A stretch of DNA of 64,000 nt, taken from contig NZ_KB899418.1 in the NCBI RefSeq assembly GCF_000378205.1, positions 1 through 64,000 of the forward strand, given 5' to 3'. Of the stretch, positions 1-64,000 are shown in pieces. The notes below the pieces were generated by a model that was not told where the DNA came from, ran no database searches, and was given only the letters and a program-made list of their open reading frames with translations. The stretch's first letter is position 1. Each line of letters starts with the position of its first letter. Origin of the DNA: Sediminispirochaeta bajacaliforniensis DSM 16054. GTDB lineage: Bacteria > Spirochaetota > Spirochaetia > DSM-16054 > Sediminispirochaetaceae. The translations under genes and the position numbers were made by a program.

Positions 1-228
1 GTAATCGGACGTAAGAACTGGCTGCATGCCGACACACCTCGTGGTGCTCATGCATCGGCGACTTTTTACAGTCTGATTGAATCGGCTAAATCGGCCTCCC
101 TTGAGCCGTATTGGTACATTCGTTACGTACTTCAAAAATTGCCGAAAATTGAATCATCAGAGAGCTCATGGGAGGATCTGCTTCCAGAAAAATTAACCCC
201 GGAGATGTTACTCACCTCTTCTTTTTAA
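1..228 (+). CDS. IS66 family transposase (TnpC), C-terminal 75 residues
   Basis: The reading frame is open from base 1 to the TAA at 226-228 and has no start in the window. It shows the typical IS66 TnpC carboxy end: IGRKNWLHADTPRGAHASA, then a helical stretch with YSLIESAK and YWYIRYVLQKLP, and a tail with ...EDLLPEKLTPE. IS66 transposases are DDE enzymes of about 500 residues; the catalytic residues lie upstream of the window. Whether the complete element is active cannot be judged here. Confidence 0.85.
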   Translation, partial: VIGRKNWLHADTPRGAHASATFYSLIESAKSASLEPYWYIRYVLQKLPKIESSESSWEDLLPEKLTPEMLLTSSF

Positions 229-253
229 GGGGTGGGGTTTATGGAGCGGTTAC
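1..253 (+). mobile_element. IS66-family element, right end (left part outside window)
   Basis: The window opens inside an insertion sequence of the IS66 type. Its transposase stops at 228, and about 25 bases later the element ends with AGCGGTTAC (245-253), the inverse of the GTAA(G/C)CGCT-type tip usual for IS66 elements. From 254 onward the sequence belongs to the interrupted ATPase gene on the other strand. The left end and the target duplication lie outside the window, so the exact boundary is inferred from the end sequence. Confidence 0.75.
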
Positions 254-1455
254 CTCATATTCACTAAAACTGATCATCTCTGAGCTGCCGTCCGGCTTCC
301 GCTCGGTGATCCATATCTCATCTCTTCTGAAGATTGATTGATTCATCAAGAGTAGATCGTGAGTCGTAAAGAGCAGCTGTTTCCTGTTAGTTTCAGTACA
401 GCTGGAAAGGAATACCTCCAGAAGCTGTCGAGTTAGTAGTGAATGCAGACTTCGGTCAATCTCATCGATGATATAGACCTTTGGAACACCGGTTTCCGCC
501 AGATCAAGGAAGGCTGGTAGAAGGTCGATTATTCGTTTAGAACCGTCTGACTCCTGTCGCATTTCAAAACGAGTATTCGTTCCTTCTGTGTTTTGATGAT
601 ACGTATAAAGCTTCTTTACATTCAGCTCTCCATTCTGGCGTGTGATAACGATCTTCTCATCATCGTTATTGAGTTTAATAGAAAGACCCTCACGGGCATC
701 TTTTTTCAATTTCTGTTTCAAAGTCTCCGGAAGAGGAAGACTATCCATTGAAATCTCTTCCCCACCCAAATGGCAAATGCCGGTATCCAGATTGGGAAGA
801 ATGGCATTCATGGTCTCATACAGATGACTGCCCTCGGTAACAAAATGCTCGAAGGATTCAAATCGCGTATCAGGAGCCACCAGAACAAGAGTCTGGGCAA
901 ACCAGTTATAAACTGGTGCAAATACAGCGAGTTTCTGCGATACACTGTTGGTAAGGAATAGCTGATTCTCCCTTGTTCCTTCAAAAGCAAACTCAAGACG
1001 TTTGGATCTTATTGAAGAATGAAACTGCGGATTAGGGTCATTGTGATGTCGGTGATAAAGAAGCTTCTCACTAGTACTGGTAACCTTTATCAGCTTCTCC
1101 TCAAGCACCTCTTTGGTGGTGAGAGAAAATAAAAACTCATAAATATCATCTTCAACCAATATTTCAAAAATGAATACGACTGGCTTTGTTCTGGAAACCT
1201 CGTCCAGCAAAAAGGGTTCAATATTAATCTGATAGTCCGGTAGAGATCCTTTGATTATGAAGTGTTTGGCGAAGTTTATTGCTTTAAAGAAGTTGGTTTT
1301 ACCCGAAGCATTTCCGCCGTAGGAAGAGCCCGAAAGCGATATTTATTCAGTTTGGTCAGTCGGTCCCCATGTTGCTGTTCTTTGGTCGCCGTCATTGTAA
1401 AACTCGTCTTATCTCGAAAAGACATCCAGTTCTCTATGGTAAAGTTGATAAGCAT
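239..1455 (-). pseudogene. AAA family ATPase (AAA_15/AAA_21 type), frameshifted and cut off by IS66
   Basis: The gene starts at ATG 1455 after an AGGAG ribosome site with MLINFTIENWMSFRDK, the usual N-terminus of the stand-alone SMC/OLD-like ATPases that occur in defence islands. The Walker A segment YGGNASGKTNFF (about 1310-1275) and everything after it lie in a different frame from the N-terminus. The frames would join if about 13 bases were restored near 1325, between two copies of ACGGCGG. The Walker B/Asp-box part is present: KVYIIDEIDRSLH and a switch with TTHDLLL. The last residues before the stop at 239 are read from the IS66 end, so about the last 40 residues of a normal family member are missing. 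Two independent lesions make this a pseudogene. It may once have had an RloB-type partner, but that gene is not in the window. Confidence 0.8.
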
Positions 1456-1550
1456 AGCAAATACACTCCTGTAGTGTTAAATATATACCTATTGTCCGCT
1501 ATTTGTAGCAAAAGAAGAGAAATAATCACATCTATTGTAGCCTAATGGAT

Positions 1551-1580
1551 TCTACCACATTACGCTTTAACTGTGGTAGA
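1551..1580. repeat. Inverted repeat in front of the abiE-like promoter
   Basis: TCTACCACA (1551-1559) and TGTGGTAGA (1572-1580) form a perfect 9-bp dyad with a 12-base loop. It lies between the divergent ATPase pseudogene and the AbiEi-like gene. It has no T-run, so it is more likely a protein site or a recombination remnant than a terminator. Confidence 0.4.
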
Positions 1581-1609
1581 TTCTAAGGTTGTGATCAAGT
1601 GACAAAACG

Positions 1610-1653
1610 TTGACATCTATAGATATTAGTATACAATTAGTCACATAGTGACT
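1610..1653 (+). promoter_or_regulatory. Promoter and palindromic operator of the AbiEi-like gene
   Basis: A consensus -35 TTGACA (1610-1615) and a -10 TACAAT (1632-1637) are 16 bases apart. Right behind them sits the dyad AGTCAC-ATA-GTGACT (1639-1653), which contains the GTG start codon at 1648. Transcription would begin near 1644, giving an almost leaderless mRNA. AbiEi antitoxins are known to repress their own promoter through inverted repeats, so this dyad is a natural autoregulatory site. That last step is inference. Confidence 0.6.
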
Positions 1654-2244
1654 CAGCGGGATATTGCAAAACAACTTCTATCCAATAACTCAATAGTAAG
1701 TTCCAGGGAACTTGCAGATTCCGGTGTGCACAGAGAGACCATTCGCAGGCTGATAGAATCCGGCGAAATGATAAGAATTGCCCGTGGACTATATTCTTCT
1801 CCTCAGTTTATCCCTGCTGAAAAATATTCGCTTATTGTAGCTCAGAAAACCGTAAAGAGAGGAGTCGTATGTCTGATGAGTGCACTAAGCTTTCATGAAA
1901 TTGGTACTCAGAATCCTTCTGAAGTATGGATGGCAATTTCTCGGCCTGGTCGCATTCCGACTGTTGATAATATCCCAATGAAAGTAATAACCTTCTCCGG
2001 GGCTTCATTTACTGAAGGTATTGAAACGCATCAGATAGATGATGATGAAATAAAAGTATATTGCATATCCAAGACAGTTGCCGATTGCTTCAAGTATAGG
2101 AACAAGATCGGGCTTGATGTGGCAATTGAAGCGCTGAAAGATGTAATACAAAACAAGCGTACTTCCATAGAGGAGATTATTCATTATGCGGAAGTATGCA
2201 GGGTAAGAAAGATTATGCGGCCATATATGGAAAGTATAGTATGA
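1648..2244 (+). CDS. AbiEi-type antitoxin / transcriptional autorepressor
   Basis: This 198-residue protein has the AbiEi plan. The N-terminal winged helix (1-75) reads IVSSRELADSGVHRETIRRL followed by the hallmark RIARGLYSS. The C-terminal domain (80-198) carries SALSFHEIGTQNP and a conserved ISKTVADCFKYR. In type IV abortive-infection modules AbiEi represses the operon and counteracts the nucleotidyltransferase AbiEii. The start is a GTG inside the operator dyad, chosen because the N-terminus matches the family and no later start keeps the helix-turn-helix. The stop overlaps the next start (ATGA, 2241-2244), showing translational coupling. The gene looks intact, although its toxin partner is frameshifted. 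Confidence 0.88.
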   Translation: MTQRDIAKQLLSNNSIVSSRELADSGVHRETIRRLIESGEMIRIARGLYSSPQFIPAEKYSLIVAQKTVKRGVVCLMSALSFHEIGTQNPSEVWMAISRPGRIPTVDNIPMKVITFSGASFTEGIETHQIDDDEIKVYCISKTVADCFKYRNKIGLDVAIEALKDVIQNKRTSIEEIIHYAEVCRVRKIMRPYMESIV

Positions 2245-3148
2245 GTGAATCACGAAAGGATTATTCGGCGTCGATACTCGCAAGATTATTGAATCACAGT
2301 CGTGAACATAAGAAGATTATCAGTCGTTGCTTATCAGGTATGTTGCCGAGAGGTTCCTGTATAGATTGGGACAATCGGATTATCGGAAAAGCTACGTCCT
2401 CAAGGGAGCATATCTGCTCACTATCACGCTTGAAGATCAGATATACCGGACAACAAAGGATATTGACTTTCTGAAAACCGGTAATACTGATCGAGAATTC
2501 ATCCTTGAATCTATCAAGAGCATTTGTGATATCCAATACCCTGAAGATGCAGTCAGGTTCGATACTGATACGATCATCATTCAGGATATCCGAGAACAAA
2601 ATAAATACCATGGACAGAGAGCAAAAATTAAGGCTTATATTGGAAAGGCCAGAGTACCCCTGCAAATTGACATCGGTATTGGCGATTCAGTACATCCCGG
2701 ACCTGTTACCAAGTCGATACCGTCTCTCTTGGAGATAGAGACTGCGAGTGTTGAATCCTATCCTATTGAAACAATTATTGCCGAGAAACTGGAAGCGGCG
2801 GTTGCTCTGAGTCTGCTTACCAGCCGTATGAAAGACTTCTATGATTTATACATTATAATCCGGACATTCGAGTTAAACTTCGTCGAGGTGGCTACTGCAA
2901 TTCAGCAGACTTTTGAGCGTCGCAAGACTGATATACCAATTGAAATGCCGGTTGTCTTCACGGAGAAAGTATATCAGGATTCTGCAAAACAAAAGCAATG
3001 GAAGGCCTTTGTCGGGAAACTCCGTAATGAAAACTCAGCTCTCGAACTATCTGAAGTTATTGAAGTTATATCGCAGTTCAGTAGTGTCTTCTGGCATAAC
3101 AGCAGAGAGAAGCCGATTCTCTGGATACCGGCTGAAGGTTGGAGATAG
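2241..3148 (+). pseudogene. AbiEii/AbiGii-type nucleotidyltransferase toxin, single-base frameshift
   Basis: The gene starts at ATG 2241 with MSESRKDYSASILARLLNH, a standard AbiEii N-terminus, and reads to about 2311. The rest (LLIRYVAERFLYRLG onward, from 2327) is in another frame. One extra base in AAGAAGAT near 2311-2316 would join them as HKKDYQSLLIRYVAERF, so a one-base deletion is the simplest reading. The downstream part has the nucleotidyltransferase signatures KGAYLL and TKDIDFL, with the two Asp of the active site, EKLEA and RMKDFYDLY. AbiEii toxins transfer nucleotides to tRNA or other targets. As read, the toxin should not be made in full length; a sequencing error or ribosomal slippage is possible, but no classical slippery heptamer is seen. 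Confidence 0.82.
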
Positions 3149-3295
3149 AAATAATTATCAGGTTACATGAGAGAGATCGCATGCGCGAATCTGATGTAGC
3201 CAATTCAACGTACTTTTAACAGCGTTCAACTACAATGAACAGCACGTAACTAACCTAAGTTTATTATCCAGGCATACCGTTTTTTTATGTTTTTA

Positions 3296-3323
3296 TTGAC
3301 ATCACACCTCGGCGCGGTACAAT
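3296..3323 (+). promoter_or_regulatory. Sigma-70-type promoter for the FIST chemoreceptor gene
   Basis: TTGACA (3296-3301) and TACAAT (3318-3323) are 16 bases apart, about 80 bases before the start codon. The spacer is GC-rich (cctcggcgcgg), unlike the AT-rich flanks. The rest of the 3149-3404 gap holds no gene that I can support. Confidence 0.55.
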
Positions 3324-3404
3324 AAGGTGAATAAAAAATGGTGGACATGAGCCCAATAGTTACCGACCTACCATAAAGCCCGCCTCATCCCTGAGGAGAA
3401 GAAC

Positions 3405-5453
3405 ATGACAACACTATTCGATCGATCTGTCGTCCGTAACGGGATATTCAGACTTGAAGAGGTAACGCGACAGGGCCTGAGTGGGCTCTTTTTCGATGAA
3501 GCCCCGTCACTTGTACTTGGATTCGTATCACCTTATCTTGATTTTGATGAAGTTGTCCGTAACGTGAGGTCGCTTCTTCCGCAGACCACAAGGCTTATCA
3601 TGACGAGTACGGCAGGGGAGCTGTGTATTGATTCGCCGGAAGCGCTTTCGCCTTATCTGGAGACCGGAGATCGATGGGAAACGGTTGTACTGCAATCCTT
3701 CTCAAAGGAGATGGTGAGGGCCGTTCATAGCATTACCATCCCTCTGGAGGACGAGGATATCAGGAAAGGGACCGTGGTTAAGTCGTCGGCTCAGCGTGTT
3801 TCGGCTATTGTGCAGGAACTGAACAAGATCAGCCTTCCCTTCTCGATCGACTACCGGGATACCTTCGGCTATACCCTTATCGACGGTCTATCGAACAGCG
3901 AAAGTTTCTTCATGGAAGCGGTATACGAGAGCGGAGCATTCCCCTGTCTCCTGATCGGAGGAAGTGCCGGCGGAACACTCGATTTCAGACATACCTATAT
4001 CTACGATGGCCTCGAAAATCGGCAGAACTGTGCTGTCGTCACCTTCATGAAGTTAGCCCCTCAGTTTCGCTTCGGGGTATTTAAAAGTGATAACTTCAAA
4101 AAGACCGAACATTCATTCTTCATCCTTGACTGCGATGTGGCCATGCGTATGGTTGCCGAAGTGCTGGATGACGCCAACATGAAGCGGGTAAACATTATCG
4201 ACGCACTCTGCAACGTCCTGGGCTGTTCCGAAAAGGATCTTGAAAATCGACTCGAAGACTACTCCTTCGGCATCGAAATCGATGGAGAAATGTATGTACG
4301 TTCCATAGCCTCCGTCGATAGAATTGGGAGGACGGTAAAATTTTTCTGTGATATCGATATAGGAGACCAGCTTTATCTTTTACGACGGACGGATTTTCTT
4401 TCCGCCACCGATCGCCACTTTGCCCGCTACTGTGCAGGAAAGCCGAAGCCTGTCGGAGGCATTATGAACGATTGCATTCTCAGAAGGCTTTTCAATGCAA
4501 AGAAACTTCCGCAGCTCTCCAGCTTCAAAGGGATACCCGTAGCAGGCTTTTCAACCTTCGGAGAACTTCTCGGCATCAATATCAACCAGACATTAACCGC
4601 AGTATTCTTCTATGAGGTACATGCCGCCGGAGACTTCTCCGATCCCTATGTCGATTACTTTCCGGTCAAATATGCCGCGTTCAAATCCTATTTCATCGAA
4701 CGCAAGTTATCCCAGGAACTGCTTATCAGAAATCTCTACAGGAAGGTGCTTTCCGACATATTCGAAAGCACACCGCTCATTCAAACCCTTACCGAGGCCT
4801 ATTCTAATATGATTGAAGAGATCAGGCGTTATATCGATTATCTAAAGCGGCTTAAAGAGGAACTCTCTTCGGTCTCTGCCGCCATCGGAGACTCGGCAGC
4901 GGACAATTCGGCAATCTATACTCAAATTCAGGCCCTTGCCGAACATATGGCAAAGATCGATTCGATTTCCATAACGGTTTCCGATATCGCCGAGCAGACG
5001 AATATCCTTTCCATTAACGCGGCGATTCAGGCGACACGGGCAGGAAACCACGGGAGGGCCTTCTCTGTCGTCGCCCAGGAAATACGTAAACTATCGACGG
5101 AGACTCAGAGAAACGTCGAAATGATTAACGGCTCGACAAAAACCATTGTCGATGCCGTTAACAACATCAAAACAAAAACAGAAGGGGCAAGAGTGAATCT
5201 CGAAAGTATGGTTCATGCCAACATGAATATCAAAGCACAGATGGACAAAGTCATTACCGAAACGACAAGCGCGATGAAACTCATGGAAGCACATGCAGAA
5301 AATAACGTATCAATTGTGAATTTTCTCCATGAAATAGCAAATTCTAAATCACTGATACATTCCATCATGGGGCGAACGCAAAACCACGGCAATGCGCTTC
5401 TACAATCTCAGCAGAGATCTGTCGAGGAAATATCGAATGCCCTTGTCTATTGA
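3405..5453 (+). CDS. Soluble FIST-domain methyl-accepting chemotaxis protein
   Basis: This 682-residue protein has a FIST N domain (about 25-225), a FIST C domain (about 245-395) and a C-terminal chemoreceptor signalling domain (about 470-680). The signalling hairpin reads QTNILSINAAIQATRAGNHGRAFSVVAQEIRKLS, here quoted in two parts: QTNILSINAAIQATRAG and NHGRAFSVVAQEIRKLS. FIST domains are predicted small-ligand sensors. There is no membrane segment or signal peptide, so the receptor should be cytoplasmic and report an internal metabolite to the CheA/CheW array. A strong GAGGAGAA ribosome site supports the start. The hairpin tip has Gln where most receptors have Glu ([10 protein letters not shown]). 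Confidence 0.88.
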   Translation: MTTLFDRSVVRNGIFRLEEVTRQGLSGLFFDEAPSLVLGFVSPYLDFDEVVRNVRSLLPQTTRLIMTSTAGELCIDSPEALSPYLETGDRWETVVLQSFSKEMVRAVHSITIPLEDEDIRKGTVVKSSAQRVSAIVQELNKISLPFSIDYRDTFGYTLIDGLSNSESFFMEAVYESGAFPCLLIGGSAGGTLDFRHTYIYDGLENRQNCAVVTFMKLAPQFRFGVFKSDNFKKTEHSFFILDCDVAMRMVAEVLDDANMKRVNIIDALCNVLGCSEKDLENRLEDYSFGIEIDGEMYVRSIASVDRIGRTVKFFCDIDIGDQLYLLRRTDFLSATDRHFARYCAGKPKPVGGIMNDCILRRLFNAKKLPQLSSFKGIPVAGFSTFGELLGININQTLTAVFFYEVHAAGDFSDPYVDYFPVKYAAFKSYFIERKLSQELLIRNLYRKVLSDIFESTPLIQTLTEAYSNMIEEIRRYIDYLKRLKEELSSVSAAIGDSAADNSAIYTQIQALAEHMAKIDSISITVSDIAEQTNILSINAAIQATRAGNHGRAFSVVAQEIRKLSTETQRNVEMINGSTKTIVDAVNNIKTKTEGARVNLESMVHANMNIKAQMDKVITETTSAMKLMEAHAENNVSIVNFLHEIANSKSLIHSIMGRTQNHGNALLQSQQRSVEEISNALVY

Positions 5454-5926
5454 ATGGCGAAGCTAAGCCCCACCCAAAACTGAACGGGGTCATCGGAGAA
5501 GGCAGGCTTAGGGTAAAGATCAAAGCCCGGCGCAACCTCTACGAAGAGTTCCGCAATGTTGTCCAGAAAGAGAAGGCTTATGCCCACAGGCAGCCGTGTT
5601 CCCCATTCAACCACATCATCTGCCGATGACTCGGGATAAAATTTTGCATAGGCACCGAGCCCAAAGTAGCAGTAAAGTGGTCCGCTTATGGGGATATATC
5701 CTGCAGGACGCCAATCGCCGCTGATAAAGATGAACTGGCTTCCCTCTGTAAAATCATAGCCCAGACGCAGATCAAAGGGGGTCGGACGATAGATGAGCAC
5801 GGCGTTTGGTGTCCCAAGTCCCAGACCGATCCGCGAAGAACCAAGCCCCGCAGCTGCCAAATTTTGGGTTGAGACGAACACCAACATAAGAAGTACAAAA
5901 AGCGTCAAAACGCCTGATTTTCGCAT
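5447..5926 (-). CDS. Small outer-membrane beta-barrel protein (BAPKO_0422/DUF3996-like)
   Basis: This 159-residue protein has a signal peptide (LTLFVLLMLVFVSTQNLAAA, cleavage after about residue 26). It continues with short amphipathic beta segments rich in Gly and aromatics (GLGLGTPNAVLIYRP, FDLRLGYDF) and ends in an aromatic-containing strand, VQFWVGLSFAIQ. Size and pattern resemble the eight-stranded BAPKO_0422-type barrels described in spirochaetes. Its 3' end overlaps the chemoreceptor gene by 7 bases in convergent orientation. The function is unknown; the family assignment is by pattern only. Confidence 0.65.
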   Translation of the reverse strand: MRKSGVLTLFVLLMLVFVSTQNLAAAGLGSSRIGLGLGTPNAVLIYRPTPFDLRLGYDFTEGSQFIFISGDWRPAGYIPISGPLYCYFGLGAYAKFYPESSADDVVEWGTRLPVGISLLFLDNIAELFVEVAPGFDLYPKPAFSDDPVQFWVGLSFAIQ

Positions 5927-6099
5927 ATATTCCTCCTCATATGTGTATTACTGTACCCCTTTTTCACAAAAAAGACCATGGCTTACGGCTTGAAAGCTCA
6001 CAGGAGCATTTTTTCTTTGTAAATAAAATAAAAAACTGACTATCGTTACTTTTCTTCTTAATCGTTATATAGTATATATAGATAAGAAAGGAGCTATAT

Positions 6100-8589
6100 A
6101 TGACATATCTAATCGTAGGCGGTGTTGCCGGTGGGGCCGCCACCGCGGCGCGGCTAAGAAGGAACGACGAAAAAGCGGCCATTATCATTTTCGAGCGGGG
6201 GGATTATATCTCCTATGCCAACTGCGGCCTTCCCTATTATCTGGGCGGAACAATCAAGGAACGGGGAAGTCTCTTTGTCGAAACCCCGGAAAGCTTCAAG
6301 AAGACGCTGGATGTGGATGTCCGCATATCCAGCGAAGTCGTAGATATAGATACAGAGACAAAAACCGTCGGCGTTAAAGATCTCAAGAGCGGCAGGGAGT
6401 ATCGGGAATCCTACGACGCGCTGATCCTTTCCCCAGGAGCAGAGCCTCTGCGACCGCCGATACCGGGAATCGATTCCGAACGGATTTTCGCCCTGCGAAA
6501 CGTACCCGACGTGGACCGACTCAAGGGCTTCGTCGACGAGAATCAGCCAAAGCGGGCAGTGGTCGTCGGAGCAGGCTTCATCGGTATGGAGGTGGCGGAA
6601 AACCTCTATGACCGGGGAGTAAATGTCACCATCGTCGAGCTTGCAAATCAGGTTATGGCGCCCCTGGATTTTGAGATGGCGGCCCAGGTGCATGACCACC
6701 TCAAGATGAAAGGGGTCGAACTCTACCTTTCAGACGGTGTAAAGGAGTTTGCGGATCGAGAGGGAAAGATGGATATCACCCTTAACAGCGGAACATCCAT
6801 TGTTGCCGACATGGCGGTTCTTTCCATCGGTGTACGCCCGGAAACAAGTCTTGCGAAAAAGGCGGGGCTGGAGACTGGGAAAGGGATACTTGTCAATGAG
6901 TATATGGAAACCTCCGCAAAAGGAGTCTACGCCCTTGGGGATGCAGCCGAATTCCGCGAACCTCTTACAGGGGCCCTGGGGATTACCCCCTTGGCTGGTC
7001 CGGCCGGAAAGCAGGCAAGGATTCTGGCGGACAACCTCGTTTATGGCAAAAAGAAGAGGTACAAGGGTGCCATAGGAACCTCCGTTGCAAAGATTTTTGA
7101 TATGACCGTAGCCTCCACAGGCGCGGCCCGGAAGGTCCTCGACAGAGAGGGCATTCCTGCCATCAGCGTTGTAACCCACGGCCATTCCCATGCAGGTTAC
7201 TACCCGGGCGCCACTCCCATGGTACTCAAGCTGGTCTTTTCGCCGGAAGACGGTAAGATTTACGGTGGGCAGATCGTCGGCTATTCAGGCGTTGATAAGC
7301 GAATAGAAATGATCGCCGGGGTGCTGAGGAGAGGCGGTACCATCGAGGATCTGACAGAACTCGAGCAGGCCTATGCTCCTCCCTACTCTTCCTCAAAGGA
7401 TCCGGTGAATATTCTCGGATTTACTGCGGAAAACGTTCTTTTGGGGCGCAGCAACCATACAAACTGGAAAGAGCTTCATGAGCTTATCGAAAAGAAGGAG
7501 CCGAACCTCTTCCTTCTCGACGTAAGAACTCCCGACGAATACAATCTGGGCTCACTGCCGGAGGCAGTCAACATTCCAAAAGAAGAGGTCAGAACAAGTC
7601 TCGATCGAATCCCAAAAGACAAGAAAGTTGTGGTCTACTGTGGTGTTGGACTGAGGGCCTATCTGGTTGAGCGCATCCTGAAGCAAAACGGCTACAGGGA
7701 TGTAAGTATCCTTTCAGGTGGTATGAAGATCTACAAGGCCGCGGTGGCAGATCAGAACAACCGGGATCTTTTTACCCAATACGAAACAGGCTATGCCCTA
7801 TCCGGGGAAAGCGCAGCCAAATCCGTGCTCTCGTCGGCGGTGACGGTACTGGAGGTTGACGCCTGCGGACTCCAATGTCCCGGTCCCATCTTAAAGCTGA
7901 AAACGGAAATTGAGAAGATCAAACCTGGAGAACGGCTCCTCCAAAAGGCTTCCGATCCGGGATTTGCCCGAGATGTCAAATCCTGGTGTAACATGACGGG
8001 AAACAAGCTGGTAAGCCTCAGGGAAGAAAAAGGGATCATAGAAGCGGTTATCCAGCGCTCAGGTGAGGAGAGTGGAAGCCAGGCAACGCTATCCGGCGTT
8101 CATATTGCAAAGAATACGGGAAACGAGCTGACCCTTATCTGTTTCTCCGACGATATGGATAAAGCCCTGGCATCCCTGGTCATTGCCAACGGAGCCCTGG
8201 CATCGGGCAAGAAGGTTACCATCTTCTATACCTTCTGGGGCCTGAGCATCATCAAAAAACGGAACAAACCCCGTGTCTCGAAGGACTTCATGGGCAAGAT
8301 GTTCGGAATGATGCTTCCCGGCCACAACGGGAAACTGAAACTTTCGAAACTCAACATGGGTGGAATAGGAGCCTCCATGATGAAGGGGATCATGAAAAAA
8401 CAGAAGATCGATACCCTGGAGAATATGCTTCAGACCGCCATTGACGGAGGCCTTCGCATCATAGCCTGCCAGATGTCCATGGATGTCATGGGTGTCAAGC
8501 GCGAGGAGCTTATCGATAAAGCGGAAATTGGCGGTGTTGCAAACTACCTGGAAGCCGCCAGCAGCGCGGGAATCAATCTGTTTATCTAA
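6100..8589 (+). CDS. CoA-disulfide reductase / rhodanese / TusA / DsrE-like fusion protein
   Basis: Four sulfur-handling domains are joined in 829 residues. Residues 1-450 form a FAD/NAD(P) disulfide oxidoreductase with an N-terminal GGVAGGAATAARLRR nucleotide-binding loop and the CoA-disulfide-reductase cysteine C42 in SYANCGLPYYLGG. Residues 460-555 form a rhodanese domain with C514 in VVYCGVGLRAY. Residues 580-650 form a TusA domain with C593 in GLQCPGP. Residues 665-829 form a DsrE-like domain. The reductase can reduce CoA disulfide or persulfide, and the other domains pass sulfane sulfur. The gene stands alone after a GAAAGGAG ribosome site and is likely part of sulfane-sulfur reduction or detoxification in an anaerobe. 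Which substrate is physiological is not visible. Confidence 0.9.
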   Translation: MTYLIVGGVAGGAATAARLRRNDEKAAIIIFERGDYISYANCGLPYYLGGTIKERGSLFVETPESFKKTLDVDVRISSEVVDIDTETKTVGVKDLKSGREYRESYDALILSPGAEPLRPPIPGIDSERIFALRNVPDVDRLKGFVDENQPKRAVVVGAGFIGMEVAENLYDRGVNVTIVELANQVMAPLDFEMAAQVHDHLKMKGVELYLSDGVKEFADREGKMDITLNSGTSIVADMAVLSIGVRPETSLAKKAGLETGKGILVNEYMETSAKGVYALGDAAEFREPLTGALGITPLAGPAGKQARILADNLVYGKKKRYKGAIGTSVAKIFDMTVASTGAARKVLDREGIPAISVVTHGHSHAGYYPGATPMVLKLVFSPEDGKIYGGQIVGYSGVDKRIEMIAGVLRRGGTIEDLTELEQAYAPPYSSSKDPVNILGFTAENVLLGRSNHTNWKELHELIEKKEPNLFLLDVRTPDEYNLGSLPEAVNIPKEEVRTSLDRIPKDKKVVVYCGVGLRAYLVERILKQNGYRDVSILSGGMKIYKAAVADQNNRDLFTQYETGYALSGESAAKSVLSSAVTVLEVDACGLQCPGPILKLKTEIEKIKPGERLLQKASDPGFARDVKSWCNMTGNKLVSLREEKGIIEAVIQRSGEESGSQATLSGVHIAKNTGNELTLICFSDDMDKALASLVIANGALASGKKVTIFYTFWGLSIIKKRNKPRVSKDFMGKMFGMMLPGHNGKLKLSKLNMGGIGASMMKGIMKKQKIDTLENMLQTAIDGGLRIIACQMSMDVMGVKREELIDKAEIGGVANYLEAASSAGINLFI

Positions 8590-8610
8590 GCCATCTTATC
8601 TGATCCAAGA

Positions 8611-8645
8611 CCAATATCCCGGTACCTCTAACATCGGGATATTGG
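8611..8645. terminator. Hairpin between convergent genes
   Basis: CCAATATCCCG (8611-8621) and CGGGATATTGG (8635-8645) form a perfect 11-bp stem with a 13-base loop between two genes that end toward each other. It lacks a good T-run, so it is probably a transcription barrier or mRNA 3' stabiliser rather than a strong intrinsic terminator. Confidence 0.5.
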
Positions 8646-8677
8646 AATCAATAATCATGCAGTTACCCTACAGGAGG

Positions 8678-9589
8678 TCAGTGATACTGACAGCACGAAA
8701 TACCTTCCTCTTTGGTATTATGGCGTTCTCGGTATTGAGAAATGTAGCCTCCCTCGTATTGCTTAAACAACTTATATAAGGCTCGCGACGAAGAAAAACC
8801 AATCTTTTCCGCAATTTCCTCGATAGAATCATCCGTGGTACAAAGAAAATCCTTCGCATAGGCAATCCGCAATAAATTGGTATTTTTCATGAAGGTAGTG
8901 GAAAACATGGACTTGTATGCACGATTGATGTGACGGGGGGTGACATTGAGAGCCTCTGCAACACTTTGTACAGATATCTCTTCCCGATAATGCGTATGAA
9001 TATATTTTGATACCGACATTGCCAGGTTTTCCTTACCGGAAAACCGGATATCCGTCACCGCCTTTGTTGCAATCATACGCAACGCACGAATGAAAAATTG
9101 ATAACAAATCATGACGGCTTGAGTATTCCAGCCAACTTTTCGCTCTCGTATCTCTCGCTCAAATGTCGCCAGAAGATGCTGCTCGGAGAGAGGCTTTGAG
9201 ATATAAAACCGATTTTTATTGACGATCTCCATTGCATCGAATATATCCCGATATTCCATCGGCCCATCCGGTCCCTTCAGGGCGTTTGTATCATGGAGGA
9301 CCAAATCAAAAATCAAGGCAAAATATTTTTTGGGGACGTCAGGCTCATACAATACATGGTGTCTGATATCCTTGGAAAGAAAACATGCCTGTTCTTTTTT
9401 AATCTCCGTCACCCTGTCGGCTATCCTAATCTTTATGCTCCCGTCCACGACATAATAAATCTCGTAGAGTGCATGGTTATGTGGGAATTCCGCAATCCAT
9501 TGATCCATAAGCTCCGCATAATACAAAATAAATTTATATCCGGAAAAACTAAGCTCGGAAATGTTTCTCATGTATTGTCTGCCGCTCAT
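8678..9589 (-). CDS. AraC family transcriptional regulator with N-terminal cupin domain
   Basis: This 303-residue protein has an N-terminal cupin-like sensor (about 20-150) with NHALYEIYYVVDGSIKI, and a C-terminal double helix-turn-helix (about 195-295) with ISVQSVAEALNVTPRHINRAY and SIEEIAEKIGFSSSRALYKLFKQ. It is the last gene of a minus-strand catabolic operon and follows the GldA-like gene after 72 bases, with a good AGGAG site before its ATG. It most likely senses the sugar or an intermediate of that pathway and controls the operon. The second helix pair ends in YKLFKQYEGGYISQYR rather than the usual F-K...G.SP..YR, a mild deviation. Confidence 0.88.
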   Translation of the reverse strand: MSGRQYMRNISELSFSGYKFILYYAELMDQWIAEFPHNHALYEIYYVVDGSIKIRIADRVTEIKKEQACFLSKDIRHHVLYEPDVPKKYFALIFDLVLHDTNALKGPDGPMEYRDIFDAMEIVNKNRFYISKPLSEQHLLATFEREIRERKVGWNTQAVMICYQFFIRALRMIATKAVTDIRFSGKENLAMSVSKYIHTHYREEISVQSVAEALNVTPRHINRAYKSMFSTTFMKNTNLLRIAYAKDFLCTTDDSIEEIAEKIGFSSSRALYKLFKQYEGGYISQYRERHNTKEEGISCCQYH

Positions 9590-9661
9590 ACATCATCTCC
9601 TTTTCCCAGAGTACAGAGAAGGATGCTCTTCCATCCCTCTCTGTAAAAGAAGAGCCGCAAA

Positions 9662-10768
9662 TCAGAGAAGTGACGCCCCTTCATGATAGATGTGACCAAT
9701 CGCATCAGCCGTTTTATATGCACCGACGACCATCTCATGGGTAACAGGAAACGGGTGATGACGAATAAAGGGTTCCCGCAAAACCGCTTTCGCCATTATA
9801 TCATACTCTTCCTCGGTCAAATTATTTAAATGCATATCCTCAAAGGTGATGGGAAGCCCTACATCCCTGCAGAAGCGGTACACCTGATCAAGCTGCTCGT
9901 TAGAGGCCCCCTGCATGATTAATTGACAACAGGTAGAAAAGGCGACACCCTCGCCATGATAGACATACTCTTCTCGATCAGCAAGAGCGAGGGTACCAAA
10001 ATAGAAACAGTGGTCGGAGGCCGAGCCATTGTTCTCAAAGCCCATACCGCTCATCAGAATATTAACCTCCGTGATGATATTAAAAGCGTCTGTCAGCACC
10101 TTTTGCTCCGCGGCGATTTTAGCCTGGCGACCATAACGAAAAAGCATATCGTAGGATAATTTAGCGACCGACAGGGCCGTTGCGGTACCGACACCGCCAA
10201 AATGGTTATCAAAATAGTGATCCTGGCACACAACACCGCCGACATACGTAGAAAGCGCATCACCCATCCCGGCAACAAACAGGCGTACCGGAGCATTGAT
10301 AAGAATTTCGGTATCGGCCAATACAACATCGGGGCTCTTCGGAAAGCAGAGAACATCTGCAATTGTTCCATCCTCATTGTACACCAGCGACGTTGCACTC
10401 GTAGATGCATCGCTTGCTGAAACGGTGGGAACGACAACCACATGCGAGCCTGTATCGTGAGCCACAACCTTTGCCGCATCGGCTATTTTTCCCCCGCCGA
10501 CCCCAAGGATAGCCGAGGCCTTTGTGCTTTTGGCAAGATCCTCAATATGGTGAATCTGTTCCCATGTAATCTGCTTCTCAAACTGGAAAAAGGTAACGTG
10601 TTTCCCTTCAAGCGCCGTTGCTATCCGATCCCTTAAATCCCGCAAACGCCCCTTACTGGCGATTACAAGAAAGTTCTCCCCCATCCAGTCGATATAGGTT
10701 TTTAGATTTTTGATTTCACCATAGCCTTGTATGTAACGGCCGCAACAACCAAGTATCTGAGTTTTCAT
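9662..10768 (-). CDS. GldA-like iron-containing alcohol (glycerol) dehydrogenase
   Basis: This 368-residue protein belongs to the GldA/dehydroquinate-synthase-like metal-dependent dehydrogenases. It has the NAD loop GVGGGKIADAAKVVA (about 95-109), the segment GMGDALSTYVGG with the metal Asp, and the metal histidines in YHGEGVAFSTC and in HHPFPVTHEM. GldA oxidises glycerol to dihydroxyacetone; relatives reduce short hydroxy-aldehydes. Its ATG overlaps the stop of the transketolase C-subunit gene (10765-10768), so it is translated together with it. It may dispose of the short aldehyde made by the transketolase step, but the substrate cannot be read from the sequence. Confidence 0.88.
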   Translation of the reverse strand: MKTQILGCCGRYIQGYGEIKNLKTYIDWMGENFLVIASKGRLRDLRDRIATALEGKHVTFFQFEKQITWEQIHHIEDLAKSTKASAILGVGGGKIADAAKVVAHDTGSHVVVVPTVSASDASTSATSLVYNEDGTIADVLCFPKSPDVVLADTEILINAPVRLFVAGMGDALSTYVGGVVCQDHYFDNHFGGVGTATALSVAKLSYDMLFRYGRQAKIAAEQKVLTDAFNIITEVNILMSGMGFENNGSASDHCFYFGTLALADREEYVYHGEGVAFSTCCQLIMQGASNEQLDQVYRFCRDVGLPITFEDMHLNNLTEEEYDIMAKAVLREPFIRHHPFPVTHEMVVGAYKTADAIGHIYHEGASLL

Positions 10769-11742
10769 CTGTTGCCTCTGTTCAGCAGATCTTTTATTGT
10801 TACTGCGATTCCATGGCGATCCATCCCGTAATAATGGTAGATTTCGTCCGGTGCTCCCAATACTGAGAATTCATCCGGCATTCCAATACGTTTAAATATG
10901 CCCTGATATCCTGCCTCGCACAGAACCTCTGCAACCGCTCCCCCAAGGCCTCCGTTTATTGAATGGTCCTCAACCGTAACCACCATACCGGTTTTTCGGG
11001 CCACACGAAGGATGGTATCTATGTCCAAGGGCTTTATGGTATGCATATCCACCACACCGATGCTCAAGCCCAGCTCCTCCTTTAGTATTTTAGAAGCCAT
11101 TAGACATTCATAGATGTTTGAACCACAAGAAATTATGTATCCATCGCTTCCCGCAAGGGTCTCAATGGCCTTTCCAATCTCCAATTGGTACTCCTCGGCA
11201 TAGACATTCGGAGACCCGGCCCTATCAATGCGAATAACCATCGGACCTTCGTACTCCATCGATGCACGAATACACTTGCAGCATTGGCCAGCATCTGCCG
11301 GTACCACAATCGTCAGGTTGGGAATGGCTCGGTACAATGCCAGATCGGCGATAACGTTGTGTGTGGGGCCGCCACCGGAGGTAACACCCGAATGGGTACC
11401 TATCAGACGAACCTTGACATCGTTATAGGCAATGTCGGTATGAATTTGGTCGGCCGCGCGCAGGGATAGAAAAGGTCCAAAGAGTTGCGAGAATACCGTG
11501 CAGCCGGACAGAGCAAGCCCTGCGGAGGCTCCCACCTGATCGGCCTCCGCAATTCCGAAATTGAAACAGCGTTCGGGAAACTCCTTGAGTAGTTTCCCGG
11601 CAGAAGATGAGGGTGCCACATTATCGCTAAACGTGAAGGCAAAGTCTTTTCCTTCTTTCGCCATTCTGTAGAGTTCTTCTCCATATGCCTCTCGTGCATT
11701 GGAAAGCATTTGATCAAAATTGTATGTTGTCTTTACCGCCAT
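10765..11742 (-). CDS. Transketolase, C-terminal subunit
   Basis: This is the pyrimidine-binding plus C-terminal half of a split transketolase (325 residues from ATG 11742). Visible motifs are FTFSDNVAPSSSAGKLLKEFPERCFNFGIAEAD, quoted here as FTFSDNVAPSS and CFNFGIAEAD with the catalytic Glu, then IGTHSGVTSGGGPTHN and VVTVEDHSINGGLGGAVAE. I prefer the start MAVKTTYNFD, because GAGGAACTAAGGTT precedes it and it begins 4 bases after the N-subunit stop; an upstream frame would overlap that gene. It should form the active enzyme with the N-terminal subunit encoded just before it. Confidence 0.92.
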   Translation of the reverse strand: MAVKTTYNFDQMLSNAREAYGEELYRMAKEGKDFAFTFSDNVAPSSSAGKLLKEFPERCFNFGIAEADQVGASAGLALSGCTVFSQLFGPFLSLRAADQIHTDIAYNDVKVRLIGTHSGVTSGGGPTHNVIADLALYRAIPNLTIVVPADAGQCCKCIRASMEYEGPMVIRIDRAGSPNVYAEEYQLEIGKAIETLAGSDGYIISCGSNIYECLMASKILKEELGLSIGVVDMHTIKPLDIDTILRVARKTGMVVTVEDHSINGGLGGAVAEVLCEAGYQGIFKRIGMPDEFSVLGAPDEIYHYYGMDRHGIAVTIKDLLNRGNR

Positions 11743-11746
11743 AACC

Positions 11747-12613
11747 TTAGTTCCTCGTTTGTCCGTTCGACACATCGGCAAGCGCGATGTTTAGGTCGGC
11801 TTCGCTGATGCCTCCGCCATGCCATTTATGGTTCCCTTCCATGAAGCTCACACCTTTACCCTTTACCGTATTACTAATGATGAAGGTAGGTGCATCATGC
11901 TTTTTACAATTGCGTTCGGGTAAGCGATTGAGAGCGGCACAAACCTGCTCCATGTCGTTGCCGTCTGCTATCTCTATGAGATTCCAGCCAAAGGCTTTAA
12001 CCTTGTCCGATACGGGTTCGATGTTCATCACCTGCTCGGTAGTACCTGTCATTTGGAGTTTATTCTTGTCCAGGATGCACACCAAATTGTTCAGTTTATA
12101 ATGGCCGCCTGCCATGAGTGCCTCCCAGTTCGTACCTTCATCAAATTCACCATCACCAATCAGGCATATGACACGGTAGTTCTCACCTCGGTAACGTGCA
12201 CCAAGAGCATAGCCTACCGCAATTGGAAGGCCGTGGCCGAGGGAGCCGGCGGAAACCTCAATCTGCGGACACCGCTTACGGTTTGAGTGCATACCAAACT
12301 TATAGGTATCCAGCGATTCGAAGTACTCGACCATATAATCCTGGGTGTATGCACCCTGATCCGAAAAAATCGTATAAAGGGTTTCCGAGCAGTGTCCCTT
12401 TGAAAGGATGAAACGGTCCCGCCCATCCATGTGCGGGTTCAAAACATCGAAATTCAAATACTTATAGTAGAGCGCTACCGCCATTTCCACGATGGACAGT
12501 TCACCACCTAAATGGCCCATGCCTATTCTGTAAATAAACTTGAGCAAATTGCTGCGAATATCGACGCATTTATCCTCAAGCTCGGCAACTGTCTGAAGTC
12601 CATTCCTTTGCAT
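11747..12613 (-). CDS. Transketolase, N-terminal (TPP-binding) subunit
   Basis: This is the thiamine-diphosphate half of a split transketolase (288 residues). It shows GHLGGELSIVEMAVALY, ILSKGHCSETLY, AGSLGHGLPIAVGYALGAR and the TPP/Mg motif GDGEFDEGTNWEAL followed by NNLVCILDKNKLQ. Transketolases move two-carbon ketol units between sugars or sugar analogues. The pair sits in an operon with two dehydrogenases, an epimerase and a symporter rather than with pentose-phosphate genes. This points to a dedicated catabolic role, as known for the split sulfo-transketolase of sulfoquinovose degradation and related pathways. The ribosome site GAGGAG is clear. Confidence 0.92.
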   Translation of the reverse strand: MQRNGLQTVAELEDKCVDIRSNLLKFIYRIGMGHLGGELSIVEMAVALYYKYLNFDVLNPHMDGRDRFILSKGHCSETLYTIFSDQGAYTQDYMVEYFESLDTYKFGMHSNRKRCPQIEVSAGSLGHGLPIAVGYALGARYRGENYRVICLIGDGEFDEGTNWEALMAGGHYKLNNLVCILDKNKLQMTGTTEQVMNIEPVSDKVKAFGWNLIEIADGNDMEQVCAALNRLPERNCKKHDAPTFIISNTVKGKGVSFMEGNHKWHGGGISEADLNIALADVSNGQTRN

Positions 12614-12633
12614 AATCTTCTCCTCATGTTCCT

Positions 12634-13692
12634 CTATTCGCCATCAAAACGATTACAGCGAATAATTACTTTCGGGTATCTTCCGCTTAGATGAGCCGTA
12701 AATGCCGCCTCGCAGTCATCAATATCGAAAATCTGGTCGGGGCCGGTAAACATACCAAAATCCATTTCCGGTAGCATGCTGACCGTTCGCTCAAAATTGT
12801 AATGGGAGCAATAGGTTCCCGTGATGGTGACCTCTCTGCTGTAGCAGTACTCGTACAGATTCAGCGGCAGGTGATAATTATTCGGAAACATGGCGGTATA
12901 AAGCACAGTCGAGCACTTCGCCGCCAGCTTGATAACCGCTTCGGCGGCACTAGGCACACCGGAAACCTCAACGATAACGTCATAGCCAAGTCCCTGGGTA
13001 ATAGACATACCGCGGTCAAAGAGATTTTCCTGTAACGGATTAATCGTATAATCAACCCCAAAGCCCTTGGCGATACGGCAGCGTTCTTCATTCGGCTCAC
13101 TCAGTGTCAGGGCAGTCGCACCATATTTTTTGAAGAGTTGACAGATTATTAGACCTATCGGACCGCCGCCGGAGACAAGGACCCGACTGCCGATCTTCAT
13201 ATTGGCCTTATCCATGACACGAACACCAATCGAAAGGGGTTCGGTCAGGCACCCTGTTAAAAGGCCGACATTGTCCGGCAGTTTGACTACTTGTGATTCG
13301 TGCCAGACAACATATTCGGCCATACAGGGTTCATTGCCGGCATGTTCGCAGTATTGCTGATTGCCGGTTACACAATGATAACAGGTGCCGCAATAGTGCA
13401 GGAAATTACCGCTAACCCTATCCCCTACTTTCAGACCACGAATTCCGGCACGTTCCCCTAATTCGAGAATTACGCCTGACATTTCATGTCCTAAGCCAAA
13501 AGGCGGAGTAAGCCCAAAGGCTCCCCCCACGATATGCGGGTCGGACCCGCATATCGAACAATAGGCCACTTTTATTTTGACATCCTCGGGGCCGATAGAT
13601 TTGACGGGAAAATCGACAATTCCGACTTTTCCCCGTTTCGCTTCATCACGCTCCTTCATGTTGCCTACTTTGATGCCGCAGACCACTTTCAT
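12634..13692 (-). CDS. Zinc-dependent medium-chain alcohol/polyol dehydrogenase
   Basis: This 352-residue MDR dehydrogenase has the catalytic zinc ligands in YCSICGSDPHIVGG and GLGHEMSGVILELGE, structural-zinc cysteines in CGTCYHCVTGNQQYC, and the Rossmann loop VLVSGGGPIGLIICQLF. The family includes sorbitol, xylitol, threonine and L-idonate dehydrogenases. Placed between the symporter and the transketolase genes, it probably oxidises the imported polyol or sugar at a hydroxyl group. It has a good ribosome site (GGAGG). The exact substrate is unknown. Confidence 0.88.
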   Translation of the reverse strand: MKVVCGIKVGNMKERDEAKRGKVGIVDFPVKSIGPEDVKIKVAYCSICGSDPHIVGGAFGLTPPFGLGHEMSGVILELGERAGIRGLKVGDRVSGNFLHYCGTCYHCVTGNQQYCEHAGNEPCMAEYVVWHESQVVKLPDNVGLLTGCLTEPLSIGVRVMDKANMKIGSRVLVSGGGPIGLIICQLFKKYGATALTLSEPNEERCRIAKGFGVDYTINPLQENLFDRGMSITQGLGYDVIVEVSGVPSAAEAVIKLAAKCSTVLYTAMFPNNYHLPLNLYEYCYSREVTITGTYCSHYNFERTVSMLPEMDFGMFTGPDQIFDIDDCEAAFTAHLSGRYPKVIIRCNRFDGE

Positions 13693-13722
13693 ATGGATAA
13701 CCTCCGCTGTATGTTGTTTAAG

Positions 13723-15114
13723 CTAGTTTTCCGCCTCGCCCTGGAGCGATAACCGACGTTTTGTCAGTTCTTCAACGATAAAGTCATATTTATCTTCCGT
13801 CAGGGAGTAGCTTCGGTAGACTATGATTCCGATGATCAGAATCACGGCGGGAATGATTGAATTCATCGCTTTTATTGCAGTCAGGCATGCTGCGTTTTGC
13901 ACTCCATTGGGAACATAATGGACAAAGCTGAAAACGATGGTGGGCAGGATACCCGCAATAGTCAAAGAGATTTTGATTGAAAAAGACGCCAGCGAAAAAA
14001 CAAGCCCCCCGCATCGCCGGCCGGTAACATATTCTCCGTACTCTACACAGTCAGGCAGGGTCGACCAAATAGTCGCCAGGGTCATCCCGTATCCGAAAGC
14101 ACCAAGCACTTTACCAAAGCAAAAACCGGCATTGGCACCTTCCGGCACAAAGAAGAACAAGAGCATTCCTGCCGTAGAAATCAGGCAGCCGGTGATAACT
14201 GTTTTCTTCTTACCGATCCGCTTGGCAATAGCGGGAACAAAGAGCATCGGGATGATGGAAGGAAGCGTCTGCAACATGGACCACGTGGCCATGGAAATAC
14301 GCCCGCCAAGGTTATAGGTAACAAAATAGGTCCCGACAGAGGAAACCAGAATATTGTAGGTGTATGCAACAAGATACATCACAAATAAAATCAACAGGGG
14401 TTTATTTTTGGTAAGTTGTGTTCCGATATCCCGCCATTTGAAGGGTTCCTGTCTATCAAGTTGACTTTCCGGCACACGTTCCTTACATACCTTGCCGGTA
14501 ACCAGAAATGAAATAACCATAACGACCGCCATAACGATCATTGCACGTTGATAACCGTTCTGTGGTGTAGTACCTAACCGCTCAGAAAGGATCGGAACAA
14601 GTACGGCACAGGCAACTCCTCCGAGACCTGAACAAAACATTCGGAATGAATTAAGTTTTGCGCGCTCTATCGGATCCTGTGTCATGGAAGAAGAGAGGGA
14701 CGTAACAGGAATAATAATTCCGGTAAAAAGCATGCCGAACAAAATGTAGGTAAACCAGGCATAGGCGACCTTTGAGATGCTCTCCGGCGTGGTAAACACA
14801 AGTATGGTCGAAATACCGTATGGAATACACAACCCCACAAACCATGGAATGTATTTTCCCTTTTTAAAATGACATTTCTCTACAAGGGCCCCCATAAGGG
14901 GGTCATTGATTGCATCCCATATACGGGCGGCCAGAAACAAAGCCGTAACCTGGACCGCTGAAATGCCGAAAATGTCCGTATAAAAAAATGTTAGATAGAT
15001 GGTAATGGTCTGGAATACCAAATCACTACCAAAGCCCCAAAAGCCGTAAGCCAGCTTTTCACCACTACCTATTTTTATGTAGTAGCGCCTGCTTTCATCA
15101 CGTACTGTGCTCAT
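13723..15114 (-). CDS. GPH (MelB-type) cation:sugar symporter
   Basis: This protein of about 463 residues has roughly 12 membrane helices. The N-terminus has the family signature SGEKLAYGFWGFGSDLVF, and IWDAINDPLMGALVEK is the typical loop between helices 2 and 3, with the Asp residues used for cation coupling in MelB. The family imports glycosides, pentosides, hexuronides or melibiose with H+ or Na+. I chose the ATG at 15114, preceded by AAGGAGAG, and not the upstream in-frame start. It is probably the entry point of this catabolic operon. Confidence 0.88.
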   Translation of the reverse strand: MSTVRDESRRYYIKIGSGEKLAYGFWGFGSDLVFQTITIYLTFFYTDIFGISAVQVTALFLAARIWDAINDPLMGALVEKCHFKKGKYIPWFVGLCIPYGISTILVFTTPESISKVAYAWFTYILFGMLFTGIIIPVTSLSSSMTQDPIERAKLNSFRMFCSGLGGVACAVLVPILSERLGTTPQNGYQRAMIVMAVVMVISFLVTGKVCKERVPESQLDRQEPFKWRDIGTQLTKNKPLLILFVMYLVAYTYNILVSSVGTYFVTYNLGGRISMATWSMLQTLPSIIPMLFVPAIAKRIGKKKTVITGCLISTAGMLLFFFVPEGANAGFCFGKVLGAFGYGMTLATIWSTLPDCVEYGEYVTGRRCGGLVFSLASFSIKISLTIAGILPTIVFSFVHYVPNGVQNAACLTAIKAMNSIIPAVILIIGIIVYRSYSLTEDKYDFIVEELTKRRLSLQGEAEN

Positions 15115-15246
15115 GTTACTCTCCTTAGATGGCACAACTTTCCCATCATCTGTTACAGGGAACACCTGCCGATTTGAGTCAGATATTGCGTACTTTATTT
15201 GAAAGGAATTTTGAATAGCTCGAGCTTTTAGGTCCGGATTTGATTT

Positions 15247-16074
15247 TTAGTCCACATACCTCCTTAACTTTTCATAGGCCTCGGGAATAACGACATCTGG
15301 GCCTTTTCTCCAGATTCCGGGATTAAGGACCTCAACAGATATCACTCCGTCGTAGTCAATGGCACGCAGGTTATCGACATAGCGCACGACATCAATCCGA
15401 CCGTCTCCAGGCATGCAGCGATGCATTTGATCGATCCTGGCAAACGGTATCCTTTCCGCATCGTTAATATGTGCAATAAAAATCTTACCGGGTTCTATAT
15501 GAAGGATATCGTCGAAATCGGATCCCACATCCCATAAGAACATATTAAAATCATCAAGGACTATACCCACTTCGGGTCTGTCGATTCGACGGACAATCTC
15601 CCATGCAGTTTTGATGTTTCCTACGGCCATTGTACCGACAGGCTCGAATGCAATGTTCATTCCATGGGGCAATCCTCTATCGGCAAGTCTATTCAGAACA
15701 GCAACGGTATCATCAAAAATCATTGCATCGGTGGTACCTTCCGGCAAAGTACTGCGCTCGCTAGAAAGTACAATAACTTTGTCGGCGCCACAGCTATCGC
15801 CCAATTCACAAGCAAAATCGAACTGCTCGCAAATACGCCTCCACTTTTGATTTGTACAAAAATTGAGATCAAAGATGGCATTAATAGAAGCACATTTCAG
15901 ACCATGCATTTTTATGAGGTCACCCAATTCAGACATGGAATGTGTTCTCAAATACGCTTGGGCCTTGGCAAAATCTATTTCAATAGATGAGAAACCGACC
16001 TTCGCACAAAGACTAAGATCCTTTTCTATCGTAGAAGTACCCGAACAAGTCTGAAGGTTGTAGCACAGTTCCAT
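15247..16074 (-). CDS. Sugar phosphate isomerase/epimerase family TIM-barrel protein
   Basis: This protein of about 275 residues is of the AP-endonuclease-2 / D-tagatose-3-epimerase superfamily. It has GFSSIEIDFAKAQAYL at strand 1-2, FEPVG (metal Glu), VGIVLDDFNMFL (metal Asp), IAHINDAE (metal His), GRIDVVRYVDNLRAIDYDGVISVEVLN (quoted in parts: GRIDVVRYVDNLR and GVISVEVLN) and a final Glu ligand. The ATG at 16074 follows AAAGGGG at good spacing, so earlier in-frame starts are less likely. It is the first gene of the operon and probably isomerises or epimerises a ketose before the transketolase step. Confidence 0.85.
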   Translation of the reverse strand: MELCYNLQTCSGTSTIEKDLSLCAKVGFSSIEIDFAKAQAYLRTHSMSELGDLIKMHGLKCASINAIFDLNFCTNQKWRRICEQFDFACELGDSCGADKVIVLSSERSTLPEGTTDAMIFDDTVAVLNRLADRGLPHGMNIAFEPVGTMAVGNIKTAWEIVRRIDRPEVGIVLDDFNMFLWDVGSDFDDILHIEPGKIFIAHINDAERIPFARIDQMHRCMPGDGRIDVVRYVDNLRAIDYDGVISVEVLNPGIWRKGPDVVIPEAYEKLRRYVD

Positions 16075-16460
16075 GAACATACCCCTTTCCATCCAATGGA
16101 TAAATAATTTTGATGCACGAATTCTCATTTTCCAATGTTTATAAAAGACGACAATCATAAAGTTTGGTCTCTTTTGTACATAGGCAGATGATTACCATGT
16201 AAGTAAATAGTTCATGGAATTACACTAAGGCGAAGAAAAATAAGTAATATGGAATAGATATGAGGCGGGGATCTTACTATACTTTTTATAAAATGGACCG
16301 GCCTACCGACTCTCTCCGCATCGAAGGCCCATGCAGGGGGGGATCCGGCTCTGGGTCCACAGATTTTGTTCGATGCAGGATTGAAGTGATAGTAGGCCGA
16401 TCGGGCAAATGCCTGCCACTCTTTTTGGGAAAGGATGGCGGGCTTTGCCTTTGGGATCGT
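16075..16460. other. Intergenic stretch between the catabolic operon and the aldehyde dehydrogenase operon
   Basis: About 390 bases hold no gene I can support. The AT-rich part (16160-16300) should contain the promoter of the catabolic operon; no consensus boxes stand out. In the GC-richer part (16286-16468) a 60-codon minus-strand frame begins with ATG right after AAGGAGG and overlaps the previous stop. Its composition (Pro/Arg/Ser-rich) does not look like a protein. Another frame with WQAFARSAYYHFNPAS looks more protein-like but has no start. Confidence 0.4.
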
Positions 16461-16715
16461 TTATTCATTATCCTCCTTTAACTCGATCCCTCGTTCGGTA
16501 AGAAAGTCGTTCAGTCCTGCAATGAACGCATCTGGATCGGCTACCTTCTTGAGTTCCAGTAATTTTCCAAGCGGCTGAGGAAAGGGCCCCGAGCATGTGA
16601 TGGGCGAGACTCTGTTTTCAATAAAATAGGAAACTACGCCGGGGATTTTCATGATTTCTTCAACCTGCGTGTTGCTGTCTATCATGCTGAACCTGCCTTC
16701 AATAGTGATAGCCAT
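16461..16715 (-). CDS. Small DUF1858-like protein downstream of aldehyde dehydrogenase
   Basis: This is an 84-residue (or 74 from the inner ATG at 16685) cytosolic protein. The stretch MIDSNTQVEEIMKIPGVVSYFIEN, with segment MIDSNTQVEEIMKIPG, resembles the start of DUF1858 domains. The middle SPITCSGPFPQPLGKLLE has a single cysteine where that family often carries redox cysteines. The end FIAGLNDFLTERGIELKEDNE is helical. The inner start has the better ribosome site (GAAGGCAGG). It follows the aldehyde dehydrogenase by 46 bases and shares its sigma-54 promoter. Function unknown; a redox or accessory role for the dehydrogenase is a guess. Confidence 0.6.
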   Translation of the reverse strand: MAITIEGRFSMIDSNTQVEEIMKIPGVVSYFIENRVSPITCSGPFPQPLGKLLELKKVADPDAFIAGLNDFLTERGIELKEDNE

Positions 16716-16721
16716 TTTGCA

Positions 16722-16741
16722 GGGGCCCTTTTACAGGCCCC
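16722..16741 (-). promoter_or_regulatory. Intercistronic hairpin between aldehyde dehydrogenase and small gene
   Basis: GGGGCC (16722-16727) and GGCCCC (16736-16741) form a GC-only stem with an 8-base loop, immediately before the upstream start of the small gene. The purine run AAAGGG that could serve as its ribosome site lies in the loop and stem. It may set the relative expression of the two genes or stabilise the upstream mRNA. Confidence 0.4.
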
Positions 16742-16761
16742 AGAATCGACACAATAACAGA

Positions 16762-18243
16762 TCAATAGAGGCCGAAAGGTTTTTCGGTCATACTGATATA
16801 GATGTTCTTCATCTGCGTGTAGTGATCGAGTATCACTTTGTGGGTCTCACGCCCGATACCCGACTTTTTGTACCCTCCGAAGGGGGCATGGGCAGGAAGA
16901 TTATTATAGTTATTTACCCACATACGTCCTGTTTCCACGGCTCGGGCGACCCGGAAAGCACGATTGATATCCTTTGTCCAAACGGCACCGCCGAGACCAT
17001 ATTCGCTGTCGTTTGCCATATCAATGACTTCCTGCTCGCTCTTAAACTTGATTACGGCGGCAACAGGGCCGAAAATCTCTTCCTGAGCAACCCTCATGCT
17101 GTTCTTTACATCCACAAGCATGGTTGGCTTCATGAAAGCACCGTTTTCAAGTCCATTACCCTCTGCCCGAGTTCCGCCGCAGGCAATCTTCGCCCCCTCT
17201 TTTTCTCCGATATGTACATAGGCGAGGATTTTATCGAGCTGATTCTGATCAATCTGGGAGCCCATGACCGTATCTTTTTCCCACGGCATCCCCACCTTGA
17301 TGCTGTTAAAGGCTTTAACGAGCTGGGCGAGGAACTTGTCGTAGATATCCTCATGAACGAAGACACGGGAACCAGCGCAGCAGACTTGTCCCTGGTTGAA
17401 CAGTATCCCCATCTGAACGCCTTCGATGGCCTTATCCCATGGAGCATCGGGGAAGAAGATATTTGCAGATTTACCACCCAATTCCAAGGTTGCGGGGATC
17501 AATTTCTTGGCAGCGGCATCGGCAATCTGATACCCGACCTCCGTTGAACCCGTAAAAGCCAACTTTCTTAAATCCTTATGATCAAGGAGGAACTGGCCGG
17601 CTTGAGACCCTCTGCCGGTAACGACATTGAGAACTCCGGGAGGCAGTACGTCGTTGACCAGCTTTGCAAACTCAAGGATACTGAGAGAGGTTGAGCTTGA
17701 GGGCTTAATCACGACACAACACCCCGCCGCAAGAGCAGGAGCAATCTTCCAGGCAGCCATCGTAAAAGGGAAATTCCAAGGTATGATCTGCCCGACCACT
17801 CCGATGGGCTCACGGAGAATGATGCTCATGGTCTGATCGTCGATCATCACCGCCTGTCCCTCTTCCGCGCGAATGGCACCAGCGAAATAGCGAAAATGAT
17901 CGGAACCGAGGGGAACATCGATTCCGGATGTCTCCCTGATCGGTTTACCGTTGTCCAGCGTTTCAATCATTGCCAACTTATCGAGATTGGCGTCGATCAG
18001 GTCGGCAATCTTAAGCAGAAGCGCCGATCGTTCCTGAGGACTGATCTTTTTCCAGCCGTCGAAGGCCTTCCATGCAGCCTTCACCGCCTTATCGACATCC
18101 TCTTTACTGGCGTCGGGAAAGGTAGCAAGGACCTCTCCGTTGGCAGGGCAGTACGCAGTACAAGTTTTCCCGTTCGAGGCTTCCACCCATTGGCCCCCGA
18201 TCAGCATCTTGTACTTTTCATCCATTGGTCTCGGCATGTTCAT
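16762..18243 (-). CDS. NAD-dependent aldehyde dehydrogenase
   Basis: This 493-residue class 1/2-type aldehyde dehydrogenase has the catalytic asparagine in IIPWNFPFTMAAWK, the nucleotide loop AFTGSTEVGYQI, the general base in TLELGGKSANIFF and the nucleophile in NQGQVCCAGSRVFV. The C-terminal part has PFGGYKKSGIGRE. It oxidises an aldehyde to the acid with NAD(P). The gene lies behind a sigma-54 promoter and next to an AcoR-like activator, the usual setting of acetaldehyde dehydrogenases used in ethanol or acetoin metabolism, so acetaldehyde is the likely but unproven substrate. All catalytic residues are present. Confidence 0.92.
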   Translation of the reverse strand: MNMPRPMDEKYKMLIGGQWVEASNGKTCTAYCPANGEVLATFPDASKEDVDKAVKAAWKAFDGWKKISPQERSALLLKIADLIDANLDKLAMIETLDNGKPIRETSGIDVPLGSDHFRYFAGAIRAEEGQAVMIDDQTMSIILREPIGVVGQIIPWNFPFTMAAWKIAPALAAGCCVVIKPSSSTSLSILEFAKLVNDVLPPGVLNVVTGRGSQAGQFLLDHKDLRKLAFTGSTEVGYQIADAAAKKLIPATLELGGKSANIFFPDAPWDKAIEGVQMGILFNQGQVCCAGSRVFVHEDIYDKFLAQLVKAFNSIKVGMPWEKDTVMGSQIDQNQLDKILAYVHIGEKEGAKIACGGTRAEGNGLENGAFMKPTMLVDVKNSMRVAQEEIFGPVAAVIKFKSEQEVIDMANDSEYGLGGAVWTKDINRAFRVARAVETGRMWVNNYNNLPAHAPFGGYKKSGIGRETHKVILDHYTQMKNIYISMTEKPFGLY

Positions 18244-18300
18244 GTGCGTTCTCTCCTTATTACGTTTTCTTATGGGTAAGCACGTACCCGCTTAGTTATT

Positions 18301-18317
18301 ATGCAAAAAACGTACCA
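18301..18317 (-). promoter_or_regulatory. Sigma-54 promoter of the aldehyde dehydrogenase operon
   Basis: On the minus strand TGGTACG-TTTT-TTGCAT has the invariant GG and GC with exactly ten bases between them (complement of cc 18315-18316 and gc 18303-18304). This matches the sigma-54 consensus TGGCAC-N5-TTGCA with one difference. Transcription would start near 18291, about 48 bases before the dehydrogenase ATG. Confidence 0.8.
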
Positions 18318-18443
18318 AAAGGCATGGACATGGTGTTATTGGCAAAATCATGGTAAAATAAGCAGGAAAAACGAAGATATCATCTGTGATGTGTGATATT
18401 TCGGAATATTCGAAGTTCCTTCATCGCAGGTGATGCCACGATG

Positions 18444-18495
18444 GTGTCACTTTTTTTTGCAAAAATGATACAGTTACGTTACACCTTTGTGACAC
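18444..18495. promoter_or_regulatory. Candidate upstream activator sites for the sigma-54 regulator
   Basis: GTGTCAC (18444-18450), GTTACAC (18478-18484) and GTGACAC (18489-18495) are copies of one motif; the first is inverted relative to the last. The last two start 11 bases apart, about one helical turn. They lie 130-190 bases upstream of the sigma-54 promoter, the normal position of enhancer sites, and just before the regulator start at 18534. This also favours the short form of the regulator gene. Confidence 0.5.
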
Positions 18496-18533
18496 TTTTT
18501 TGGACCATTGTTTTAGCAAAGGGTGATGTAATA

Positions 18534-20525
18534 ATGGAATCAAGTGCGACTGAGACAAAGGTGATGTGGGAACGATTCATCACAAAAGGTCGAATCGAAG
18601 AGGGAGCTCTTCGTAAAGAGATTACCGAGGCCTGGATGCGATGTATTAATGCATCCGTTGATCCCTTTGCGGACCGAAGCAGCACGGTACTCCCCCAGCC
18701 CTTCCTCAACGAAATTCTACAACATCATAAAACCCTCATCGATATCGCCCGTCCCTTTATGGAAAACCTCTATCGATTCGTCGCGGGATCGGGGTTCGTG
18801 GTTATTTTATGTGATGAAAAGGGGTATCTGATGGAGGCCGTAGGCGATAACGACGTGCTGTACGGTGATCACGGCTTGAATCTCCAACAGGGCGCATGGT
18901 GGGCGGAGGAAGAGGTCGGAAACAACGGAGTGGGAACGGCGCTCCGTCTAAAACGCCCATTCCAGGTCTCCGGTGCGGAGCATTTCTGCCGTAAGCACCA
19001 TCCATGGACCTGTTCAGGGGCTCCTATCTTTGACGACAACGGAAGGGTCATTGCGGTCTTGGAGATGTCAGGGCCTGTTGAGAAGACCCACCTGCACACT
19101 CTCGGCATGGTTGCGGCCGGTGTGGAAGCAATTCAGCAGCAGATGAGGGTTAAGAAACAAAATCGGGAGCTGACGGTCCTGAATAACAGCCTCAATAACA
19201 TCTTTCTCACCGTTTCCGATGGTGTCATTGTCATTGATTCCAGAGGCGCCGTCGATCAGGTAAATCCAGCGGCGGAAAACATTTTGCATCAAAGTGCGGA
19301 GAAATTGGCGGGACATCCCTTTCAGGAGTATATCGATAATTGGCATCCCATTCATGAGATGCTTGAAATGGGTACTGCTTTCCACGAAATCGAACTTTCG
19401 ATCAACGACGGCGATGGTGCCATCACCTGCCTCACCTCGGCAAAACCAATCAAAGACGGCGGGGGAACAGTCACAGGCGGGGTCATTTTCATCAATCCCA
19501 TCACACGGATCAAAAAACTCATCAACCGTTTCAGCGGGGCCCACGCTTCTTTTACCTTCGATGATATCATAGGATGCGGCCAGTCGCTGAGCAAAGCAAT
19601 CCATCTGGCAAAACTGGTGGCGGACAACGAAAGCATCGTACTGCTCAGCGGCGAAAGCGGGACCGGTAAAGAGATGTTTGCCCAGGCGATACACAATAAA
19701 AGCAATCGGAGGAAGGGCCCTTTTGTGGCGGTAAACTGTGGTGCGATCCCTCGGGAACTGATCGAAAGCGAACTTTTCGGTTATGTGGAGGGGGCGTTCA
19801 CCGGTGCACGAAAACGGGGAAAGCCCGGAAAATTCGAGCTGGCCTCGGGAGGGACCCTCTTTCTCGACGAAATCGGAGAGATGCCCCTTGAACAACAGGT
19901 TGCATTGCTAAGAGTTCTCCAGGACAAGAGTCTTACCCGTATCGGCGGCGATAAAACGGTAATGATCGATACCAGGATCATCTGTGCCACCAACAAGAAT
20001 CTCCAACTGGAAGTGGCACGCGGGACCTTTCGTCAGGACCTCTACTACCGCCTCAATGTGATCTCGATTCATCTTCCCCCATTGCGTGAACATCGTGAGG
20101 ATATCCCGACAATGTTCGAGGTGTTTCTTGAAAATGCCTGTAAAAGGATCGGTGTGAAGGTCCCCCGGATAAACGATGAGGTGATGCAGCGCCTGCAATG
20201 TTACGATTGGCCCGGTAATGTGCGAGAATTTCGAAATGTTGTCGAGCGGGTGGTCAATATGACGGCCGGTAGCGATATTTGCCCGGAGAACCTTCCCGAT
20301 GAAATTCTCTCTCCGCGAAAAGGGCTCTGGCCTTCGCCGATGCTCAGTGAGGCCCACAATTTCGATGAAGAGCGAAAGAAGATAAAAGCACTGGCGGAAA
20401 AGAAGGAGCAGGAAGAAATTCTTGCGATGTTGTATAAGCATAACGGCAATGTCAGCCAGGCTGCACGTGAAATGGGCATTTCAAGGAATTCACTCTATCG
20501 GAAAATGCATAAACAAGGCGACTGA
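18534..20525 (+). CDS. AcoR-like sigma-54-dependent transcriptional activator (GAF-PAS-AAA+-Fis)
   Basis: From ATG 18534 the protein has about 663 residues: an N-terminal GAF-type sensor (about 70-205), a PAS domain (about 215-330), the AAA+ activator domain (about 345-575) and a Fis-type helix-turn-helix (about 620-660). The AAA+ part has Walker A GESGTGKE, the sigma-54-contacting loop GAFTGARKRG and Walker B GGTLFLDEIGEM. The DNA-binding end reads NVSQAAREMGISRNSLYRK. An earlier in-frame start at 18393 exists, but it would add a non-family stretch covering the presumed activator sites. It very probably drives the divergent aldehyde dehydrogenase promoter. Confidence 0.9.
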   Translation: MESSATETKVMWERFITKGRIEEGALRKEITEAWMRCINASVDPFADRSSTVLPQPFLNEILQHHKTLIDIARPFMENLYRFVAGSGFVVILCDEKGYLMEAVGDNDVLYGDHGLNLQQGAWWAEEEVGNNGVGTALRLKRPFQVSGAEHFCRKHHPWTCSGAPIFDDNGRVIAVLEMSGPVEKTHLHTLGMVAAGVEAIQQQMRVKKQNRELTVLNNSLNNIFLTVSDGVIVIDSRGAVDQVNPAAENILHQSAEKLAGHPFQEYIDNWHPIHEMLEMGTAFHEIELSINDGDGAITCLTSAKPIKDGGGTVTGGVIFINPITRIKKLINRFSGAHASFTFDDIIGCGQSLSKAIHLAKLVADNESIVLLSGESGTGKEMFAQAIHNKSNRRKGPFVAVNCGAIPRELIESELFGYVEGAFTGARKRGKPGKFELASGGTLFLDEIGEMPLEQQVALLRVLQDKSLTRIGGDKTVMIDTRIICATNKNLQLEVARGTFRQDLYYRLNVISIHLPPLREHREDIPTMFEVFLENACKRIGVKVPRINDEVMQRLQCYDWPGNVREFRNVVERVVNMTAGSDICPENLPDEILSPRKGLWPSPMLSEAHNFDEERKKIKALAEKKEQEEILAMLYKHNGNVSQAAREMGISRNSLYRKMHKQGD

Positions 20526-20594
20526 CCTCTTTTTTTAACCATATCCTAACATGAAGCTTATCGTATACTTACCGGAGCGTCATACTCCTTTCCT

Positions 20595-21632
20595 ATGGAG
20601 CGGATATCCTTCTTTTGTGATACAGCGGAACTTTCTCTGATGCAGGTAACAGATCTTCACCTTGCCCTTCGGTATCCGTTAAAACGGTTTTTCTTACACA
20701 AACTTGCCAGGCTTGTCAAAACCGAGGCCCCCCAGCTATTGATCAATAGTGGCGATTTCTTCTGTCGACGAAAAATCACCTCACCAGTGCCGATTATTCG
20801 ACTTTTCGATCACTATATCGGCACATTTGTCCCGTGGACCTTTGCATGGGGAAATCACGATTTGGAGATAGGCAGAAAGGGAAGAGAAGCGGGACTCTTC
20901 GAAAAGGTGGAAAAAGCATTACTTCGTTCAAAGCACTGCTTATATGCAAAAAGCAGCATTCCTCGTCCATCATCTACCGGCGGCGACGCATTTACCGGTG
21001 GAAATTTCGTTATCGAGATCTTTCAAAGGGGCGAAGAAAAACCCTCCTGGCAAATTTTCATCCTCAATTCGGGAAGGAAACAGCATATCACAAAGGAAGT
21101 ATCCGCCGCCATGGAAGAAGAGATTTGTCGCTACGAAAGAAGTGTGCCCGGGATTTGCTTCTTCCATCGCCCTATAAAAGAGACGGATAAGGCAATGAAA
21201 TGGGGGCTTTTCAAAGGTGCAGGAGGAGAACGTGCCGACTGTGGAGATGAGAACGGCCGATTGCATGCCGAGCTCAAGGAGTTGGGAACCATTAAAGCCT
21301 GCTTCTACGGCCATGACCACGTCAATAATTTCTTTTTTCGGAAAGATGGTATTGCATATGTCTACGGAAGGAAGACACTTCCCTTTGCCTATGGTTCCTC
21401 GAGCCTGTCAAATCTGGATAGGTCTAGACAAAAAGATCCAAGAACAATAGCCTGGGGCTTTCTCATGATCAAACTTCCCCTCAGTCAAAAAGCCTTTCAG
21501 GAAGCTCCTGCCATTGAGATTGCATCTATTCTTGAAAATCGGGAAACAGCGTATAGGTGGCAGATTCCTCTGGAGGAAGCCCAGAGCGAGGCAGAAACAT
21601 TCGAGGGAATGAATATTACAATGATGTGCTGA
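20595..21632 (+). CDS. Calcineurin-like metallophosphoesterase
   Basis: This 345-residue protein has all metal-binding blocks of the family: QVTDLHLA (D-x-H), LINSGDFF (GD), FAWGNHDLE (GNHD) with SGRK later, ICFFHRPI (H) and FYGHDHVNNF (GHDH). Such enzymes split phosphodi- or monoesters with two metal ions; bacterial PhoD/YkuE/Icc relatives act on nucleotides, lipids or cell-wall intermediates. There is no signal peptide, so it should be cytosolic. It stands 70 bases after the sigma-54 regulator without a clear ribosome site. The 3' end overlaps a TetR remnant on the other strand. Confidence 0.82.
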   Translation: MERISFFCDTAELSLMQVTDLHLALRYPLKRFFLHKLARLVKTEAPQLLINSGDFFCRRKITSPVPIIRLFDHYIGTFVPWTFAWGNHDLEIGRKGREAGLFEKVEKALLRSKHCLYAKSSIPRPSSTGGDAFTGGNFVIEIFQRGEEKPSWQIFILNSGRKQHITKEVSAAMEEEICRYERSVPGICFFHRPIKETDKAMKWGLFKGAGGERADCGDENGRLHAELKELGTIKACFYGHDHVNNFFFRKDGIAYVYGRKTLPFAYGSSSLSNLDRSRQKDPRTIAWGFLMIKLPLSQKAFQEAPAIEIASILENRETAYRWQIPLEEAQSEAETFEGMNITMMC

Positions 21633-21789
21633 GAATTTTCTTTAAAGTATCATCATCGTTTTCGAAATGCCGATACACGGCCATAGGTGTAACCCCGATA
21701 AGACGTGCAAGCTTTCTTAACGAAAACTCTTCATGTCCTTTTTCCACTATGAGGCGACGCTCCTCATGCAATAAAGCATATACGCTACG
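21616..21789 (-). pseudogene. TetR-type regulator remnant (DNA-binding domain only)
   Basis: On the minus strand a frame from just after a TGA (about 21795) to TAA (21616-21618) reads ...LHEERRLIVEKGHEEFSLRK and LARLIGVTPMAVYRHFEND, an excellent TetR N-terminal helix-turn-helix. It ends after about 55 residues, and the ligand-binding domain is missing. No ATG precedes it (a TTG is possible). It is tucked between a LysR gene and the metallophosphoesterase 3' end, overlapping the latter by about 17 bases. It looks like a decayed gene; a mini-regulator made of the DNA-binding domain alone is the less likely alternative. Confidence 0.65.
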
Positions 21790-21799
21790 ATTTCAGAAG

Positions 21800-22711
21800 T
21801 CAACGAGAAGCCGCCTTTGCAATCTCTGCATGCATATCACGACAAAATCCGATAAACTCTCCGACAAAAGGCATGGGAGAGAATTCGGTATAGACAAACG
21901 TAATTTGACGTTCCAGGATACCGGATGAAAACGGAATTGCAGAGAGGCTTCCCAAAAGAAGTTCGCGCTCTACCGCATGCCGCGACATAACCGAACAGCC
22001 GAGACCAGATTCACAAAGAACCTTTATCGCACTCAGGCTCCCCACCTCCATGACAACGGAGCTCTCATCGATGTGAAGTCCCAACCTCCCGAGGAATTGT
22101 TCAAAATGCTCCCGGGTGCCCGAACCACGTTCTCGAAGGACCAGGGGGTAGGTGTTGATCTTCTCTTCGTGTACCACCCTATCCCTGGCCCAGAGACTAT
22201 CAGCAGCGGTAATAAAAAGCAATTCGTCAAAAAGAAAAGGTTCATGCAGAAAACGTGAAGAATCAAAAGGGCCCTCAATGACGGCGAGATCGATTTTTCC
22301 TTTCTGTAGCAGTTCGAGACATCGAAACGTATTTTCAATCGTCACGTTGAGCTCCCGCCTTTCATGACCCTGCTTATACCGGGCGAGATATCGGGGTAAA
22401 AGGAATTCTCCCACCGTCAAGGTTGCCCCGAGAGAGAAGAATCTCCGGCCTCCCTCGAAATTCAAGAGCTCTTTTCTAATCTGGCGCGAGTGGACGGCAA
22501 GAATTTCGCCTTCATGCTGTAGGAATTCTCCGGCTTGGGTGAGTTGAACGCCCCGTCCACTCTTCTCAAATAACTGCGCCCCAAACAGCTCTTCTAAATG
22601 ATGAATATGCTGGGTTACGGCAGGCTGTGTAAGCCCTAAAAGCTCCCCTGCCTTGGTAAAATTTCCTTCACGGGCAGCCGTCAAAAAGGTGACAAGACGA
22701 AAATCAAGCAT
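21800..22711 (-). CDS. LysR family transcriptional regulator
   Basis: This 303-residue protein has a standard LysR plan. The winged helix-turn-helix (1-60) reads RLVTFLTAAREGNFTKAGELLG and LTQPAVTQHIHHLEELFGAQLF. A linker helix follows, then a substrate-binding-like effector domain (90-295) with ERELNVTIENTFR-like strand and SLSAIKVLCESGLGCSVMSRHAVERE. It begins 9 bases after the stop of the synthase-Cache gene on the same strand, so the two are co-transcribed and it probably controls that gene. The helix-turn-helix segment is close to the CysB/Cbl-type group, but no closer assignment is made. Confidence 0.9.
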   Translation of the reverse strand: MLDFRLVTFLTAAREGNFTKAGELLGLTQPAVTQHIHHLEELFGAQLFEKSGRGVQLTQAGEFLQHEGEILAVHSRQIRKELLNFEGGRRFFSLGATLTVGEFLLPRYLARYKQGHERRELNVTIENTFRCLELLQKGKIDLAVIEGPFDSSRFLHEPFLFDELLFITAADSLWARDRVVHEEKINTYPLVLRERGSGTREHFEQFLGRLGLHIDESSVVMEVGSLSAIKVLCESGLGCSVMSRHAVERELLLGSLSAIPFSSGILERQITFVYTEFSPMPFVGEFIGFCRDMHAEIAKAASR

Positions 22712-22719
22712 AAAGATCT

Positions 22720-24546
22720 CTAACGGGCATCATCCTGAACGATTCCCTCCGGCAATTTGTTTATCAGTTTCATTAACTCTTCAAACATGAAGTCGATGTC
22801 GATGACGGCCCTGATATTTCCCTTCTCATCCCGAATGGGAAACGCAGCAGTCAAGATCAGCCTATTGGTATAAAGGGAAAAGAAAAGATGGGATATATAC
22901 GGCTTACCCGTTTCAAGGACCTGGCGGAACCACTCCTTTTCCTGAAAATTCTTGGTAAGCAAGTTTCTGAACAGAGATTTCTCGCCATGCTTCGAATAAA
23001 TTTGACTTATGCGAAAACCATCGGTGTTCGTCACGGCCAGAAGCTGGATCGATCCTTCCCTTTTGACGATCTTGCCAAGGTAACCGTCCATTACAGCGGG
23101 ATCGAGAGTCTCCAGCTCCGGGGCATGGGTCACATCTTCAGCAATTACCATGGCAATCCGTTTTGCCTCTTCCTTTGCCTTGTCCAGTTCCGATTCAAAG
23201 AGCCCGGGAAGATAGCGCCTGGCCTGTGCCATAAGCTCATCGTATGATATTGCAGTGGTCCGTCCATGTGTATATTGAGTAGAAACCCAGAGAGCTATAT
23301 GGCGGATGCCGGGCGAACGTTTTGTCACCTTTTCGCATTTTCCCGATTTGATCAGTGAAACATTTTCGTTGAGCCAGCGGGCGATACCGGCAAGCCCGGA
23401 TTTATCGGTTACCATGGTGCGAATGGGGCGGCCAAGCAATGTTTCGGTATCGAAAATATTGTAGATCTCGGGATTTTTGAGGATCCCGTCGGCATGGATC
23501 CCCGCCCTGGTGGTGTTGAAGTTTTCTCCGGTAAAGGGATAGTTTTCCGGTATGTCGGCACGTATCTCACTGCGAAAGTAGTCGGCAATCTCACTTATGA
23601 CCGTGGTATCTATCGAATCATCACCGGTAAGCGACATGTATTCGATGACTGCCGCCTCAAGAGGAGGGTTTCCAGTACGTTCACCATAGCCCAGGATACT
23701 GGTATTGTTGGATGCGCAACCGTAGAGCCAGGCGCTTGCGGCATTGATATGGACCTTATGAAAATCATTATGGCCGTGCCATTCGAGTAATTCCGAGGGA
23801 TAGCCCAATTCGGAGTGAAAGGCATGCACCAGCCTGGGGACCGAGCGGGGAAGCACGGCTCCGGGATAGGTGACCCCGTATCCCATGGTATCGCAAAGCC
23901 GGATTTTAACCGGCACCTTTGCCTCCTGGGAAAGATCCAGGAGTTTTTCCGCAAGGGGCAGGCAGAATCCATAGACATCCGCCCGTGTAACATCCTCGAA
24001 ATGACAGCGGGGAATGATGCCCTCGGCAAGGCACTCTTTTACAATGCCGAGATAGGCATCCGCCATCTTTGCCCGGTCCGATTTCAGTTTTAGGAAGATA
24101 TGGTAGTCGGAAACCGAGGTCAGAATACCAGTCTCCTTCAGCCCCAGGGATGTAACCAATTGAAAATCCTTTTTATCGGCTCGTATCCAGGAGGTAATCT
24201 CGGGGAATCGATATCCCTGAGCCTGACACAGGCCCAGGGCCTCACGGTCACGCTCGCTGTAGATAAAAAATTCGGTCTGTCGAATGAGGCCCTTTTCTCC
24301 GGAAAGCTTGTGGAGAAGGCTATAGATATGGGCGATCTGTTTGGGCGTATAGGGAGGCCGGGACTGCTGCCCATCACGAAAGGTGGTATCGGTTATCCAT
24401 ATCTCCTTGGGAAGATTAATAGGAACATCAACGCCGTCAAATCTGATTCTTGGAACAGCCGTATAGGGGAACTGATCGCGATACAGTTCGGGAAGATCCC
24501 TCCGAACCAATGGAAAACTTCTTTTTTCAGAACCAATAAGCTCCAT
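22720..24546 (-). CDS. Re-citrate-synthase/isopropylmalate-synthase-like enzyme fused to a C-terminal Cache-type sensor domain
   Basis: Residues 45-400 form a DRE-TIM (HMGL-like) aldolase barrel. Signatures are WITDTTFRDGQQSRPPYTP (catalytic Arg and metal Asp), ILTSVSDYHIF, RCHFEDVTRADVYGF, LEWHGHNDFHK with metal histidines near H257, and GYGERTGNPPLEAA. The wording of these blocks is close to what I recall of anaerobe Re-citrate synthases, with homocitrate and isopropylmalate synthases as alternatives. Residues about 480-600 are a separate domain with EWFRQVLETGKPYISHLFFS and LILTAAFPIRDEKGNIRAVI, the pattern of Cache/PDC ligand sensors, here without any membrane helix. Such a tail could regulate the enzyme allosterically, replacing the LeuA dimer domain. 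A LysR gene follows directly. Confidence 0.8.
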   Translation of the reverse strand: MELIGSEKRSFPLVRRDLPELYRDQFPYTAVPRIRFDGVDVPINLPKEIWITDTTFRDGQQSRPPYTPKQIAHIYSLLHKLSGEKGLIRQTEFFIYSERDREALGLCQAQGYRFPEITSWIRADKKDFQLVTSLGLKETGILTSVSDYHIFLKLKSDRAKMADAYLGIVKECLAEGIIPRCHFEDVTRADVYGFCLPLAEKLLDLSQEAKVPVKIRLCDTMGYGVTYPGAVLPRSVPRLVHAFHSELGYPSELLEWHGHNDFHKVHINAASAWLYGCASNNTSILGYGERTGNPPLEAAVIEYMSLTGDDSIDTTVISEIADYFRSEIRADIPENYPFTGENFNTTRAGIHADGILKNPEIYNIFDTETLLGRPIRTMVTDKSGLAGIARWLNENVSLIKSGKCEKVTKRSPGIRHIALWVSTQYTHGRTTAISYDELMAQARRYLPGLFESELDKAKEEAKRIAMVIAEDVTHAPELETLDPAVMDGYLGKIVKREGSIQLLAVTNTDGFRISQIYSKHGEKSLFRNLLTKNFQEKEWFRQVLETGKPYISHLFFSLYTNRLILTAAFPIRDEKGNIRAVIDIDFMFEELMKLINKLPEGIVQDDAR

Positions 24547-24568
24547 AACGGCCTCCTTTAATACAAGT

Positions 24569-24597
24569 TATTTACAATATAATGCGATTTTTGTCAA
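24569..24597 (-). promoter_or_regulatory. Promoter of the synthase-Cache/LysR genes
   Basis: On the minus strand TTGACA (24597-24592) is followed after 17 bases by TAAATA (24574-24569), about 25 bases before the start codon and just ahead of an AAAGGAGG ribosome site. The -35 box is perfect and the -10 box weak. The surroundings are strongly AT-rich. Confidence 0.5.
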
Positions 24598-24669
24598 TTT
24601 AATGTATGCATTATTTGAAAAACTCATATAAAACAAGACATATTACTTCAGTAAAGGTTGCCTTTTGCT

Positions 24670-24819
24670 TAGTGTTCCGAATCCTGGTGGTCTGCCTGCA
24701 CTTTTTTCAATAACATACTCGATTTAGGGGCAGGTACTCGCTTTTTTCTATGGTTTCTCCTCCAGGTAGCTGCAGGAAAAGGAATTACGTTCCTTCAACC
24801 ACCAGGATTCGGAACAGTA
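24670..24819. repeat. Short element bounded by 22-bp inverted repeats (MITE-like)
   Basis: The left arm TGTTCCGAATCCTGGTGGT (24673-24691) and its exact reverse complement (24798-24816) enclose 106 bases. Including the outer TAG/GTA bases, the arms match at 21 of 22 positions. The inside has no coding frame of note. The size, perfect arms and TA-type flanks suggest a miniature inverted-repeat element, or a long stem in RNA. A partial copy of the arm tip (TTAGTGTTCCGAAT then TGGTG) lies at 34719-34738. The rest of 24547-24894 holds only a promoter and a terminator. Confidence 0.6.
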
Positions 24820-24848
24820 GGTTCCTTTATTGGCTCTCCGCAAAAAAA

Positions 24849-24872
24849 GGGGCTGCCCGGACTGGCAGCCCC
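24849..24872 (-). terminator. Intrinsic terminator of the RbsB/RbsC/RbsA operon
   Basis: GGGGCTGCC (24849-24857) and GGCAGCCCC (24864-24872) form a 9-bp GC-rich stem with a 6-base loop. On the minus strand it is followed by seven T (complement of 24842-24848). It lies 22 bases after the stop of the binding-protein gene, a classic rho-independent terminator. Confidence 0.9.
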
Positions 24873-24894
24873 TTCAGACTTCTCGGAAATCCCT

Positions 24895-25815
24895 TTAGAG
24901 CTTGTCTTTTGTAATAACGGAAACGCCGGTATCGACATACTTCGCACCGACGTCTTCACCCTTGAGGACCTTCACGGCACTCTTCATTCCCTCGTAGCCC
25001 ATTACGTCAGGATTCTGAGCCATGGTTGCAAGCAGGTAGCCGTTCTTGATAAGGCTCAGGATCATATCTGATTTATCAAAGCCTACACCGATGATATTCT
25101 TTCCGGCCTCCTGAATGGCGTTTCCGGTTCCTACGGTACAGCCTTCGTTGGCACCGAAGATTCCCACACAACCAAGGGTAATGTAGTTGGCGGCAATATC
25201 GTTGGAGCGGGCCGCATCGCCGTCAGAGTACTGGGTTTCAAGAATTTCAAAATCGGTTCCTTTGAAGGCTTCGCGGAAGCCCGCTTCACGGGCCACAGTG
25301 CTGGCTGTTGCTGCATTAACATTCACGATACCGATCTTGCCGCTGGTAACACCTGAGGCAGCAAGGGCCTTGATCATTTCTTCACCAGCTGTCTTTCCGG
25401 CGGCTTTGTTGTCGGTAGCAAGGGTTTGATAACCAGGAAAATCAGCGGCGGAATCGACATAGAGAATCTTTACCCCTGCGTCGGAAGCCTCTTTCAGGGC
25501 ACTGGTAACGGCGGTAGGCCCGTTGGCAGCAAGAAGAATGGCCTGTGCACCACCGGCAACGGCGTTGTTGATCATCTCAATCTGTTTGGCATCATCTTTT
25601 ACATCGGGTGCCATCCACTTATAAGAAACATCTCCCAGTTCCTCGGCGGCTTTCTGACAGCCGGCATCCACGTTTACCCAGTGCTGGTCCATCTGATCCA
25701 TGGTGATCAAATAAATCTTGTACTTACCCGATTCCTGCGAACCCGATGCGAAAAGTGTGGCTCCCACACTCAAAAGCACCATCATCGCAACCATAACCCG
25801 AATGCTCTTCTTCAT
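24895..25815 (-). CDS. Sugar ABC transporter periplasmic binding protein (RbsB type)
   Basis: This 306-residue periplasmic-binding protein has a signal peptide (VMVAMMVLLSVGATLFA, cut before SGSQES). It belongs to the type I (ribose/galactose) fold: LITMDQMDQHWVNVDAGC near the N-terminus, AILLAANGPTAVTSALKEA, TLATDNKAAGKTAGEEM, GVGFDKSDM and GYLLATMAQNPDVMGYEG. It delivers a sugar or related small polyol to the RbsC/RbsA-type genes encoded before it. The gene is the last of a six-gene minus-strand operon and is followed by a terminator. The ligand cannot be read from the sequence. Confidence 0.9.
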   Translation of the reverse strand: MKKSIRVMVAMMVLLSVGATLFASGSQESGKYKIYLITMDQMDQHWVNVDAGCQKAAEELGDVSYKWMAPDVKDDAKQIEMINNAVAGGAQAILLAANGPTAVTSALKEASDAGVKILYVDSAADFPGYQTLATDNKAAGKTAGEEMIKALAASGVTSGKIGIVNVNAATASTVAREAGFREAFKGTDFEILETQYSDGDAARSNDIAANYITLGCVGIFGANEGCTVGTGNAIQEAGKNIIGVGFDKSDMILSLIKNGYLLATMAQNPDVMGYEGMKSAVKVLKGEDVGAKYVDTGVSVITKDKL

Positions 25816-25883
25816 AACATCCTCCTATGTGGTATTCTCATGCACGATCTTCGTGCGATAAACCCGATATACACGCTATTAGA

Positions 25884-26915
25884 TTAGGCTTCCGCGGCCT
25901 GTGCTGCGCTTTTATCCTTCCGCAGCTTGAAGGAACCTGACCGGACAATCACATCAAGCAAAACGCTGACGACAACAATAACACCGATAATAATGTTTCG
26001 AATGGCCACCGGGGCACCTGCAAACTGCAGACCATTCTGTAAAACGCCCCAGATTGAGGCACCGACCACGGTACCGAGCAAGAGCCCCTGGCCGCCGAGG
26101 GTGGAAACACCGCCGATAACCGAAGCAGCAACAGCATACAATTCGTAGGTGGTTCCCGCATCCATTGCTCCCATCCCGCTGGTTGCACAAAAAATCAAAC
26201 CGACGACCGTCGAACAAAAGGCGCTGATCACGTAGGTCTTGGTCGTGACGACAACAATATTGACCCCGGAAAGCCGGGCTGCATCGATATTCGAACCGAC
26301 TGCATAAATATGGCGTCCTGTCCGTGTCCTGCTGAGGACAAAATTGAAAATGGCCCACAACACAAAGGCTATCCATATGGTGTTGTAGAGATTAAAGGTC
26401 TTCCCATAGTAGAAAAAGTCTCGAAATCCCTGCGCCGCCTCTCCGATGGAATCGGTATTGTAGTTGTTGTTGGCGATCTGTGCGATTCCCCGGGCGATGG
26501 TCATGGTTCCAAGGGTTGCAATAAAGGGAGGAACCTTGCATAGAGAAACAAGCAGACCGTTACCCACTCCGACAGCAAGACAAGCGATAAGGGTTAACAA
26601 TACCGAAACCCATGGGTTGATTCCCTTGGTCATGAGAGTAGCACTGATCATTGTCGACATCCCGACCACCGAACCAATCGAAAGGTCGATATTGCCGGTG
26701 ATAAGTACATATGATTGACCAATACCAATGAGCAAAATAGGAGCTATCTGACGAAGGAGATTGCTCAAATTCTTTGACGAGAAAAATACAGGATTAAGGA
26801 TGGCGAACACTACACAAAGGAAAATCAAACCAACCGTTACGGTGAGCACCTGCCCCATACCCCGGACCGATAACATCCGTTTTAAGACACCTACTCTCTT
26901 ATCTTCGTTAACCAT
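25884..26915 (-). CDS. Sugar ABC transporter permease (RbsC type)
   Basis: This 343-residue membrane protein has about 8-10 helices and the BPD_transp_2 family wording: NLLRQIAPILLIGIGQSYVL, TGNIDLSIGSVVGMS, PPFIATLGTMTIARGIAQI, GRHIYAVGSNIDAARLSGVN and VIGGVSTLGGQGLLLGTVVG. It forms the channel for the RbsB-like and RbsA-like partners. It lies between their genes on the minus strand with short gaps (about 50-70 bases). Confidence 0.92.
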   Translation of the reverse strand: MVNEDKRVGVLKRMLSVRGMGQVLTVTVGLIFLCVVFAILNPVFFSSKNLSNLLRQIAPILLIGIGQSYVLITGNIDLSIGSVVGMSTMISATLMTKGINPWVSVLLTLIACLAVGVGNGLLVSLCKVPPFIATLGTMTIARGIAQIANNNYNTDSIGEAAQGFRDFFYYGKTFNLYNTIWIAFVLWAIFNFVLSRTRTGRHIYAVGSNIDAARLSGVNIVVVTTKTYVISAFCSTVVGLIFCATSGMGAMDAGTTYELYAVAASVIGGVSTLGGQGLLLGTVVGASIWGVLQNGLQFAGAPVAIRNIIIGVIVVVSVLLDVIVRSGSFKLRKDKSAAQAAEA

Positions 26916-26966
26916 ACTACCATTTACCTCTTCTCTTCAGTAATCTTTTTCAAGTAAGTCCGGTTC

Positions 26967-28490
26967 TTATGCCGGTTCCCGTTCCTCACCAAACTTGTCT
27001 TCAAATCTGGTCGCAAGTTCGAGGATCTTTTCCTGGGTAACCTCCGAAGCATCAAGCTCCCCTGTTACCCTTCCGTCGCACATCACGATGATTCTGTCGG
27101 CAATGCCCATGATTTCCGACATTTCAGACGAGACGAACAGAACCCCGATCCCTTCGCGCTTTAATTCGTTCATGAGGTTGTAGATCTCAACCTTCGCCGC
27201 AACATCGATACCTCGGGTCGGTTCGTCGAACATAACTATTCGGCTTTTTCTTGCAAGCCACTTACCTACTACGATCTTCTGTTGGTTTCCTCCAGAAAGG
27301 CTGGCGGCGGGAACGTCGGCATTCGGCATGCGCACGGAAAAACTCTTTTTCGTCTGCCGCACCATCTCCGACTCACGGTGGCGGTTTACCACGCCCAGAC
27401 GGTTACAGATGATATCAAGGTTCGGTAAGGCGATATTTTCACGGATGGAGAGTTTTATGCACAGTCCATCTTTCTTACGATCTTCGGGAACAAGGACCAC
27501 GCCCTGACGAATGGCGCTTGCGGGAGAATCAATGGAAATGGGCATACCGTCAAGGATAAAACCTCCTGAATCCCTCGCATCAATACCGAAAATCGCCCGG
27601 GTCGTCTCGGTTCTGCCCGCACCCATCAAACCGGCAATGCCTACGATTTCTCCTTCATTGACCGTAAAGGAGACATCGCGGACCATCCGTCCGGCATTGA
27701 GGGAACGCACCTCGAAAATGGTCTTTCCCTTGTGACCTTCGATACGCGGAAACTGTTCATTGATCTCTCGGCCGACCATGTTTCCGATAATTTGATCCAT
27801 GGTCAAATCGGTAAAATTGCTTTGAAGGATGAACTTCCCATCCCGCATGATGGTCACCCGATCAACGATATGTTTCAGCTCTTCAAGACGGTGACTTATA
27901 TAGACGATACCGTGTCCTTTCGCTCTCAGTTGCCTGATAAGGATAAAAAGATCGTCGATCTCTTTGCTTGTCAGGGCACTGGTCGGCTCATCCATGATGA
28001 GAATACGTGCATTACTGGAGAGAGCCTTTGCAATCTCCACCATCTGCTGTTTGGAAACAGCAAGGTCACCGACAAGCATGTCGGGATCGATATCGATCTG
28101 AAGCTGGCCAAGGATATCCGCCGCCTGGTGCCTCATATCCCGATCGTTGAGGATCCCCCCTGCAACCACATGTTCCCTCCCGAGGAAAATATTCTCGGCA
28201 ACGGTAAGATGAGGGCACATGTTGAGTTCCTGATGGATGATTGCAACACCATGCCTTTTCGCCAGCTTAGGGTTCAGGTCCCCTACCGACTCTCCGAAAA
28301 TGGTGAGGTCCCCTTTGTCGCGGGTATAGACACCGCTGAGAATTTTCATGAGGGTGGACTTACCTGCGCCGTTTTCTCCCAAAAGGGCCATTACCTCTCC
28401 CGAACGCAGCTCGAAAGAGACGTCATCCAGTGCCTTGACCCCGGGAAACGACTTATCAATATGTTCCATGGTTACGATTACTTCGTTCAT
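26967..28490 (-). CDS. Sugar ABC transporter ATP-binding protein (RbsA type, two ABC domains)
   Basis: This 507-residue protein has two ABC domains. The N-terminal one is fully catalytic: GENGAGKSTLMKIL, the signature-like LAVSKQQMVEIAKAL, Walker B ILIMDEPTSALT, and the switch YISHRLEEL. The C-terminal one has the usual degenerate Walker A of sugar importers (GLMGAGRTETTRAIFG) but a good LSGGNQQK and VMFDEPTRGID. It powers the importer. It directly follows the degenerate ABC homologue (62 bases downstream on the minus strand), which makes the contrast between the two paralogues informative. Confidence 0.93.
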   Translation of the reverse strand: MNEVIVTMEHIDKSFPGVKALDDVSFELRSGEVMALLGENGAGKSTLMKILSGVYTRDKGDLTIFGESVGDLNPKLAKRHGVAIIHQELNMCPHLTVAENIFLGREHVVAGGILNDRDMRHQAADILGQLQIDIDPDMLVGDLAVSKQQMVEIAKALSSNARILIMDEPTSALTSKEIDDLFILIRQLRAKGHGIVYISHRLEELKHIVDRVTIMRDGKFILQSNFTDLTMDQIIGNMVGREINEQFPRIEGHKGKTIFEVRSLNAGRMVRDVSFTVNEGEIVGIAGLMGAGRTETTRAIFGIDARDSGGFILDGMPISIDSPASAIRQGVVLVPEDRKKDGLCIKLSIRENIALPNLDIICNRLGVVNRHRESEMVRQTKKSFSVRMPNADVPAASLSGGNQQKIVVGKWLARKSRIVMFDEPTRGIDVAAKVEIYNLMNELKREGIGVLFVSSEMSEIMGIADRIIVMCDGRVTGELDASEVTQEKILELATRFEDKFGEEREPA

Positions 28491-28551
28491 ACATCCAGTA
28501 CAAGGCCATTTCCGTAATCTGTAAAGGGTGACGAAATTGGTAAAAAGGGGG

Positions 28552-30018
28552 TCATTCTTTGGATATGTGTACGGAATCGAGAGAAGAGAAGGTCTGTCGC
28601 GCTATTTCTCGCACGACTCTGCCGTTTTTTACCACCAAAAGCCGGTCGGCGACCTGAAGGGAATCGGAAAGACTGACAGCAAGAATGAGGACAGCAATTC
28701 CCCGCTGCCTGATCAGATTGATAAGCTGAATGATACGAAGTCTCTGATAGAAATCGATGCCGGCAAAAGGCTGGACACAGACAACCAGACGCGGTTTCTG
28801 TAACAATATACGATGATAGACCAACTCATAAAGATCGTGGAGCGAGAGCCCTGCAAGGGAAGGGGCATCGATCACCGGTCCTATCAGCGGAAGGTATTCC
28901 CGTCGAATGCTTCGCAGATAACGCCTCTTTGTCCAGAAGAACGGGAGACGATCATCGGCAAGGAAACAAAGGTTATCCAGATAGCTCATATCGGCGAAGA
29001 GGTTACTGCGGGTGGGTTTTTCATCGATGAAGGCAAAAAGCCGTCTGGCTTTTGAAAAAGAGCGGCCCGCTATACGGATACTCCCCTTTTCCGGCGTTTT
29101 TTTATCACGACAAAGAGCGAGGAATGGGGAAAGCAGGGAATTATCGAGGTCAAGGAGGATAAGGCATTCACCGGCAAAAAGTGAGAGCGAAAGGTCCTGA
29201 ATCGTCTCCCGATAGAGATTTCGAAGCTCAAGAACGGGTTTTTCGGCTCTCCGCTTATCGGTTGTCTGCCTGGGAGCATCCTTGTTAATAAAAAAAACAA
29301 ACCCCTGGGGGAAGCGGCACATGAGATCGTTATTCATTTGGTCCGCTCGCAGGGTCTTGAGGATTTTCCCATCCTCCATCAAGACCGTTCGATTGCAAAG
29401 GGGAAAAACCTCTTCATGATGGTTGCAGACATAGAGAAACGAGAGGCCGAGGGAGGCATAGTAGCGAATCACCCGATGGATACGCGACAGGTCAACGGGA
29501 CTCGCAACATTACTAACATCCCTAATAATGATCAAACGGGCACCGGCAACCACTGCTTTCAGCAATTCCACCAGCCAGCGCGTAAAAAAGGGCAATCGTT
29601 CTACCGGTTCATGCGGGGGAATTGAGATATCAAGCCCCTCACACAACCGTTCCAACTGATCGGAAAGCACCCCATCGTTTATGAGGTACTTTTTCATGCC
29701 GCCACGAACAACGAATATATTGTCGGTAACACTCATCGACCCGATGAGCCTGCTCCGTTTTTCAATAACGGCAACAGGATTCGCAGTCGAACGCTTCCAG
29801 CGATAGTCATTCACTACCCTCTCGAAAAACCACACATAACCGTAACGGATAGGCCCGTTATACTTGATGAGGTCGAGGAGCTCCTCCAACCCCTGGGCGT
29901 TGATGGGTATAAGCCCGAGAATTTCCCCCACAAAGAGATGCATGCTCAGCGAATCAAGCAACTTGACGTTTTCCCGATAGATCGTGATTCTGTCAAGCCA
30001 CAGGAGCTCCTTCCTCAT
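28552..30018 (-). CDS. Degenerate RbsA-like ABC protein without catalytic motifs (pseudo-ATPase)
   Basis: The 488 residues follow the two-domain RbsA plan from end to end, with strand, helix and switch positions recognisable (LYVCNHHEEVFPLCNRTVLM; VLILAVSLSDSLQVADRLLVV). All ATP-binding motifs are lost. The first Walker A reads GLIPINAQGLEEL (35-47) and the second ILLDLDNSLLSPF. The signature positions read LPFFTRWLVELLKA and LSLHDLYELVY, and the Walker B positions read LIIIRDVSN and VVCVQPFAG. The frame is intact over 1.47 kb, so this is not simple decay. The ATG overlaps the stop of the kinase gene (ATGA, 30015-30018) and a true RbsA follows. It is probably a non-catalytic partner linking transporter and two-component system; that role is inference. 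Confidence 0.82.
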   Translation of the reverse strand: MRKELLWLDRITIYRENVKLLDSLSMHLFVGEILGLIPINAQGLEELLDLIKYNGPIRYGYVWFFERVVNDYRWKRSTANPVAVIEKRSRLIGSMSVTDNIFVVRGGMKKYLINDGVLSDQLERLCEGLDISIPPHEPVERLPFFTRWLVELLKAVVAGARLIIIRDVSNVASPVDLSRIHRVIRYYASLGLSFLYVCNHHEEVFPLCNRTVLMEDGKILKTLRADQMNNDLMCRFPQGFVFFINKDAPRQTTDKRRAEKPVLELRNLYRETIQDLSLSLFAGECLILLDLDNSLLSPFLALCRDKKTPEKGSIRIAGRSFSKARRLFAFIDEKPTRSNLFADMSYLDNLCFLADDRLPFFWTKRRYLRSIRREYLPLIGPVIDAPSLAGLSLHDLYELVYHRILLQKPRLVVCVQPFAGIDFYQRLRIIQLINLIRQRGIAVLILAVSLSDSLQVADRLLVVKNGRVVREIARQTFSSLDSVHISKE

Positions 30019-31037
30019 TGTACCCCCGATTTTTGATCAACGATCCGCGGCAAAACAACCTCCACGTCGGTACCGACGGATGGTGTACTGGTAATGGTCA
30101 CCCCATATTGCTCACCAAAAAGAAGTTTGATGCGGTTATTGACGTTTACGATCGCAATGCCACCCCGATTCCGTCCTCCACTCACATGACTTAGAGAACG
30201 TATGGCAAGATTTCGATTTAGTTCCTCGAGCACTTCGTTTTCCATGCCGACGCCATCGTCACTCACGGTAATGAGTAGGCGGGTCTCGGTCGTTTCCAGC
30301 TGAACCCGCAAGAGCCCCTCCCCGACCTTACGTTCCAGGCCATGCAGAATAGAGTTCTCTACAATGGGCTGAAGAATCAGCTTGGGCAAGCGGTAGGCAT
30401 AAATTTCCGAGCGCTCAGCCTCGTCTATCTCAATACGCAGCTGCAGCCGCTTGCCGAAGCGATACTGCTGAATCAGAAAATAGGTTTCGATATTGCCGAG
30501 CTCATCCTCGACCGTAACAAGATGATCCATGGTACTGATGGTATAGCGGAAGAAGGTGGAAAGGGCCTCGGTCATTTCGGCTATGGAATGTACCCCCGCA
30601 CTTAAGGCCTCGCTGCGAATACCCTCCAGGGTGTTATAGAGAAAATGGGGATTTATCTGGTTTTGCAGGGCAAGATACTGTTCCTGACGTTTACTCGCCT
30701 GAAGCAGATCCCGGGTCTGCAAGAGCTCGTTCAGCCTTGCAAGGGTGTCATGCATTCCCGCGCTGTAGGGATACCGGACGTCGTAGACCCCCTCCAGGGT
30801 ATAACCCGCTGCAAAAAGTGCAAGCAATTTCTCAGTTTCGTTAAAGGGAACCACGATCTTCTGCCAGGTTATGCCAAAAAGGGTCGCCAGAAAAACGGAG
30901 AAAAGCAAGGGAAGCCAGATTGAGACAATCTCTTCGGCGGCAAGGGACCATAGCACCACCACGGCGATGAGCATGGCAAAGAAAAGAAGTGCAAAGAGTA
31001 GTAAAAGCTGTACCATCAAACCCATTTTTCGAACCAC
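30015..31037 (-). CDS. YesM/LytS-type sensor histidine kinase with minimal membrane anchor
   Basis: About 340 residues, with the start placed at GTG 31037 after GAGGTG. Two hydrophobic helices at the N-terminus (LLLLFALLFFAMLIAVVVL and IWLPLLFSVFLATLFGI) are separated by only a few residues, so there is no periplasmic sensor domain. Then come a short HAMP-like linker, the phospho-acceptor block LQNQINPHFLYNTLEGIRSE and an ATPase domain with LILQPIVENSILHGLE and VSDDGVGM. YesM kinases usually carry a large extracellular sensor. Its absence suggests the signal comes from another membrane protein, most likely the ABC importer encoded in the same operon. The stop overlaps the start of the degenerate ABC gene. 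Confidence 0.88.
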   Translation of the reverse strand: MVRKMGLMVQLLLLFALLFFAMLIAVVVLWSLAAEEIVSIWLPLLFSVFLATLFGITWQKIVVPFNETEKLLALFAAGYTLEGVYDVRYPYSAGMHDTLARLNELLQTRDLLQASKRQEQYLALQNQINPHFLYNTLEGIRSEALSAGVHSIAEMTEALSTFFRYTISTMDHLVTVEDELGNIETYFLIQQYRFGKRLQLRIEIDEAERSEIYAYRLPKLILQPIVENSILHGLERKVGEGLLRVQLETTETRLLITVSDDGVGMENEVLEELNRNLAIRSLSHVSGGRNRGGIAIVNVNNRIKLLFGEQYGVTITSTPSVGTDVEVVLPRIVDQKSGVQ

Positions 31038-31045
31038 GGGGCACC

Positions 31046-32659
31046 TCAACTGTACAACTTGCGAAATTCACTCGGTTTTATTCCAACCATCCGTTTAAAA
31101 AGCCGGGTAAAATACTTCGTATCGCTATACCCGATCGCAGAAGAAATCTGAGCGACCGTCTGCTTGGAAGAGCGCAGAAGCTCTTTTGCGTAATCAATGC
31201 GGATACCAGTCAGATACTCAAGGAAACCGGACCCTGTTTCCCGTTTGAATATGAGGCTGAAATAAGAGGGGCTGAGACCCACTATGTCGGCTACCTGTTC
31301 AAGAGAAATTCCGCTCTCCCTGTAGTGATCACCGATGTAACGTCTGGCCTCTCTGATTGGCCGGCTCTCCGCCTGTCGCCGTGATTCGGCCATCGATTCC
31401 AAAAGAGTCTTTGTGAGTGTGCGAAGACGATCATGCAGGGCCTTTACACTAGGCAGGAGGTCCAATTCACTCTCGAAACGCCTCTCAAGGGCCGAAAGAT
31501 CTTCAAGGAACTCCTCACCGCGATTTCTTAAAAGAACAAAAAGGCGATGACCGGCATCCTTGAGCGCATCAAGAAGAAGAACGCCTGTACACGCTTTCTG
31601 TGACAACACCGAGCGCATTAGTCTGTCGACAGCCCCCATGGCCGCCTCTGTATCAAGGAGATCACAGGCATGTTCCATATCACGATTCCATACGGCCAGG
31701 GCATCATTACAAGAACCGGACGAAAAAGGGGGAAGCTCCTCATACAGCTGACCGGTTTGAGAAAAGAGGCGTTGTCCTATGGCGATCTCGGCATCTCTGC
31801 GGGACTCGGCTATTCGTCCGATAGCATCGATGGCCTGTCCGAGGGAAGTGGTAAGCTGAACGACCTCAAAGATACTCCCCTGGACTTGCAATTCGTCGTT
31901 GATACGTTTTACCGCTTTTCTTACTTCTTGTCGTTCCGATTCCGGATACCCAATCACAATATGTATCCGACACACGCCGATATAAAGTTCCAAATCGCTT
32001 GAACACCCATCGAGAAAGGCATGAGAAGCCGATTCCGCCTTTTCCGCGATCATGCGCACAATACCGTCGGAAAAATCAGAGGGCGGACAATCAATCTTTA
32101 TCATGATGGCTTGAAAAAGGCCGTCGCGAAAGTGATAGCCATAGGTATCGTTGATCGTTTCCAGTTCAACATGACAATCGGAAGGGAAAGCAAAGACAAA
32201 ATCATGGAAAAAATCTTTTCGAAGTTTGCCAAGGCTGTTTTCAAGACGAGCAGCAAGTTCCCGACTACTCTGCTCTGCAGAAACACGCCGATAATGCCGT
32301 TCCGCTATCTTTTCCAAGGTGGCTGTCAACTCATCCTTTTTAATGGGCTTGAGCAAGTAATCCTCTACACCGTAACGAATAGCGTTATGGGCATATTCGA
32401 ACTGATGATAACCGCTTACAATGATAAAATCGATACCTTCCGTACTTTCCCTGATTCGTCTGATCAACTCAAGGCCGTCAAGTCCGGGCATACGGATATC
32501 GGTAATGACAAGATCGGGCCTTTCACGCTCTACAAGGGCCAGGCCGTCGATGCCGTTGTATGCCGTACCGACCACCTCCATTCCCAGGGAAGACCAATCA
32601 ACCAGCTGAAGTATCAACCGACACACTTTTTCTTCATCGTCGAGAACAACGACCGTCAC
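31046..32659 (-). CDS. YesN-type response regulator (REC plus AraC helix-turn-helix)
   Basis: This 537-residue regulator has a receiver domain (1-120) with the acidic pair in VVLDDEEKV, the phosphorylation site in PDLVITDIRMPGLDGLEL and the switch Lys in LLKPIKKDEL. A long middle region (125-425) of unknown fold follows, then a C-terminal AraC double helix-turn-helix (about 435-535) with ISLEQVADIVGLSPSYFSLIFK and TVAQISSAIGYSDTKYFTRLFK, here quoted as ISLEQVADIVGLSPSYF and QISSAIGYSDTKYFTRLF. It starts with GTG after GGAGG. As first gene of the six-gene operon it probably activates the operon itself when phosphorylated by the kinase encoded next. Confidence 0.92.
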   Translation of the reverse strand: MTVVVLDDEEKVCRLILQLVDWSSLGMEVVGTAYNGIDGLALVERERPDLVITDIRMPGLDGLELIRRIRESTEGIDFIIVSGYHQFEYAHNAIRYGVEDYLLKPIKKDELTATLEKIAERHYRRVSAEQSSRELAARLENSLGKLRKDFFHDFVFAFPSDCHVELETINDTYGYHFRDGLFQAIMIKIDCPPSDFSDGIVRMIAEKAESASHAFLDGCSSDLELYIGVCRIHIVIGYPESERQEVRKAVKRINDELQVQGSIFEVVQLTTSLGQAIDAIGRIAESRRDAEIAIGQRLFSQTGQLYEELPPFSSGSCNDALAVWNRDMEHACDLLDTEAAMGAVDRLMRSVLSQKACTGVLLLDALKDAGHRLFVLLRNRGEEFLEDLSALERRFESELDLLPSVKALHDRLRTLTKTLLESMAESRRQAESRPIREARRYIGDHYRESGISLEQVADIVGLSPSYFSLIFKRETGSGFLEYLTGIRIDYAKELLRSSKQTVAQISSAIGYSDTKYFTRLFKRMVGIKPSEFRKLYS

Positions 32660-32796
32660 AAACTATCCTCCAGCCTCCGATATATTCACGTAAGGGTAAT
32701 CCATTCTTAGGTCGAAAGACAATACTCATTATTTTTTGATAGCAAAATGTTGAACTTTGCCTCTCCATTACTACAATATGAATTCGGGGGTTCACA

Positions 32797-34722
32797 ATGA
32801 AGATGAAACTAAGAAACGAAATTCTCATTCCCATTCTGCTGACGGTGGTCATGGTTCTGGGTGGAATGACGACCCTGATCGTCGTACGTGTCGGCAAAAG
32901 TGCGAAGCAGGATGCGGAAAGCCTAGCGTTGGAGATAGCAGCGCATCAGGGCAATCAGTTTATATCTCAAATTGTTGTCGGGCTTGAAACTGCAAAAACC
33001 ATTTCAGGTGCTATGGCATCGATCGTAGAAAACAAGTTGGACATTGGGCGGGAAGAGGCAAATTTGATGCTCAAAACCATTCTTCAGGAGCACCCCGATC
33101 TTCTTGGGGTATGGATGGTATGGGAGCCGAATGCCTTTGACGGTAAGGACAAGCTGTATATCGATACGGTTGGGCATGACGAGACGGGCAGATTCATTCC
33201 CTACTGGAATCGCGTGGGAGGCTTACATCTCGAACCGACAATGGATTACGACGGTGGGGTTTATTATGAGGTACCGTTAAAAGAAAACAGGCTGTATGTA
33301 ACCGAACCGACCGTCTACGAAATCGGCGGAAAGAATACAATGGTGATCAGCCTAGCCGCTCCCATACGGGTAAACGGTAAGGCTGTAGGTGTCGCAGGCC
33401 TCGACCTTTCCATGGAACAGATGCAGGCTCTGGTTGCCGGAATTAAACCCTTTGAAGTCGGCTATGCCTATGCCGTAAGCCAGGAGCTGACAATGGCCGC
33501 TTATCCTCAAAGCGACATGATAGGCACATCTGCATTGGAGCATGTCAATTCAAAATATAAACAGGCCTTTAGCGAAGCCGTTAAGAATGGAACTGTTTTT
33601 CAGTTTCAGCAGGAATCGGCAAAAGACAAGGTTGTCTCCCTGCAGACCATCTATCCTCTCCACATAACCGGTGTAGAAGAGAACTGGGCCTTCGGCATTT
33701 CAATTCCGATGGATGTGGTTCTGACCCAAGCCCGAAATCTTGCCTTCCTCTCCGTGGCCATCAGCATCGTCGCTATTCTGCTTATAGCACTCATTATCTT
33801 CCTTATAACACGCAATATCGTTCAAAGCATTATCAAAGGGATAGATCTGGCAAAGGAAATTGCGATGGGTAACCTTACCGTTGCTGTCGACCGGCAATAT
33901 CTTTCCCGAAACGACGAGCTGGGAGAACTCGCAAAAAACCTGAATGACATGAAGAATCAGCTTTCACGTGTTGTTTCCGAGGTCATCAACTCGGCTGAGA
34001 ACATTACCAGTGGTAGCGGACAACTCAGCGAGAGTGCCGAGCAGCTCAGTCAGGGAGCTTCGGAACAGGCAAGCTCAGCCGAGGAAGTAAGCGCCAGCAT
34101 GGAAGAGATGGCAAGCAGCATTCGAAACAACGCCGATAATGCCTCAGAAACAGAGCGTATGAGCAAGCAGGCGGCCATTGAGGCAAAGGAAAGCGGAGAG
34201 ATTGCCGCAAGAGCCGTTGTTGCAATGAAAAATATTGTAGAGAAGATCACCATTATTGAAGAGATTGCACGGCAGACCGATCTACTCGCACTCAACGCTG
34301 CCATCGAAGCAGCCCGAGCCGGTGAACATGGAAAGGGCTTTGCCGTCGTCGCAAGCGAGGTCCGCAAATTGGCAGAACGAAGTCAGAAGGCGGCAGGAGA
34401 GATAAACGAACTGTCACGACACACCGTCAAGGAAGCCGATGAGTCCGGACAGAAACTGGAGGCCCTTGTCCCCGTCATTCAGAAAACGGCCGAACTCGTT
34501 CAGGAAATAAGTGCGGCCAGTAAAGAACAGAATAGCGGAGCCGAACAGATTAATCAGGCCCTTCTTCAGCTTGATCAGGTGATCCAGCATAATGCATCGG
34601 CATCCGAAGAGACAGCTTCCACGGCCGAAGAGTTGGCCGCCCAGGCAAAGCTGCTGCAGCAAGTGATAGCCTATTTCCGTGTCGATGAAGAGGAAAACCT
34701 GCCTGCTGTCACCGATTATTAG
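32797..34722 (+). CDS. Methyl-accepting chemotaxis protein with Cache sensor domain
   Basis: This 641-residue transmembrane chemoreceptor has an N-terminal helix ([21 protein letters not shown]), a periplasmic double-Cache-type sensor (about 40-305) with [17 protein letters not shown] and [16 protein letters not shown], a second helix (about 308-332), HAMP, and a signalling domain. The signalling tip reads [20 protein letters not shown] and [18 protein letters not shown], a standard consensus. Cache domains bind amino acids, organic acids or other small nutrients. It is divergent from the sugar-sensing operon, so it may respond to the same or a related nutrient, but the ligand is not evident. 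Confidence 0.92.
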
Positions 34723-34770
34723 TGTTCCGAATAGTGGTGATTACTCATCAGCGATATCCAAATTGACAAG

Positions 34771-34801
34771 AAAACGGCCTCGCTTTTTCGGAGGCCGTTT
34801 T
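34771..34801. terminator. Bidirectional intrinsic terminator
   Basis: AAAACGGCCTC (34771-34781) and GAGGCCGTTTT (34791-34801) pair perfectly around a T-rich loop, with A and T runs at the two outer edges. It lies between the convergent chemoreceptor and lipoprotein genes and can serve both. Confidence 0.85.
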
Positions 34802-34862
34802 CCCTATCTAAAACATCCTTACTAAAACATCCTCAAAGAGAGCATGAACAGCCAATCACTGA

Positions 34863-36494
34863 CTATTGAGCTTCCGTCGTATCTCCAATCCTCATAATGG
34901 CCATAAAGCTCTCCATCGGGAAGACGAGGGAGGAAATCAGCCGCTCTTTTTTCGAACCGACGCTTCCCCCCAAGGTGATTCCATCGGGAAATGCAATCTG
35001 CATCTCCGAAGCGGGAACGAGAGCAAAAAGCTTTGAAATATCGGCGGTCCAGAAAAGATGCGGAAAGCTTACACTCTGTGCCCCTTGAGAAGGCTCAAAA
35101 CGGTGGTGAGGCATCTCGACAAAGGCATCCAGCATAGCCGGTCCACCCTTTCCCATATAGGAATACACCATGTGATCACCGGCACACATGTAAAGCGTAT
35201 AGAGATCGGAAAAACGTTCGAGTTCTTCACCTTCCGCTCCGAGGGCATCAATTCCGCTATAGCTGGTAACAAGCTTGAGATAGGGACGGCCAGCCGGAGT
35301 TGTCCCCTCTTCCATCTCCTGCTTTATGCCAAGGGGAAACGAGTTCCCGAACATTTTCTTGAGCAGCAAGCCGGTAAGCTCGTTACGGACGGAAGTCTTG
35401 CTCCTTTCAATATATGCTTCGGGGTCACTTGCACCTGCGGCAATACCTAAACTGAAATGAATATCTTCAATTCCCGAACCGGCAGGAAGCCCCATGGAGA
35501 ACGAGAAAGCCGCATAACCGGTAGCCAATCTATTCAGGGCCCGATAATCGTCCATCATGGTTTTCAGCGCCTTCGCACCCTCCGAAGTTCCATCCATATC
35601 GTCCAGGAAAAACCCGTAAAAGGCATCCATCATAGCGTTCGAGTCCCGAGGATCGAGACCCATAACCCCGCTGATCATGGCATCGGGCAAATAAGGGGCC
35701 TCAAATTCCGCTAAATCATTCATAGGCTTGAGAGAACGAAGCAGGGAACCGGTTTTTCCATCCAAGGAGAGGTCACTATTGAGCACCATTCCGTTTTCAT
35801 CGGCACTAAGCGCTGCTGAAACAAAATCGATATCATGAAGCAGAGCAAGATACTTCTCAACGAGAGTACCGACCCATGCCATCTCACCATTGTTCGACGC
35901 AGCCATCTGATCAGACAGCTCCTTGGCGTCAAGTCCCAGCGAATCTATCAGGCTGCCGAAGTCCAAATATGCCTGGATCGAGGAATCGGGATAGTCGCGA
36001 AGGGTTGAGAGGTCAGTATGCTCCTTCGGCGGAAAATCTTCCATGAGTTCGGTCTTTGAAAAAAGAACAAGATATCCTTTATAGAACATCCAGTGGTCAT
36101 CGCCGGAATTGAGCTTTTCGGCAAGGCTATTCACATCTACGACATCGGCAAGAGGGATAAAAAGCATAAACCTATCGGGGTCAGCGGTTATATCATCGCT
36201 TATCAAGGCAACTCCCACCGGCTGGGAAAAATTCAATTCTTCCATCGTAAAAGGAATCCCTTTGGCAATAAGCATCGTAGACAAAAAATCTTTTATTGGG
36301 ATACCGCCGATGTACGCATCAAAGCCCAGCGGCTTCATAAACTTGTCGAGATCCGTCATGAGAGCATCTCCGTTGGGAATCTGCATATAGAGCGCCGTCC
36401 CCCGGGGAACCATGGTCTCAATGATTGGCGTAGAAGCACAGCTGGACAAAAGTAAGGCAAGTACAGCAAGCCCGGAATAGAAAAATTTCTTCAT
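34863..36494 (-). CDS. Large predicted lipoprotein of unknown function
   Basis: This 543-residue protein starts with a lipoprotein signal (FFYSGLAVLALLLSSCAS, lipid-modified Cys at about 19). The mature part begins with RGTALYMQIPNGDALMTDLDKF and alternates helices and strands in a pattern resembling DUF3352-type proteins (for example GYLVLFSKTELMEDF, a typical strand-helix unit, and two related halves). It probably sits in the outer or inner membrane leaflet facing the periplasm. It is a single gene between a terminator and the NanA cluster. I do not recognise a precise family and give no function. Confidence 0.72.
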   Translation of the reverse strand: MKKFFYSGLAVLALLLSSCASTPIIETMVPRGTALYMQIPNGDALMTDLDKFMKPLGFDAYIGGIPIKDFLSTMLIAKGIPFTMEELNFSQPVGVALISDDITADPDRFMLFIPLADVVDVNSLAEKLNSGDDHWMFYKGYLVLFSKTELMEDFPPKEHTDLSTLRDYPDSSIQAYLDFGSLIDSLGLDAKELSDQMAASNNGEMAWVGTLVEKYLALLHDIDFVSAALSADENGMVLNSDLSLDGKTGSLLRSLKPMNDLAEFEAPYLPDAMISGVMGLDPRDSNAMMDAFYGFFLDDMDGTSEGAKALKTMMDDYRALNRLATGYAAFSFSMGLPAGSGIEDIHFSLGIAAGASDPEAYIERSKTSVRNELTGLLLKKMFGNSFPLGIKQEMEEGTTPAGRPYLKLVTSYSGIDALGAEGEELERFSDLYTLYMCAGDHMVYSYMGKGGPAMLDAFVEMPHHRFEPSQGAQSVSFPHLFWTADISKLFALVPASEMQIAFPDGITLGGSVGSKKERLISSLVFPMESFMAIMRIGDTTEAQ

Positions 36495-36629
36495 TATCTA
36501 AACTCCTCCATATCGTTATGTATAACACATAGACAGGAGATGTCACAGAGGAAAACTTTACAGCTGTCCCAAAGCCGACCACAAAAAGTGTGATCGGCTT
36601 GGAAAATTTCTTTATACGCGAATTGGCCG

Positions 36630-37517
36630 CTACGTCATCGAAGTAAGCAAAGGAGCCACCCGCTTCGCCAACATCTCTTTTTCAGCCTCGGTTAGCGGGA
36701 AAAATGGGGCTCGGGGTTCGCCGAAGGGGCAACCGATGAGGTCAAGTACATACTTCTGAGCTGCCATGAAACAGCGGGTTTCAAGCAGCATCTCGATGAT
36801 CGAATTCGCTTCTGTCTGGAGCCTTCGGGCCTCTTTCATATCACCAGAAGCAAAGAGAGAGGTAATGGAAAGATATTTATCTGCCATAAAGTTGAATGTG
36901 CTGCCGATTGCGCCATCCACTCCCATCGAGAGCCCCGCCAAATACATCTCATCCAAACCGTTGTAGATAAGGAGATCAGAATCACCGGCCTTCATTCGTT
37001 CTACGCCGTAGAAATCGTTTGAGGTAAATTTCACACCTATGATGTGAGGCTCCTTTCTCAATGCTTTCACAATATCAGGAGTAAGAGTGATACCGGAAAG
37101 CTTCGGGAAATTATACGGTATCACCGGAAAAGAAAGCGTTTGAGCAATATCGAGATAATATCTGACAACCTCATCGACAGAAAACTGATAATAAAAAGGA
37201 GGAATGGAAGAGACAGCATCGACCCCGGCAACGGAGACGGCATGTCGTCCCAAATCGAGGGTGAGATCGGTTCCGATCGCCCCGATATGAGCTATGATCG
37301 ATACCCTTCTCCCAACCTGATCCGCGACAATTTCCAGGATTTGTTTTCTTTCTTCCGGTTTTAAGAGAAAAGCCTCTCCTGTGCTGCCACAGACATAGAA
37401 ACCGGATACCCCCTGTTTTATATTCCACTCAACGATAGCGCGCAGTGCTTTTTCATTAATTTTCGTTCCTGAAAACGGAGTAAGTAACGCAGGGAAAATT
37501 CCCGTCATCTTTTTCAT
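36630..37517 (-). CDS. nanA: N-acetylneuraminate lyase (NanA), DHDPS superfamily
   Basis: This aldolase of about 295 residues matches the NanA subgroup block by block: GIFPALLTPF, the carboxylate-binding GSTGEAF, PPFYYQFSVDE, the catalytic tyrosine in PYNFPKLSG, the Schiff-base lysine in IGVKFTSNDFYG, and NGLDEMYLAGLSMGVDGAIGST, with segment DEMYLAGLSMGVDGAIGST. It splits sialic acid to N-acetylmannosamine and pyruvate; other 2-keto acids remain possible. The start MKKMTG (37517) has an AAAGGAT ribosome site formed by the end of the regulator gene and lies only 4 bases after its stop. Confidence 0.85.
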   Translation of the reverse strand: MKKMTGIFPALLTPFSGTKINEKALRAIVEWNIKQGVSGFYVCGSTGEAFLLKPEERKQILEIVADQVGRRVSIIAHIGAIGTDLTLDLGRHAVSVAGVDAVSSIPPFYYQFSVDEVVRYYLDIAQTLSFPVIPYNFPKLSGITLTPDIVKALRKEPHIIGVKFTSNDFYGVERMKAGDSDLLIYNGLDEMYLAGLSMGVDGAIGSTFNFMADKYLSITSLFASGDMKEARRLQTEANSIIEMLLETRCFMAAQKYVLDLIGCPFGEPRAPFFPLTEAEKEMLAKRVAPLLTSMT

Positions 37518-37521
37518 TTGC

Positions 37522-38169
37522 TTATCCTTTGTAGAAATGTCTTTTGCCACTTTTCAAATGGTCGCGTATTATCTTTTCCGCGCGATCGGGATCATCGGTA
37601 GTGAGTTCCTCTATTAATGCTTTGTGGCTTAACCGTTCCTGACGCTCTTCCTGCGCGAGAAAGGTATTGACCTGATAAAAGGTTCCCACACGCATTACTC
37701 GCTTGAAACTATCACTCAATGATTTGGAACACGTAAGAGCCACAAGCTGATGATGAAATTGAATATCACGTTTCCAATGTTCGATTAAATCATCAATGGG
37801 CTCGTCAACCTCAAGAGCACATGCCTCAAGAAAGCTGCGATGCTCAAGGATGGCTTGGCCGCAATAGATTCTCGCGGCCTGGCACTCTATTGCTTCGCGA
37901 AGTACCAGTAAATCATGGACATCTTCCTTATTGATCGCCTTTACCACGGTACCGCGCCTCGGAAGCGTATCAATAAACCCCTCGCGGGTAAGACGTGCCA
38001 AGGCCTCTCGTACAGGAGCCATGCTAACCTGTAGATCCTTTGCAATATCTTTCCGATTTAAAACCATACCCGGAACAATTTCGTTATTCAGTAGCTGATT
38101 CAAAAACATGTGATAGACCTGATCGACCAACGATTCGTTATTGTCTTTCGGTCCCTCGTCTTTTTCCAT
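37522..38169 (-). CDS. GntR/FadR-type transcriptional regulator
   Basis: This 215-residue regulator has a winged helix-turn-helix (about 10-75) reading NRKDIAKDLQVSMAPVREAL followed by GFIDTLPRRGTVV. The all-helical FCD effector domain (about 85-210) has the metal-binding pattern DIQFHHQLV and a histidine in LSHKALIEEL. FCD proteins bind acid metabolites. It is divergent from the TRAP transporter genes and co-transcribed with the lyase gene, and dyads in the divergent promoter are its likely targets. Confidence 0.9.
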   Translation of the reverse strand: MEKDEGPKDNNESLVDQVYHMFLNQLLNNEIVPGMVLNRKDIAKDLQVSMAPVREALARLTREGFIDTLPRRGTVVKAINKEDVHDLLVLREAIECQAARIYCGQAILEHRSFLEACALEVDEPIDDLIEHWKRDIQFHHQLVALTCSKSLSDSFKRVMRVGTFYQVNTFLAQEERQERLSHKALIEELTTDDPDRAEKIIRDHLKSGKRHFYKG

Positions 38170-38228
38170 CTTTAAACTCCGACTCTGGCGACATTATGAG
38201 CATTCTATACTAGTTGAGATGCTTTTTC

Positions 38229-38283
38229 AACTGATATTTCAGTTAATATTTCAGTTGACATATCAGAAATTCGATGTGAAAAT
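38229..38283. promoter_or_regulatory. Operator dyads overlapping the TRAP operon promoter
   Basis: AACTGA-TATT-TCAGTT (38229-38244) is a perfect dyad, and a second TTTCAGTT follows at 38249-38256, so the motif TCAGTT occurs twice. The second copy runs into a perfect -35 TTGACA (38255-38260), with a weak -10 GAAAAT (38278-38283) after 17 bases. A regulator bound here would block both divergent genes; the adjacent GntR protein is the natural candidate. Confidence 0.6.
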
Positions 38284-38329
38284 ACGGTTAAGACTAGTCT
38301 GGTGACAAATCATTGAGAAGGAGTATGCT

Positions 38330-39322
38330 ATGAAAAAACTATTGAGCATTGCTATCTGTCTATTCATTTCAATAGGATTGTTTGCACAGGGGGAGCAGGA
38401 TTCCGGATCTGCAGATAAGCCGGTTACACTAAAGTTCGGCGTTGACGGGAATACTGCCAGTATTGAATATGCCGTAGCGGTGAAATTCGCAGATACCCTC
38501 AAAGAAGTCTCCGGTGGGAACATGACATGCGATATTTTCCCAAATGGCCAACTTGGAAATGCAAAAGAGATGATCCAACAAGTCACAATGAATGAACTGG
38601 ACGCCTATATGGAACCCATCGGCGGTGTCAGCAGCTTAATTCCGGAACTCTCGGTTTTGGAGATGGCATATGTCGTAAAAGATCTCGATCACATTGAACG
38701 CATTCTTACCAGCGATTGGGGAGAAAAAATTCAGAAGGAACTGAGTAGCGACTTTAATATTAAGGTTCTGGATCAAACACTGTTTGGTACTCGACAAACT
38801 TCGTCGAACAAGCCTTTGAATTCCATCGCCGATTACAAGGGCCTTAGGATACGAACCCCCAACTCCCGGGGTTTAAAAAATTGGGCAGAGGCAATGGGAG
38901 GACGCCCGACAACCATCGCCTTTAATGAGGTATACCTCGCATTAAAGACAAATAGCATCGACGCACAGGAAAACCCCTTGCCGACCATCGAATCCAAAAA
39001 ATTCTATGAGGCTCAGGCCGCTATTGCCATCGACAATCACGTTGTTCAGGACAAATCCATTCTTTTTTCGCAGGCACGCTGGGACAAGCTTTCAGATGAG
39101 CAGCACTCCTGGTTGGAGGCTGCAGGGCATGCTGCAAAAGAAGAAAGCATCAAACTTGTTACCGAAGAATCGGATAAGCTCATAGGTTTCTTCCAGTCCG
39201 AGGGCTTGACCATCACCTATCCGGATATAAAACCAATGCAGGAAGCGATGAAACCCTATTATGCAAAGATAGAAGAAGAACTTGGTGTTCAGGGTTTGAT
39301 CGAAAGGCTTATCAAGCTGTAA
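38330..39322 (+). CDS. TRAP transporter solute-binding protein, SiaP-like
   Basis: This 330-residue DctP-family binding protein has a signal peptide (LLSIAICLFISIGLFA). It contains FGTRQTSSN and LRIRTPN, which carry the two arginines that bind the sialic-acid carboxylate in Haemophilus SiaP, and AQENPL with the conserved Asn. The neighbouring segments IAFNEVYLALKTNSID and KKFYEAQ are also very close to SiaP. With the NanA gene nearby, sialic acid or a related sugar acid is the likely ligand. A good ribosome site (AAGGAG) precedes the ATG. Confidence 0.88.
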   Translation: MKKLLSIAICLFISIGLFAQGEQDSGSADKPVTLKFGVDGNTASIEYAVAVKFADTLKEVSGGNMTCDIFPNGQLGNAKEMIQQVTMNELDAYMEPIGGVSSLIPELSVLEMAYVVKDLDHIERILTSDWGEKIQKELSSDFNIKVLDQTLFGTRQTSSNKPLNSIADYKGLRIRTPNSRGLKNWAEAMGGRPTTIAFNEVYLALKTNSIDAQENPLPTIESKKFYEAQAAIAIDNHVVQDKSILFSQARWDKLSDEQHSWLEAAGHAAKEESIKLVTEESDKLIGFFQSEGLTITYPDIKPMQEAMKPYYAKIEEELGVQGLIERLIKL

Positions 39323-39405
39323 TAGAAACGGGTGGGAAGTTTCCCCGTCAGATAGACATTATCGGGAAACTTCCCTTTATCACCTTTATATAATCGGAGT
39401 ATATT

Positions 39406-39930
39406 GTGAAGGCCCCTACATGGTATGAAAGAACATTATTACTCGAAGAATGTGTGGAAATCACTTGCTTTATTTTTTTATTTTTCTCGGTTCTTTTGCA
39501 AATATTCTTCAGAATCAAGCTAATATCTATCCATATCAATTATGCACCGATCTGGACGGAAGAGCTTTCCCGATGGCTTTACGTCTACATTGTATTTTTC
39601 GGAGCAAGTCAAGGTATCCACTACCGAGAGCATATCGGTATCGATCTCTTCGTCAATAAGTGCCCGAAAGCCGTACAATCTTCTGTTCGACTTTTCGCCG
39701 ATATTGTCATGGCCATAGCTTGTGTGATCATTGTCTATTACGGAATTCGGAATATGCCCTTCGCCGTGAAGCAACGGCCATTAACGTTACCGACCACTAA
39801 CGGTACCCTGTATGCAGTAATTCCAATCACTTTCTCACTTATGACAATTCGTACCGGATTCAATATTCTCGGTGATCTTCATGAAATCAAGTTATGCATG
39901 CTTACGAAGAAAAGAGGAAGTGAAACATGA
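39406..39930 (+). CDS. TRAP transporter small permease subunit (DctQ/SiaQ type)
   Basis: This 174-residue protein has four predicted membrane helices and the DctQ motif WTEELSRWLYVYIVFFGASQ followed by REHIGIDLFV. It starts with GTG after GGAG and overlaps the large permease gene at its 3' end (ATGA, 39927-39930). In Haemophilus this unit is fused to the large subunit; here the genes are separate. Confidence 0.9.
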   Translation: MKAPTWYERTLLLEECVEITCFIFLFFSVLLQIFFRIKLISIHINYAPIWTEELSRWLYVYIVFFGASQGIHYREHIGIDLFVNKCPKAVQSSVRLFADIVMAIACVIIVYYGIRNMPFAVKQRPLTLPTTNGTLYAVIPITFSLMTIRTGFNILGDLHEIKLCMLTKKRGSET

Positions 39931-41192
39931 TAGGATTCTTTTTGACTTGGATCATTCTATTACTGATAGGAATGCCCATCACCTTTACGATCATTATCGC
40001 AAGTCTCATCTATATGCTGCAGCATGGAGGGATTATGCTGGCCGCACAGCGCATAGTTGCCGGAGTTGATTCCTTTACCCTTCTTGCCGTACCGTTTTTT
40101 ATTTTCAGCGGGAATCTCATGAATGCCACGGGGATCACCGATCGTATCTTTAAATTTGCAAAGACAATGGTTGGTCATATCTCCGGAGGTCTGGGCCACG
40201 TGAATATCCTTGCGAGCCTTCTCTTTTCGGGGATGTCGGGCTCGGCTCATGCCGACGCCGGAGGACTGGGCCAAATCGAAATTCAAGCGATGCGGGAAGA
40301 AGGCTATGACGACGGCTTCAGCGGCGCAATAACTGCAGCATCAAGTGTGGTCGGCCCCCTGATGCCGCCAAGTATCCCCATGGTCATCTACGGCGCCATA
40401 GCAAGTGTATCGGTGGGCAAGCTTTTTATGGGCGGAATCATTCCGGCAATTCTCTGTGCCTTTTCCCTCATGGTATATGTCTACTTTTATTCGAAAAAAC
40501 AGAACTACAAAATATACAAAAAGGCGAGCGCCTCCGAACGGTGGCATGCATTTATAGAGGCCTTCCCCGCCCTGGTAACTCCGGTCATTATCATTGCCGG
40601 GATTTTCTCCGGGGTTTTTACCCCCACCGAGGCGGCGGCCGTTACATCGCTTTATGCACTCATCCTTGGGATTTTCGTCTATAAGAGTTTTTCGATCAGA
40701 AAAATGCGACAAATCTTTAAAGATACCCTGAGTAATACCGCCGTGATAGGTTTTCTTACCGCTGCAATATCGCTCATGGGCTATGTTCTTGCCAGAGAAC
40801 AAATTCCGCAAAAAATTGCAAGTTTCTTCCTTACGTATACGGCAAATCCCCTCCTTTTTCTTCTATCGGTCAATGTTCTTTTGATCATTCTCGGAACCAT
40901 GATAGAAACCATGGCCATTATCCTTTTGGTAATTCCCATTCTTGTTCCCGTGGCAATGCAACTTGGTATAGATCCCGTACATTTTGGTGTGGTCGTCACC
41001 ATGAATATGATGGTCGGCATTTTAACACCCCCGATGGGGGTATCGCTTTTCGTGGTATCTAAAGTGGGAAACATCCCTTTCGAACGATTATCCAAATCCA
41101 TCATTCCCTTTTTTATACCGTTATTTTTCGTCTTATTTTTACTAATGATATTTCCGGATATCGTTATGTTCCTCCCCAATCTGATGGATTAA
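39927..41192 (+). CDS. TRAP transporter large permease subunit (DctM/SiaM type)
   Basis: This 421-residue protein has about 11-12 membrane helices and the DctM family wording: GVDSFTLLAVPFFIFSGNLM, GMSGSAHADAGGLGQIEIQAM, PLMPPSIPMVIYG, GVFTPTEAAAVTSLYAL and GILTPPMGVSLFVVS. It is the Na+-driven channel that works with the SiaP- and SiaQ-like subunits encoded upstream. Translation is coupled to the small subunit by a four-base overlap. Confidence 0.93.
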   Translation: MIGFFLTWIILLLIGMPITFTIIIASLIYMLQHGGIMLAAQRIVAGVDSFTLLAVPFFIFSGNLMNATGITDRIFKFAKTMVGHISGGLGHVNILASLLFSGMSGSAHADAGGLGQIEIQAMREEGYDDGFSGAITAASSVVGPLMPPSIPMVIYGAIASVSVGKLFMGGIIPAILCAFSLMVYVYFYSKKQNYKIYKKASASERWHAFIEAFPALVTPVIIIAGIFSGVFTPTEAAAVTSLYALILGIFVYKSFSIRKMRQIFKDTLSNTAVIGFLTAAISLMGYVLAREQIPQKIASFFLTYTANPLLFLLSVNVLLIILGTMIETMAIILLVIPILVPVAMQLGIDPVHFGVVVTMNMMVGILTPPMGVSLFVVSKVGNIPFERLSKSIIPFFIPLFFVLFLLMIFPDIVMFLPNLMD

Positions 41193-41211
41193 AGGCAATG
41201 GAGAGGCATGC

Positions 41212-42018
41212 ATGGAAAATCTTCATACATTATTTGATTTGACAGGCAAGGTTGCAGTTGTTACCGGCGGCTACACAGGCCTTGGGTACGATATGGCCTG
41301 TGCACTTTCCGAATATGGAGCAACGGTAGTTATAAGCTCCAGATCCCGGGAGAAAGCTGAGAATGTCGCCCGGTCTATGTCCGAAACATACCACAATAGG
41401 GTAATCGGCCTCGATTTGGATCAAAGCAACTATGACAGCTGCAAAACCCTTGCCGACAGCGTTCATGAGGAATGTAAGCGCATAGACATCCTGATAAACA
41501 ACGCAGGAGGCGGGTCGGGAAAGGGAAAATGTAATTTCCTCGAACGTAATCCGGAGCTGATGCGTTCTATGATCGAGACCAACCTGCTCGGCCCTCTCTT
41601 CTGCTGTCAGAGTTTCGGGCGCTACATGGTCGATCAAAATTCCGGATCGATTATCAATATAGCATCGATAGCCGGTATTACAGGACGTGATCGATCGATG
41701 TACCACAAAGCGAAGAAGGAAGAACAACCTGTCGAGTACGCAGCATCGAAAGGCGGAATTATCGGGATGACGCTGGATTTGGCGGCCTATATGGCCCCTT
41801 TCAATGTAAGGGTAAATGCTATATCCCCAGGCGGCTTTGATAAGGGAGAATTAACAAAAGCGTTTGTGCAGGCCTATTCGGAAAGAACTCCGCTCGGTCA
41901 CATGGGAGTCCTCAACAAAGAAATCATGGGAACCGCACTTTTCCTTGCCTCGGAGGCATCCTCTTATATCACGGGCCAAAATATCGTTGTCGACGGAGGA
42001 TTTTCAACCTGCCGGTAG
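41212..42018 (+). CDS. Short-chain dehydrogenase/reductase (gluconate 5-dehydrogenase-like)
   Basis: This 268-residue classical SDR has the NAD(P) loop VTGGYTGLGYDMA, NNAGGG, the catalytic Ser in IINIASIAG, Tyr and Lys in EYAASKGG, and a C-terminal GQNIVVDGGFSTCR. It is close in style to gluconate 5-dehydrogenase and KduD. It begins 19 bases after the TRAP permease and belongs to the same operon. No NanE or NanK is nearby, so the enzyme may act on a sugar-acid variant brought in by the transporter. Its 3' end overlaps the next, convergent gene by 15 bases. Confidence 0.88.
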   Translation: MENLHTLFDLTGKVAVVTGGYTGLGYDMACALSEYGATVVISSRSREKAENVARSMSETYHNRVIGLDLDQSNYDSCKTLADSVHEECKRIDILINNAGGGSGKGKCNFLERNPELMRSMIETNLLGPLFCCQSFGRYMVDQNSGSIINIASIAGITGRDRSMYHKAKKEEQPVEYAASKGGIIGMTLDLAAYMAPFNVRVNAISPGGFDKGELTKAFVQAYSERTPLGHMGVLNKEIMGTALFLASEASSYITGQNIVVDGGFSTCR

Positions 42019-42918
42019 GGCCCGGCAGGTTTTTATCTTCACTGTCAGTCGGCCGTAAAAAGCAGGATCAAGGTCGGCCGAGGTATCCAAACGGCGCCGG
42101 AGCTCTAAACCGCCTTCGAGTTCAAACGAAAGCTCTCCCCCGGTATCGTAGGAAAGCATGGGACCGATCAAAAATTGGGCCAGATTGAGCGCCTCTGTAT
42201 CTACCACTCCATCGGATGATTCGGCTTTTACGACCGTTAGTGTCGAGCTGTTGATAGCGTTTACGGATAAACGAAGGCGCTTGCTTAACGGGTAGGTAAA
42301 CGAAAAGCGAAAGAGAAATAATAGTGAAACGATGAGACCATTTTCCCATTCCTTTGAAATCCCCACTATCGGCAGCAAGGGGTATTCGAAATTTTCTGAA
42401 TAAACGACTCCCCATTGAGTGGAAAAATCGGACAACGGCAGAGAGATCAACCCCATCAGGAAGATTGCCCCGGCCTCCCCTAAAGGTTCCAGGTCCCGAT
42501 CCCAAAGATATTCAAGGCCCAACCGGCTAAGGAGCATGATCCCTTCGGAATAACCAAGTACCGCACCGATAGAGGCTGACATGTGGTGTAACAGATATTC
42601 TTCGGAGCCTTCGATATTTCGACTATGTACTCTATCGAAATAGGAGACCAGTGAGGCAGAGACACCGCCCCTTTCCCCAAAGGGTAAAGGAAAGAGTGGC
42701 GTATCAACCCCGATGCTTATTCCCGATTTATCAAGGCCCTCCCTGCCGGAAGTTTCCCTATTTCCGTAAACCTGTAAAGAGAATGCGGGACAGATGGAAA
42801 CTTGAGAGTCGGCAAACAGGGGCGGCCGTACCATAAAAGCACATGCCAAAAGACATCCCGCTATCTTCAGGATGTACTTCCCTTGTTGCACATCCCGTGT
42901 TGACAAACATCGGCTCAT
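42004..42918 (-). CDS. Predicted outer-membrane beta-structured protein of unknown family
   Basis: The protein has about 304 residues if read from ATG 42918. A signal peptide (ILKIAGCLLACAFMVRPPLFA) precedes DSQVSICPAFSLQVYG. The rest is made of amphipathic strands typical of a small outer-membrane barrel: ISIGVDTPLFPL, YLLHHMSASIGAVLGY, LELRRRLD and FYGRLTVKIK at the very end. The start is uncertain: the frame is open further upstream, and ATG 42936 lies inside an operator dyad. It is divergent from the RND efflux operon and shares its control region, so it may be part of the same response. Confidence 0.6.
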   Translation of the reverse strand: MSRCLSTRDVQQGKYILKIAGCLLACAFMVRPPLFADSQVSICPAFSLQVYGNRETSGREGLDKSGISIGVDTPLFPLPFGERGGVSASLVSYFDRVHSRNIEGSEEYLLHHMSASIGAVLGYSEGIMLLSRLGLEYLWDRDLEPLGEAGAIFLMGLISLPLSDFSTQWGVVYSENFEYPLLPIVGISKEWENGLIVSLLFLFRFSFTYPLSKRLRLSVNAINSSTLTVVKAESSDGVVDTEALNLAQFLIGPMLSYDTGGELSFELEGGLELRRRLDTSADLDPAFYGRLTVKIKTCRALPAG

Positions 42919-42934
42919 AAGCTTAAGGTATATC

Positions 42935-42957
42935 ATTATTGACCAATGGTCAATAAT
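42935..42957. promoter_or_regulatory. 23-bp operator palindrome of the efflux operon
   Basis: ATTATTGACCA (42935-42945) and TGGTCAATAAT (42947-42957) form a perfect 11-bp dyad around a single A. It lies between the divergent outer-membrane gene and the efflux operon, 25 bases before the TolC-like start. Size and form fit a TetR-family dimer site, and a TetR gene ends the operon. Confidence 0.75.
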
Positions 42958-42981
42958 GACTAATAGACAGGAATATGGTAT

Positions 42982-45339
42982 ATGACGATACGAAACGGAA
43001 AAAGAGTAGCGATAGGTTTTCTCATCCTTATGGCAGTTCAGGCAAATGCGGAGGAACTTGCACTTATCCTGGACGGTCCCTCGGAAAACTACGTCCCCTT
43101 GCTGGCCGAGATTACACAGCAGTTCAGCAACGAAGAGATAATGGCCGAACCGGTGCTCATTGCGGACAATATATTGAGTATGGCTCCGCCGGAAGCGATC
43201 ATCAAGGTAAAAAAGGCCTGGCCGGAACATGGCTTCAAGAGGATTCTTGCCTTGGGATATGCCAGCTCGAAAACGGCCTTTGCCATAGCTGGCCAGGAAG
43301 ATATCATCCTTTCGGTTTGCGAAGGACTCCCGGATAAGGCGGTGGCAGAGCTACGGATGCTTGCAGGCACATCGGGAAACGTTCTTGTTATATCGGTCCC
43401 GCCTATACCGAAAGAAGAAATAGGGAGAGCAAAAGAGCAGTTCAACTTTACCCGTATAGGGGTGATGGCAGACCAGGATCTTTCCCGATGGAACGATACA
43501 ATCCCCAGCTGGTATCAAGAAGCTTTAGCGGATGATAGCGAAGTCGGCATTGAGCTCTTGGACTACACAGATACAGAGACCATGATCGAAGGCATTCAAG
43601 CATTGGACTATGATGCCTTCTATCTCTTACCAACCGCTCGTCTATCGGAAAAAGAACGCCGGCAGCTATATCTTGCATCGAGCAAACTGCATATCCCCCT
43701 TATTAGCGGTGCCGGAGAAAAAGAGGTTGAATTGGGCGCCTTGGCAGCCTATAAGCCCGCATTAACGACACAGCTTGCACGGGAAATTGTCGTAAGTCTC
43801 GATCAGCAAAAAGCGGGATGGAAGGCCCTGACAACGCCATTAGTGGAAATACATCCCCCGCCCAAACTATCGATAAACCTCTCAAGTGCAGACAATATAG
43901 GTCTTTCCCTTAGCTGGGAAACCCTTCTTGCGGCAGAACTACTTGGCAGCTCCAGTGCAGTTGTACCGTTTCCCGATATAAAGGAGCTGCTGGAGCTGGC
44001 AAAGCGGCATAGTCCCGAACTGAGGGCATCGGAAGATGCAGTACATGTTCAAGAAGCCACAACAGCGCTTTCACGCAGCCACTTACTCCCCTCCCTCGAT
44101 ACCTACCTACAGGGAAGCCGCATCGATAAAGACCGGGCCGAAAGCCTCGGAACCCCGGATGAACTCCAGCTGATCGGCGGCTTACAATTTCAACAGCTTT
44201 TGTGGTCAGAAGAAGCGTGGGCACAATATGATATCCAAAAATCACTCTTACAACAAAGCAAACAGCAAAACTCCAGTACCCTCGATTCCATACTCTCTTC
44301 TACGACCGATGCCTATTATACGATCATACAGGCCGATGCCTCGGTGAGGGCAGCCCAGGAAAACCTTGCAAGCACAAGGGCTTATCTTGGTCGTGCAAAA
44401 CTACTTAAGAAGACGGGACAGGGAAGCGAGGCCGATGTTGCGCGTTTCGAGGCTAAAACGGCCCGGGACTCCCAGCAGCTTATTGATGCCGTGTTTTCGG
44501 CAAAAAATGCCCGCTTGGAGCTCTTCAGAGTCACTGGTTTTACGGAAGAAGGCAAACACTATATCGTTCCCGAAAGTAATCCTGGCGGAGACACATGGGA
44601 ACACTTCCTTTCAGAAATTGACAACGGACGCAAAAGTGAGAAGCTGACTGCCTTTTTCCTTTCTGAGGTCTATGCCTATTCCCCGGATCTGGCAGCCTTA
44701 GGATTCTTTGTACGGGCTTCGGAAAAAGAGCGACAATATAGACGAAAGGCCTTCTACTCCCCAACGATTTCCCTGGTAGCGCAGCTTGAACGGAGCCTCT
44801 ACACAGCAGGAGCATCTTCACCAGCAAGCATTCAAATTTCCGGATTCCCGGAAATCAACCTCCAATCCGAAGATGCGGATGATACAAGCTGGCTTATTGG
44901 TATTAATGTATCCTTCCCCCTTTTTACGGGAACGGAAAGAACGGCGCAACTGCACAAGGCAGAGGCAAAGGTCGATCAAGCAACCGCAAGCCTGCTCGAC
45001 GGGCGGAACAGGATAGAACAAGTTGTACGGCAAGTGGTTTCTCAGGCACTTGCCGTCAGCAGGAAACTGGACCAAAGCAGGGCAGGAGAACGAGCTGCAC
45101 AGCAGCTTCTCGATCTCACCGTGCACTCATATGTGCAAGGAATTGCAACAAGCTACGAACTTCTCGACGCCCAGCAAGATGCTTTCTTAGCCAGGCAGCA
45201 AACCATAGATCTCAAAGCGGAACTCAATATTCTCTCTTCCAGGCTTCTTAGGCTTGCAGGTCGAAGCGAAGCACTGTTTTCCGAAGAAAAAATGAGGCAA
45301 CTGATACAAGACTACAAGGACAGCAGCAAGGAGCAGTAA
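42982..45339 (+). CDS. TolC-like outer-membrane efflux protein with N-terminal binding-protein-like domain
   Basis: The protein has 785 residues, against about 420-500 for ordinary TolC proteins. A signal peptide (VAIGFLILMAVQANA) is followed by a domain of about 280 residues (25-305) that looks like an ABC-type periplasmic binding protein of the ABC_sub_bind group: KRILALGYASSKTAFAIAG, NFTRIGVMADQDLSRWND, DAFYLLPTARLSEKERRQL and LHIPLISGAGEKEVELGALAA, quoted as LHIPLISGAGEKEVEL. From about 330 a TolC/OEP region follows with IKELLELAKRHSPELRASED and two long coiled-coil repeats (QRSA-type helices to 780). It is the first gene of the efflux operon, has a good AGGA site, and lies 4 bases before the adaptor gene. 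Confidence 0.85.
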   Translation: MTIRNGKRVAIGFLILMAVQANAEELALILDGPSENYVPLLAEITQQFSNEEIMAEPVLIADNILSMAPPEAIIKVKKAWPEHGFKRILALGYASSKTAFAIAGQEDIILSVCEGLPDKAVAELRMLAGTSGNVLVISVPPIPKEEIGRAKEQFNFTRIGVMADQDLSRWNDTIPSWYQEALADDSEVGIELLDYTDTETMIEGIQALDYDAFYLLPTARLSEKERRQLYLASSKLHIPLISGAGEKEVELGALAAYKPALTTQLAREIVVSLDQQKAGWKALTTPLVEIHPPPKLSINLSSADNIGLSLSWETLLAAELLGSSSAVVPFPDIKELLELAKRHSPELRASEDAVHVQEATTALSRSHLLPSLDTYLQGSRIDKDRAESLGTPDELQLIGGLQFQQLLWSEEAWAQYDIQKSLLQQSKQQNSSTLDSILSSTTDAYYTIIQADASVRAAQENLASTRAYLGRAKLLKKTGQGSEADVARFEAKTARDSQQLIDAVFSAKNARLELFRVTGFTEEGKHYIVPESNPGGDTWEHFLSEIDNGRKSEKLTAFFLSEVYAYSPDLAALGFFVRASEKERQYRRKAFYSPTISLVAQLERSLYTAGASSPASIQISGFPEINLQSEDADDTSWLIGINVSFPLFTGTERTAQLHKAEAKVDQATASLLDGRNRIEQVVRQVVSQALAVSRKLDQSRAGERAAQQLLDLTVHSYVQGIATSYELLDAQQDAFLARQQTIDLKAELNILSSRLLRLAGRSEALFSEEKMRQLIQDYKDSSKEQ

Positions 45340-45343
45340 ACAG

Positions 45344-46450
45344 ATGAAGCATAAGGTGATTTCATGTTTTCTTCTCTCCATATCGACTATGGCGGTACTT
45401 TCCTGCGCAGTAAAAGAAGAACAAACACAGCAGACGCAAAAGTATCGGCCCGTGTGTACGATAACAGCAAGAGAAGGGGATCAAAACAGGCTCTATCACT
45501 ATGTAGGGACGATACGTGCTGCACAGGAAGTGAAACTAAGTTTTAAGGTATCGGGAAGGATCGAAAGGATTTTTTGTGACGAAGGCCAGATCATGGAAAA
45601 AGGACGGACCATCGCTCAAATAGAAAGAGAAGAGTATCAGATCGAAGTCACGCGGGCAGAAGCGGCCTTGCAGAGTGCCGATGTGCAAGCGCTACATGCT
45701 GAAACCGACTACAACAGGACACGGGAGTTATATCGAAACGATGGGATAAGTCGCAGTGATCTGGATGCAGCACTCACCTCTCTGAAAGTGGCAGAAGCAA
45801 ATCAGAGTGCAGCCCAGCAACAACTGAAAGCGGCAAGGGTAAAACTTGATGCCACATCCATGAAGGCACCTCTCACAGGGGCCATCGCCTGCCTGACAGT
45901 AAACGAACATGAAATAGTCAGTGCCGGCCAGCCAATAGGTATCATTTCATCCAATGACGCCTACGAGGTTAGCTTTACGGTACCGGGGAGGATTGTATCG
46001 TACATGGCCCCGGGTCAGTTCATTCGTCTCAAAATCGTCGATATTTCGGAAACGCCCCTCACCGCCCGGATCCAAACCATCGGTGCCGGAAGCGAGCAAT
46101 CAAACACCCTCTACCCCGTCACCGCCCGGTGCATCGACATGCCCGAAGGTATTCGCGCCGGTATGTCGGCGGAGGTTCTTGTTTCCCTGGAACATCAAGG
46201 GGATCGGCAAAGTATTATCGTTCCGTCACATGTAATCATGAGAGAAAACGAAAAGGAATTTCTTTTCATAGCAATCCCGAAAGATGAAAACCTTGCCCAT
46301 ATTACAAAACGGGAGGTAGAAACGGGAAGCCTGACAAATGCGGGGATAGAAATTCTTTCAGGTATCACACCCGGGGAAAAAATAGTCACCGCCGGGATGG
46401 GGCTTCTTAGTGAAGGAGAGACCGTTCGATTGGAGGCGGGAGGGAAATGA
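45344..46450 (+). CDS. RND efflux periplasmic adaptor (membrane fusion) lipoprotein
   Basis: This 368-residue protein has a lipoprotein signal (LLSISTMAVLSCAV, Cys about 21). The lipoyl/biotinyl half-motif reads VKLSFKVSGRIERIFCDEGQ, then a helical hairpin with YNRTRELYRNDGISRSDLDA. The second half-motif reads APLTGAIACLTVNEHEIVSAG, quoted as APLTGAIACLTVNEHEIV, followed by beta-barrel and membrane-proximal domains. It links the inner-membrane pump and the TolC-like protein. An AAGGAG site precedes it and its stop overlaps the pump start. Confidence 0.92.
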   Translation: MKHKVISCFLLSISTMAVLSCAVKEEQTQQTQKYRPVCTITAREGDQNRLYHYVGTIRAAQEVKLSFKVSGRIERIFCDEGQIMEKGRTIAQIEREEYQIEVTRAEAALQSADVQALHAETDYNRTRELYRNDGISRSDLDAALTSLKVAEANQSAAQQQLKAARVKLDATSMKAPLTGAIACLTVNEHEIVSAGQPIGIISSNDAYEVSFTVPGRIVSYMAPGQFIRLKIVDISETPLTARIQTIGAGSEQSNTLYPVTARCIDMPEGIRAGMSAEVLVSLEHQGDRQSIIVPSHVIMRENEKEFLFIAIPKDENLAHITKREVETGSLTNAGIEILSGITPGEKIVTAGMGLLSEGETVRLEAGGK

Positions 46451-49400
46451 ATCTTACGCGCGCGGCCATCACCAACAACAGGACGACAGTTATTATCATT
46501 CTTCTTATGATTGTAGGCGGAATATACTCCTATATATCCATGCCGAAGGCCGAAGATCCCGGCTTTACCATACGAGTTGCGCAGGTCATTACCTACTATC
46601 CAGGGGCAAGCCCGGAACGAGTCAGAAAACTTGTCACCGAGCCCCTGGAAGATGCAATAGAGGGGATTCCCGAGGTCGAGGAAGTTCGTTCGCAGTCGAA
46701 AGCGGATGTTTCGATCATCAGTGTCAAGATCGCCTTTGCATATTCCAATCTTGATCCCATATGGAGCGACCTGGAAGAAGTGGTGGGATCAATCGCACAA
46801 GATCTGCCCGACGGTATAACAGGCCCCTATATCAACGACAAATTTTCCGATATCTATCCGATCCTCCTCACCGTTTCGGGCAGGGATTTTACCCTTCAGG
46901 AACTCGGAGATGTTGCAGAAGGGCTGAAACGGGAAATCCAAAAGGAAACTCAGGTTGGCGACGTACGTATAGAAGGGGTACCTGATGAACAGATAACCGT
47001 ACGCTATGATTCTTCCCAACTCACAAATTTCCGGATTACGCCGTATCAGCTTGCAAGTGTGATGGAAAACACCAACATCGTCCGCCCGGGGGGAAGCATA
47101 AGAACCTCGCAGGAACGCATTTCGATAGAACCCTCGGGTTCCTTTGCCGATCTGGAGGCATTAAAGAGCACCCTGATTACTATTCCCGGCCGGCAAGAGG
47201 TGGTCCCCCTTTCCGACATCGCCGAAGTGGTAAAAGAAGAAAAGCACCCTTTCGACAAGTACATCTCGGCAAACGGAGAACATGCTGTTCTCATAGCCGT
47301 CAATATGAAAGAAGGTGGAAATATCACGACCATGGGAGATCAGATGAGGGCCCTGATCGAAGATATGAAAGACCACTACCCCATCGGGATAAATTTCGAT
47401 TTCATTGTTTTTCAGCCCAGCATAGTCGAGGATCTTATATCGACCTTCACATCCAATGTACTTCAAGCCATGATCATTGTCCTCATCGTGATGTTTTTCT
47501 TCCTGGGATTCAGGGAGGGAATTCTCGTGGCCTCATTGGTCCCGCTCTCGATGCTTACCACCCTCAGCATTATGAAGGCGACGGGAATCTGGATAGATCA
47601 AATGTCACTTGCCTCGCTGATTATCGTTTTGGGGATGTTGGTGGATAACGCCATCGTCATCACGGAATCCACAACAGTCCTGATGAAAGAGGGGATGACG
47701 GTCTTTGATACCTCCCTAAAATCGGTAAAAGAATTACGGATTCCCCTCCTTACAAGCTCGCTAACCACCGCCTTCGCCTTTCTTCCCATTGTCATGTCGC
47801 AAAATCAGACAGGAGAATTTACCCGGCCGCTTTTTTGGGTCGTATCCATCACGCTTCTCGCCTCATGGATGATCTCCACGACAATCATTCCCTTTTTTGC
47901 TCAACGGCTCCTTGCAAAAAGGTATCAGGGAAGAAAAGCGAAAGCATCTCAAAGGAAAAACAAAACATCACCTTCCCGTTTTCCTGCCTATTACGAAACG
48001 TTGCTTGCACGCATGTTGAAACATAGAGGTATAGTTGTCCTGGTGCTTATGGCAGCGTTCATCGGAGCACTCTGCCTTTTCACTCGCATCCCCTCCTCTT
48101 TTTTCCCTACCGCAGACTTTCCCGTCTTCACCGCAGAGGTAGTTCTTCCCCGGGGAAGCTCAATTGAGCGTTCGGCAGAGGTAGCAAGAGACTTCGACCG
48201 ATTTCTCACCACAGAGAGGGGCGCCGACAAAGGAGATGTGGTTAGCTGGGGAACCTTCGTCGGAGGAGGAATCCCACGATTTCGGCTCAATGTTTCTCCG
48301 GAATCAGCCAGACCGGAATACATCTTTATCATCATCAACACCAGCGATTATAAGGACATAGAGCCGCTCATGGCCAAAATCGAAAACTATGCGACTACAA
48401 AGCATCCCGATGCACGATTGACCCAAAAGCGTTTTACTACCGGGGTGGAAGTTGATGCTCCGGTGGAGATTCGCATCTCGGGGCCGGAGAGAAGGCAGCT
48501 GATGGAAATCGTCGGATTGCTAAAGGCAAAACTTGCCGAGACAAAGGGTTTAAAACATATTCGGGACGACTGGGGAGCCGATGTCAAGAAGCTTGATATC
48601 ACCATCGACGAGGAACTTGCACGAAAAGCCGGGGTGAGTAATCAGGATATTGCTATATCACTGCAGGCCGCTACACAGGGTATTACAGTTTCCCAATATC
48701 GCGGGGATGAGGAGATCATTCCCATTGTTCTCAAAGATGGTGCGATAGACGATAGGGACATCGACAGACTTTCATCGCTGCAGACCTATGCCCAGTCATC
48801 GGGAAAAGCGGTCAACCTTTCCCAGGTGGCCGGTGTCGACCTCCTCTGGCAGCCGGCGGTCATTATCAGAAAAGATGGACTTGATACCATTACCGTCCAG
48901 GCAGAAACGACGAAGGATGTAAGCGCCATCGAACTGGCTGATAGGATCGATAGTTGGCTGATAAAAGAAAAAGAGCATTGGCCTGTCGGCTTTTCCTACG
49001 AATTCGGCGGCGAGATGGAGGGATCTTCCGATGCAAACAAGGCTATTATGAGGGAGGTTCCCTTAGCCTTTCTTCTTATACTTCTTCTACTGGTGGCACA
49101 GTTTAACTCTCTCAGAAGGGCCTTTGTCATTCTGGTTACAATCCCCTTCGGTTTCATCGGCGTAGTTATCGGACTCTTGGTAAGCGGCAGTCCCTTTAGC
49201 TTTATGAGCCTTCTCGGCCTTGTTTCCCTTGCGGGGATAGTGGTGAATAACGCCATCATTCTGATCGACAGGATCGAAACGGAACGAAAAAACAAGGGAA
49301 GCCTGGAGAAGGCCATCATCGTTTCGGCTTCGAAAAGATTATGGCCGATTCTGCTTACCACAACGACCACTATCGGGGGGCTGATCCCGCTTATGCTTTT

Positions 49401-49551
49401 TGGAGGTCCGCTGTGGCTTCCCATGGCCTCCGCCATTATCTTCGGGTTAGGTTTTTCGACAATCCTTACCCTCGGTTTTGTACCGGTACTCTATCATCTG
49501 CTCTTTTCTCCAAGGAAGGGAAATCCCCGTAAGGGGGCATCTCTTAGATAA
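46447..49551 (+). CDS. RND family inner-membrane efflux pump
   Basis: This 1034-residue pump has 12 membrane helices and two large periplasmic loops (about 35-335 and 560-870). The N-terminus reads AAITNNRTTVIIILLMIVGG, then PKAEDPGF and TYYPGASPERVRKLVTEPLE. Helix 4 carries GMLVDNAIVITES, with one Asp where AcrB has two, as in many RND subgroups. Helix 10-11 reads GLVSLAGIVVNNAIILIDRI, and the end IGGLIPLMLFGGPLWLPMA is typical. It exports drugs, lipids or toxic metabolites using the proton gradient. Substrate unknown. Confidence 0.93.
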   Translation: MNLTRAAITNNRTTVIIILLMIVGGIYSYISMPKAEDPGFTIRVAQVITYYPGASPERVRKLVTEPLEDAIEGIPEVEEVRSQSKADVSIISVKIAFAYSNLDPIWSDLEEVVGSIAQDLPDGITGPYINDKFSDIYPILLTVSGRDFTLQELGDVAEGLKREIQKETQVGDVRIEGVPDEQITVRYDSSQLTNFRITPYQLASVMENTNIVRPGGSIRTSQERISIEPSGSFADLEALKSTLITIPGRQEVVPLSDIAEVVKEEKHPFDKYISANGEHAVLIAVNMKEGGNITTMGDQMRALIEDMKDHYPIGINFDFIVFQPSIVEDLISTFTSNVLQAMIIVLIVMFFFLGFREGILVASLVPLSMLTTLSIMKATGIWIDQMSLASLIIVLGMLVDNAIVITESTTVLMKEGMTVFDTSLKSVKELRIPLLTSSLTTAFAFLPIVMSQNQTGEFTRPLFWVVSITLLASWMISTTIIPFFAQRLLAKRYQGRKAKASQRKNKTSPSRFPAYYETLLARMLKHRGIVVLVLMAAFIGALCLFTRIPSSFFPTADFPVFTAEVVLPRGSSIERSAEVARDFDRFLTTERGADKGDVVSWGTFVGGGIPRFRLNVSPESARPEYIFIIINTSDYKDIEPLMAKIENYATTKHPDARLTQKRFTTGVEVDAPVEIRISGPERRQLMEIVGLLKAKLAETKGLKHIRDDWGADVKKLDITIDEELARKAGVSNQDIAISLQAATQGITVSQYRGDEEIIPIVLKDGAIDDRDIDRLSSLQTYAQSSGKAVNLSQVAGVDLLWQPAVIIRKDGLDTITVQAETTKDVSAIELADRIDSWLIKEKEHWPVGFSYEFGGEMEGSSDANKAIMREVPLAFLLILLLLVAQFNSLRRAFVILVTIPFGFIGVVIGLLVSGSPFSFMSLLGLVSLAGIVVNNAIILIDRIETERKNKGSLEKAIIVSASKRLWPILLTTTTTIGGLIPLMLFGGPLWLPMASAIIFGLGFSTILTLGFVPVLYHLLFSPRKGNPRKGASLR

Positions 49552-49599
49552 TTTCGATTATGTCGACCAAAGACAAAAAAGCTGGTAGCATGGAAAAAC

Positions 49600-50226
49600 A
49601 TGAGTGAGCGGGTTAAGAGGAAGCAATCTGCAGCAAGGCAGCGGCTTATAACCGCTGCCAAAAAGCTGTTCTATGAAAAAGGTTACGATAAAACAACGGT
49701 CCTCGACATAACGACAAGGGCCGATGTCAGCAAGGGGTCATATTATACCCATTTCTCCACCAAGGCCGATATTCTTGCCACCATCGTTATCGAAAACTTA
49801 ATCCGTCAGACCAAAGAAATAGAAGCGATACGGAACACTCCCGTCTCCGGCATCGAAAAGCTGGAGAAGGTCCTTCGTCTTTTCGTCGATCATTTTCTCG
49901 CCGAGCCCGAGAATGGTGATATCACGACGAATACGGAAGTAGCCTTCTGCAGGAACGAGCTTTCCCGCGATGTGGCACGTATGATTGTCTCCCATATCGG
50001 CCTTTTACGCCAACAGTTCATGCAGATCGTAGGTGAAGGAATCAAAGACGGTACTATTCGCAACATCGATAATTTTGAAACCTTCGGGGATGTTGTTATC
50101 CCGATGGCCAGATCCTATCTCGCCCGGACGGCGCTTTTTGCCAATGCCGCCCCGCCCCGTCCGGAACACTTCAAAAACAATGCCAAACACATGGTCGACT
50201 TTTTCATTGCCGTTCTTTCTCCTTAA
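49600..50226 (+). CDS. TetR/AcrR family transcriptional regulator
   Basis: This 208-residue regulator has an N-terminal helix-turn-helix (15-60) with LITAAKKLFYEKGYDKTTVL and VSKGSYYTHFSTKADIL, and a C-terminal helical ligand domain ending in a TetR_C-like VARMIVSHIGLLRQQF segment. It lies 48 bases after the pump gene on the same strand and very likely represses the efflux operon through the palindrome at 42935-42957. Confidence 0.92.
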   Translation: MSERVKRKQSAARQRLITAAKKLFYEKGYDKTTVLDITTRADVSKGSYYTHFSTKADILATIVIENLIRQTKEIEAIRNTPVSGIEKLEKVLRLFVDHFLAEPENGDITTNTEVAFCRNELSRDVARMIVSHIGLLRQQFMQIVGEGIKDGTIRNIDNFETFGDVVIPMARSYLARTALFANAAPPRPEHFKNNAKHMVDFFIAVLSP

Positions 50227-50272
50227 ATCCGAAAAAGTATCCTCATGAACTGCCGGCATATCCGTAAAAACG

Positions 50273-51826
<1,554 letters not shown>

Positions 51827-52678
51827 TTATCCTTTGATTGATCCTGCACTCAGCCCGGAAATAAAAAACCGTTGAAATAAGAGAAAAACAATGATAATCG
51901 GTACGGTGGCAACAAAAGCACCGGAAAGAAGCATATCGTAATTGTTGCCGTAGGGAGTCAAAAGTGAATTCAACCCTATTGGTATGGTGAACATTTTCTC
52001 GGTTCTCATGACGATCAGGGGCCAAAGAAAGTCATTCCAACTTTGGAGAGAAACAAGAATGATCATGGCGCCGAAGGCCGGTATCATCAACGGCATCATG
52101 ATTCGAAAAAAGATACCGATCTCCGACACTCCGTCTATTCGCCCGGCATCAAGAAAGGCCCTTGGCAAGGTTACGGCATATTGCCTGAAAAAGAATATAG
52201 CAAAGGGATAGACAACAAACGGCAGTATCACTCCCCATACCGTATTAATCAAACGAAGGCTAATGATCATACGGTATAGCGGCAAGATAAGGATTTGGAT
52301 GGGCACAACCATCAGAAATAGCACGAGGGAAAGAAAAAAACTTCTCCCCTTAAATTCATACATACCAAGACCATATCCTACAAAGGCCGAAAACAAGACC
52401 GACAAACCGGTTCGAAGCACCATGATGACAATGCTGTTTCGCAGCCAGAAACCGTAGGCACCCTTACGGGCGGTAAAAAGCCCCAAGATGTTCTCAGCGG
52501 ACAAGCCTTCGGGGATAAGGGTTTTTAACGTAATCCCGAATCTCATTAGTTCCTGCCCCGGACGGAAGGCGGCAAGAACGAGAGCATACACAGGAAACAA
52601 AAAGACAAGCCCGGTTACCGTTAGAATACCCACCGTGCCAAAGCCGATAACTTTCGATTTTTTTCCCACTGTTCGCAT
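51827..52678 (-). CDS. Sugar ABC transporter permease (MalG type)
   Basis: This 283-residue permease has six membrane helices. It shows the opening VIGFGTVGILTVTGLVFLFPVY, quoted as ILTVTGLVFLFPVYAL, and the cytosolic EAA loop ALPRAFLDAGRIDGVSEIGI in the form LPRAFLDAGRIDGVSEIGIF with a downstream IMMPLMIPAF. It begins directly at the stop of the MalF-type gene (TAGATG). Together they form the channel for arabino-oligosaccharides, judged from the GH51 neighbour. Confidence 0.9.
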   Translation of the reverse strand: MRTVGKKSKVIGFGTVGILTVTGLVFLFPVYALVLAAFRPGQELMRFGITLKTLIPEGLSAENILGLFTARKGAYGFWLRNSIVIMVLRTGLSVLFSAFVGYGLGMYEFKGRSFFLSLVLFLMVVPIQILILPLYRMIISLRLINTVWGVILPFVVYPFAIFFFRQYAVTLPRAFLDAGRIDGVSEIGIFFRIMMPLMIPAFGAMIILVSLQSWNDFLWPLIVMRTEKMFTIPIGLNSLLTPYGNNYDMLLSGAFVATVPIIIVFLLFQRFFISGLSAGSIKG

Positions 52679-53566
52679 CTAAACCCGCTCCTGTTTGAAA
52701 AAACCAGTTATTTTTAGAAAGGTAAAGCTGACCAAAAGCACCAGAAACAGAAGCGCTATACCGACTGCAGAACCAAACCCCATGTCCGCCGCTTCAAATC
52801 CCCGTCGATAAATATAACGAACGATAGTAAGCCCGGAATTGTCCGGGGAACCGGCACTCCACAAAATGTAGCTCTCCTCAAACATGGCAAGCCCGCCGAA
52901 AATGCTGATAGCCGTAACAAAAACGGTTGTCGGTTTTAGGAGAGGGATTGTTATCCGAAATAATTTCTGGACAGGACCGGCTCCGTCTATTTCCGCCGAC
53001 TCATACAGATCATGAGGTATTTGCTGCAAACCAGAAAGGAAATAAACAATATTAATTCCGGTCCATCTCCAGGTAGCTATCAATACAAGAAGAAACATGG
53101 ACTTCCACGAGCCAGCTAAAAGCCATGCCTGAGGCTCCCCGCCGAAAAGCCCTACGAAGCGATTCACGAGGGCCATATCGCTGGAAGCAAAAAGCAGACG
53201 GAAAATCGTGCCAACGACAACTACCGACATCAAAGCCGGAATAAAAAGCATCCCCCGCAACAGATAACTTTTTTTTCCGGGAATCGAGTTCAGCAAGACA
53301 GCCAGAATCATTGGGACCGGAATCAAAACGACAATAGTCCAAAACATATATGTAAGACTATTTTTCACCGCTGTAAAAAACTGTGGATTCAACAGTCGTT
53401 TATAATTCGTCCCTCCTATGAAACGGACCTGTCCCGGAACGATTTCCTGAAAACTCATAACCAGCGTACTGATAACCGGATATAAAAAAAAGATAAGAAA
53501 AGATAAAATAAACGGAAAAACAAACATATACGGAGCACGTTTTCTGCTATCGGCGAACAGGGTCAT
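52679..53566 (-). CDS. Sugar ABC transporter permease (MalF type)
   Basis: This permease has about 295 residues and six helices: FVFPFILSFLIFFLYPVIST near the N-terminus and the EAA loop IPHDLYESAEIDGAGPVQKL followed by ITIPLLKPTT. I use ATG 53566 (MTLFADSRKR), which has GAGAGGT in front, rather than the GTG at 53581. No ATPase gene is nearby, so the importer probably shares a general MsmX-type ATPase, as is common for oligosaccharide importers. Confidence 0.9.
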   Translation of the reverse strand: MTLFADSRKRAPYMFVFPFILSFLIFFLYPVISTLVMSFQEIVPGQVRFIGGTNYKRLLNPQFFTAVKNSLTYMFWTIVVLIPVPMILAVLLNSIPGKKSYLLRGMLFIPALMSVVVVGTIFRLLFASSDMALVNRFVGLFGGEPQAWLLAGSWKSMFLLVLIATWRWTGINIVYFLSGLQQIPHDLYESAEIDGAGPVQKLFRITIPLLKPTTVFVTAISIFGGLAMFEESYILWSAGSPDNSGLTIVRYIYRRGFEAADMGFGSAVGIALLFLVLLVSFTFLKITGFFKQERV

Positions 53567-53654
53567 ACAGTTACCTCTCACAGCTTCTCAAAAGGCTCAA
53601 AGAAAGACTGCGAGAAGCAATATACTTCCCGCAGTCGCGGTATATTCATCGTGA

Positions 53655-54971
53655 CTAATACATAGCGCGGACCTGATTGGCTGCATCAACCAATGCCTCT
53701 CGAGGCGTTTTGCTCTGGTCTTCAAGCACCTGATACATTACTTCCGACTGTATGACATTAATGATATCGGGAACCGCAGGTGACATATGGACAGGATAAA
53801 TCTCATCCTTGACCTTGAGAACTTCATCGAAGATTTTTGTACCATTTATGTAATAGTCGGTAAATTTGTTCTTCTCATGCAGTGCCGGATCTTCCCAGAC
53901 ACTCCATCGGGGAGGATCAAAGCCCAAGAGTTTCCATAAAAGGATATTGCCTTCTTTTGACAGCTTTGCAAAGGCAAGGAAATCTTTTGCAAGCTCAATA
54001 TCGTCCGCTTGATTTGTTACCACGGTACCGGTGCCGCCCATACCTGCCGAACGGTGACCGGTCGGAGTAAACCTCGGACAGGGACGGATGAGGATCTTGC
54101 CTTTAAGATCCGGCATATAGTCTGTGAAACGGTTCATATACCAGAAAGGCATAGCAATACTCGCAGCTCCGCCATTGTTCATGAAACCATAATACTCTTC
54201 AGAATGACAGAATCCGCCGGGTGTCGGTATCGCAATGTTGTATGTATGCATCATATCGTAAAGGAATTGAAGAGTATCGATATTAATGTCGTTGTCTAAA
54301 ATGATCTTGCCATTTTCGTCCACAAAGTCGGAACCCCGTTGTGAAATCAAGGGCCAAAAACTCCACTGTTCGGTCACTTCGATGGTAGTCATTGGTTTAC
54401 CGGTTGCCGCTTTTACCTTTTTTCCAGCCTCGACATAGTCATCCCAGGTTTCAATGGTATCGGGATCCACCCCAGCCTTATTGAGAATATCCATATTGTA
54501 ATACATGACCAAGGCCCCGACATGGAACGGAAGTCCGTAATATTTGCCGTCTTTGGCATAAATTTCAAAGCGTCCCTTGACCAATTCGTCCATGATGGGT
54601 TCAACTTTATCATTCATCGCCGCAAATTGAGGGACCCCTTTGAGATAGTTTGGGAACCGCGCAATCTCGACGTCAACAATGTCGGGGGCCCCAACTCCCG
54701 ATTGAAGTGCAACCAGTAATTGATTGTGCATCTCATCATAGGGGTAGGCAGTTGCCACCAATTCTATTTGGCGATCAGGATATTCTTCATTCCAAAGTTT
54801 GGCCATCTGCTCATAAAATTCAATATGCGTCTCCTGAAATGTCCAGAGTTCAAGTTCTGTACCCCCTTTCACGCCCTCTGACTCACCCTGACCGCCGGCA
54901 ACCACCGAAAAAACGAGGACCAGGGCCAAGCTCATAAGAAAGAAAAAACGCTTAGCAAACGCAAAAAACAT
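53655..54971 (-). CDS. Sugar ABC transporter extracellular solute-binding protein
   Basis: This 438-residue group 1 binding protein has a signal peptide (FFFLMSLALVLVFSVVAGG). Family blocks are LLVALQSGVGAPDIVDVEIA, quoted as LQSGVGAPDIVDVEIARF, then YGLPFHVGALVMYYNMDIL, ETWDDYVEAGKKVKAAT and GGTGTVVTNQADDIELAKDF. It captures the oligosaccharide, probably arabinan- or arabinoxylan-derived given the GH51 gene. It is the first gene of the operon, with an operator dyad just upstream of its ribosome site. Confidence 0.92.
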   Translation of the reverse strand: MFFAFAKRFFFLMSLALVLVFSVVAGGQGESEGVKGGTELELWTFQETHIEFYEQMAKLWNEEYPDRQIELVATAYPYDEMHNQLLVALQSGVGAPDIVDVEIARFPNYLKGVPQFAAMNDKVEPIMDELVKGRFEIYAKDGKYYGLPFHVGALVMYYNMDILNKAGVDPDTIETWDDYVEAGKKVKAATGKPMTTIEVTEQWSFWPLISQRGSDFVDENGKIILDNDINIDTLQFLYDMMHTYNIAIPTPGGFCHSEEYYGFMNNGGAASIAMPFWYMNRFTDYMPDLKGKILIRPCPRFTPTGHRSAGMGGTGTVVTNQADDIELAKDFLAFAKLSKEGNILLWKLLGFDPPRWSVWEDPALHEKNKFTDYYINGTKIFDEVLKVKDEIYPVHMSPAVPDIINVIQSEVMYQVLEDQSKTPREALVDAANQVRAMY

Positions 54972-54992
54972 ACAAACCCTCCTTTCTGATAT

Positions 54993-55011
54993 ATATCATA
55001 ATACATGATAT
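54993..55011. promoter_or_regulatory. Operator dyad before the arabino-oligosaccharide operon
   Basis: ATATCAT-AATAC-ATGATAT is a perfect 7-bp dyad with a 5-base spacer, 22-40 bases before the binding-protein ATG. The core ATCAT-N5-ATGAT recurs with the same spacing at 55193-55207 in front of the divergent regulator. An ArsR-type dimer is the likely ligand. Confidence 0.65.
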
Positions 55012-55192
55012 TAAAAAATATAATTTATCGTTAATACCATATGTACACACTATTACACTCAACTATTGATGTGAAATATTGTAACATGGTCTATTTTAGA
55101 CGTAAAGTTCATTTTTTACGATTTATATCCTAATATATGTCTATAAAATGGAGAAAATACGAGGGAAATCTAAACAAAGGATCTTGTTGAAT

Positions 55193-55207
55193 ATCATTAT
55201 TTATGAT
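55193..55207. promoter_or_regulatory. Second copy of the operator dyad before the ArsR-type gene
   Basis: ATCAT-TATTT-ATGAT repeats the core of the dyad at 54995-55009 with an identical 5-base spacer and ends 8 bases before the regulator start. Binding here would block translation start or early transcription, pointing to autoregulation. The AT-rich 55012-55192 between the two copies holds the divergent promoters but no gene. Confidence 0.65.
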
Positions 55208-55215
55208 TCAATAAA

Positions 55216-56145
55216 ATGATGGATGAGGATCAGATTCTAGTTATTGAACCACGACAAGGCCTTGATATATTAAAAGGGCTTGCTTCGGAAATACGGGTTG
55301 AAATTCTTTTGCTTGTTCAAAAACGGTCACGCAATATAAATGAAATAGCCCAAGCCCTCGGCATGGCACAATCTACCATCGCAACAAACGTAATGGTATT
55401 GGAAAAAGCCGGTCTGATACGAACAGAAAGTATTAAAGGCAAAAAAGGAATGCAAAAGATTTGTCATCCTGTTTATCGTGAGATGGTTGTCAAACTTAAA
55501 GGTGAAGAGCCGCAGCAATCTCGGGATGATATTGTTGAAGTAGAGATGCCTATCGGACTTTATACACGCTATAACGTTACCGCACCCTGCGGATTATGCT
55601 CGGCAGAAAATATTATCGGCTATCTTGATGTTCCTTCTTCATTTTTAGATCCGGCAAGAATGAAGGCCGGCCTCATTTGGTTTGAGACAGGATATATCGA
55701 ATACAAATTTCCAAATAACAGCCTCTACAAAGAACGCCCGGTCACAGGCGTTGAGTTTATAGCCGAACTATCATCTGAAGTCCCGGGAACCAATAAAGAA
55801 TGGCTTTCCGACATTTGTGTTTCGATAAACGGCATAAAAATCGGGATATGGACGTCTCCCGGAGATTACGGAGACCGGCGAGGGAAATACACTCCGACAT
55901 GGTGGAAACTTGAAGGATCACAATACGGTCTCCGTAAGAGTTGGCGAGTAACCCCGGAAGGCTCCTTCATTGACGGGGTTAAAATATCGGATATCACCCT
56001 TGCGGACTTATCACTGGAGGCCCACCACTCGATAACAATCAGAATCGGGGTAGAAGAATCGGCAGATCATGTCGGAGGTGCCAATATATTTGGAAGAGGC
56101 TTCGGGAATTATAACCAAGATCTCATTCTTCGTATATTATTTTGA
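55216..56145 (+). CDS. ArsR-type regulator with a beta-rich C-terminal domain (COG4189-like)
   Basis: This 309-residue protein has an N-terminal ArsR winged helix-turn-helix (about 15-90): GLASEIRVEILLLVQKRSRN and INEIAQALGMAQSTIATNVM. A C-terminal domain of about 190 residues has YTRYNVTAPCGLCSAENIIG, then beta strands (AGLIWFETGYIEYKFPN, DICVSINGIKIGIWTSPGDYG, quoted as SINGIKIGIWTSPGDYG) that resemble a jelly-roll fold. Ordinary ArsR proteins are about 100 residues. The C-terminal part may bind a sugar, which would fit its place divergent from the arabinofuranosidase operon. It has no good ribosome site. Confidence 0.82.
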   Translation: MMDEDQILVIEPRQGLDILKGLASEIRVEILLLVQKRSRNINEIAQALGMAQSTIATNVMVLEKAGLIRTESIKGKKGMQKICHPVYREMVVKLKGEEPQQSRDDIVEVEMPIGLYTRYNVTAPCGLCSAENIIGYLDVPSSFLDPARMKAGLIWFETGYIEYKFPNNSLYKERPVTGVEFIAELSSEVPGTNKEWLSDICVSINGIKIGIWTSPGDYGDRRGKYTPTWWKLEGSQYGLRKSWRVTPEGSFIDGVKISDITLADLSLEAHHSITIRIGVEESADHVGGANIFGRGFGNYNQDLILRILF

Positions 56146-56170
56146 TGATAGTACCAAGCTCAATGATACA

Positions 56171-57649
56171 TCACCGAGAAAAAGAATGCACCCGGGAACT
56201 TTTCTCAAGAAAGGACAGGACCATTGACAGATCCTGCCACGGCAGGTCGGCCAATTGATGGTGCCTGCCCTGAAGGGTCAAAAGCCGACGCCGCAAAACA
56301 ACCTCGTGAAGAAGGGCCGAAGTGTACGGATCTTTTTCAGGATGCATAAGTGCATTGGCAAGACGGGAAAGCCTGAAGGCGGTAAGCAGCTGGGCCGTGG
56401 AATAGCCACCGCCCCAGGGCCAGGCGGCGCTTCCCAGGGCCCTCTGAAAGGGGGCATCGGCAATCTGACCGGCGTCAAACCCCTCTATTCCGGGAACGGG
56501 ATAGAAAAGGCTTATGCCGATCACCGTCGGCAAAGTCTCCAGATAGAGGAGGTTTTTGACGGCTGTGTCGAAAGACTCGCCGGGAAGTCCGGCAATGAAA
56601 TAGGTAATAATCTCCGCGCCAAGCTCGGAGGCAGCCGAAACAAGCCGGGCATAGTGTCCGAGGCTGCCGCTACGCCGTTCCCGCTTTCGCTCCCCGCTCT
56701 CCACCGAAGCAATGGAAAAATTGAATTTTCTAAATCCCAGTTTAAAAATGATCCGAAGATCATCGGGATCGAGGAAACGGTAATCGATACCATTCTCTGC
56801 GGAACATCGTGCCTCGGGGAACCTGCGGTGAAGAGCGGAAAGCAGTTCGAGGAACCAGGCGCGATCCGCTGAGAGGTTGTCGTCCTCAAAGGCGATCAAC
56901 CGCACATGCCTGTCGACTACGGCTTTTTCAGCAATGGCCATGATCCGGGAAACCGATGCCGTGCGAAAGCGAAGGCCGTGGACAAGGCGATTGGCGCAGA
57001 AACGGCAACGCATGGGGCAGCCACGGCTGGCGGATATTGACAGAATACCGCCCTTTTCATAGTAAAAAACGGCGGGGGAAGCCTCCTGTTCTCCTCCACA
57101 CGCATCGGTAGGAGCGTCGAAGCGCCCCGAGAGCGGGGCACCGGCGGCAAGCCAACGGAGGAGGGAGAGCTCTCCCAATCCGGTAAAAATCAAATCGAAA
57201 AAACCACATCGCTCAAAACGGGAGGGGTCGACCGAAACACCGGCGCCCCCTATTCCGAGACGCAACGCAGGATAGAGCTTACGAAACGAGGATGCCATGG
57301 AGAGGGCATCTTCTCCGTAGGCCCAGGCGAAGAGGCCGATAAAAACCAGATCAGGTCTGCCCTCACCTACCAGCCTTGCAGCCTCATCATAGTCCGGGCC
57401 AAATCGACGAAATGAACCGAAGCCGGAGAGGGCTCCCCGTTCTCCGGGAACCAGAAAAGGACGAAGATGGGAAACTGCCTTGGGCAGGGCAAGAGAGCTC
57501 ACCTGCTTATGACGCGGGAAATTATAGAGAGCTACCTCGCAGCCTGCATCCCTCAGGATTTGCCCCACAAGCTCCAATCCGAGGGCATTCAAACGGTGAG
57601 ACGTTCGGTAAAAATCACGCAGGGGTGGCTGAATAAGCGCAATACGCAT
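56171..57649 (-). CDS. B12-binding-domain radical SAM protein
   Basis: This 492-residue protein has an N-terminal cobalamin-binding-like Rossmann domain (1-165) with LGLELVGQILRDAGCEVALY and PDLVFIGLFAWAYGEDAL. A radical SAM core (200-400) carries the cluster motif SRGCPMRCRFCANR (CxxxCxxC), then IAFEDDNLSADRAWF and YFIAGLPGESFDTA. The DxHxxG motif of true cobalamin binders is not seen, so the first domain may not hold B12. The reaction is unknown. It starts 5 bases after the pyrophosphatase stop on the same strand, so the two are co-transcribed. Confidence 0.88.
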   Translation of the reverse strand: MRIALIQPPLRDFYRTSHRLNALGLELVGQILRDAGCEVALYNFPRHKQVSSLALPKAVSHLRPFLVPGERGALSGFGSFRRFGPDYDEAARLVGEGRPDLVFIGLFAWAYGEDALSMASSFRKLYPALRLGIGGAGVSVDPSRFERCGFFDLIFTGLGELSLLRWLAAGAPLSGRFDAPTDACGGEQEASPAVFYYEKGGILSISASRGCPMRCRFCANRLVHGLRFRTASVSRIMAIAEKAVVDRHVRLIAFEDDNLSADRAWFLELLSALHRRFPEARCSAENGIDYRFLDPDDLRIIFKLGFRKFNFSIASVESGERKRERRSGSLGHYARLVSAASELGAEIITYFIAGLPGESFDTAVKNLLYLETLPTVIGISLFYPVPGIEGFDAGQIADAPFQRALGSAAWPWGGGYSTAQLLTAFRLSRLANALMHPEKDPYTSALLHEVVLRRRLLTLQGRHHQLADLPWQDLSMVLSFLEKSSRVHSFSR

Positions 57650-57654
57650 GACGA

Positions 57655-59316
57655 TCAGCTTGTTCCGGAGGCCTCTTCCAAAACACGCAAGACCTCTGGA
57701 AGAAGTTGCTTCTTCCGTGAAAGGATACCGGGAAGATCAAAGAGCCCCTGCCCCTCCTTCGGATAGATGAGCCGTTCATCAAGGCTGGAAGCGGTACGGC
57801 TGATCAGCTTGCTGTTTTCCTTCAACACATTCGTCACAAGAAGCATCACCCAATCGAGGCGCTGGTCCCCTGCTACACGATCGAGGGAACTCCTTAAATC
57901 AGGGATGTTCTCGGAAAGGTCCTCCAACGTCACGACCTCAACCTGGCCGATACCGATGGAATATCCGTATTCCCGATAGACCTTGAAATCGGAAGTGACC
58001 ACGTGATCGGGGTCCTTTTCCGAAAGGACCGAGGTCCGGCTGAACATCTGTTCTCCGAAAAGACGATAATCGATTTCGGCTATCTCAGCCAGCCGAAACA
58101 CCGCGGATCGGTCCTCTTCCGTCGTGGTTGGGCTTTTGAGGATAACCGTATCCGATAATATTCCGGAAAGCAAAATTTTCGCACAACGCTTGGTGATCGG
58201 CCGATCGAAGGCAAGGTAGTGCTGAAAAACGATGGTACAGGTACTGCCGACAGGCTTCGAAGAGACATAGATGGGATTGCGGGTCTTTTCAGGAGCCAGA
58301 CGGTGATGGTCGATGATCTCGATAACCTCGGCATGTTCGATACCTCGAATACTCTGGGAGGCTTCGTTGTGATCGACCATAATAAGTTGCCGCTTCGGCC
58401 TGTCGATAAAACAGCGTCTGGTAACGACTCCCAGAAAGTGATCGGGATCGGTAGAGGAAAAAACCGGCAGTCCGCGATATTCAGACTGGATAAGCATCTG
58501 CTTGGCATCATCGAAATGGGTCTCTTCGGTCAGATGGGGGTAATCATTTCCCATAATATCCTTTACCGGTGCCGACAAGCGCAGGAGCCGAACGGTCTCC
58601 GCCGTATCCGTGGCCGAAAGAAATACCGTTCCCTGATAACCGGAAAGGTCTATACTTGGAGCCGCATCCCCCTCAATCCATGTGAGGATAATGGCCGGAA
58701 ACTCATTCTTTATTGCATACTGGATGATACTGGATCGCTCGCCGACCACAAGCACAGGCGTATCGGGAAGCAGACGGGCGATTCTGTCGACACTCACCTT
58801 GAAGGGCATGGCACCGACCATCACGGGGGCCCGGAACCCATCGACCTTCCCCCGACGGTACAGCCGTCCGGGTAGTACCTTTTCAAAATTCGAAACCCGA
58901 AAGGTATAGCGGGGGCGCTCGCCCACCTGCTCGCTTATCAGATAATCGGAGACCTCCTGAACGCTCACCAACCCGACAAGATGTTTGTCCCATTCGCTTT
59001 TAAAAACGGGCACAATACTTACGGTATAATCATGAAGCGCCCTAATGGCCTTTAGGATCGGCTCTTCGGCCTTCAAAAAGATGGAAACGGGGCTGAGGAT
59101 ATCGGCGACTCGAGGATGAACATCTTTCAGGAGCCTTGGCGGCTCGGTTTCAAGATCCCTGAAGGTCTCTTTCGTCTGATTATTCAAATGGCCGCATCGA
59201 ACCGCAACATAGCTATGCTCCAGATCAATCTGGTTTTTTAGCTGGGCATATGCCCAGGCGGAACAGACCGAATCCATATCGGGATTTCGATGCCCTGTTA
59301 TCACAATCTCTTTCAC
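57655..59316 (-). CDS. Manganese-dependent inorganic pyrophosphatase with CBS and DRTGG domains
   Basis: This 553-residue DHH-family enzyme has the N-terminal metal site GHRNPDMDSVCSAWAYA, an inserted regulatory region (about 70-305) with two CBS repeats around a DRTGG-type domain (LPDTPVLVVGERSSIIQYAI), and the rest of the catalytic site LIMVDHNEASQS and EIIDHHRL. A DHHA2 domain (about 430-550) follows. CBS-containing family members are switched by adenine nucleotides. It hydrolyses pyrophosphate in the cytosol. The start is GTG after GGAGG. A DHH nuclease role is the alternative, but the insert is typical of CBS pyrophosphatases. Confidence 0.9.
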   Translation of the reverse strand: MKEIVITGHRNPDMDSVCSAWAYAQLKNQIDLEHSYVAVRCGHLNNQTKETFRDLETEPPRLLKDVHPRVADILSPVSIFLKAEEPILKAIRALHDYTVSIVPVFKSEWDKHLVGLVSVQEVSDYLISEQVGERPRYTFRVSNFEKVLPGRLYRRGKVDGFRAPVMVGAMPFKVSVDRIARLLPDTPVLVVGERSSIIQYAIKNEFPAIILTWIEGDAAPSIDLSGYQGTVFLSATDTAETVRLLRLSAPVKDIMGNDYPHLTEETHFDDAKQMLIQSEYRGLPVFSSTDPDHFLGVVTRRCFIDRPKRQLIMVDHNEASQSIRGIEHAEVIEIIDHHRLAPEKTRNPIYVSSKPVGSTCTIVFQHYLAFDRPITKRCAKILLSGILSDTVILKSPTTTEEDRSAVFRLAEIAEIDYRLFGEQMFSRTSVLSEKDPDHVVTSDFKVYREYGYSIGIGQVEVVTLEDLSENIPDLRSSLDRVAGDQRLDWVMLLVTNVLKENSKLISRTASSLDERLIYPKEGQGLFDLPGILSRKKQLLPEVLRVLEEASGTS

Positions 59317-59442
59317 CCCAAAGCCTCCGGCGCTATTTTGGCAGGGAAACTATGCTCCGTCCAGCCCTAAAATGTGAGATTGCCGTTTCCGCCAAAACCA
59401 GATACTATATCGTATAGATTTTGCGTAAAGGAGCCTGGCAGC

Positions 59443-59889
59443 ATGAAAAGGATTGTGATTGCCGTAGATCACGGCGCTTTTGAATTAAAGAAACGAATCA
59501 TTGCCCATATAGAAAAAAAGGGATATGAGGTTGACGACCTGGGGGTGTTCAGCACCGATTCCGTCGACTATCCGGATATGGCGAAAAAAGCGTGCGATGC
59601 CTTTTTGCAAGGCGGCTACGATTACGGCATCGTCGCCTGCGGCACAGGCATCGGCATTTCGATTTCCGCCAATAAGGTAGACGGCATCAGATGCGCCCTT
59701 CCTCAGAACACCTTTGCCGCACGAATGGCAAGGGAGCATAACAATGCCAATTTCCTCGCTTTCGGAGGGCGGATCGATTATCCTGAAAGTGTGGAGGCAA
59801 TGATAGATGCCTTCGACGATGCACAGGTTTCGCAAGAGGAACGACATAGGAGAAGAGTAGAAAAGTTGAATGCCATGGGAAAAAAGTAG
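59443..59889 (+). CDS. rpiB: Ribose-5-phosphate isomerase B
   Basis: This 148-residue RpiB/LacAB enzyme reads VIAVDHGAFELKKRI at the N-terminus, DSVDYPDMAKKAC, the catalytic cysteine in VACGTGIGISISANK, GIRCALPQNTFAARMAREHN and NFLAFGGRIDYPE. It interconverts ribose-5-phosphate and ribulose-5-phosphate. ATG 59443 is preceded by AAAGGAG; an upstream in-frame start would add a non-family stretch. It begins an operon with a histidine kinase and a PfkB-type kinase. Confidence 0.92.
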   Translation: MKRIVIAVDHGAFELKKRIIAHIEKKGYEVDDLGVFSTDSVDYPDMAKKACDAFLQGGYDYGIVACGTGIGISISANKVDGIRCALPQNTFAARMAREHNNANFLAFGGRIDYPESVEAMIDAFDDAQVSQEERHRRRVEKLNAMGKK

Positions 59890-59899
59890 TTCGTTTCGA

Positions 59900-61171
59900 A
59901 TGAAACTCCCGACACTTCCTCAGGGTTCGGTAATCATCCTTCTTACGGTGATTGCGTTGGCCCTTTTTTTTATTCTCAGCACCATGGCCCAGACGGTCAT
60001 CGTTCAGAATCAAATTGCTGCCAGCGAATTGATCTGCGGATGGAAAGAGATCAAAGATCGCATACTCACGGCCGACAGCATGCCCCCCCCCCTCTCCCTT
60101 AAGGATCTGGCGATCGGATCCTATTCTCAGCTTCTCCGCACAACAACGGAGCGTAAGGAATACCGGGCCTTGAGACGCATAGATTCTTCCCTCAACCTGA
60201 CGATGACAAGTATTCTGCTTCAATGGTCTATTATTCGTCAGCAGATTGTTGTCATCATATCGGAACATGCTACGGGAGACCCCGAACTTCTGGTAAAATA
60301 CATGACATCACCGCAAGTAAATTTTTTCGAAAAGAACCTTACCGATTTTCGTTCCTATATTCTCGCATACAGTGAGCGACAACGGGCTCTGTTTAATCTG
60401 CAATACCTTTTTGTGGCCGCGGTCATCATACTGATACTGCTGCTGCTCGTGGGAAATGCCTTTAGTTCAAGGGAAAAGCAGCTACTGGATCGAAACATCC
60501 GGACCCTCACCCAATCACTTATCCAGGTCCTGGAAGGTGAACGGAAAAAAATTGCCTATGATCTTCATGATGAAGTAATACAGGAACTTGCCTCCCTCAA
60601 GATGGAGAGTGAAGCCATCGGTGAAGAGGCGGAAGAGGTAGCACCCCTTCTTGGAGGCCGAATGAGGACACTCAGCAACAGACTGCAGGCGGTGATTAAA
60701 CAAACGAGGGATATCAGCCTTAATCTGCGGCCTCACGACCTTGATCATCTCGGTCTTGTGGGCGGGATACGGGCACTGTGCAGCGATTTTTCCAGACAAT
60801 ACGGCATAACGGTTCAGTTCTCGGCAACAGGAATGGATGCGATTAGATACGATTTTACCATTGCCATCAACCTCTATCGCATTGTTCAGGAGAGCCTGAA
60901 TAATACAAAAAAACATTCCGGTGCCAGCGAGGTTTCGGTAACGCTCCTCGGTGCCAGCCCCGATATCATCCTGAGAATTAGAGACAACGGAAGCGGTTTT
61001 TCCCCATCCTCGATACTCTACAAGCCTGGACGCGGCCCTTATCAAATCGGTATTACCGGTATCAGAGAACGGGTCAGGCTTCTTTCCGGAACATTCAAAA
61101 TCGTCAGTAAAGAGGGAAGCGGCACAGAAATACGAATTACGGTGCCCGCTCTCGAAGAGGTTGCCTTGTGA
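59900..61171 (+). CDS. NarX/LiaS-type sensor histidine kinase
   Basis: The protein has about 423 residues from ATG 59900 (an ATG at 59870 would overlap rpiB). A membrane helix (VIILLTVIALALFFILSTM) is followed by a periplasmic segment of about 130 residues (to about 160) and a second helix (YLFVAAVIILILLLLVG). The HisKA_3 block ERKKIAYDLHDEVIQELASL carries the phospho-acceptor His and is followed by an ATPase domain with RIVQESLNNTKKHSGAS and RDNGSGF. Such kinases pair with NarL-type response regulators, but none is in the window. The stop overlaps the PfkB gene start (GTGA). Confidence 0.88.
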   Translation: MKLPTLPQGSVIILLTVIALALFFILSTMAQTVIVQNQIAASELICGWKEIKDRILTADSMPPPLSLKDLAIGSYSQLLRTTTERKEYRALRRIDSSLNLTMTSILLQWSIIRQQIVVIISEHATGDPELLVKYMTSPQVNFFEKNLTDFRSYILAYSERQRALFNLQYLFVAAVIILILLLLVGNAFSSREKQLLDRNIRTLTQSLIQVLEGERKKIAYDLHDEVIQELASLKMESEAIGEEAEEVAPLLGGRMRTLSNRLQAVIKQTRDISLNLRPHDLDHLGLVGGIRALCSDFSRQYGITVQFSATGMDAIRYDFTIAINLYRIVQESLNNTKKHSGASEVSVTLLGASPDIILRIRDNGSGFSPSSILYKPGRGPYQIGITGIRERVRLLSGTFKIVSKEGSGTEIRITVPALEEVAL

Positions 61172-62202
61172 TGGGCTTAATAAAGCGGGGATCGAAACTC
61201 CTTTTCATCGGAAATCCCATGATCGATATGGTGGCAAAGGCTTTTCCCGCGGGGATGTCCCCTCCGGATAGCACCTCCCGTCATCTTCCCATGGAGGAAG
61301 TAAAAGTGATCGAAGAGGCGTTGGATCTGCAAGGAACCTTGCTTTTTCGTGGTCCCGCCGGTGGCGCTTACAGTGCGGCTGCGGCTGCGGCGGTCTATCA
61401 TTCGAAGGTGACGATGATCGGATCAGCAGGAAGCGACGAAGAATATTTCAGGCAGGGAGCCGCTATGGGGAAATTCCGCTTTTTTGATCCTGTCGCCTCA
61501 GAGATGGAATTGGGAGATCAAGCACTTTCCGCCGGTAGATTCATATCCTTCACGGAAGACAAGACAGGTCCCTTTGCGAATCCGTCAGCGGCACTTTCCT
61601 TTCGGCAATGCCATATTCCCCCGATCTCTAAGCAGGATATTCCCTTCTTCGAAGGGTTTCTGCTCTCACGGTTTCCCGCAACTTTCACCGTGGCATCCCC
61701 CCTTTGCGCCGTCGATCTTTCCGCCCCCTTCATTGCCGACAGACTCCACGATCATATAGATTCCCTCGAAAAGAACAGCCGTTTGATACTCTTCGGCAAC
61801 ATCGAGGAGAGTGAACATTTTTTTGATGTCGATTTTGGCTTCGGCAGGCAGCCGGGTTCGGCCCTACGAAAAGCGATCGATACATTTTGCAGGCGCGGTC
61901 ACTGTTATCTCCTGAAAATGGGTGCTCAGGGGGCATGGATGTTTCAATGGGAAGGGGAAAAGCTCGAAGAACGCTACATTCCTCCCCTATCCGTAAAAGG
62001 AATTCACCCGGTGAACACAGGTGATGCATTTGCGGGAGCCTTCCTCGGAAGCATTGCGGCAGAACACTCTCTTCCAGAGGCGTTAAAGGCAGCGGCATAT
62101 GCAGGAGCGGCGGTCGCCTCCGTTATCGGAAATATTGCCGGAGGTAGAAGTGATCAAACGGACAAAGCCTCATATTCGGAAGGCGAAACGACAACGGTAT
62201 AA
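61168..62202 (+). CDS. PfkB family carbohydrate kinase
   Basis: This protein of about 344 residues is of the ribokinase family. It has LFIGNPMIDMVAKAFPAG at the N-terminus, GGAYSAAAAAAVYHSKVTMIG with the substrate region, quoted as GPAGGAYSAAAAAAVYH, and the C-terminal signature VNTGDAFAGAFLGS with the catalytic base Asp. The start is GTG 61168 or ATG 61171, both overlapping the kinase stop. The substrate is unknown; the rpiB neighbour suggests a pentose or related sugar. The 3' end overlaps the convergent gene by 49 bases. Confidence 0.85.
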   Translation: MMGLIKRGSKLLFIGNPMIDMVAKAFPAGMSPPDSTSRHLPMEEVKVIEEALDLQGTLLFRGPAGGAYSAAAAAAVYHSKVTMIGSAGSDEEYFRQGAAMGKFRFFDPVASEMELGDQALSAGRFISFTEDKTGPFANPSAALSFRQCHIPPISKQDIPFFEGFLLSRFPATFTVASPLCAVDLSAPFIADRLHDHIDSLEKNSRLILFGNIEESEHFFDVDFGFGRQPGSALRKAIDTFCRRGHCYLLKMGAQGAWMFQWEGEKLEERYIPPLSVKGIHPVNTGDAFAGAFLGSIAAEHSLPEALKAAAYAGAAVASVIGNIAGGRSDQTDKASYSEGETTTV

Positions 62203-63746
62203 CGCTTGAGAATTGCTACCAAAAGATCGAGGCTCTCTTCGATATCCCGGAATCGTTCCTGGATATTTCGTTTTTCAACCCCTTCGATGGCCCGTATGTT
62301 GGTAACGATCCCCGGCTGGCGCTGTTTCGCATCACGATTCAGTAGCATAACAAAACGATAAAGCTTACCGAAAAGGGCTCCACTCTGCTTAACCAATTCG
62401 GCAGCTTCCGTATCGAGAGTTTTTTGATACTCTTCAATGGCGGTACGGTCCTCGGCAGAAATTCCGTCGGATTGTAAAAGTGACGCAGCCTCCTTGTCCC
62501 CGATCGTACGGTCCCCGATAGGTACATCACCTGCAAAGGTACAAAAGGCCTTCAAATTCGTTTCAAGCCCTTCGGCATCGCTCATGATGCGTACCAAACG
62601 CTGGCCCAAGGTCGGATCGGGGAAAAAACCCTCATCAAGGAGCTTTGCAAGCTCCCGGGAAATCGAGGGGCGGTAGATGGCTTCCAAGAAGTTCGTCACC
62701 GTTTCAAGGGGCAAAACATAACGAAAGCCTACAAAGCCGGCAGCAAGAAGAAGACGATCAATACCCTCCCCATATTCCTTCAACGGCCTGTAGGAAATAC
62801 CGAGAAAGAGTTTCTCCGCAATCGGACGAAGTTTTTTCTCTTTTGCCGACTTCTCCAGCCGAAAGCGGTCTCGCAGAAATTTCTCTTTGATACGCTGAAT
62901 CTCGTGTAGCTGACTATTCTCAGGTTTCGGATAGGTAGAGGGCTGAAAAGCGGCATCCTCTTTTTCGATTTGGAGGAGCAGGAGGAACTCCTCGGCCGAA
63001 AATCCCCTTTCCCTGGCCTCACGCAGATGATAGAGCCGCTGTTCCAGGGTATCAGAGGCCTCATCACCACTGAGAATCGATATATCCCTTTCAAAGGAAA
63101 TCGATACCTCGAAATCCTCCCAGATATAGTAGAAGTCAAGAAGCTCTTCCTCAACCTGAGTCAAGGCTATCGGTGAAAATGCCGAAACATAGCGGGGATT
63201 GAGAATACTAAATGAGGGATCGAATTGTACCAATAGGCCCTGGAAATCATAGCGGAGTAACTCTGCAAAAAGTAAAAGATGGAAAAAGCCATCCGAAAAA
63301 CCGGAAAAGCGATCACCGGAGAGGAGCGTAAGCAAAGACTCAAAACGCAGATCAAGCCTTTCAAGGGCGGCAAAGGGATCTAAAGAGGAGGAAACTTCAG
63401 CTTTCATTTTTTCGTATGAGAGGGATTCCAACAGCTCGACCGCCTCATCATCCATCCAGGAGCGAAACAAAGTTCTGGCTATCTCCGCCGTCACCTGCTC
63501 ATCCCTGCCAAAGGCAGAGAGGCGGGAAAATTCCCCGGCAAAACTGTGGATACCTCGAGCCAGCTTCAGCATGGCTGAAGCGAATCCTTCCCCAAGACGC
63601 TTTCCCGAGGAATCAAGCCAATCGGGATGGCGCTCTCTAAGGCTTTTTATAATGGCTTTTCGCTGCTTATGCTTATACCACTCCTCCTCGCTGCCCCAGA
63701 AAATTCTGGCAAAGAGTTTCAGCAGGAAATCAAATAGCGAAGCCAT
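62154..63746 (-). CDS. DUF5312-like protein of spirochaetes, function unknown
   Basis: This protein has about 530 residues from ATG 63746 (MASLFDFLLKLFARIFWGSE). It is largely helical, rich in Arg/Glu/Leu, with segments such as FASAMLKLARGIHSFAGEF and LLFAELLRYDFQGLLVQFD and no signal or clear transmembrane helix apart from the amphipathic N-terminus. It resembles DUF5312 proteins that I associate with spirochaetes. The chosen start leaves 10 bases after the cytidine deaminase stop; a longer frame upstream would overlap that gene. Role unknown. Confidence 0.68.
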   Translation of the reverse strand: MASLFDFLLKLFARIFWGSEEEWYKHKQRKAIIKSLRERHPDWLDSSGKRLGEGFASAMLKLARGIHSFAGEFSRLSAFGRDEQVTAEIARTLFRSWMDDEAVELLESLSYEKMKAEVSSSLDPFAALERLDLRFESLLTLLSGDRFSGFSDGFFHLLLFAELLRYDFQGLLVQFDPSFSILNPRYVSAFSPIALTQVEEELLDFYYIWEDFEVSISFERDISILSGDEASDTLEQRLYHLREARERGFSAEEFLLLLQIEKEDAAFQPSTYPKPENSQLHEIQRIKEKFLRDRFRLEKSAKEKKLRPIAEKLFLGISYRPLKEYGEGIDRLLLAAGFVGFRYVLPLETVTNFLEAIYRPSISRELAKLLDEGFFPDPTLGQRLVRIMSDAEGLETNLKAFCTFAGDVPIGDRTIGDKEAASLLQSDGISAEDRTAIEEYQKTLDTEAAELVKQSGALFGKLYRFVMLLNRDAKQRQPGIVTNIRAIEGVEKRNIQERFRDIEESLDLLVAILKRYTVVVSPSEYEALSV

Positions 63747-63756
63747 TGTCGTTTGG

Positions 63757-64000
63757 CTATTCCGGTATGCTGTTAAATGGAACAGGAAGTAATTCGCCGA
63801 AGGTGTAGGTCTGTACAATCCCGGAAAGGTTTGCAACATACACGGGAGTCTCTGCCGAACAAAATTCGGAAAGCACCTGAAGGCAAACGGCACAGGGGAC
63901 AGCGGCCTGTGCGGCATCACTGACCACAAGCAGAGCTTTGACGGAAAGATGCCCCTCCTCCGACATTGCTTTCATCACTGCACCTCGTTCGGCACATATG
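63757..64000 (-). CDS. cdd: Cytidine deaminase, C-terminal part (5' end outside window)
   Basis: The frame is open to the window edge and reads ICAERGAVMKAMSEEG with the zinc-binding Cys and catalytic Glu (CAE), then VPCAVCLQVLSEFC with the second zinc pair (PCxxC), and ends in YVANLSGIVQTYTFGELLP, a typical Cdd C-terminus. It converts cytidine to uridine in pyrimidine salvage. It is the gene before the DUF5312-like gene in the same direction. Confidence 0.88.
   Translation of the reverse strand, partial: ICAERGAVMKAMSEEGHLSVKALLVVSDAAQAAVPCAVCLQVLSEFCSAETPVYVANLSGIVQTYTFGELLPVPFNSIPE

Follow-up and report, generated by a model that had tools for sequence, protein, structure and literature searches.

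A predicted cytosolic Cache domain at the C-terminus of a probable Re-citrate synthase in Sediminispirochaeta bajacaliforniensis

Cache domains are the commonest extracellular sensors of bacteria. What does such a domain do at the end of an enzyme? The question is raised by a gene of S. bajacaliforniensis DSM 16054 located in the window analyzed here, a stretch of 64,000 nucleotides (positions 1 to 64,000 of contig NZ_KB899418.1, assembly GCF_000378205.1). A preliminary description of its sequence had proposed an HMGL-type condensing enzyme in the first 400 residues and a Cache domain without a membrane segment at about residues 480-600, in the position where LeuA carries its regulatory domain. 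As shown in Table 1, this layout was upheld.

Table 1. Features of the gene and its downstream neighbor, in window coordinates.
Feature	Coordinates	Strand	Evidence
Coding sequence of 608 aa, condensing enzyme of the HMGL type (probable Re-citrate synthase), Cache domain at C-terminus	22720..24546	-	ORF, Pfam, 99% identical ortholog in closed genome, dN/dS
Ribosome-binding site AAAGGAGG, 5 bases before ATG, good	24552..24558	-	Sequence read
HMGL TIM barrel, residues 50-322; FRDGQQ (56-61), HGH (257-259), N293	23581..24399	-	PF00682 (HMGL-like) E 1.4e-20; residues invariant in 62 orthologs; model match to homocitrate/isopropylmalate synthases
Post-barrel subdomain (HCS_D2-like), residues 339-450, H351 in GIHADG	23197..23532	-	PF22617 26.2 bits at 339-409; last segment common to tailless orthologs
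Tail, long helix (453-473) and Cache/PDC domain, residues 453-599	22750..23190	-	AF2 pLDDT 92.3; Foldseek KinD 4.9e-9, VIA Z 15.5; 62/62 tails match PF22673 and PF02743
Putative pocket motif K537-E-W539-F540	22927..22938	-	R-x-W-F in most orthologs; aligned to PctA R126/W128/Y129, R also to KinD R131
S557, invariant 62/62	22876..22878	-	PctA D146 position in alignment
D585, invariant 62/62	22792..22794	-	PctA D173 position in alignment
LysR-family regulator, 303 aa, directly downstream	21800..22711	-	PF03466/PF00126; 94% identical neighbor in S. smaragdinae

The gene was placed on the minus strand because a plus-strand reading, which contains five stops, was ruled out. A 608-residue protein with 99% identity is encoded in the closed 4,653,970-bp genome of a sister species, which we take to be Spirochaeta smaragdinae from the published size of that genome (PMC3035371), and the reading frame is therefore not an assembly artefact. 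Between the two species, dN/dS was 0.065 for the tail, 0.043 for the tail core, and 0.025 for the barrel, meaning that purifying selection acts on the tail as well as on the barrel. In Pfam, HCS_D2 fell just under its cut-off of 27 bits, dCache_1 matched residues 487-601 (E 1.5e-10) with 41.5 bits, slightly under the curated cut-off of 45, and MCP-like_PDC_1 (PF22673) matched residues 510-591 with 27.2 bits, just over its cut-off of 27.0. LeuA resembles the protein in its barrel fold and in having a domain after the linker, but differs in that this domain is LeuA_dimer (PF08502), for which Pfam gave no match in the 608-residue protein; the Cache domain stands in that place. No membrane helix was found in the protein, where the Kyte-Doolittle mean over 19 residues peaks at 1.09. 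A Cache domain usually lies outside the cytoplasm between two membrane helices, whereas this tail has no hydrophobic segment and by its sequence is cytosolic.

We modeled the tail (residues 453-599) with AlphaFold2 on 62 orthologs, which gave a long N-terminal helix followed by one PAS-like module rather than a double Cache. Foldseek ranked KinD first (4jgo; its pyruvate complex 4jgp followed at 5.2e-9), then WalK, Tlp3 with amino acids, DcuS, CitA with citrate, and the cytosolic YkuI. VIA-align superposed the model on these structures with Z from 15.6 to 12.6 over 127-137 residues, which is most of the domain. A tail profile searched against the PDB agreed (Tlp3 1.9e-11, KinD 2.1e-10, PctA 9.6e-8), and both Pfam families were matched by every ortholog tail at E 0.01. 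By profile and by modeled structure alike, the tail is a Cache/PDC fold. The preliminary description would have been refuted by a tail of some other fold, or by one shared by all characterized Re-citrate synthases with another known function; we found the Cache fold, and clostridial orthologs without any tail. Elsewhere in the window, the first PDC domain of a methyl-accepting chemotaxis protein (32797-34722, plus strand) belongs to the same family, PF22673, as the enzyme tail.

All 62 aligned tailed orthologs carry the Cache tail, and they come from about ten phyla. Tailed copies were found in Thermodesulfobacteriota, Myxococcota-labelled MAGs, Nitrospirota, and Spirochaetota, and in records of Lentisphaerota, Omnitrophota, Elusimicrobiota, Fibrobacterota, Auribacterota, and Margulisiibacteriota. 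Matches turned up in 92 genomes of the order around Syntrophaceae, none of them with a clear tailless ortholog; within one Bacillota phylum, 36 matches from 31 genomes all stopped short of the tail. Spirochaetota held 16 tailed and 22 tailless copies, with two genomes having one of each (G271, loci L174 and L185; G305, loci L171 and L186). Tailless proteins come to an end at the start of the tail region, and a search of 12 of their loci found no tail encoded as a gene of its own. The Clostridium kluyveri type of Re-citrate synthase, judged from such clostridial proteins, shares the HMGL barrel and post-barrel subdomain but differs in lacking the Cache tail, the sampled orthologs ending at query residue 438-463. 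On a tree of the barrel, tail presence requires 8 changes (gains or losses), at least 4 of them forced by supported branches, in a sample ranked by similarity to the tailed query. One tailless protein, L009, lies inside a supported tailed clade and looks like a loss. Since whole lineages are tailless, catalysis probably does not require the tail.

One tailed ortholog comes from a genome of 3,179,300 bp that we take to be Syntrophus aciditrophicus, the Re-citrate synthase of which was reportedly characterized by Kim et al. in 2013. This genome encodes a single ortholog (629 residues, 71.8 kDa, tail 201 bits) and no Si-citrate synthase (PF00285). The 608-residue protein has the same barrel and the same tail, shares 50% identity with this ortholog over 583 residues, and falls inside the same family tree; it differs in that its own genome also has a Si-citrate synthase. 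An article citing that study presents the S. aciditrophicus Re-citrate synthase as known and isolated (PMC12016533). Almost certainly, then, the characterized enzyme bears the Cache tail. Being both widespread and present in that enzyme, the tailed architecture is not peculiar to S. bajacaliforniensis. Intracellular Cache domains also have precedents in the YkuI_C and Diacid_rec families, which are found on signaling or transcription proteins (PMC4822843). On these points the preliminary view of the tail as a new allosteric module on a cytosolic enzyme needs qualifying. The C-terminal domain of YkuI is similar in arrangement, a cytosolic Cache that follows an enzyme domain, EAL (VIA Z 12.6), but its partner is a c-di-GMP signaling domain. 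Its family, PF10388, was matched by 20 of the 62 tails and not by that of the 608-residue protein.

We next considered the conservation of a putative ligand pocket. Across the 62 tails, W539, S557, L563, and D585 never vary, while F540 (conserved in 61), T566, T560, and R537 (56, with K in 3) nearly never do. In the HMM alignment, R537-x-W539-F540, Y/F555, S557, and D585 fall on R126, W128, Y129, Y144, D146, and D173 of PctA, a dCache_1AA protein. In that family of amino-acid sensors, R126 bonds the ligand carboxyl, W128, Y144, and D173 belong to the ligand site, and Y129 is structural (PMC10104139). KinD R131, which aligns at R537, is the residue changed in the R131A mutant structures 4jgq and 4jgr. 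KinD of B. subtilis is also a long profile match, with SDSYSSRITG against TDLYTSKITG in the tail, but its sensor is extracellular and belongs to a histidine kinase of the membrane, and it lacks an equivalent of D585. The 608-residue protein itself has K at 537, where most tails have R, and F at 555. Positions mapped to the pocket averaged 3.64 bits compared with 2.44 bits for the rest of the tail core (permutation p 0.0005).

A strict dCache_1AA identity for the tail was rejected, because it lacks two positions of the amino-acid motif as well as a second Cache module. Of the PctA residues, R126, W128, Y129, Y144, and D173 are kept as R/K, W, F, Y/F, and D, but Y121 falls at the variable position 532 without a conserved counterpart and D146 is replaced by S557, a serine as in KinD. 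The tail thus does not appear to be a standard sensor of this kind; it also differs from PctA in being a single Cache without membrane segments. The residues that are retained, we infer, would best suit a small carboxylate or an amino acid as ligand.

LeuA is regulated by leucine through a C-terminal domain unrelated to Cache. The conserved pocket, in a LeuA-like position, points to allostery of the enzyme by its tail. In the mechanism we propose, the HMGL-type synthase would form citrate from acetyl-CoA and oxaloacetate, and its C-terminal 155 residues, modeled as one Cache (PDC) domain on a long connecting helix, would bind glutamate, the end product, or a 2-oxo acid such as pyruvate or 2-oxoglutarate via R/K537-x-W-F, Y/F555, S557, and D585. 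The bound ligand would move the helix along with the subdomain that adjoins the active site, and this movement would turn synthesis up or down, as leucine does via the C-terminal domain of LeuA. Allostery appears to be the best-supported mechanism, in a call that we regard as nearly balanced, with a structural role as its main rival. The complete reading, of a cytosolic HMGL synthase (most likely a Re-citrate synthase) with a C-terminal Cache acting as an allosteric module for small carboxylates or amino acids, is one to which we would give an even chance on the sequences and models. Against it count the K at 537 in this protein, the two PctA positions that are not kept, and the Si-citrate synthase of the genome.

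The structural role would make the tail a ligand-free module for dimerization or stability, with the Cache fold reused as a scaffold and its residues kept for folding. The existence of entire lineages with tailless orthologs accords with this, as does the fast divergence of the tail (median identity to orthologs of 28% versus 61% for the barrel), and conservation of W, D, and similar residues may serve the fold rather than a ligand, the W/D positions being general to Cache domains. Nonetheless, folding requirements sit poorly with the significantly greater conservation of pocket-mapped positions than of the remaining core, and with the location of R537-x-W-F and S557 at ligand-pocket residues of KinD and PctA. 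We consider a scaffold unlikely on balance, though worth serious attention.

The full-length model matched homocitrate, isopropylmalate, and related synthases, and R57, D58, H257, H259, N293, and H351 were invariant in the 62 orthologs. Among 78 more genomes with the enzyme, located via named contigs, Si-citrate synthase was absent from 57 (about 73%), as compared with 1 of 14 control genomes and 7 of 41 genomes of the spirochaete class; many carrier genomes are MAGs, so some of these absences may be gaps. In relatives, co-directional genes adjoining the enzyme gene encode NADP-isocitrate dehydrogenase (over cut-off, L105), malate dehydrogenase (L073, L087), and succinyl-CoA ligase beta (L110, L111). 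An aconitase-family large subunit adjoins it in L056 and L077, where the match does not separate aconitase from related dehydratases. Genome content and gene neighbors imply that the family is most likely Re-citrate synthase, with citrate formation as its predicted reaction. The preliminary description of a citrate/isopropylmalate-synthase-like enzyme was right about an HMGL synthase and is narrowed here to this probable activity.

Within S. bajacaliforniensis itself, the neighbors of the enzyme gene are not TCA genes, and the genome also codes for a Si-citrate synthase of 450 residues (NF010635, 725 bits). This rules out Re-citrate synthase as the organism's only citrate synthase, and the enzyme is not the sole citrate source there. 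A second gene of the citrate-synthase family in the same genome (L146:1117-1866) is nearest to citryl-CoA lyases, under their cut-offs. The barrel could in this genus be a relative acting on another 2-oxo acid, such as a homocitrate or citramalate synthase, for which the resident Si-citrate synthase provides an argument, along with a best NCBIfam match to nifV homocitrate synthase (124.8 bits, far under the cut-off of 462.9). We find this improbable given barrel identities of 60-75% to orthologs that lie beside TCA genes and in genomes without Si-citrate synthase, and given the invariance of catalytic and post-barrel residues. Least credible of all is a tail that persists as a functionless vestige of an old fusion, an idea to which tailless members of tailed lineages such as that of L009 lend something, but which is hard to square with the low dN/dS of the tail and its core or with four residues held invariant across about ten phyla.

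The preliminary description had also drawn attention to the LysR gene directly downstream. It is adjacent and on the same strand, 8 bases away, and is probably co-transcribed with the enzyme gene. As a conserved partner it was rejected: it was not found in 14 other loci (flanks of 0-6 kb), the sister species excepted, and among the loci examined the linkage is local to the genus. Other genes in the window are of separate interest. On the minus strand, 28552-30018 encodes an RbsA-like double ABC ATPase that is degenerate: both Walker A motifs are gone, as is the signature motif, and identity to the intact ATPase at 26967-28490 is 24%. Its gene has the transporter genes on one side and, on the other, those of a histidine kinase (30015-31049), which it overlaps by 4 bases, and a response regulator (31046-32659); the product may be a pseudo-ATPase that links the state of the transporter to this two-component system. 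A 543-residue open reading frame at 34863-36494 (minus strand) had no Pfam or NCBIfam match, and at 16762-20525 an aldehyde dehydrogenase gene diverges from that of a sigma-54 activator resembling PrdR/DhaR.

When placed in context of what has been described, the protein is a real variant of known parts that apparently has not been reported. Our literature search, which covered few subscription papers, found none joining a Cache domain with isopropylmalate or homocitrate synthase, and its matches for Cache with citrate synthase were unrelated by title. To our knowledge, the tail of the S. aciditrophicus Re-citrate synthase has never been discussed. As protein-family databases would display this domain combination automatically, the pair is better called unremarked than unseen. 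A survey from 2016 gave signal transduction as the output of Cache domains, the SMP_2 family excepted, and named no metabolic enzyme among the outputs (PMC4822843).

These results place a Cache domain on an enzyme at the entry to the TCA cycle. If the tail binds a ligand, it would offer a soluble, assayable system in which Cache sensing is read directly as enzyme rate, without a membrane or a kinase, and natural tailed and tailless orthologs, including the pairs within single genomes, are ready controls. We propose tentatively, at somewhat less than an even chance, that a receptor-type Cache was taken into the cytosol as an allosteric domain, giving a TCA-cycle or amino-acid metabolite control over citrate synthesis in many anaerobes. 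We know of no described mechanism for the control of carbon flow in anaerobes that use Re-citrate synthase, and this pairing of domains could explain it.

Follow-up and report, generated by a model that had tools for sequence, protein, structure and literature searches.

Ducts of the TolC type are usually seen as passive pipes that are opened by the pump they serve. The window analyzed here, a stretch of 64,000 nucleotides from Sediminispirochaeta bajacaliforniensis DSM 16054, carries a gene for such a duct with a binding-protein-like domain joined to its N terminus, and this raises the question of what a domain of that kind might do on an exit channel. The gene stands first in an operon with the order tolC-adaptor-RND-tetR and is preceded by a Shine-Dalgarno-like AGGA, noted by eye. 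The features of the locus are as follows.

42933..42959, no strand: perfect 27-bp palindrome with 13-bp arms and a 1-bp centre, read from the sequence.
42982..45339, plus strand: fusion outer-membrane channel gene, 785 aa (open frame, PF02321, AlphaFold2 model, structural alignment with TolC).
42982..43050, plus strand: signal peptide, residues 1-23, without a lipobox (by eye and by a regex lipobox scan).
43051..43947, plus strand: ABC_sub_bind-type domain with a type I periplasmic-binding-protein fold, residues 24-322 (model, Foldseek, hhalign, VIA-align, and relatives above the PF04392 cut-off).
43966..45264, plus strand: OEP/TolC channel part, residues ~329-761 (PF02321; four strands and long helices; Z of ~30 to TolC).
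45344..46450, plus strand: RND periplasmic adaptor (MFP; TIGR01730, 219.5 bits against a cut-off of 94.9), with a lipobox-like LSC seen by eye.
46447..49551, plus strand: RND inner-membrane pump (PF00873, 544 bits).
49600..50226, plus strand: TetR-family regulator (PF00440).

The adaptor gene starts four bases after the fusion gene, and the pump gene overlaps that of the adaptor. With adaptor, pump, and channel genes together, the operon is of the tripartite RND efflux type, and the pairing with an RND pump and an adaptor lipoprotein that the sequence-only reading had described agrees with the PF00873 and TIGR01730 matches and with the lipobox-like LSC. No ABC importer gene lies in this operon, which holds only the adaptor, the RND pump, and the TetR gene beside the channel. 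The window protein would be the exit duct of the system, with trimer formation and export being predictions from sequence and model.

The channel half is readily recognized. It matches PF02321 at 133.8 bits (cut-off 22), and a full-length AlphaFold2 model of the monomer, built from 10 sequences with a mean pLDDT of 68.8, combines two OEP repeats with a set of four barrel strands and long helices. Residues 331-768 of the model align on E. coli TolC over ~410 residues with a Z of ~30, and residue 331 pairs with residue 1 of mature TolC. The same repeats, strands, helices, and RND operon setting characterize E. coli TolC, OprM, and CusC, all of PF02321. The difference resides at the N terminus: according to PMC13082787, TolC starts at the channel and OprM and CusC carry a short lipidated tail, whereas here the channel is preceded by a folded domain of ~300 residues. 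Other channel proteins read in the same genome have 446 aa (L016) and 477 aa (L012), so that the fusion protein exceeds the usual length by ~300-340 residues; an excess of about 280 residues directly before the TolC region had been noted earlier.

The extra domain is harder to name from the window copy itself. Pfam gives no match in it at E<=1, the PF04392 cut-off is not reached, and NCBIfam assigns it no name. Its proposed kinship to ABC_sub_bind proteins is nevertheless upheld by more sensitive comparisons. Aligned by hhalign with 26 free-standing ABC_sub_bind-type proteins, the single window domain scores a probability of 96.8 over residues 124-319, against at most 1.7 for 20 shuffles and 0.8 for a channel stretch from the same protein, and the probability rises to 99.7 over 243 columns once eight other fusion domains are added. 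A domain-only model (9 sequences, mean pLDDT 58.5, N-lobe mostly below 50) retrieves 6hni, 3lft (two chains), 3lkv, and 6hnj as the first five Foldseek matches in the PDB, and these chains belong to CD0873, SP1069, and VC_1101, the solved ABC_sub_bind-type proteins. VIA-align gives Z values of 13.0-13.7 for 6hni, 3lkv, and 3lft, and of 14-15 over the C-lobe for a single-lobe Rhodothermus binding protein. Homologs with the same layout pass the PF04392 cut-off of 25.9 by themselves (L023, 38.6 bits; L027, 34.8 bits; L029, 32.7 bits), and it is through such relatives that the N-lobe of the window copy (~residues 24-123), modeled at low confidence, is assigned. By sequence comparison and model, the domain is homologous to free ABC_sub_bind members and shares their fold; the fold prediction that had been suggested as a check thus returned a binding-protein fold. 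Taken as a whole, the window protein is confirmed as a TolC-family channel with a signal peptide and an N-terminal ABC_sub_bind-type domain of ~300 residues.

Searching for other TolC proteins of this kind, the second check proposed, yielded 50 fusion proteins from five phyla. Several are near-copies, and 38 remain after collapsing those at least 70% identical. First scans of genome and viral contigs with the single protein gave no match, and a single-sequence search with the N-terminal domain among 392 genomes of the window's phylum returned only itself and two weak, unrelated matches. Plasmids searched with tblastn pointed to Sulfuricurvum kujiense and Cetobacterium somerae, nine loci came from an alignment-based scan of genome contigs, and profile searches added more. 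Chance, mistranslation, and fusion of frames by the assembly are ruled out as sources of the architecture by its recurrence with the same layout in the 50 proteins, which were gathered with one shared profile and do not amount to 50 independent proofs.

In genomes sampled by an even draw, and with a search profile that contained the seeds, a fusion frame occurs in two of 373 genomes of the window's phylum (the window genome and G370), in one of 398 from the phylum of the gammaproteobacterial seed (the seed alone), in three of 249 from that of the Sulfurimonadaceae seed, and in 14 of 297 from that of the Desulfobacteraceae seed, the seed being included in both of the latter and all 14 having been read. 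In the phylum of the Cetobacterium seed, 33 of 98 genomes have a matched frame of at least 726 aa, of which 23 are confirmed. The congener of the window's organism (G001) has no fusion match by profile search. Two further long frames from the search in the phylum of the Desulfobacteraceae seed (in G1118 and G1164) stand outside its count of 14. One locus, L166, shows a channel part in one analysis and an N-domain match only in a profile search. Candidates rejected as fusions include L119-L121, which have no channel part, L165, in which neither domain is seen, and L162 and L163, which combine two binding-protein domains with no channel. The latter two, together with L167 and L168, represent a recurrent cluster in the window's phylum in which one or two ABC_sub_bind domains reside in a putative lipoprotein, near a protein of ~800 aa and, in three of the four, one of ~520-565 aa; it looks like a sensory cluster.

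Adaptor and RND genes adjoin 40 of the 50 fusions. In four others (L023, L027, L094, and L095) the neighboring adaptor is accompanied by an ABC exporter of RbbA-like type plus a permease, one has an adaptor alone at a contig end (L032), and five have no such partner in the available stretch (L028, L097, L098, L108, and L109). The four with the RbbA-type exporter in place of an RND pump are all from Campylobacterota, and the Sulfuricurvum fusion is among those with this partner; one kind of fused duct thus serves two kinds of engine.

Phylogenetic analysis is consistent with a single origin. In a channel tree of 38 of the 50 fusions (<70% identity) with 21 unfused proteins, one branch separates the two groups with one change (support 99/98), and the window protein is sister to L164 of G370 (99/99). 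A quick tree of the domain, with 32 fusion and 26 free representatives, likewise has one separating branch and one change (SH-aLRT 95); both trees are midpoint-rooted and include flagged long branches. Because both set the fusions apart by one supported branch, one fusion event fits the data. Once acquired, the domain has nearly always been kept. The fusion-channel profile was applied to 20 genomes, of which 19 have a fusion and the other is the congener G001. It scores 22 channels at 246 bits or higher, the next match scoring 130, and 21 of the 22 lie in frames of at least 756 aa that retain the extra domain. The N-terminal domain is a fixed part of the whole channel clade, with near-obligate retention. 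The 22nd is broken by stops and sits in G1262, where a second fusion is intact. That broken copy (L100, 7797-10139, minus strand) has two stops in its binding-protein part, while the frames for the channel part, the adaptor, and the RND pump are uninterrupted; it is possibly a case of domain loss, or else a draft error.

The reading favored here, at a probability of roughly 0.45, is that the N-terminal domain is a built-in accessory collar, for assembly or regulation, on the exit duct. An ABC_sub_bind-type domain would have been fused once to the mature N terminus of a TolC-like channel; the channel would form a TolC-like trimer, with the three extra domains arranged around its exterior on the periplasmic side, close to the equatorial domain. 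In the structural alignment the junction falls at the start of mature TolC, which should place the domain in the periplasm, on the outside of the duct. Such a collar could help the duct to fold, to insert, to keep its position in the cell wall, or to dock the adaptor. Roles of this sort have been suggested for lipid anchors at the N terminus and for lipoproteins that accompany TolC as separate proteins; the collar would not be a catcher of substrate. According to PMC13082787, YbjP attaches to TolC on the periplasmic side and covers the stretch between the equatorial domain and the membrane, a path also followed by the N-terminal lipids of OprM and CusC. A covalent domain at this position would most simply act in assembly, placement, or docking. 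The comparison with YbjP, as a folded periplasmic domain on the channel exterior (predicted for the fusion), is one of position and not of fold; moreover, YbjP is a separate lipoprotein, whereas the fused domain is covalent and has no lipobox in 49 of 50 proteins, the single positive in the regex scan being other than the window protein.

Several considerations temper this reading. The trimer and complex geometry is extrapolated from a model of the monomer, and a two-lobed binding fold, both lobes of which are kept in most members, is not needed for such a role. In addition, TolC in PMC13082787 arrives at the outer membrane even when YbjP is absent, and YbjP showed no sign of an allosteric role there.

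The ligand site is where other explanations can be weighed. The free proteins TrpX/SP1069 (3lft), VC_1101 (3lkv), and CD0873 (6hni), which share with the fusions the fold and a C-terminal motif with a conserved N, bind Trp, Phe, or Tyr (PMC6816091, PMC9382623). They are also partners of importers, whereas the fusions lie in exporter operons. The ligand positions of S. suis TrpX listed in PMC9382623 are T108, A127, T129, D152, N233, and Q273, and the Tyr, Phe, and Trp complexes of CD0873, VC_1101, and SP1069 described in PMC6816091 are consistent with them. These positions were transferred by way of a free TrpX-like protein of the same genome (L017, 1465-2493, minus strand), aligned to 3lft. 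This protein adjoins an ABC permease gene and has most of the aromatic-site residues. The main alignment of fusions and free proteins holds 32 fusion domains; the remaining six of the 38 representatives are shortened and were set aside. T108 is T in one of 32 fusions and in 18 of 26 free proteins; T129 in none of 32 (12 gaps) and in 12 of 26; D152 is D in two of 32 and in 10 of 26; and N233, in a separate alignment, is N in one of 21 and in seven of 26. Judged from these alignments, the aromatic amino-acid site of the TrpX type has been lost in the fusions. A strand-loop-helix of the C-lobe at the cleft is also absent from nine of the 50; these nine belong to Fusobacteriota, most of them to Cetobacterium. 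Of the two results named beforehand as refuting the sequence-only reading, a missing binding-protein fold did not come about, while unconserved cleft residues are largely what the fusions show.

Loss of this signature does not equate to loss of all ligands, since the same positions vary among free family members as well. It could be that the domain is a ligand sensor: it would recognize a small molecule that is connected with export and is not an aromatic amino acid, and its closure would alter channel opening or adaptor docking. This is a tentative possibility, for which no ligand is known. The two-lobed type I fold would suit it, as would the cleft-side segment kept in 41 of 50 fusions, even though the other nine have lost it and the known pocket residues are gone. 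So would the residues that the fusions conserve on their own account: in our reading of the alignment, positions kept in at least 65% of the 38 fusions fall mainly into two sets, a structural one shared by the whole family (D at 86, P239, G279, N299, and A303) and one specific to the fusions (K at 107, Y at 136, R267, and P at 310). Of the 38, 34 retain R267, which lies in the C-terminal portion of the domain. Together, N133, Y136 (in most), K107, and R267 could form another site, a point that also weighs against a purely accessory collar. At the N233 position, 14 of 21 fusions have R or H, residues that would go well with an anionic ligand, although this column is uncertain, shifting by one residue between two alignments. 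Carried further, the domain may have been repurposed after one fusion to a new, perhaps anionic, ligand, so as to sense a molecule in the periplasm and directly open, close, or dock the TolC-type channel. Such a ligand-gated exit duct is rather unlikely on present evidence; if true, the outer-membrane component would be the sensor of the pump.

That the domain catches substrate and passes it to the pump or the duct, the first of the functions envisaged in the sequence-only reading, is improbable. The fold and the operon context would fit, but the pocket is not kept, and the fusion point lies outside the channel, which makes direct feeding of the lumen unlikely. In the geometry of AcrAB-TolC, the mature N terminus of TolC is also far from the RND entry. 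The proposed mechanism is accordingly supported in part. Least probable of all is an evolutionary leftover of little function that decays by drift, to which the faster divergence of the domain (13-21% identity to relatives against 22-27% for the channel, among 12 listed), the shortened forms in Cetobacterium-type members, and the one copy with stops could point, but which is at odds with retention in 21 of 22 close channels from 20 genomes and over five phyla.

Both domains are already known, and the public annotation of some fusions reflects just one of their two halves: WP_041667226.1 of Sulfuricurvum kujiense is annotated as an "ABC transporter substrate binding protein" and WP_330112282.1 of Cetobacterium, in which the domain is shortened, as a "TolC family protein", yet both have the same two-domain architecture. 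In the open-license literature, no description of a TolC protein fused to a binding-protein domain turned up; the only paper with both Pfam accessions, PMC7565204, gives them for two separate proteins. Whichever role the domain may have, a five-phylum clade with a covalent periplasmic domain offers a natural test of whether the duct itself is placed, stabilized, or regulated from the periplasm, and periplasmic control of the duct is a question reopened in 2026 by the TolC partner YbjP.

Two further elements lie at the upstream end of the operon. The palindrome is located just before the start codon of the fusion gene, and its 21-bp core is matched once in the window, where 0 matches are expected. 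No further exact copy exists in the genome, and two looser ones differ by three mismatches (L200 and L201). The palindrome is likely to be an operator for the TetR regulator of the operon. Overlapping this region is a divergent frame (42004-43230, minus strand) whose C-terminal half matches DUF6268 weakly; the frame probably holds an outer-membrane protein gene that starts inside the frame.
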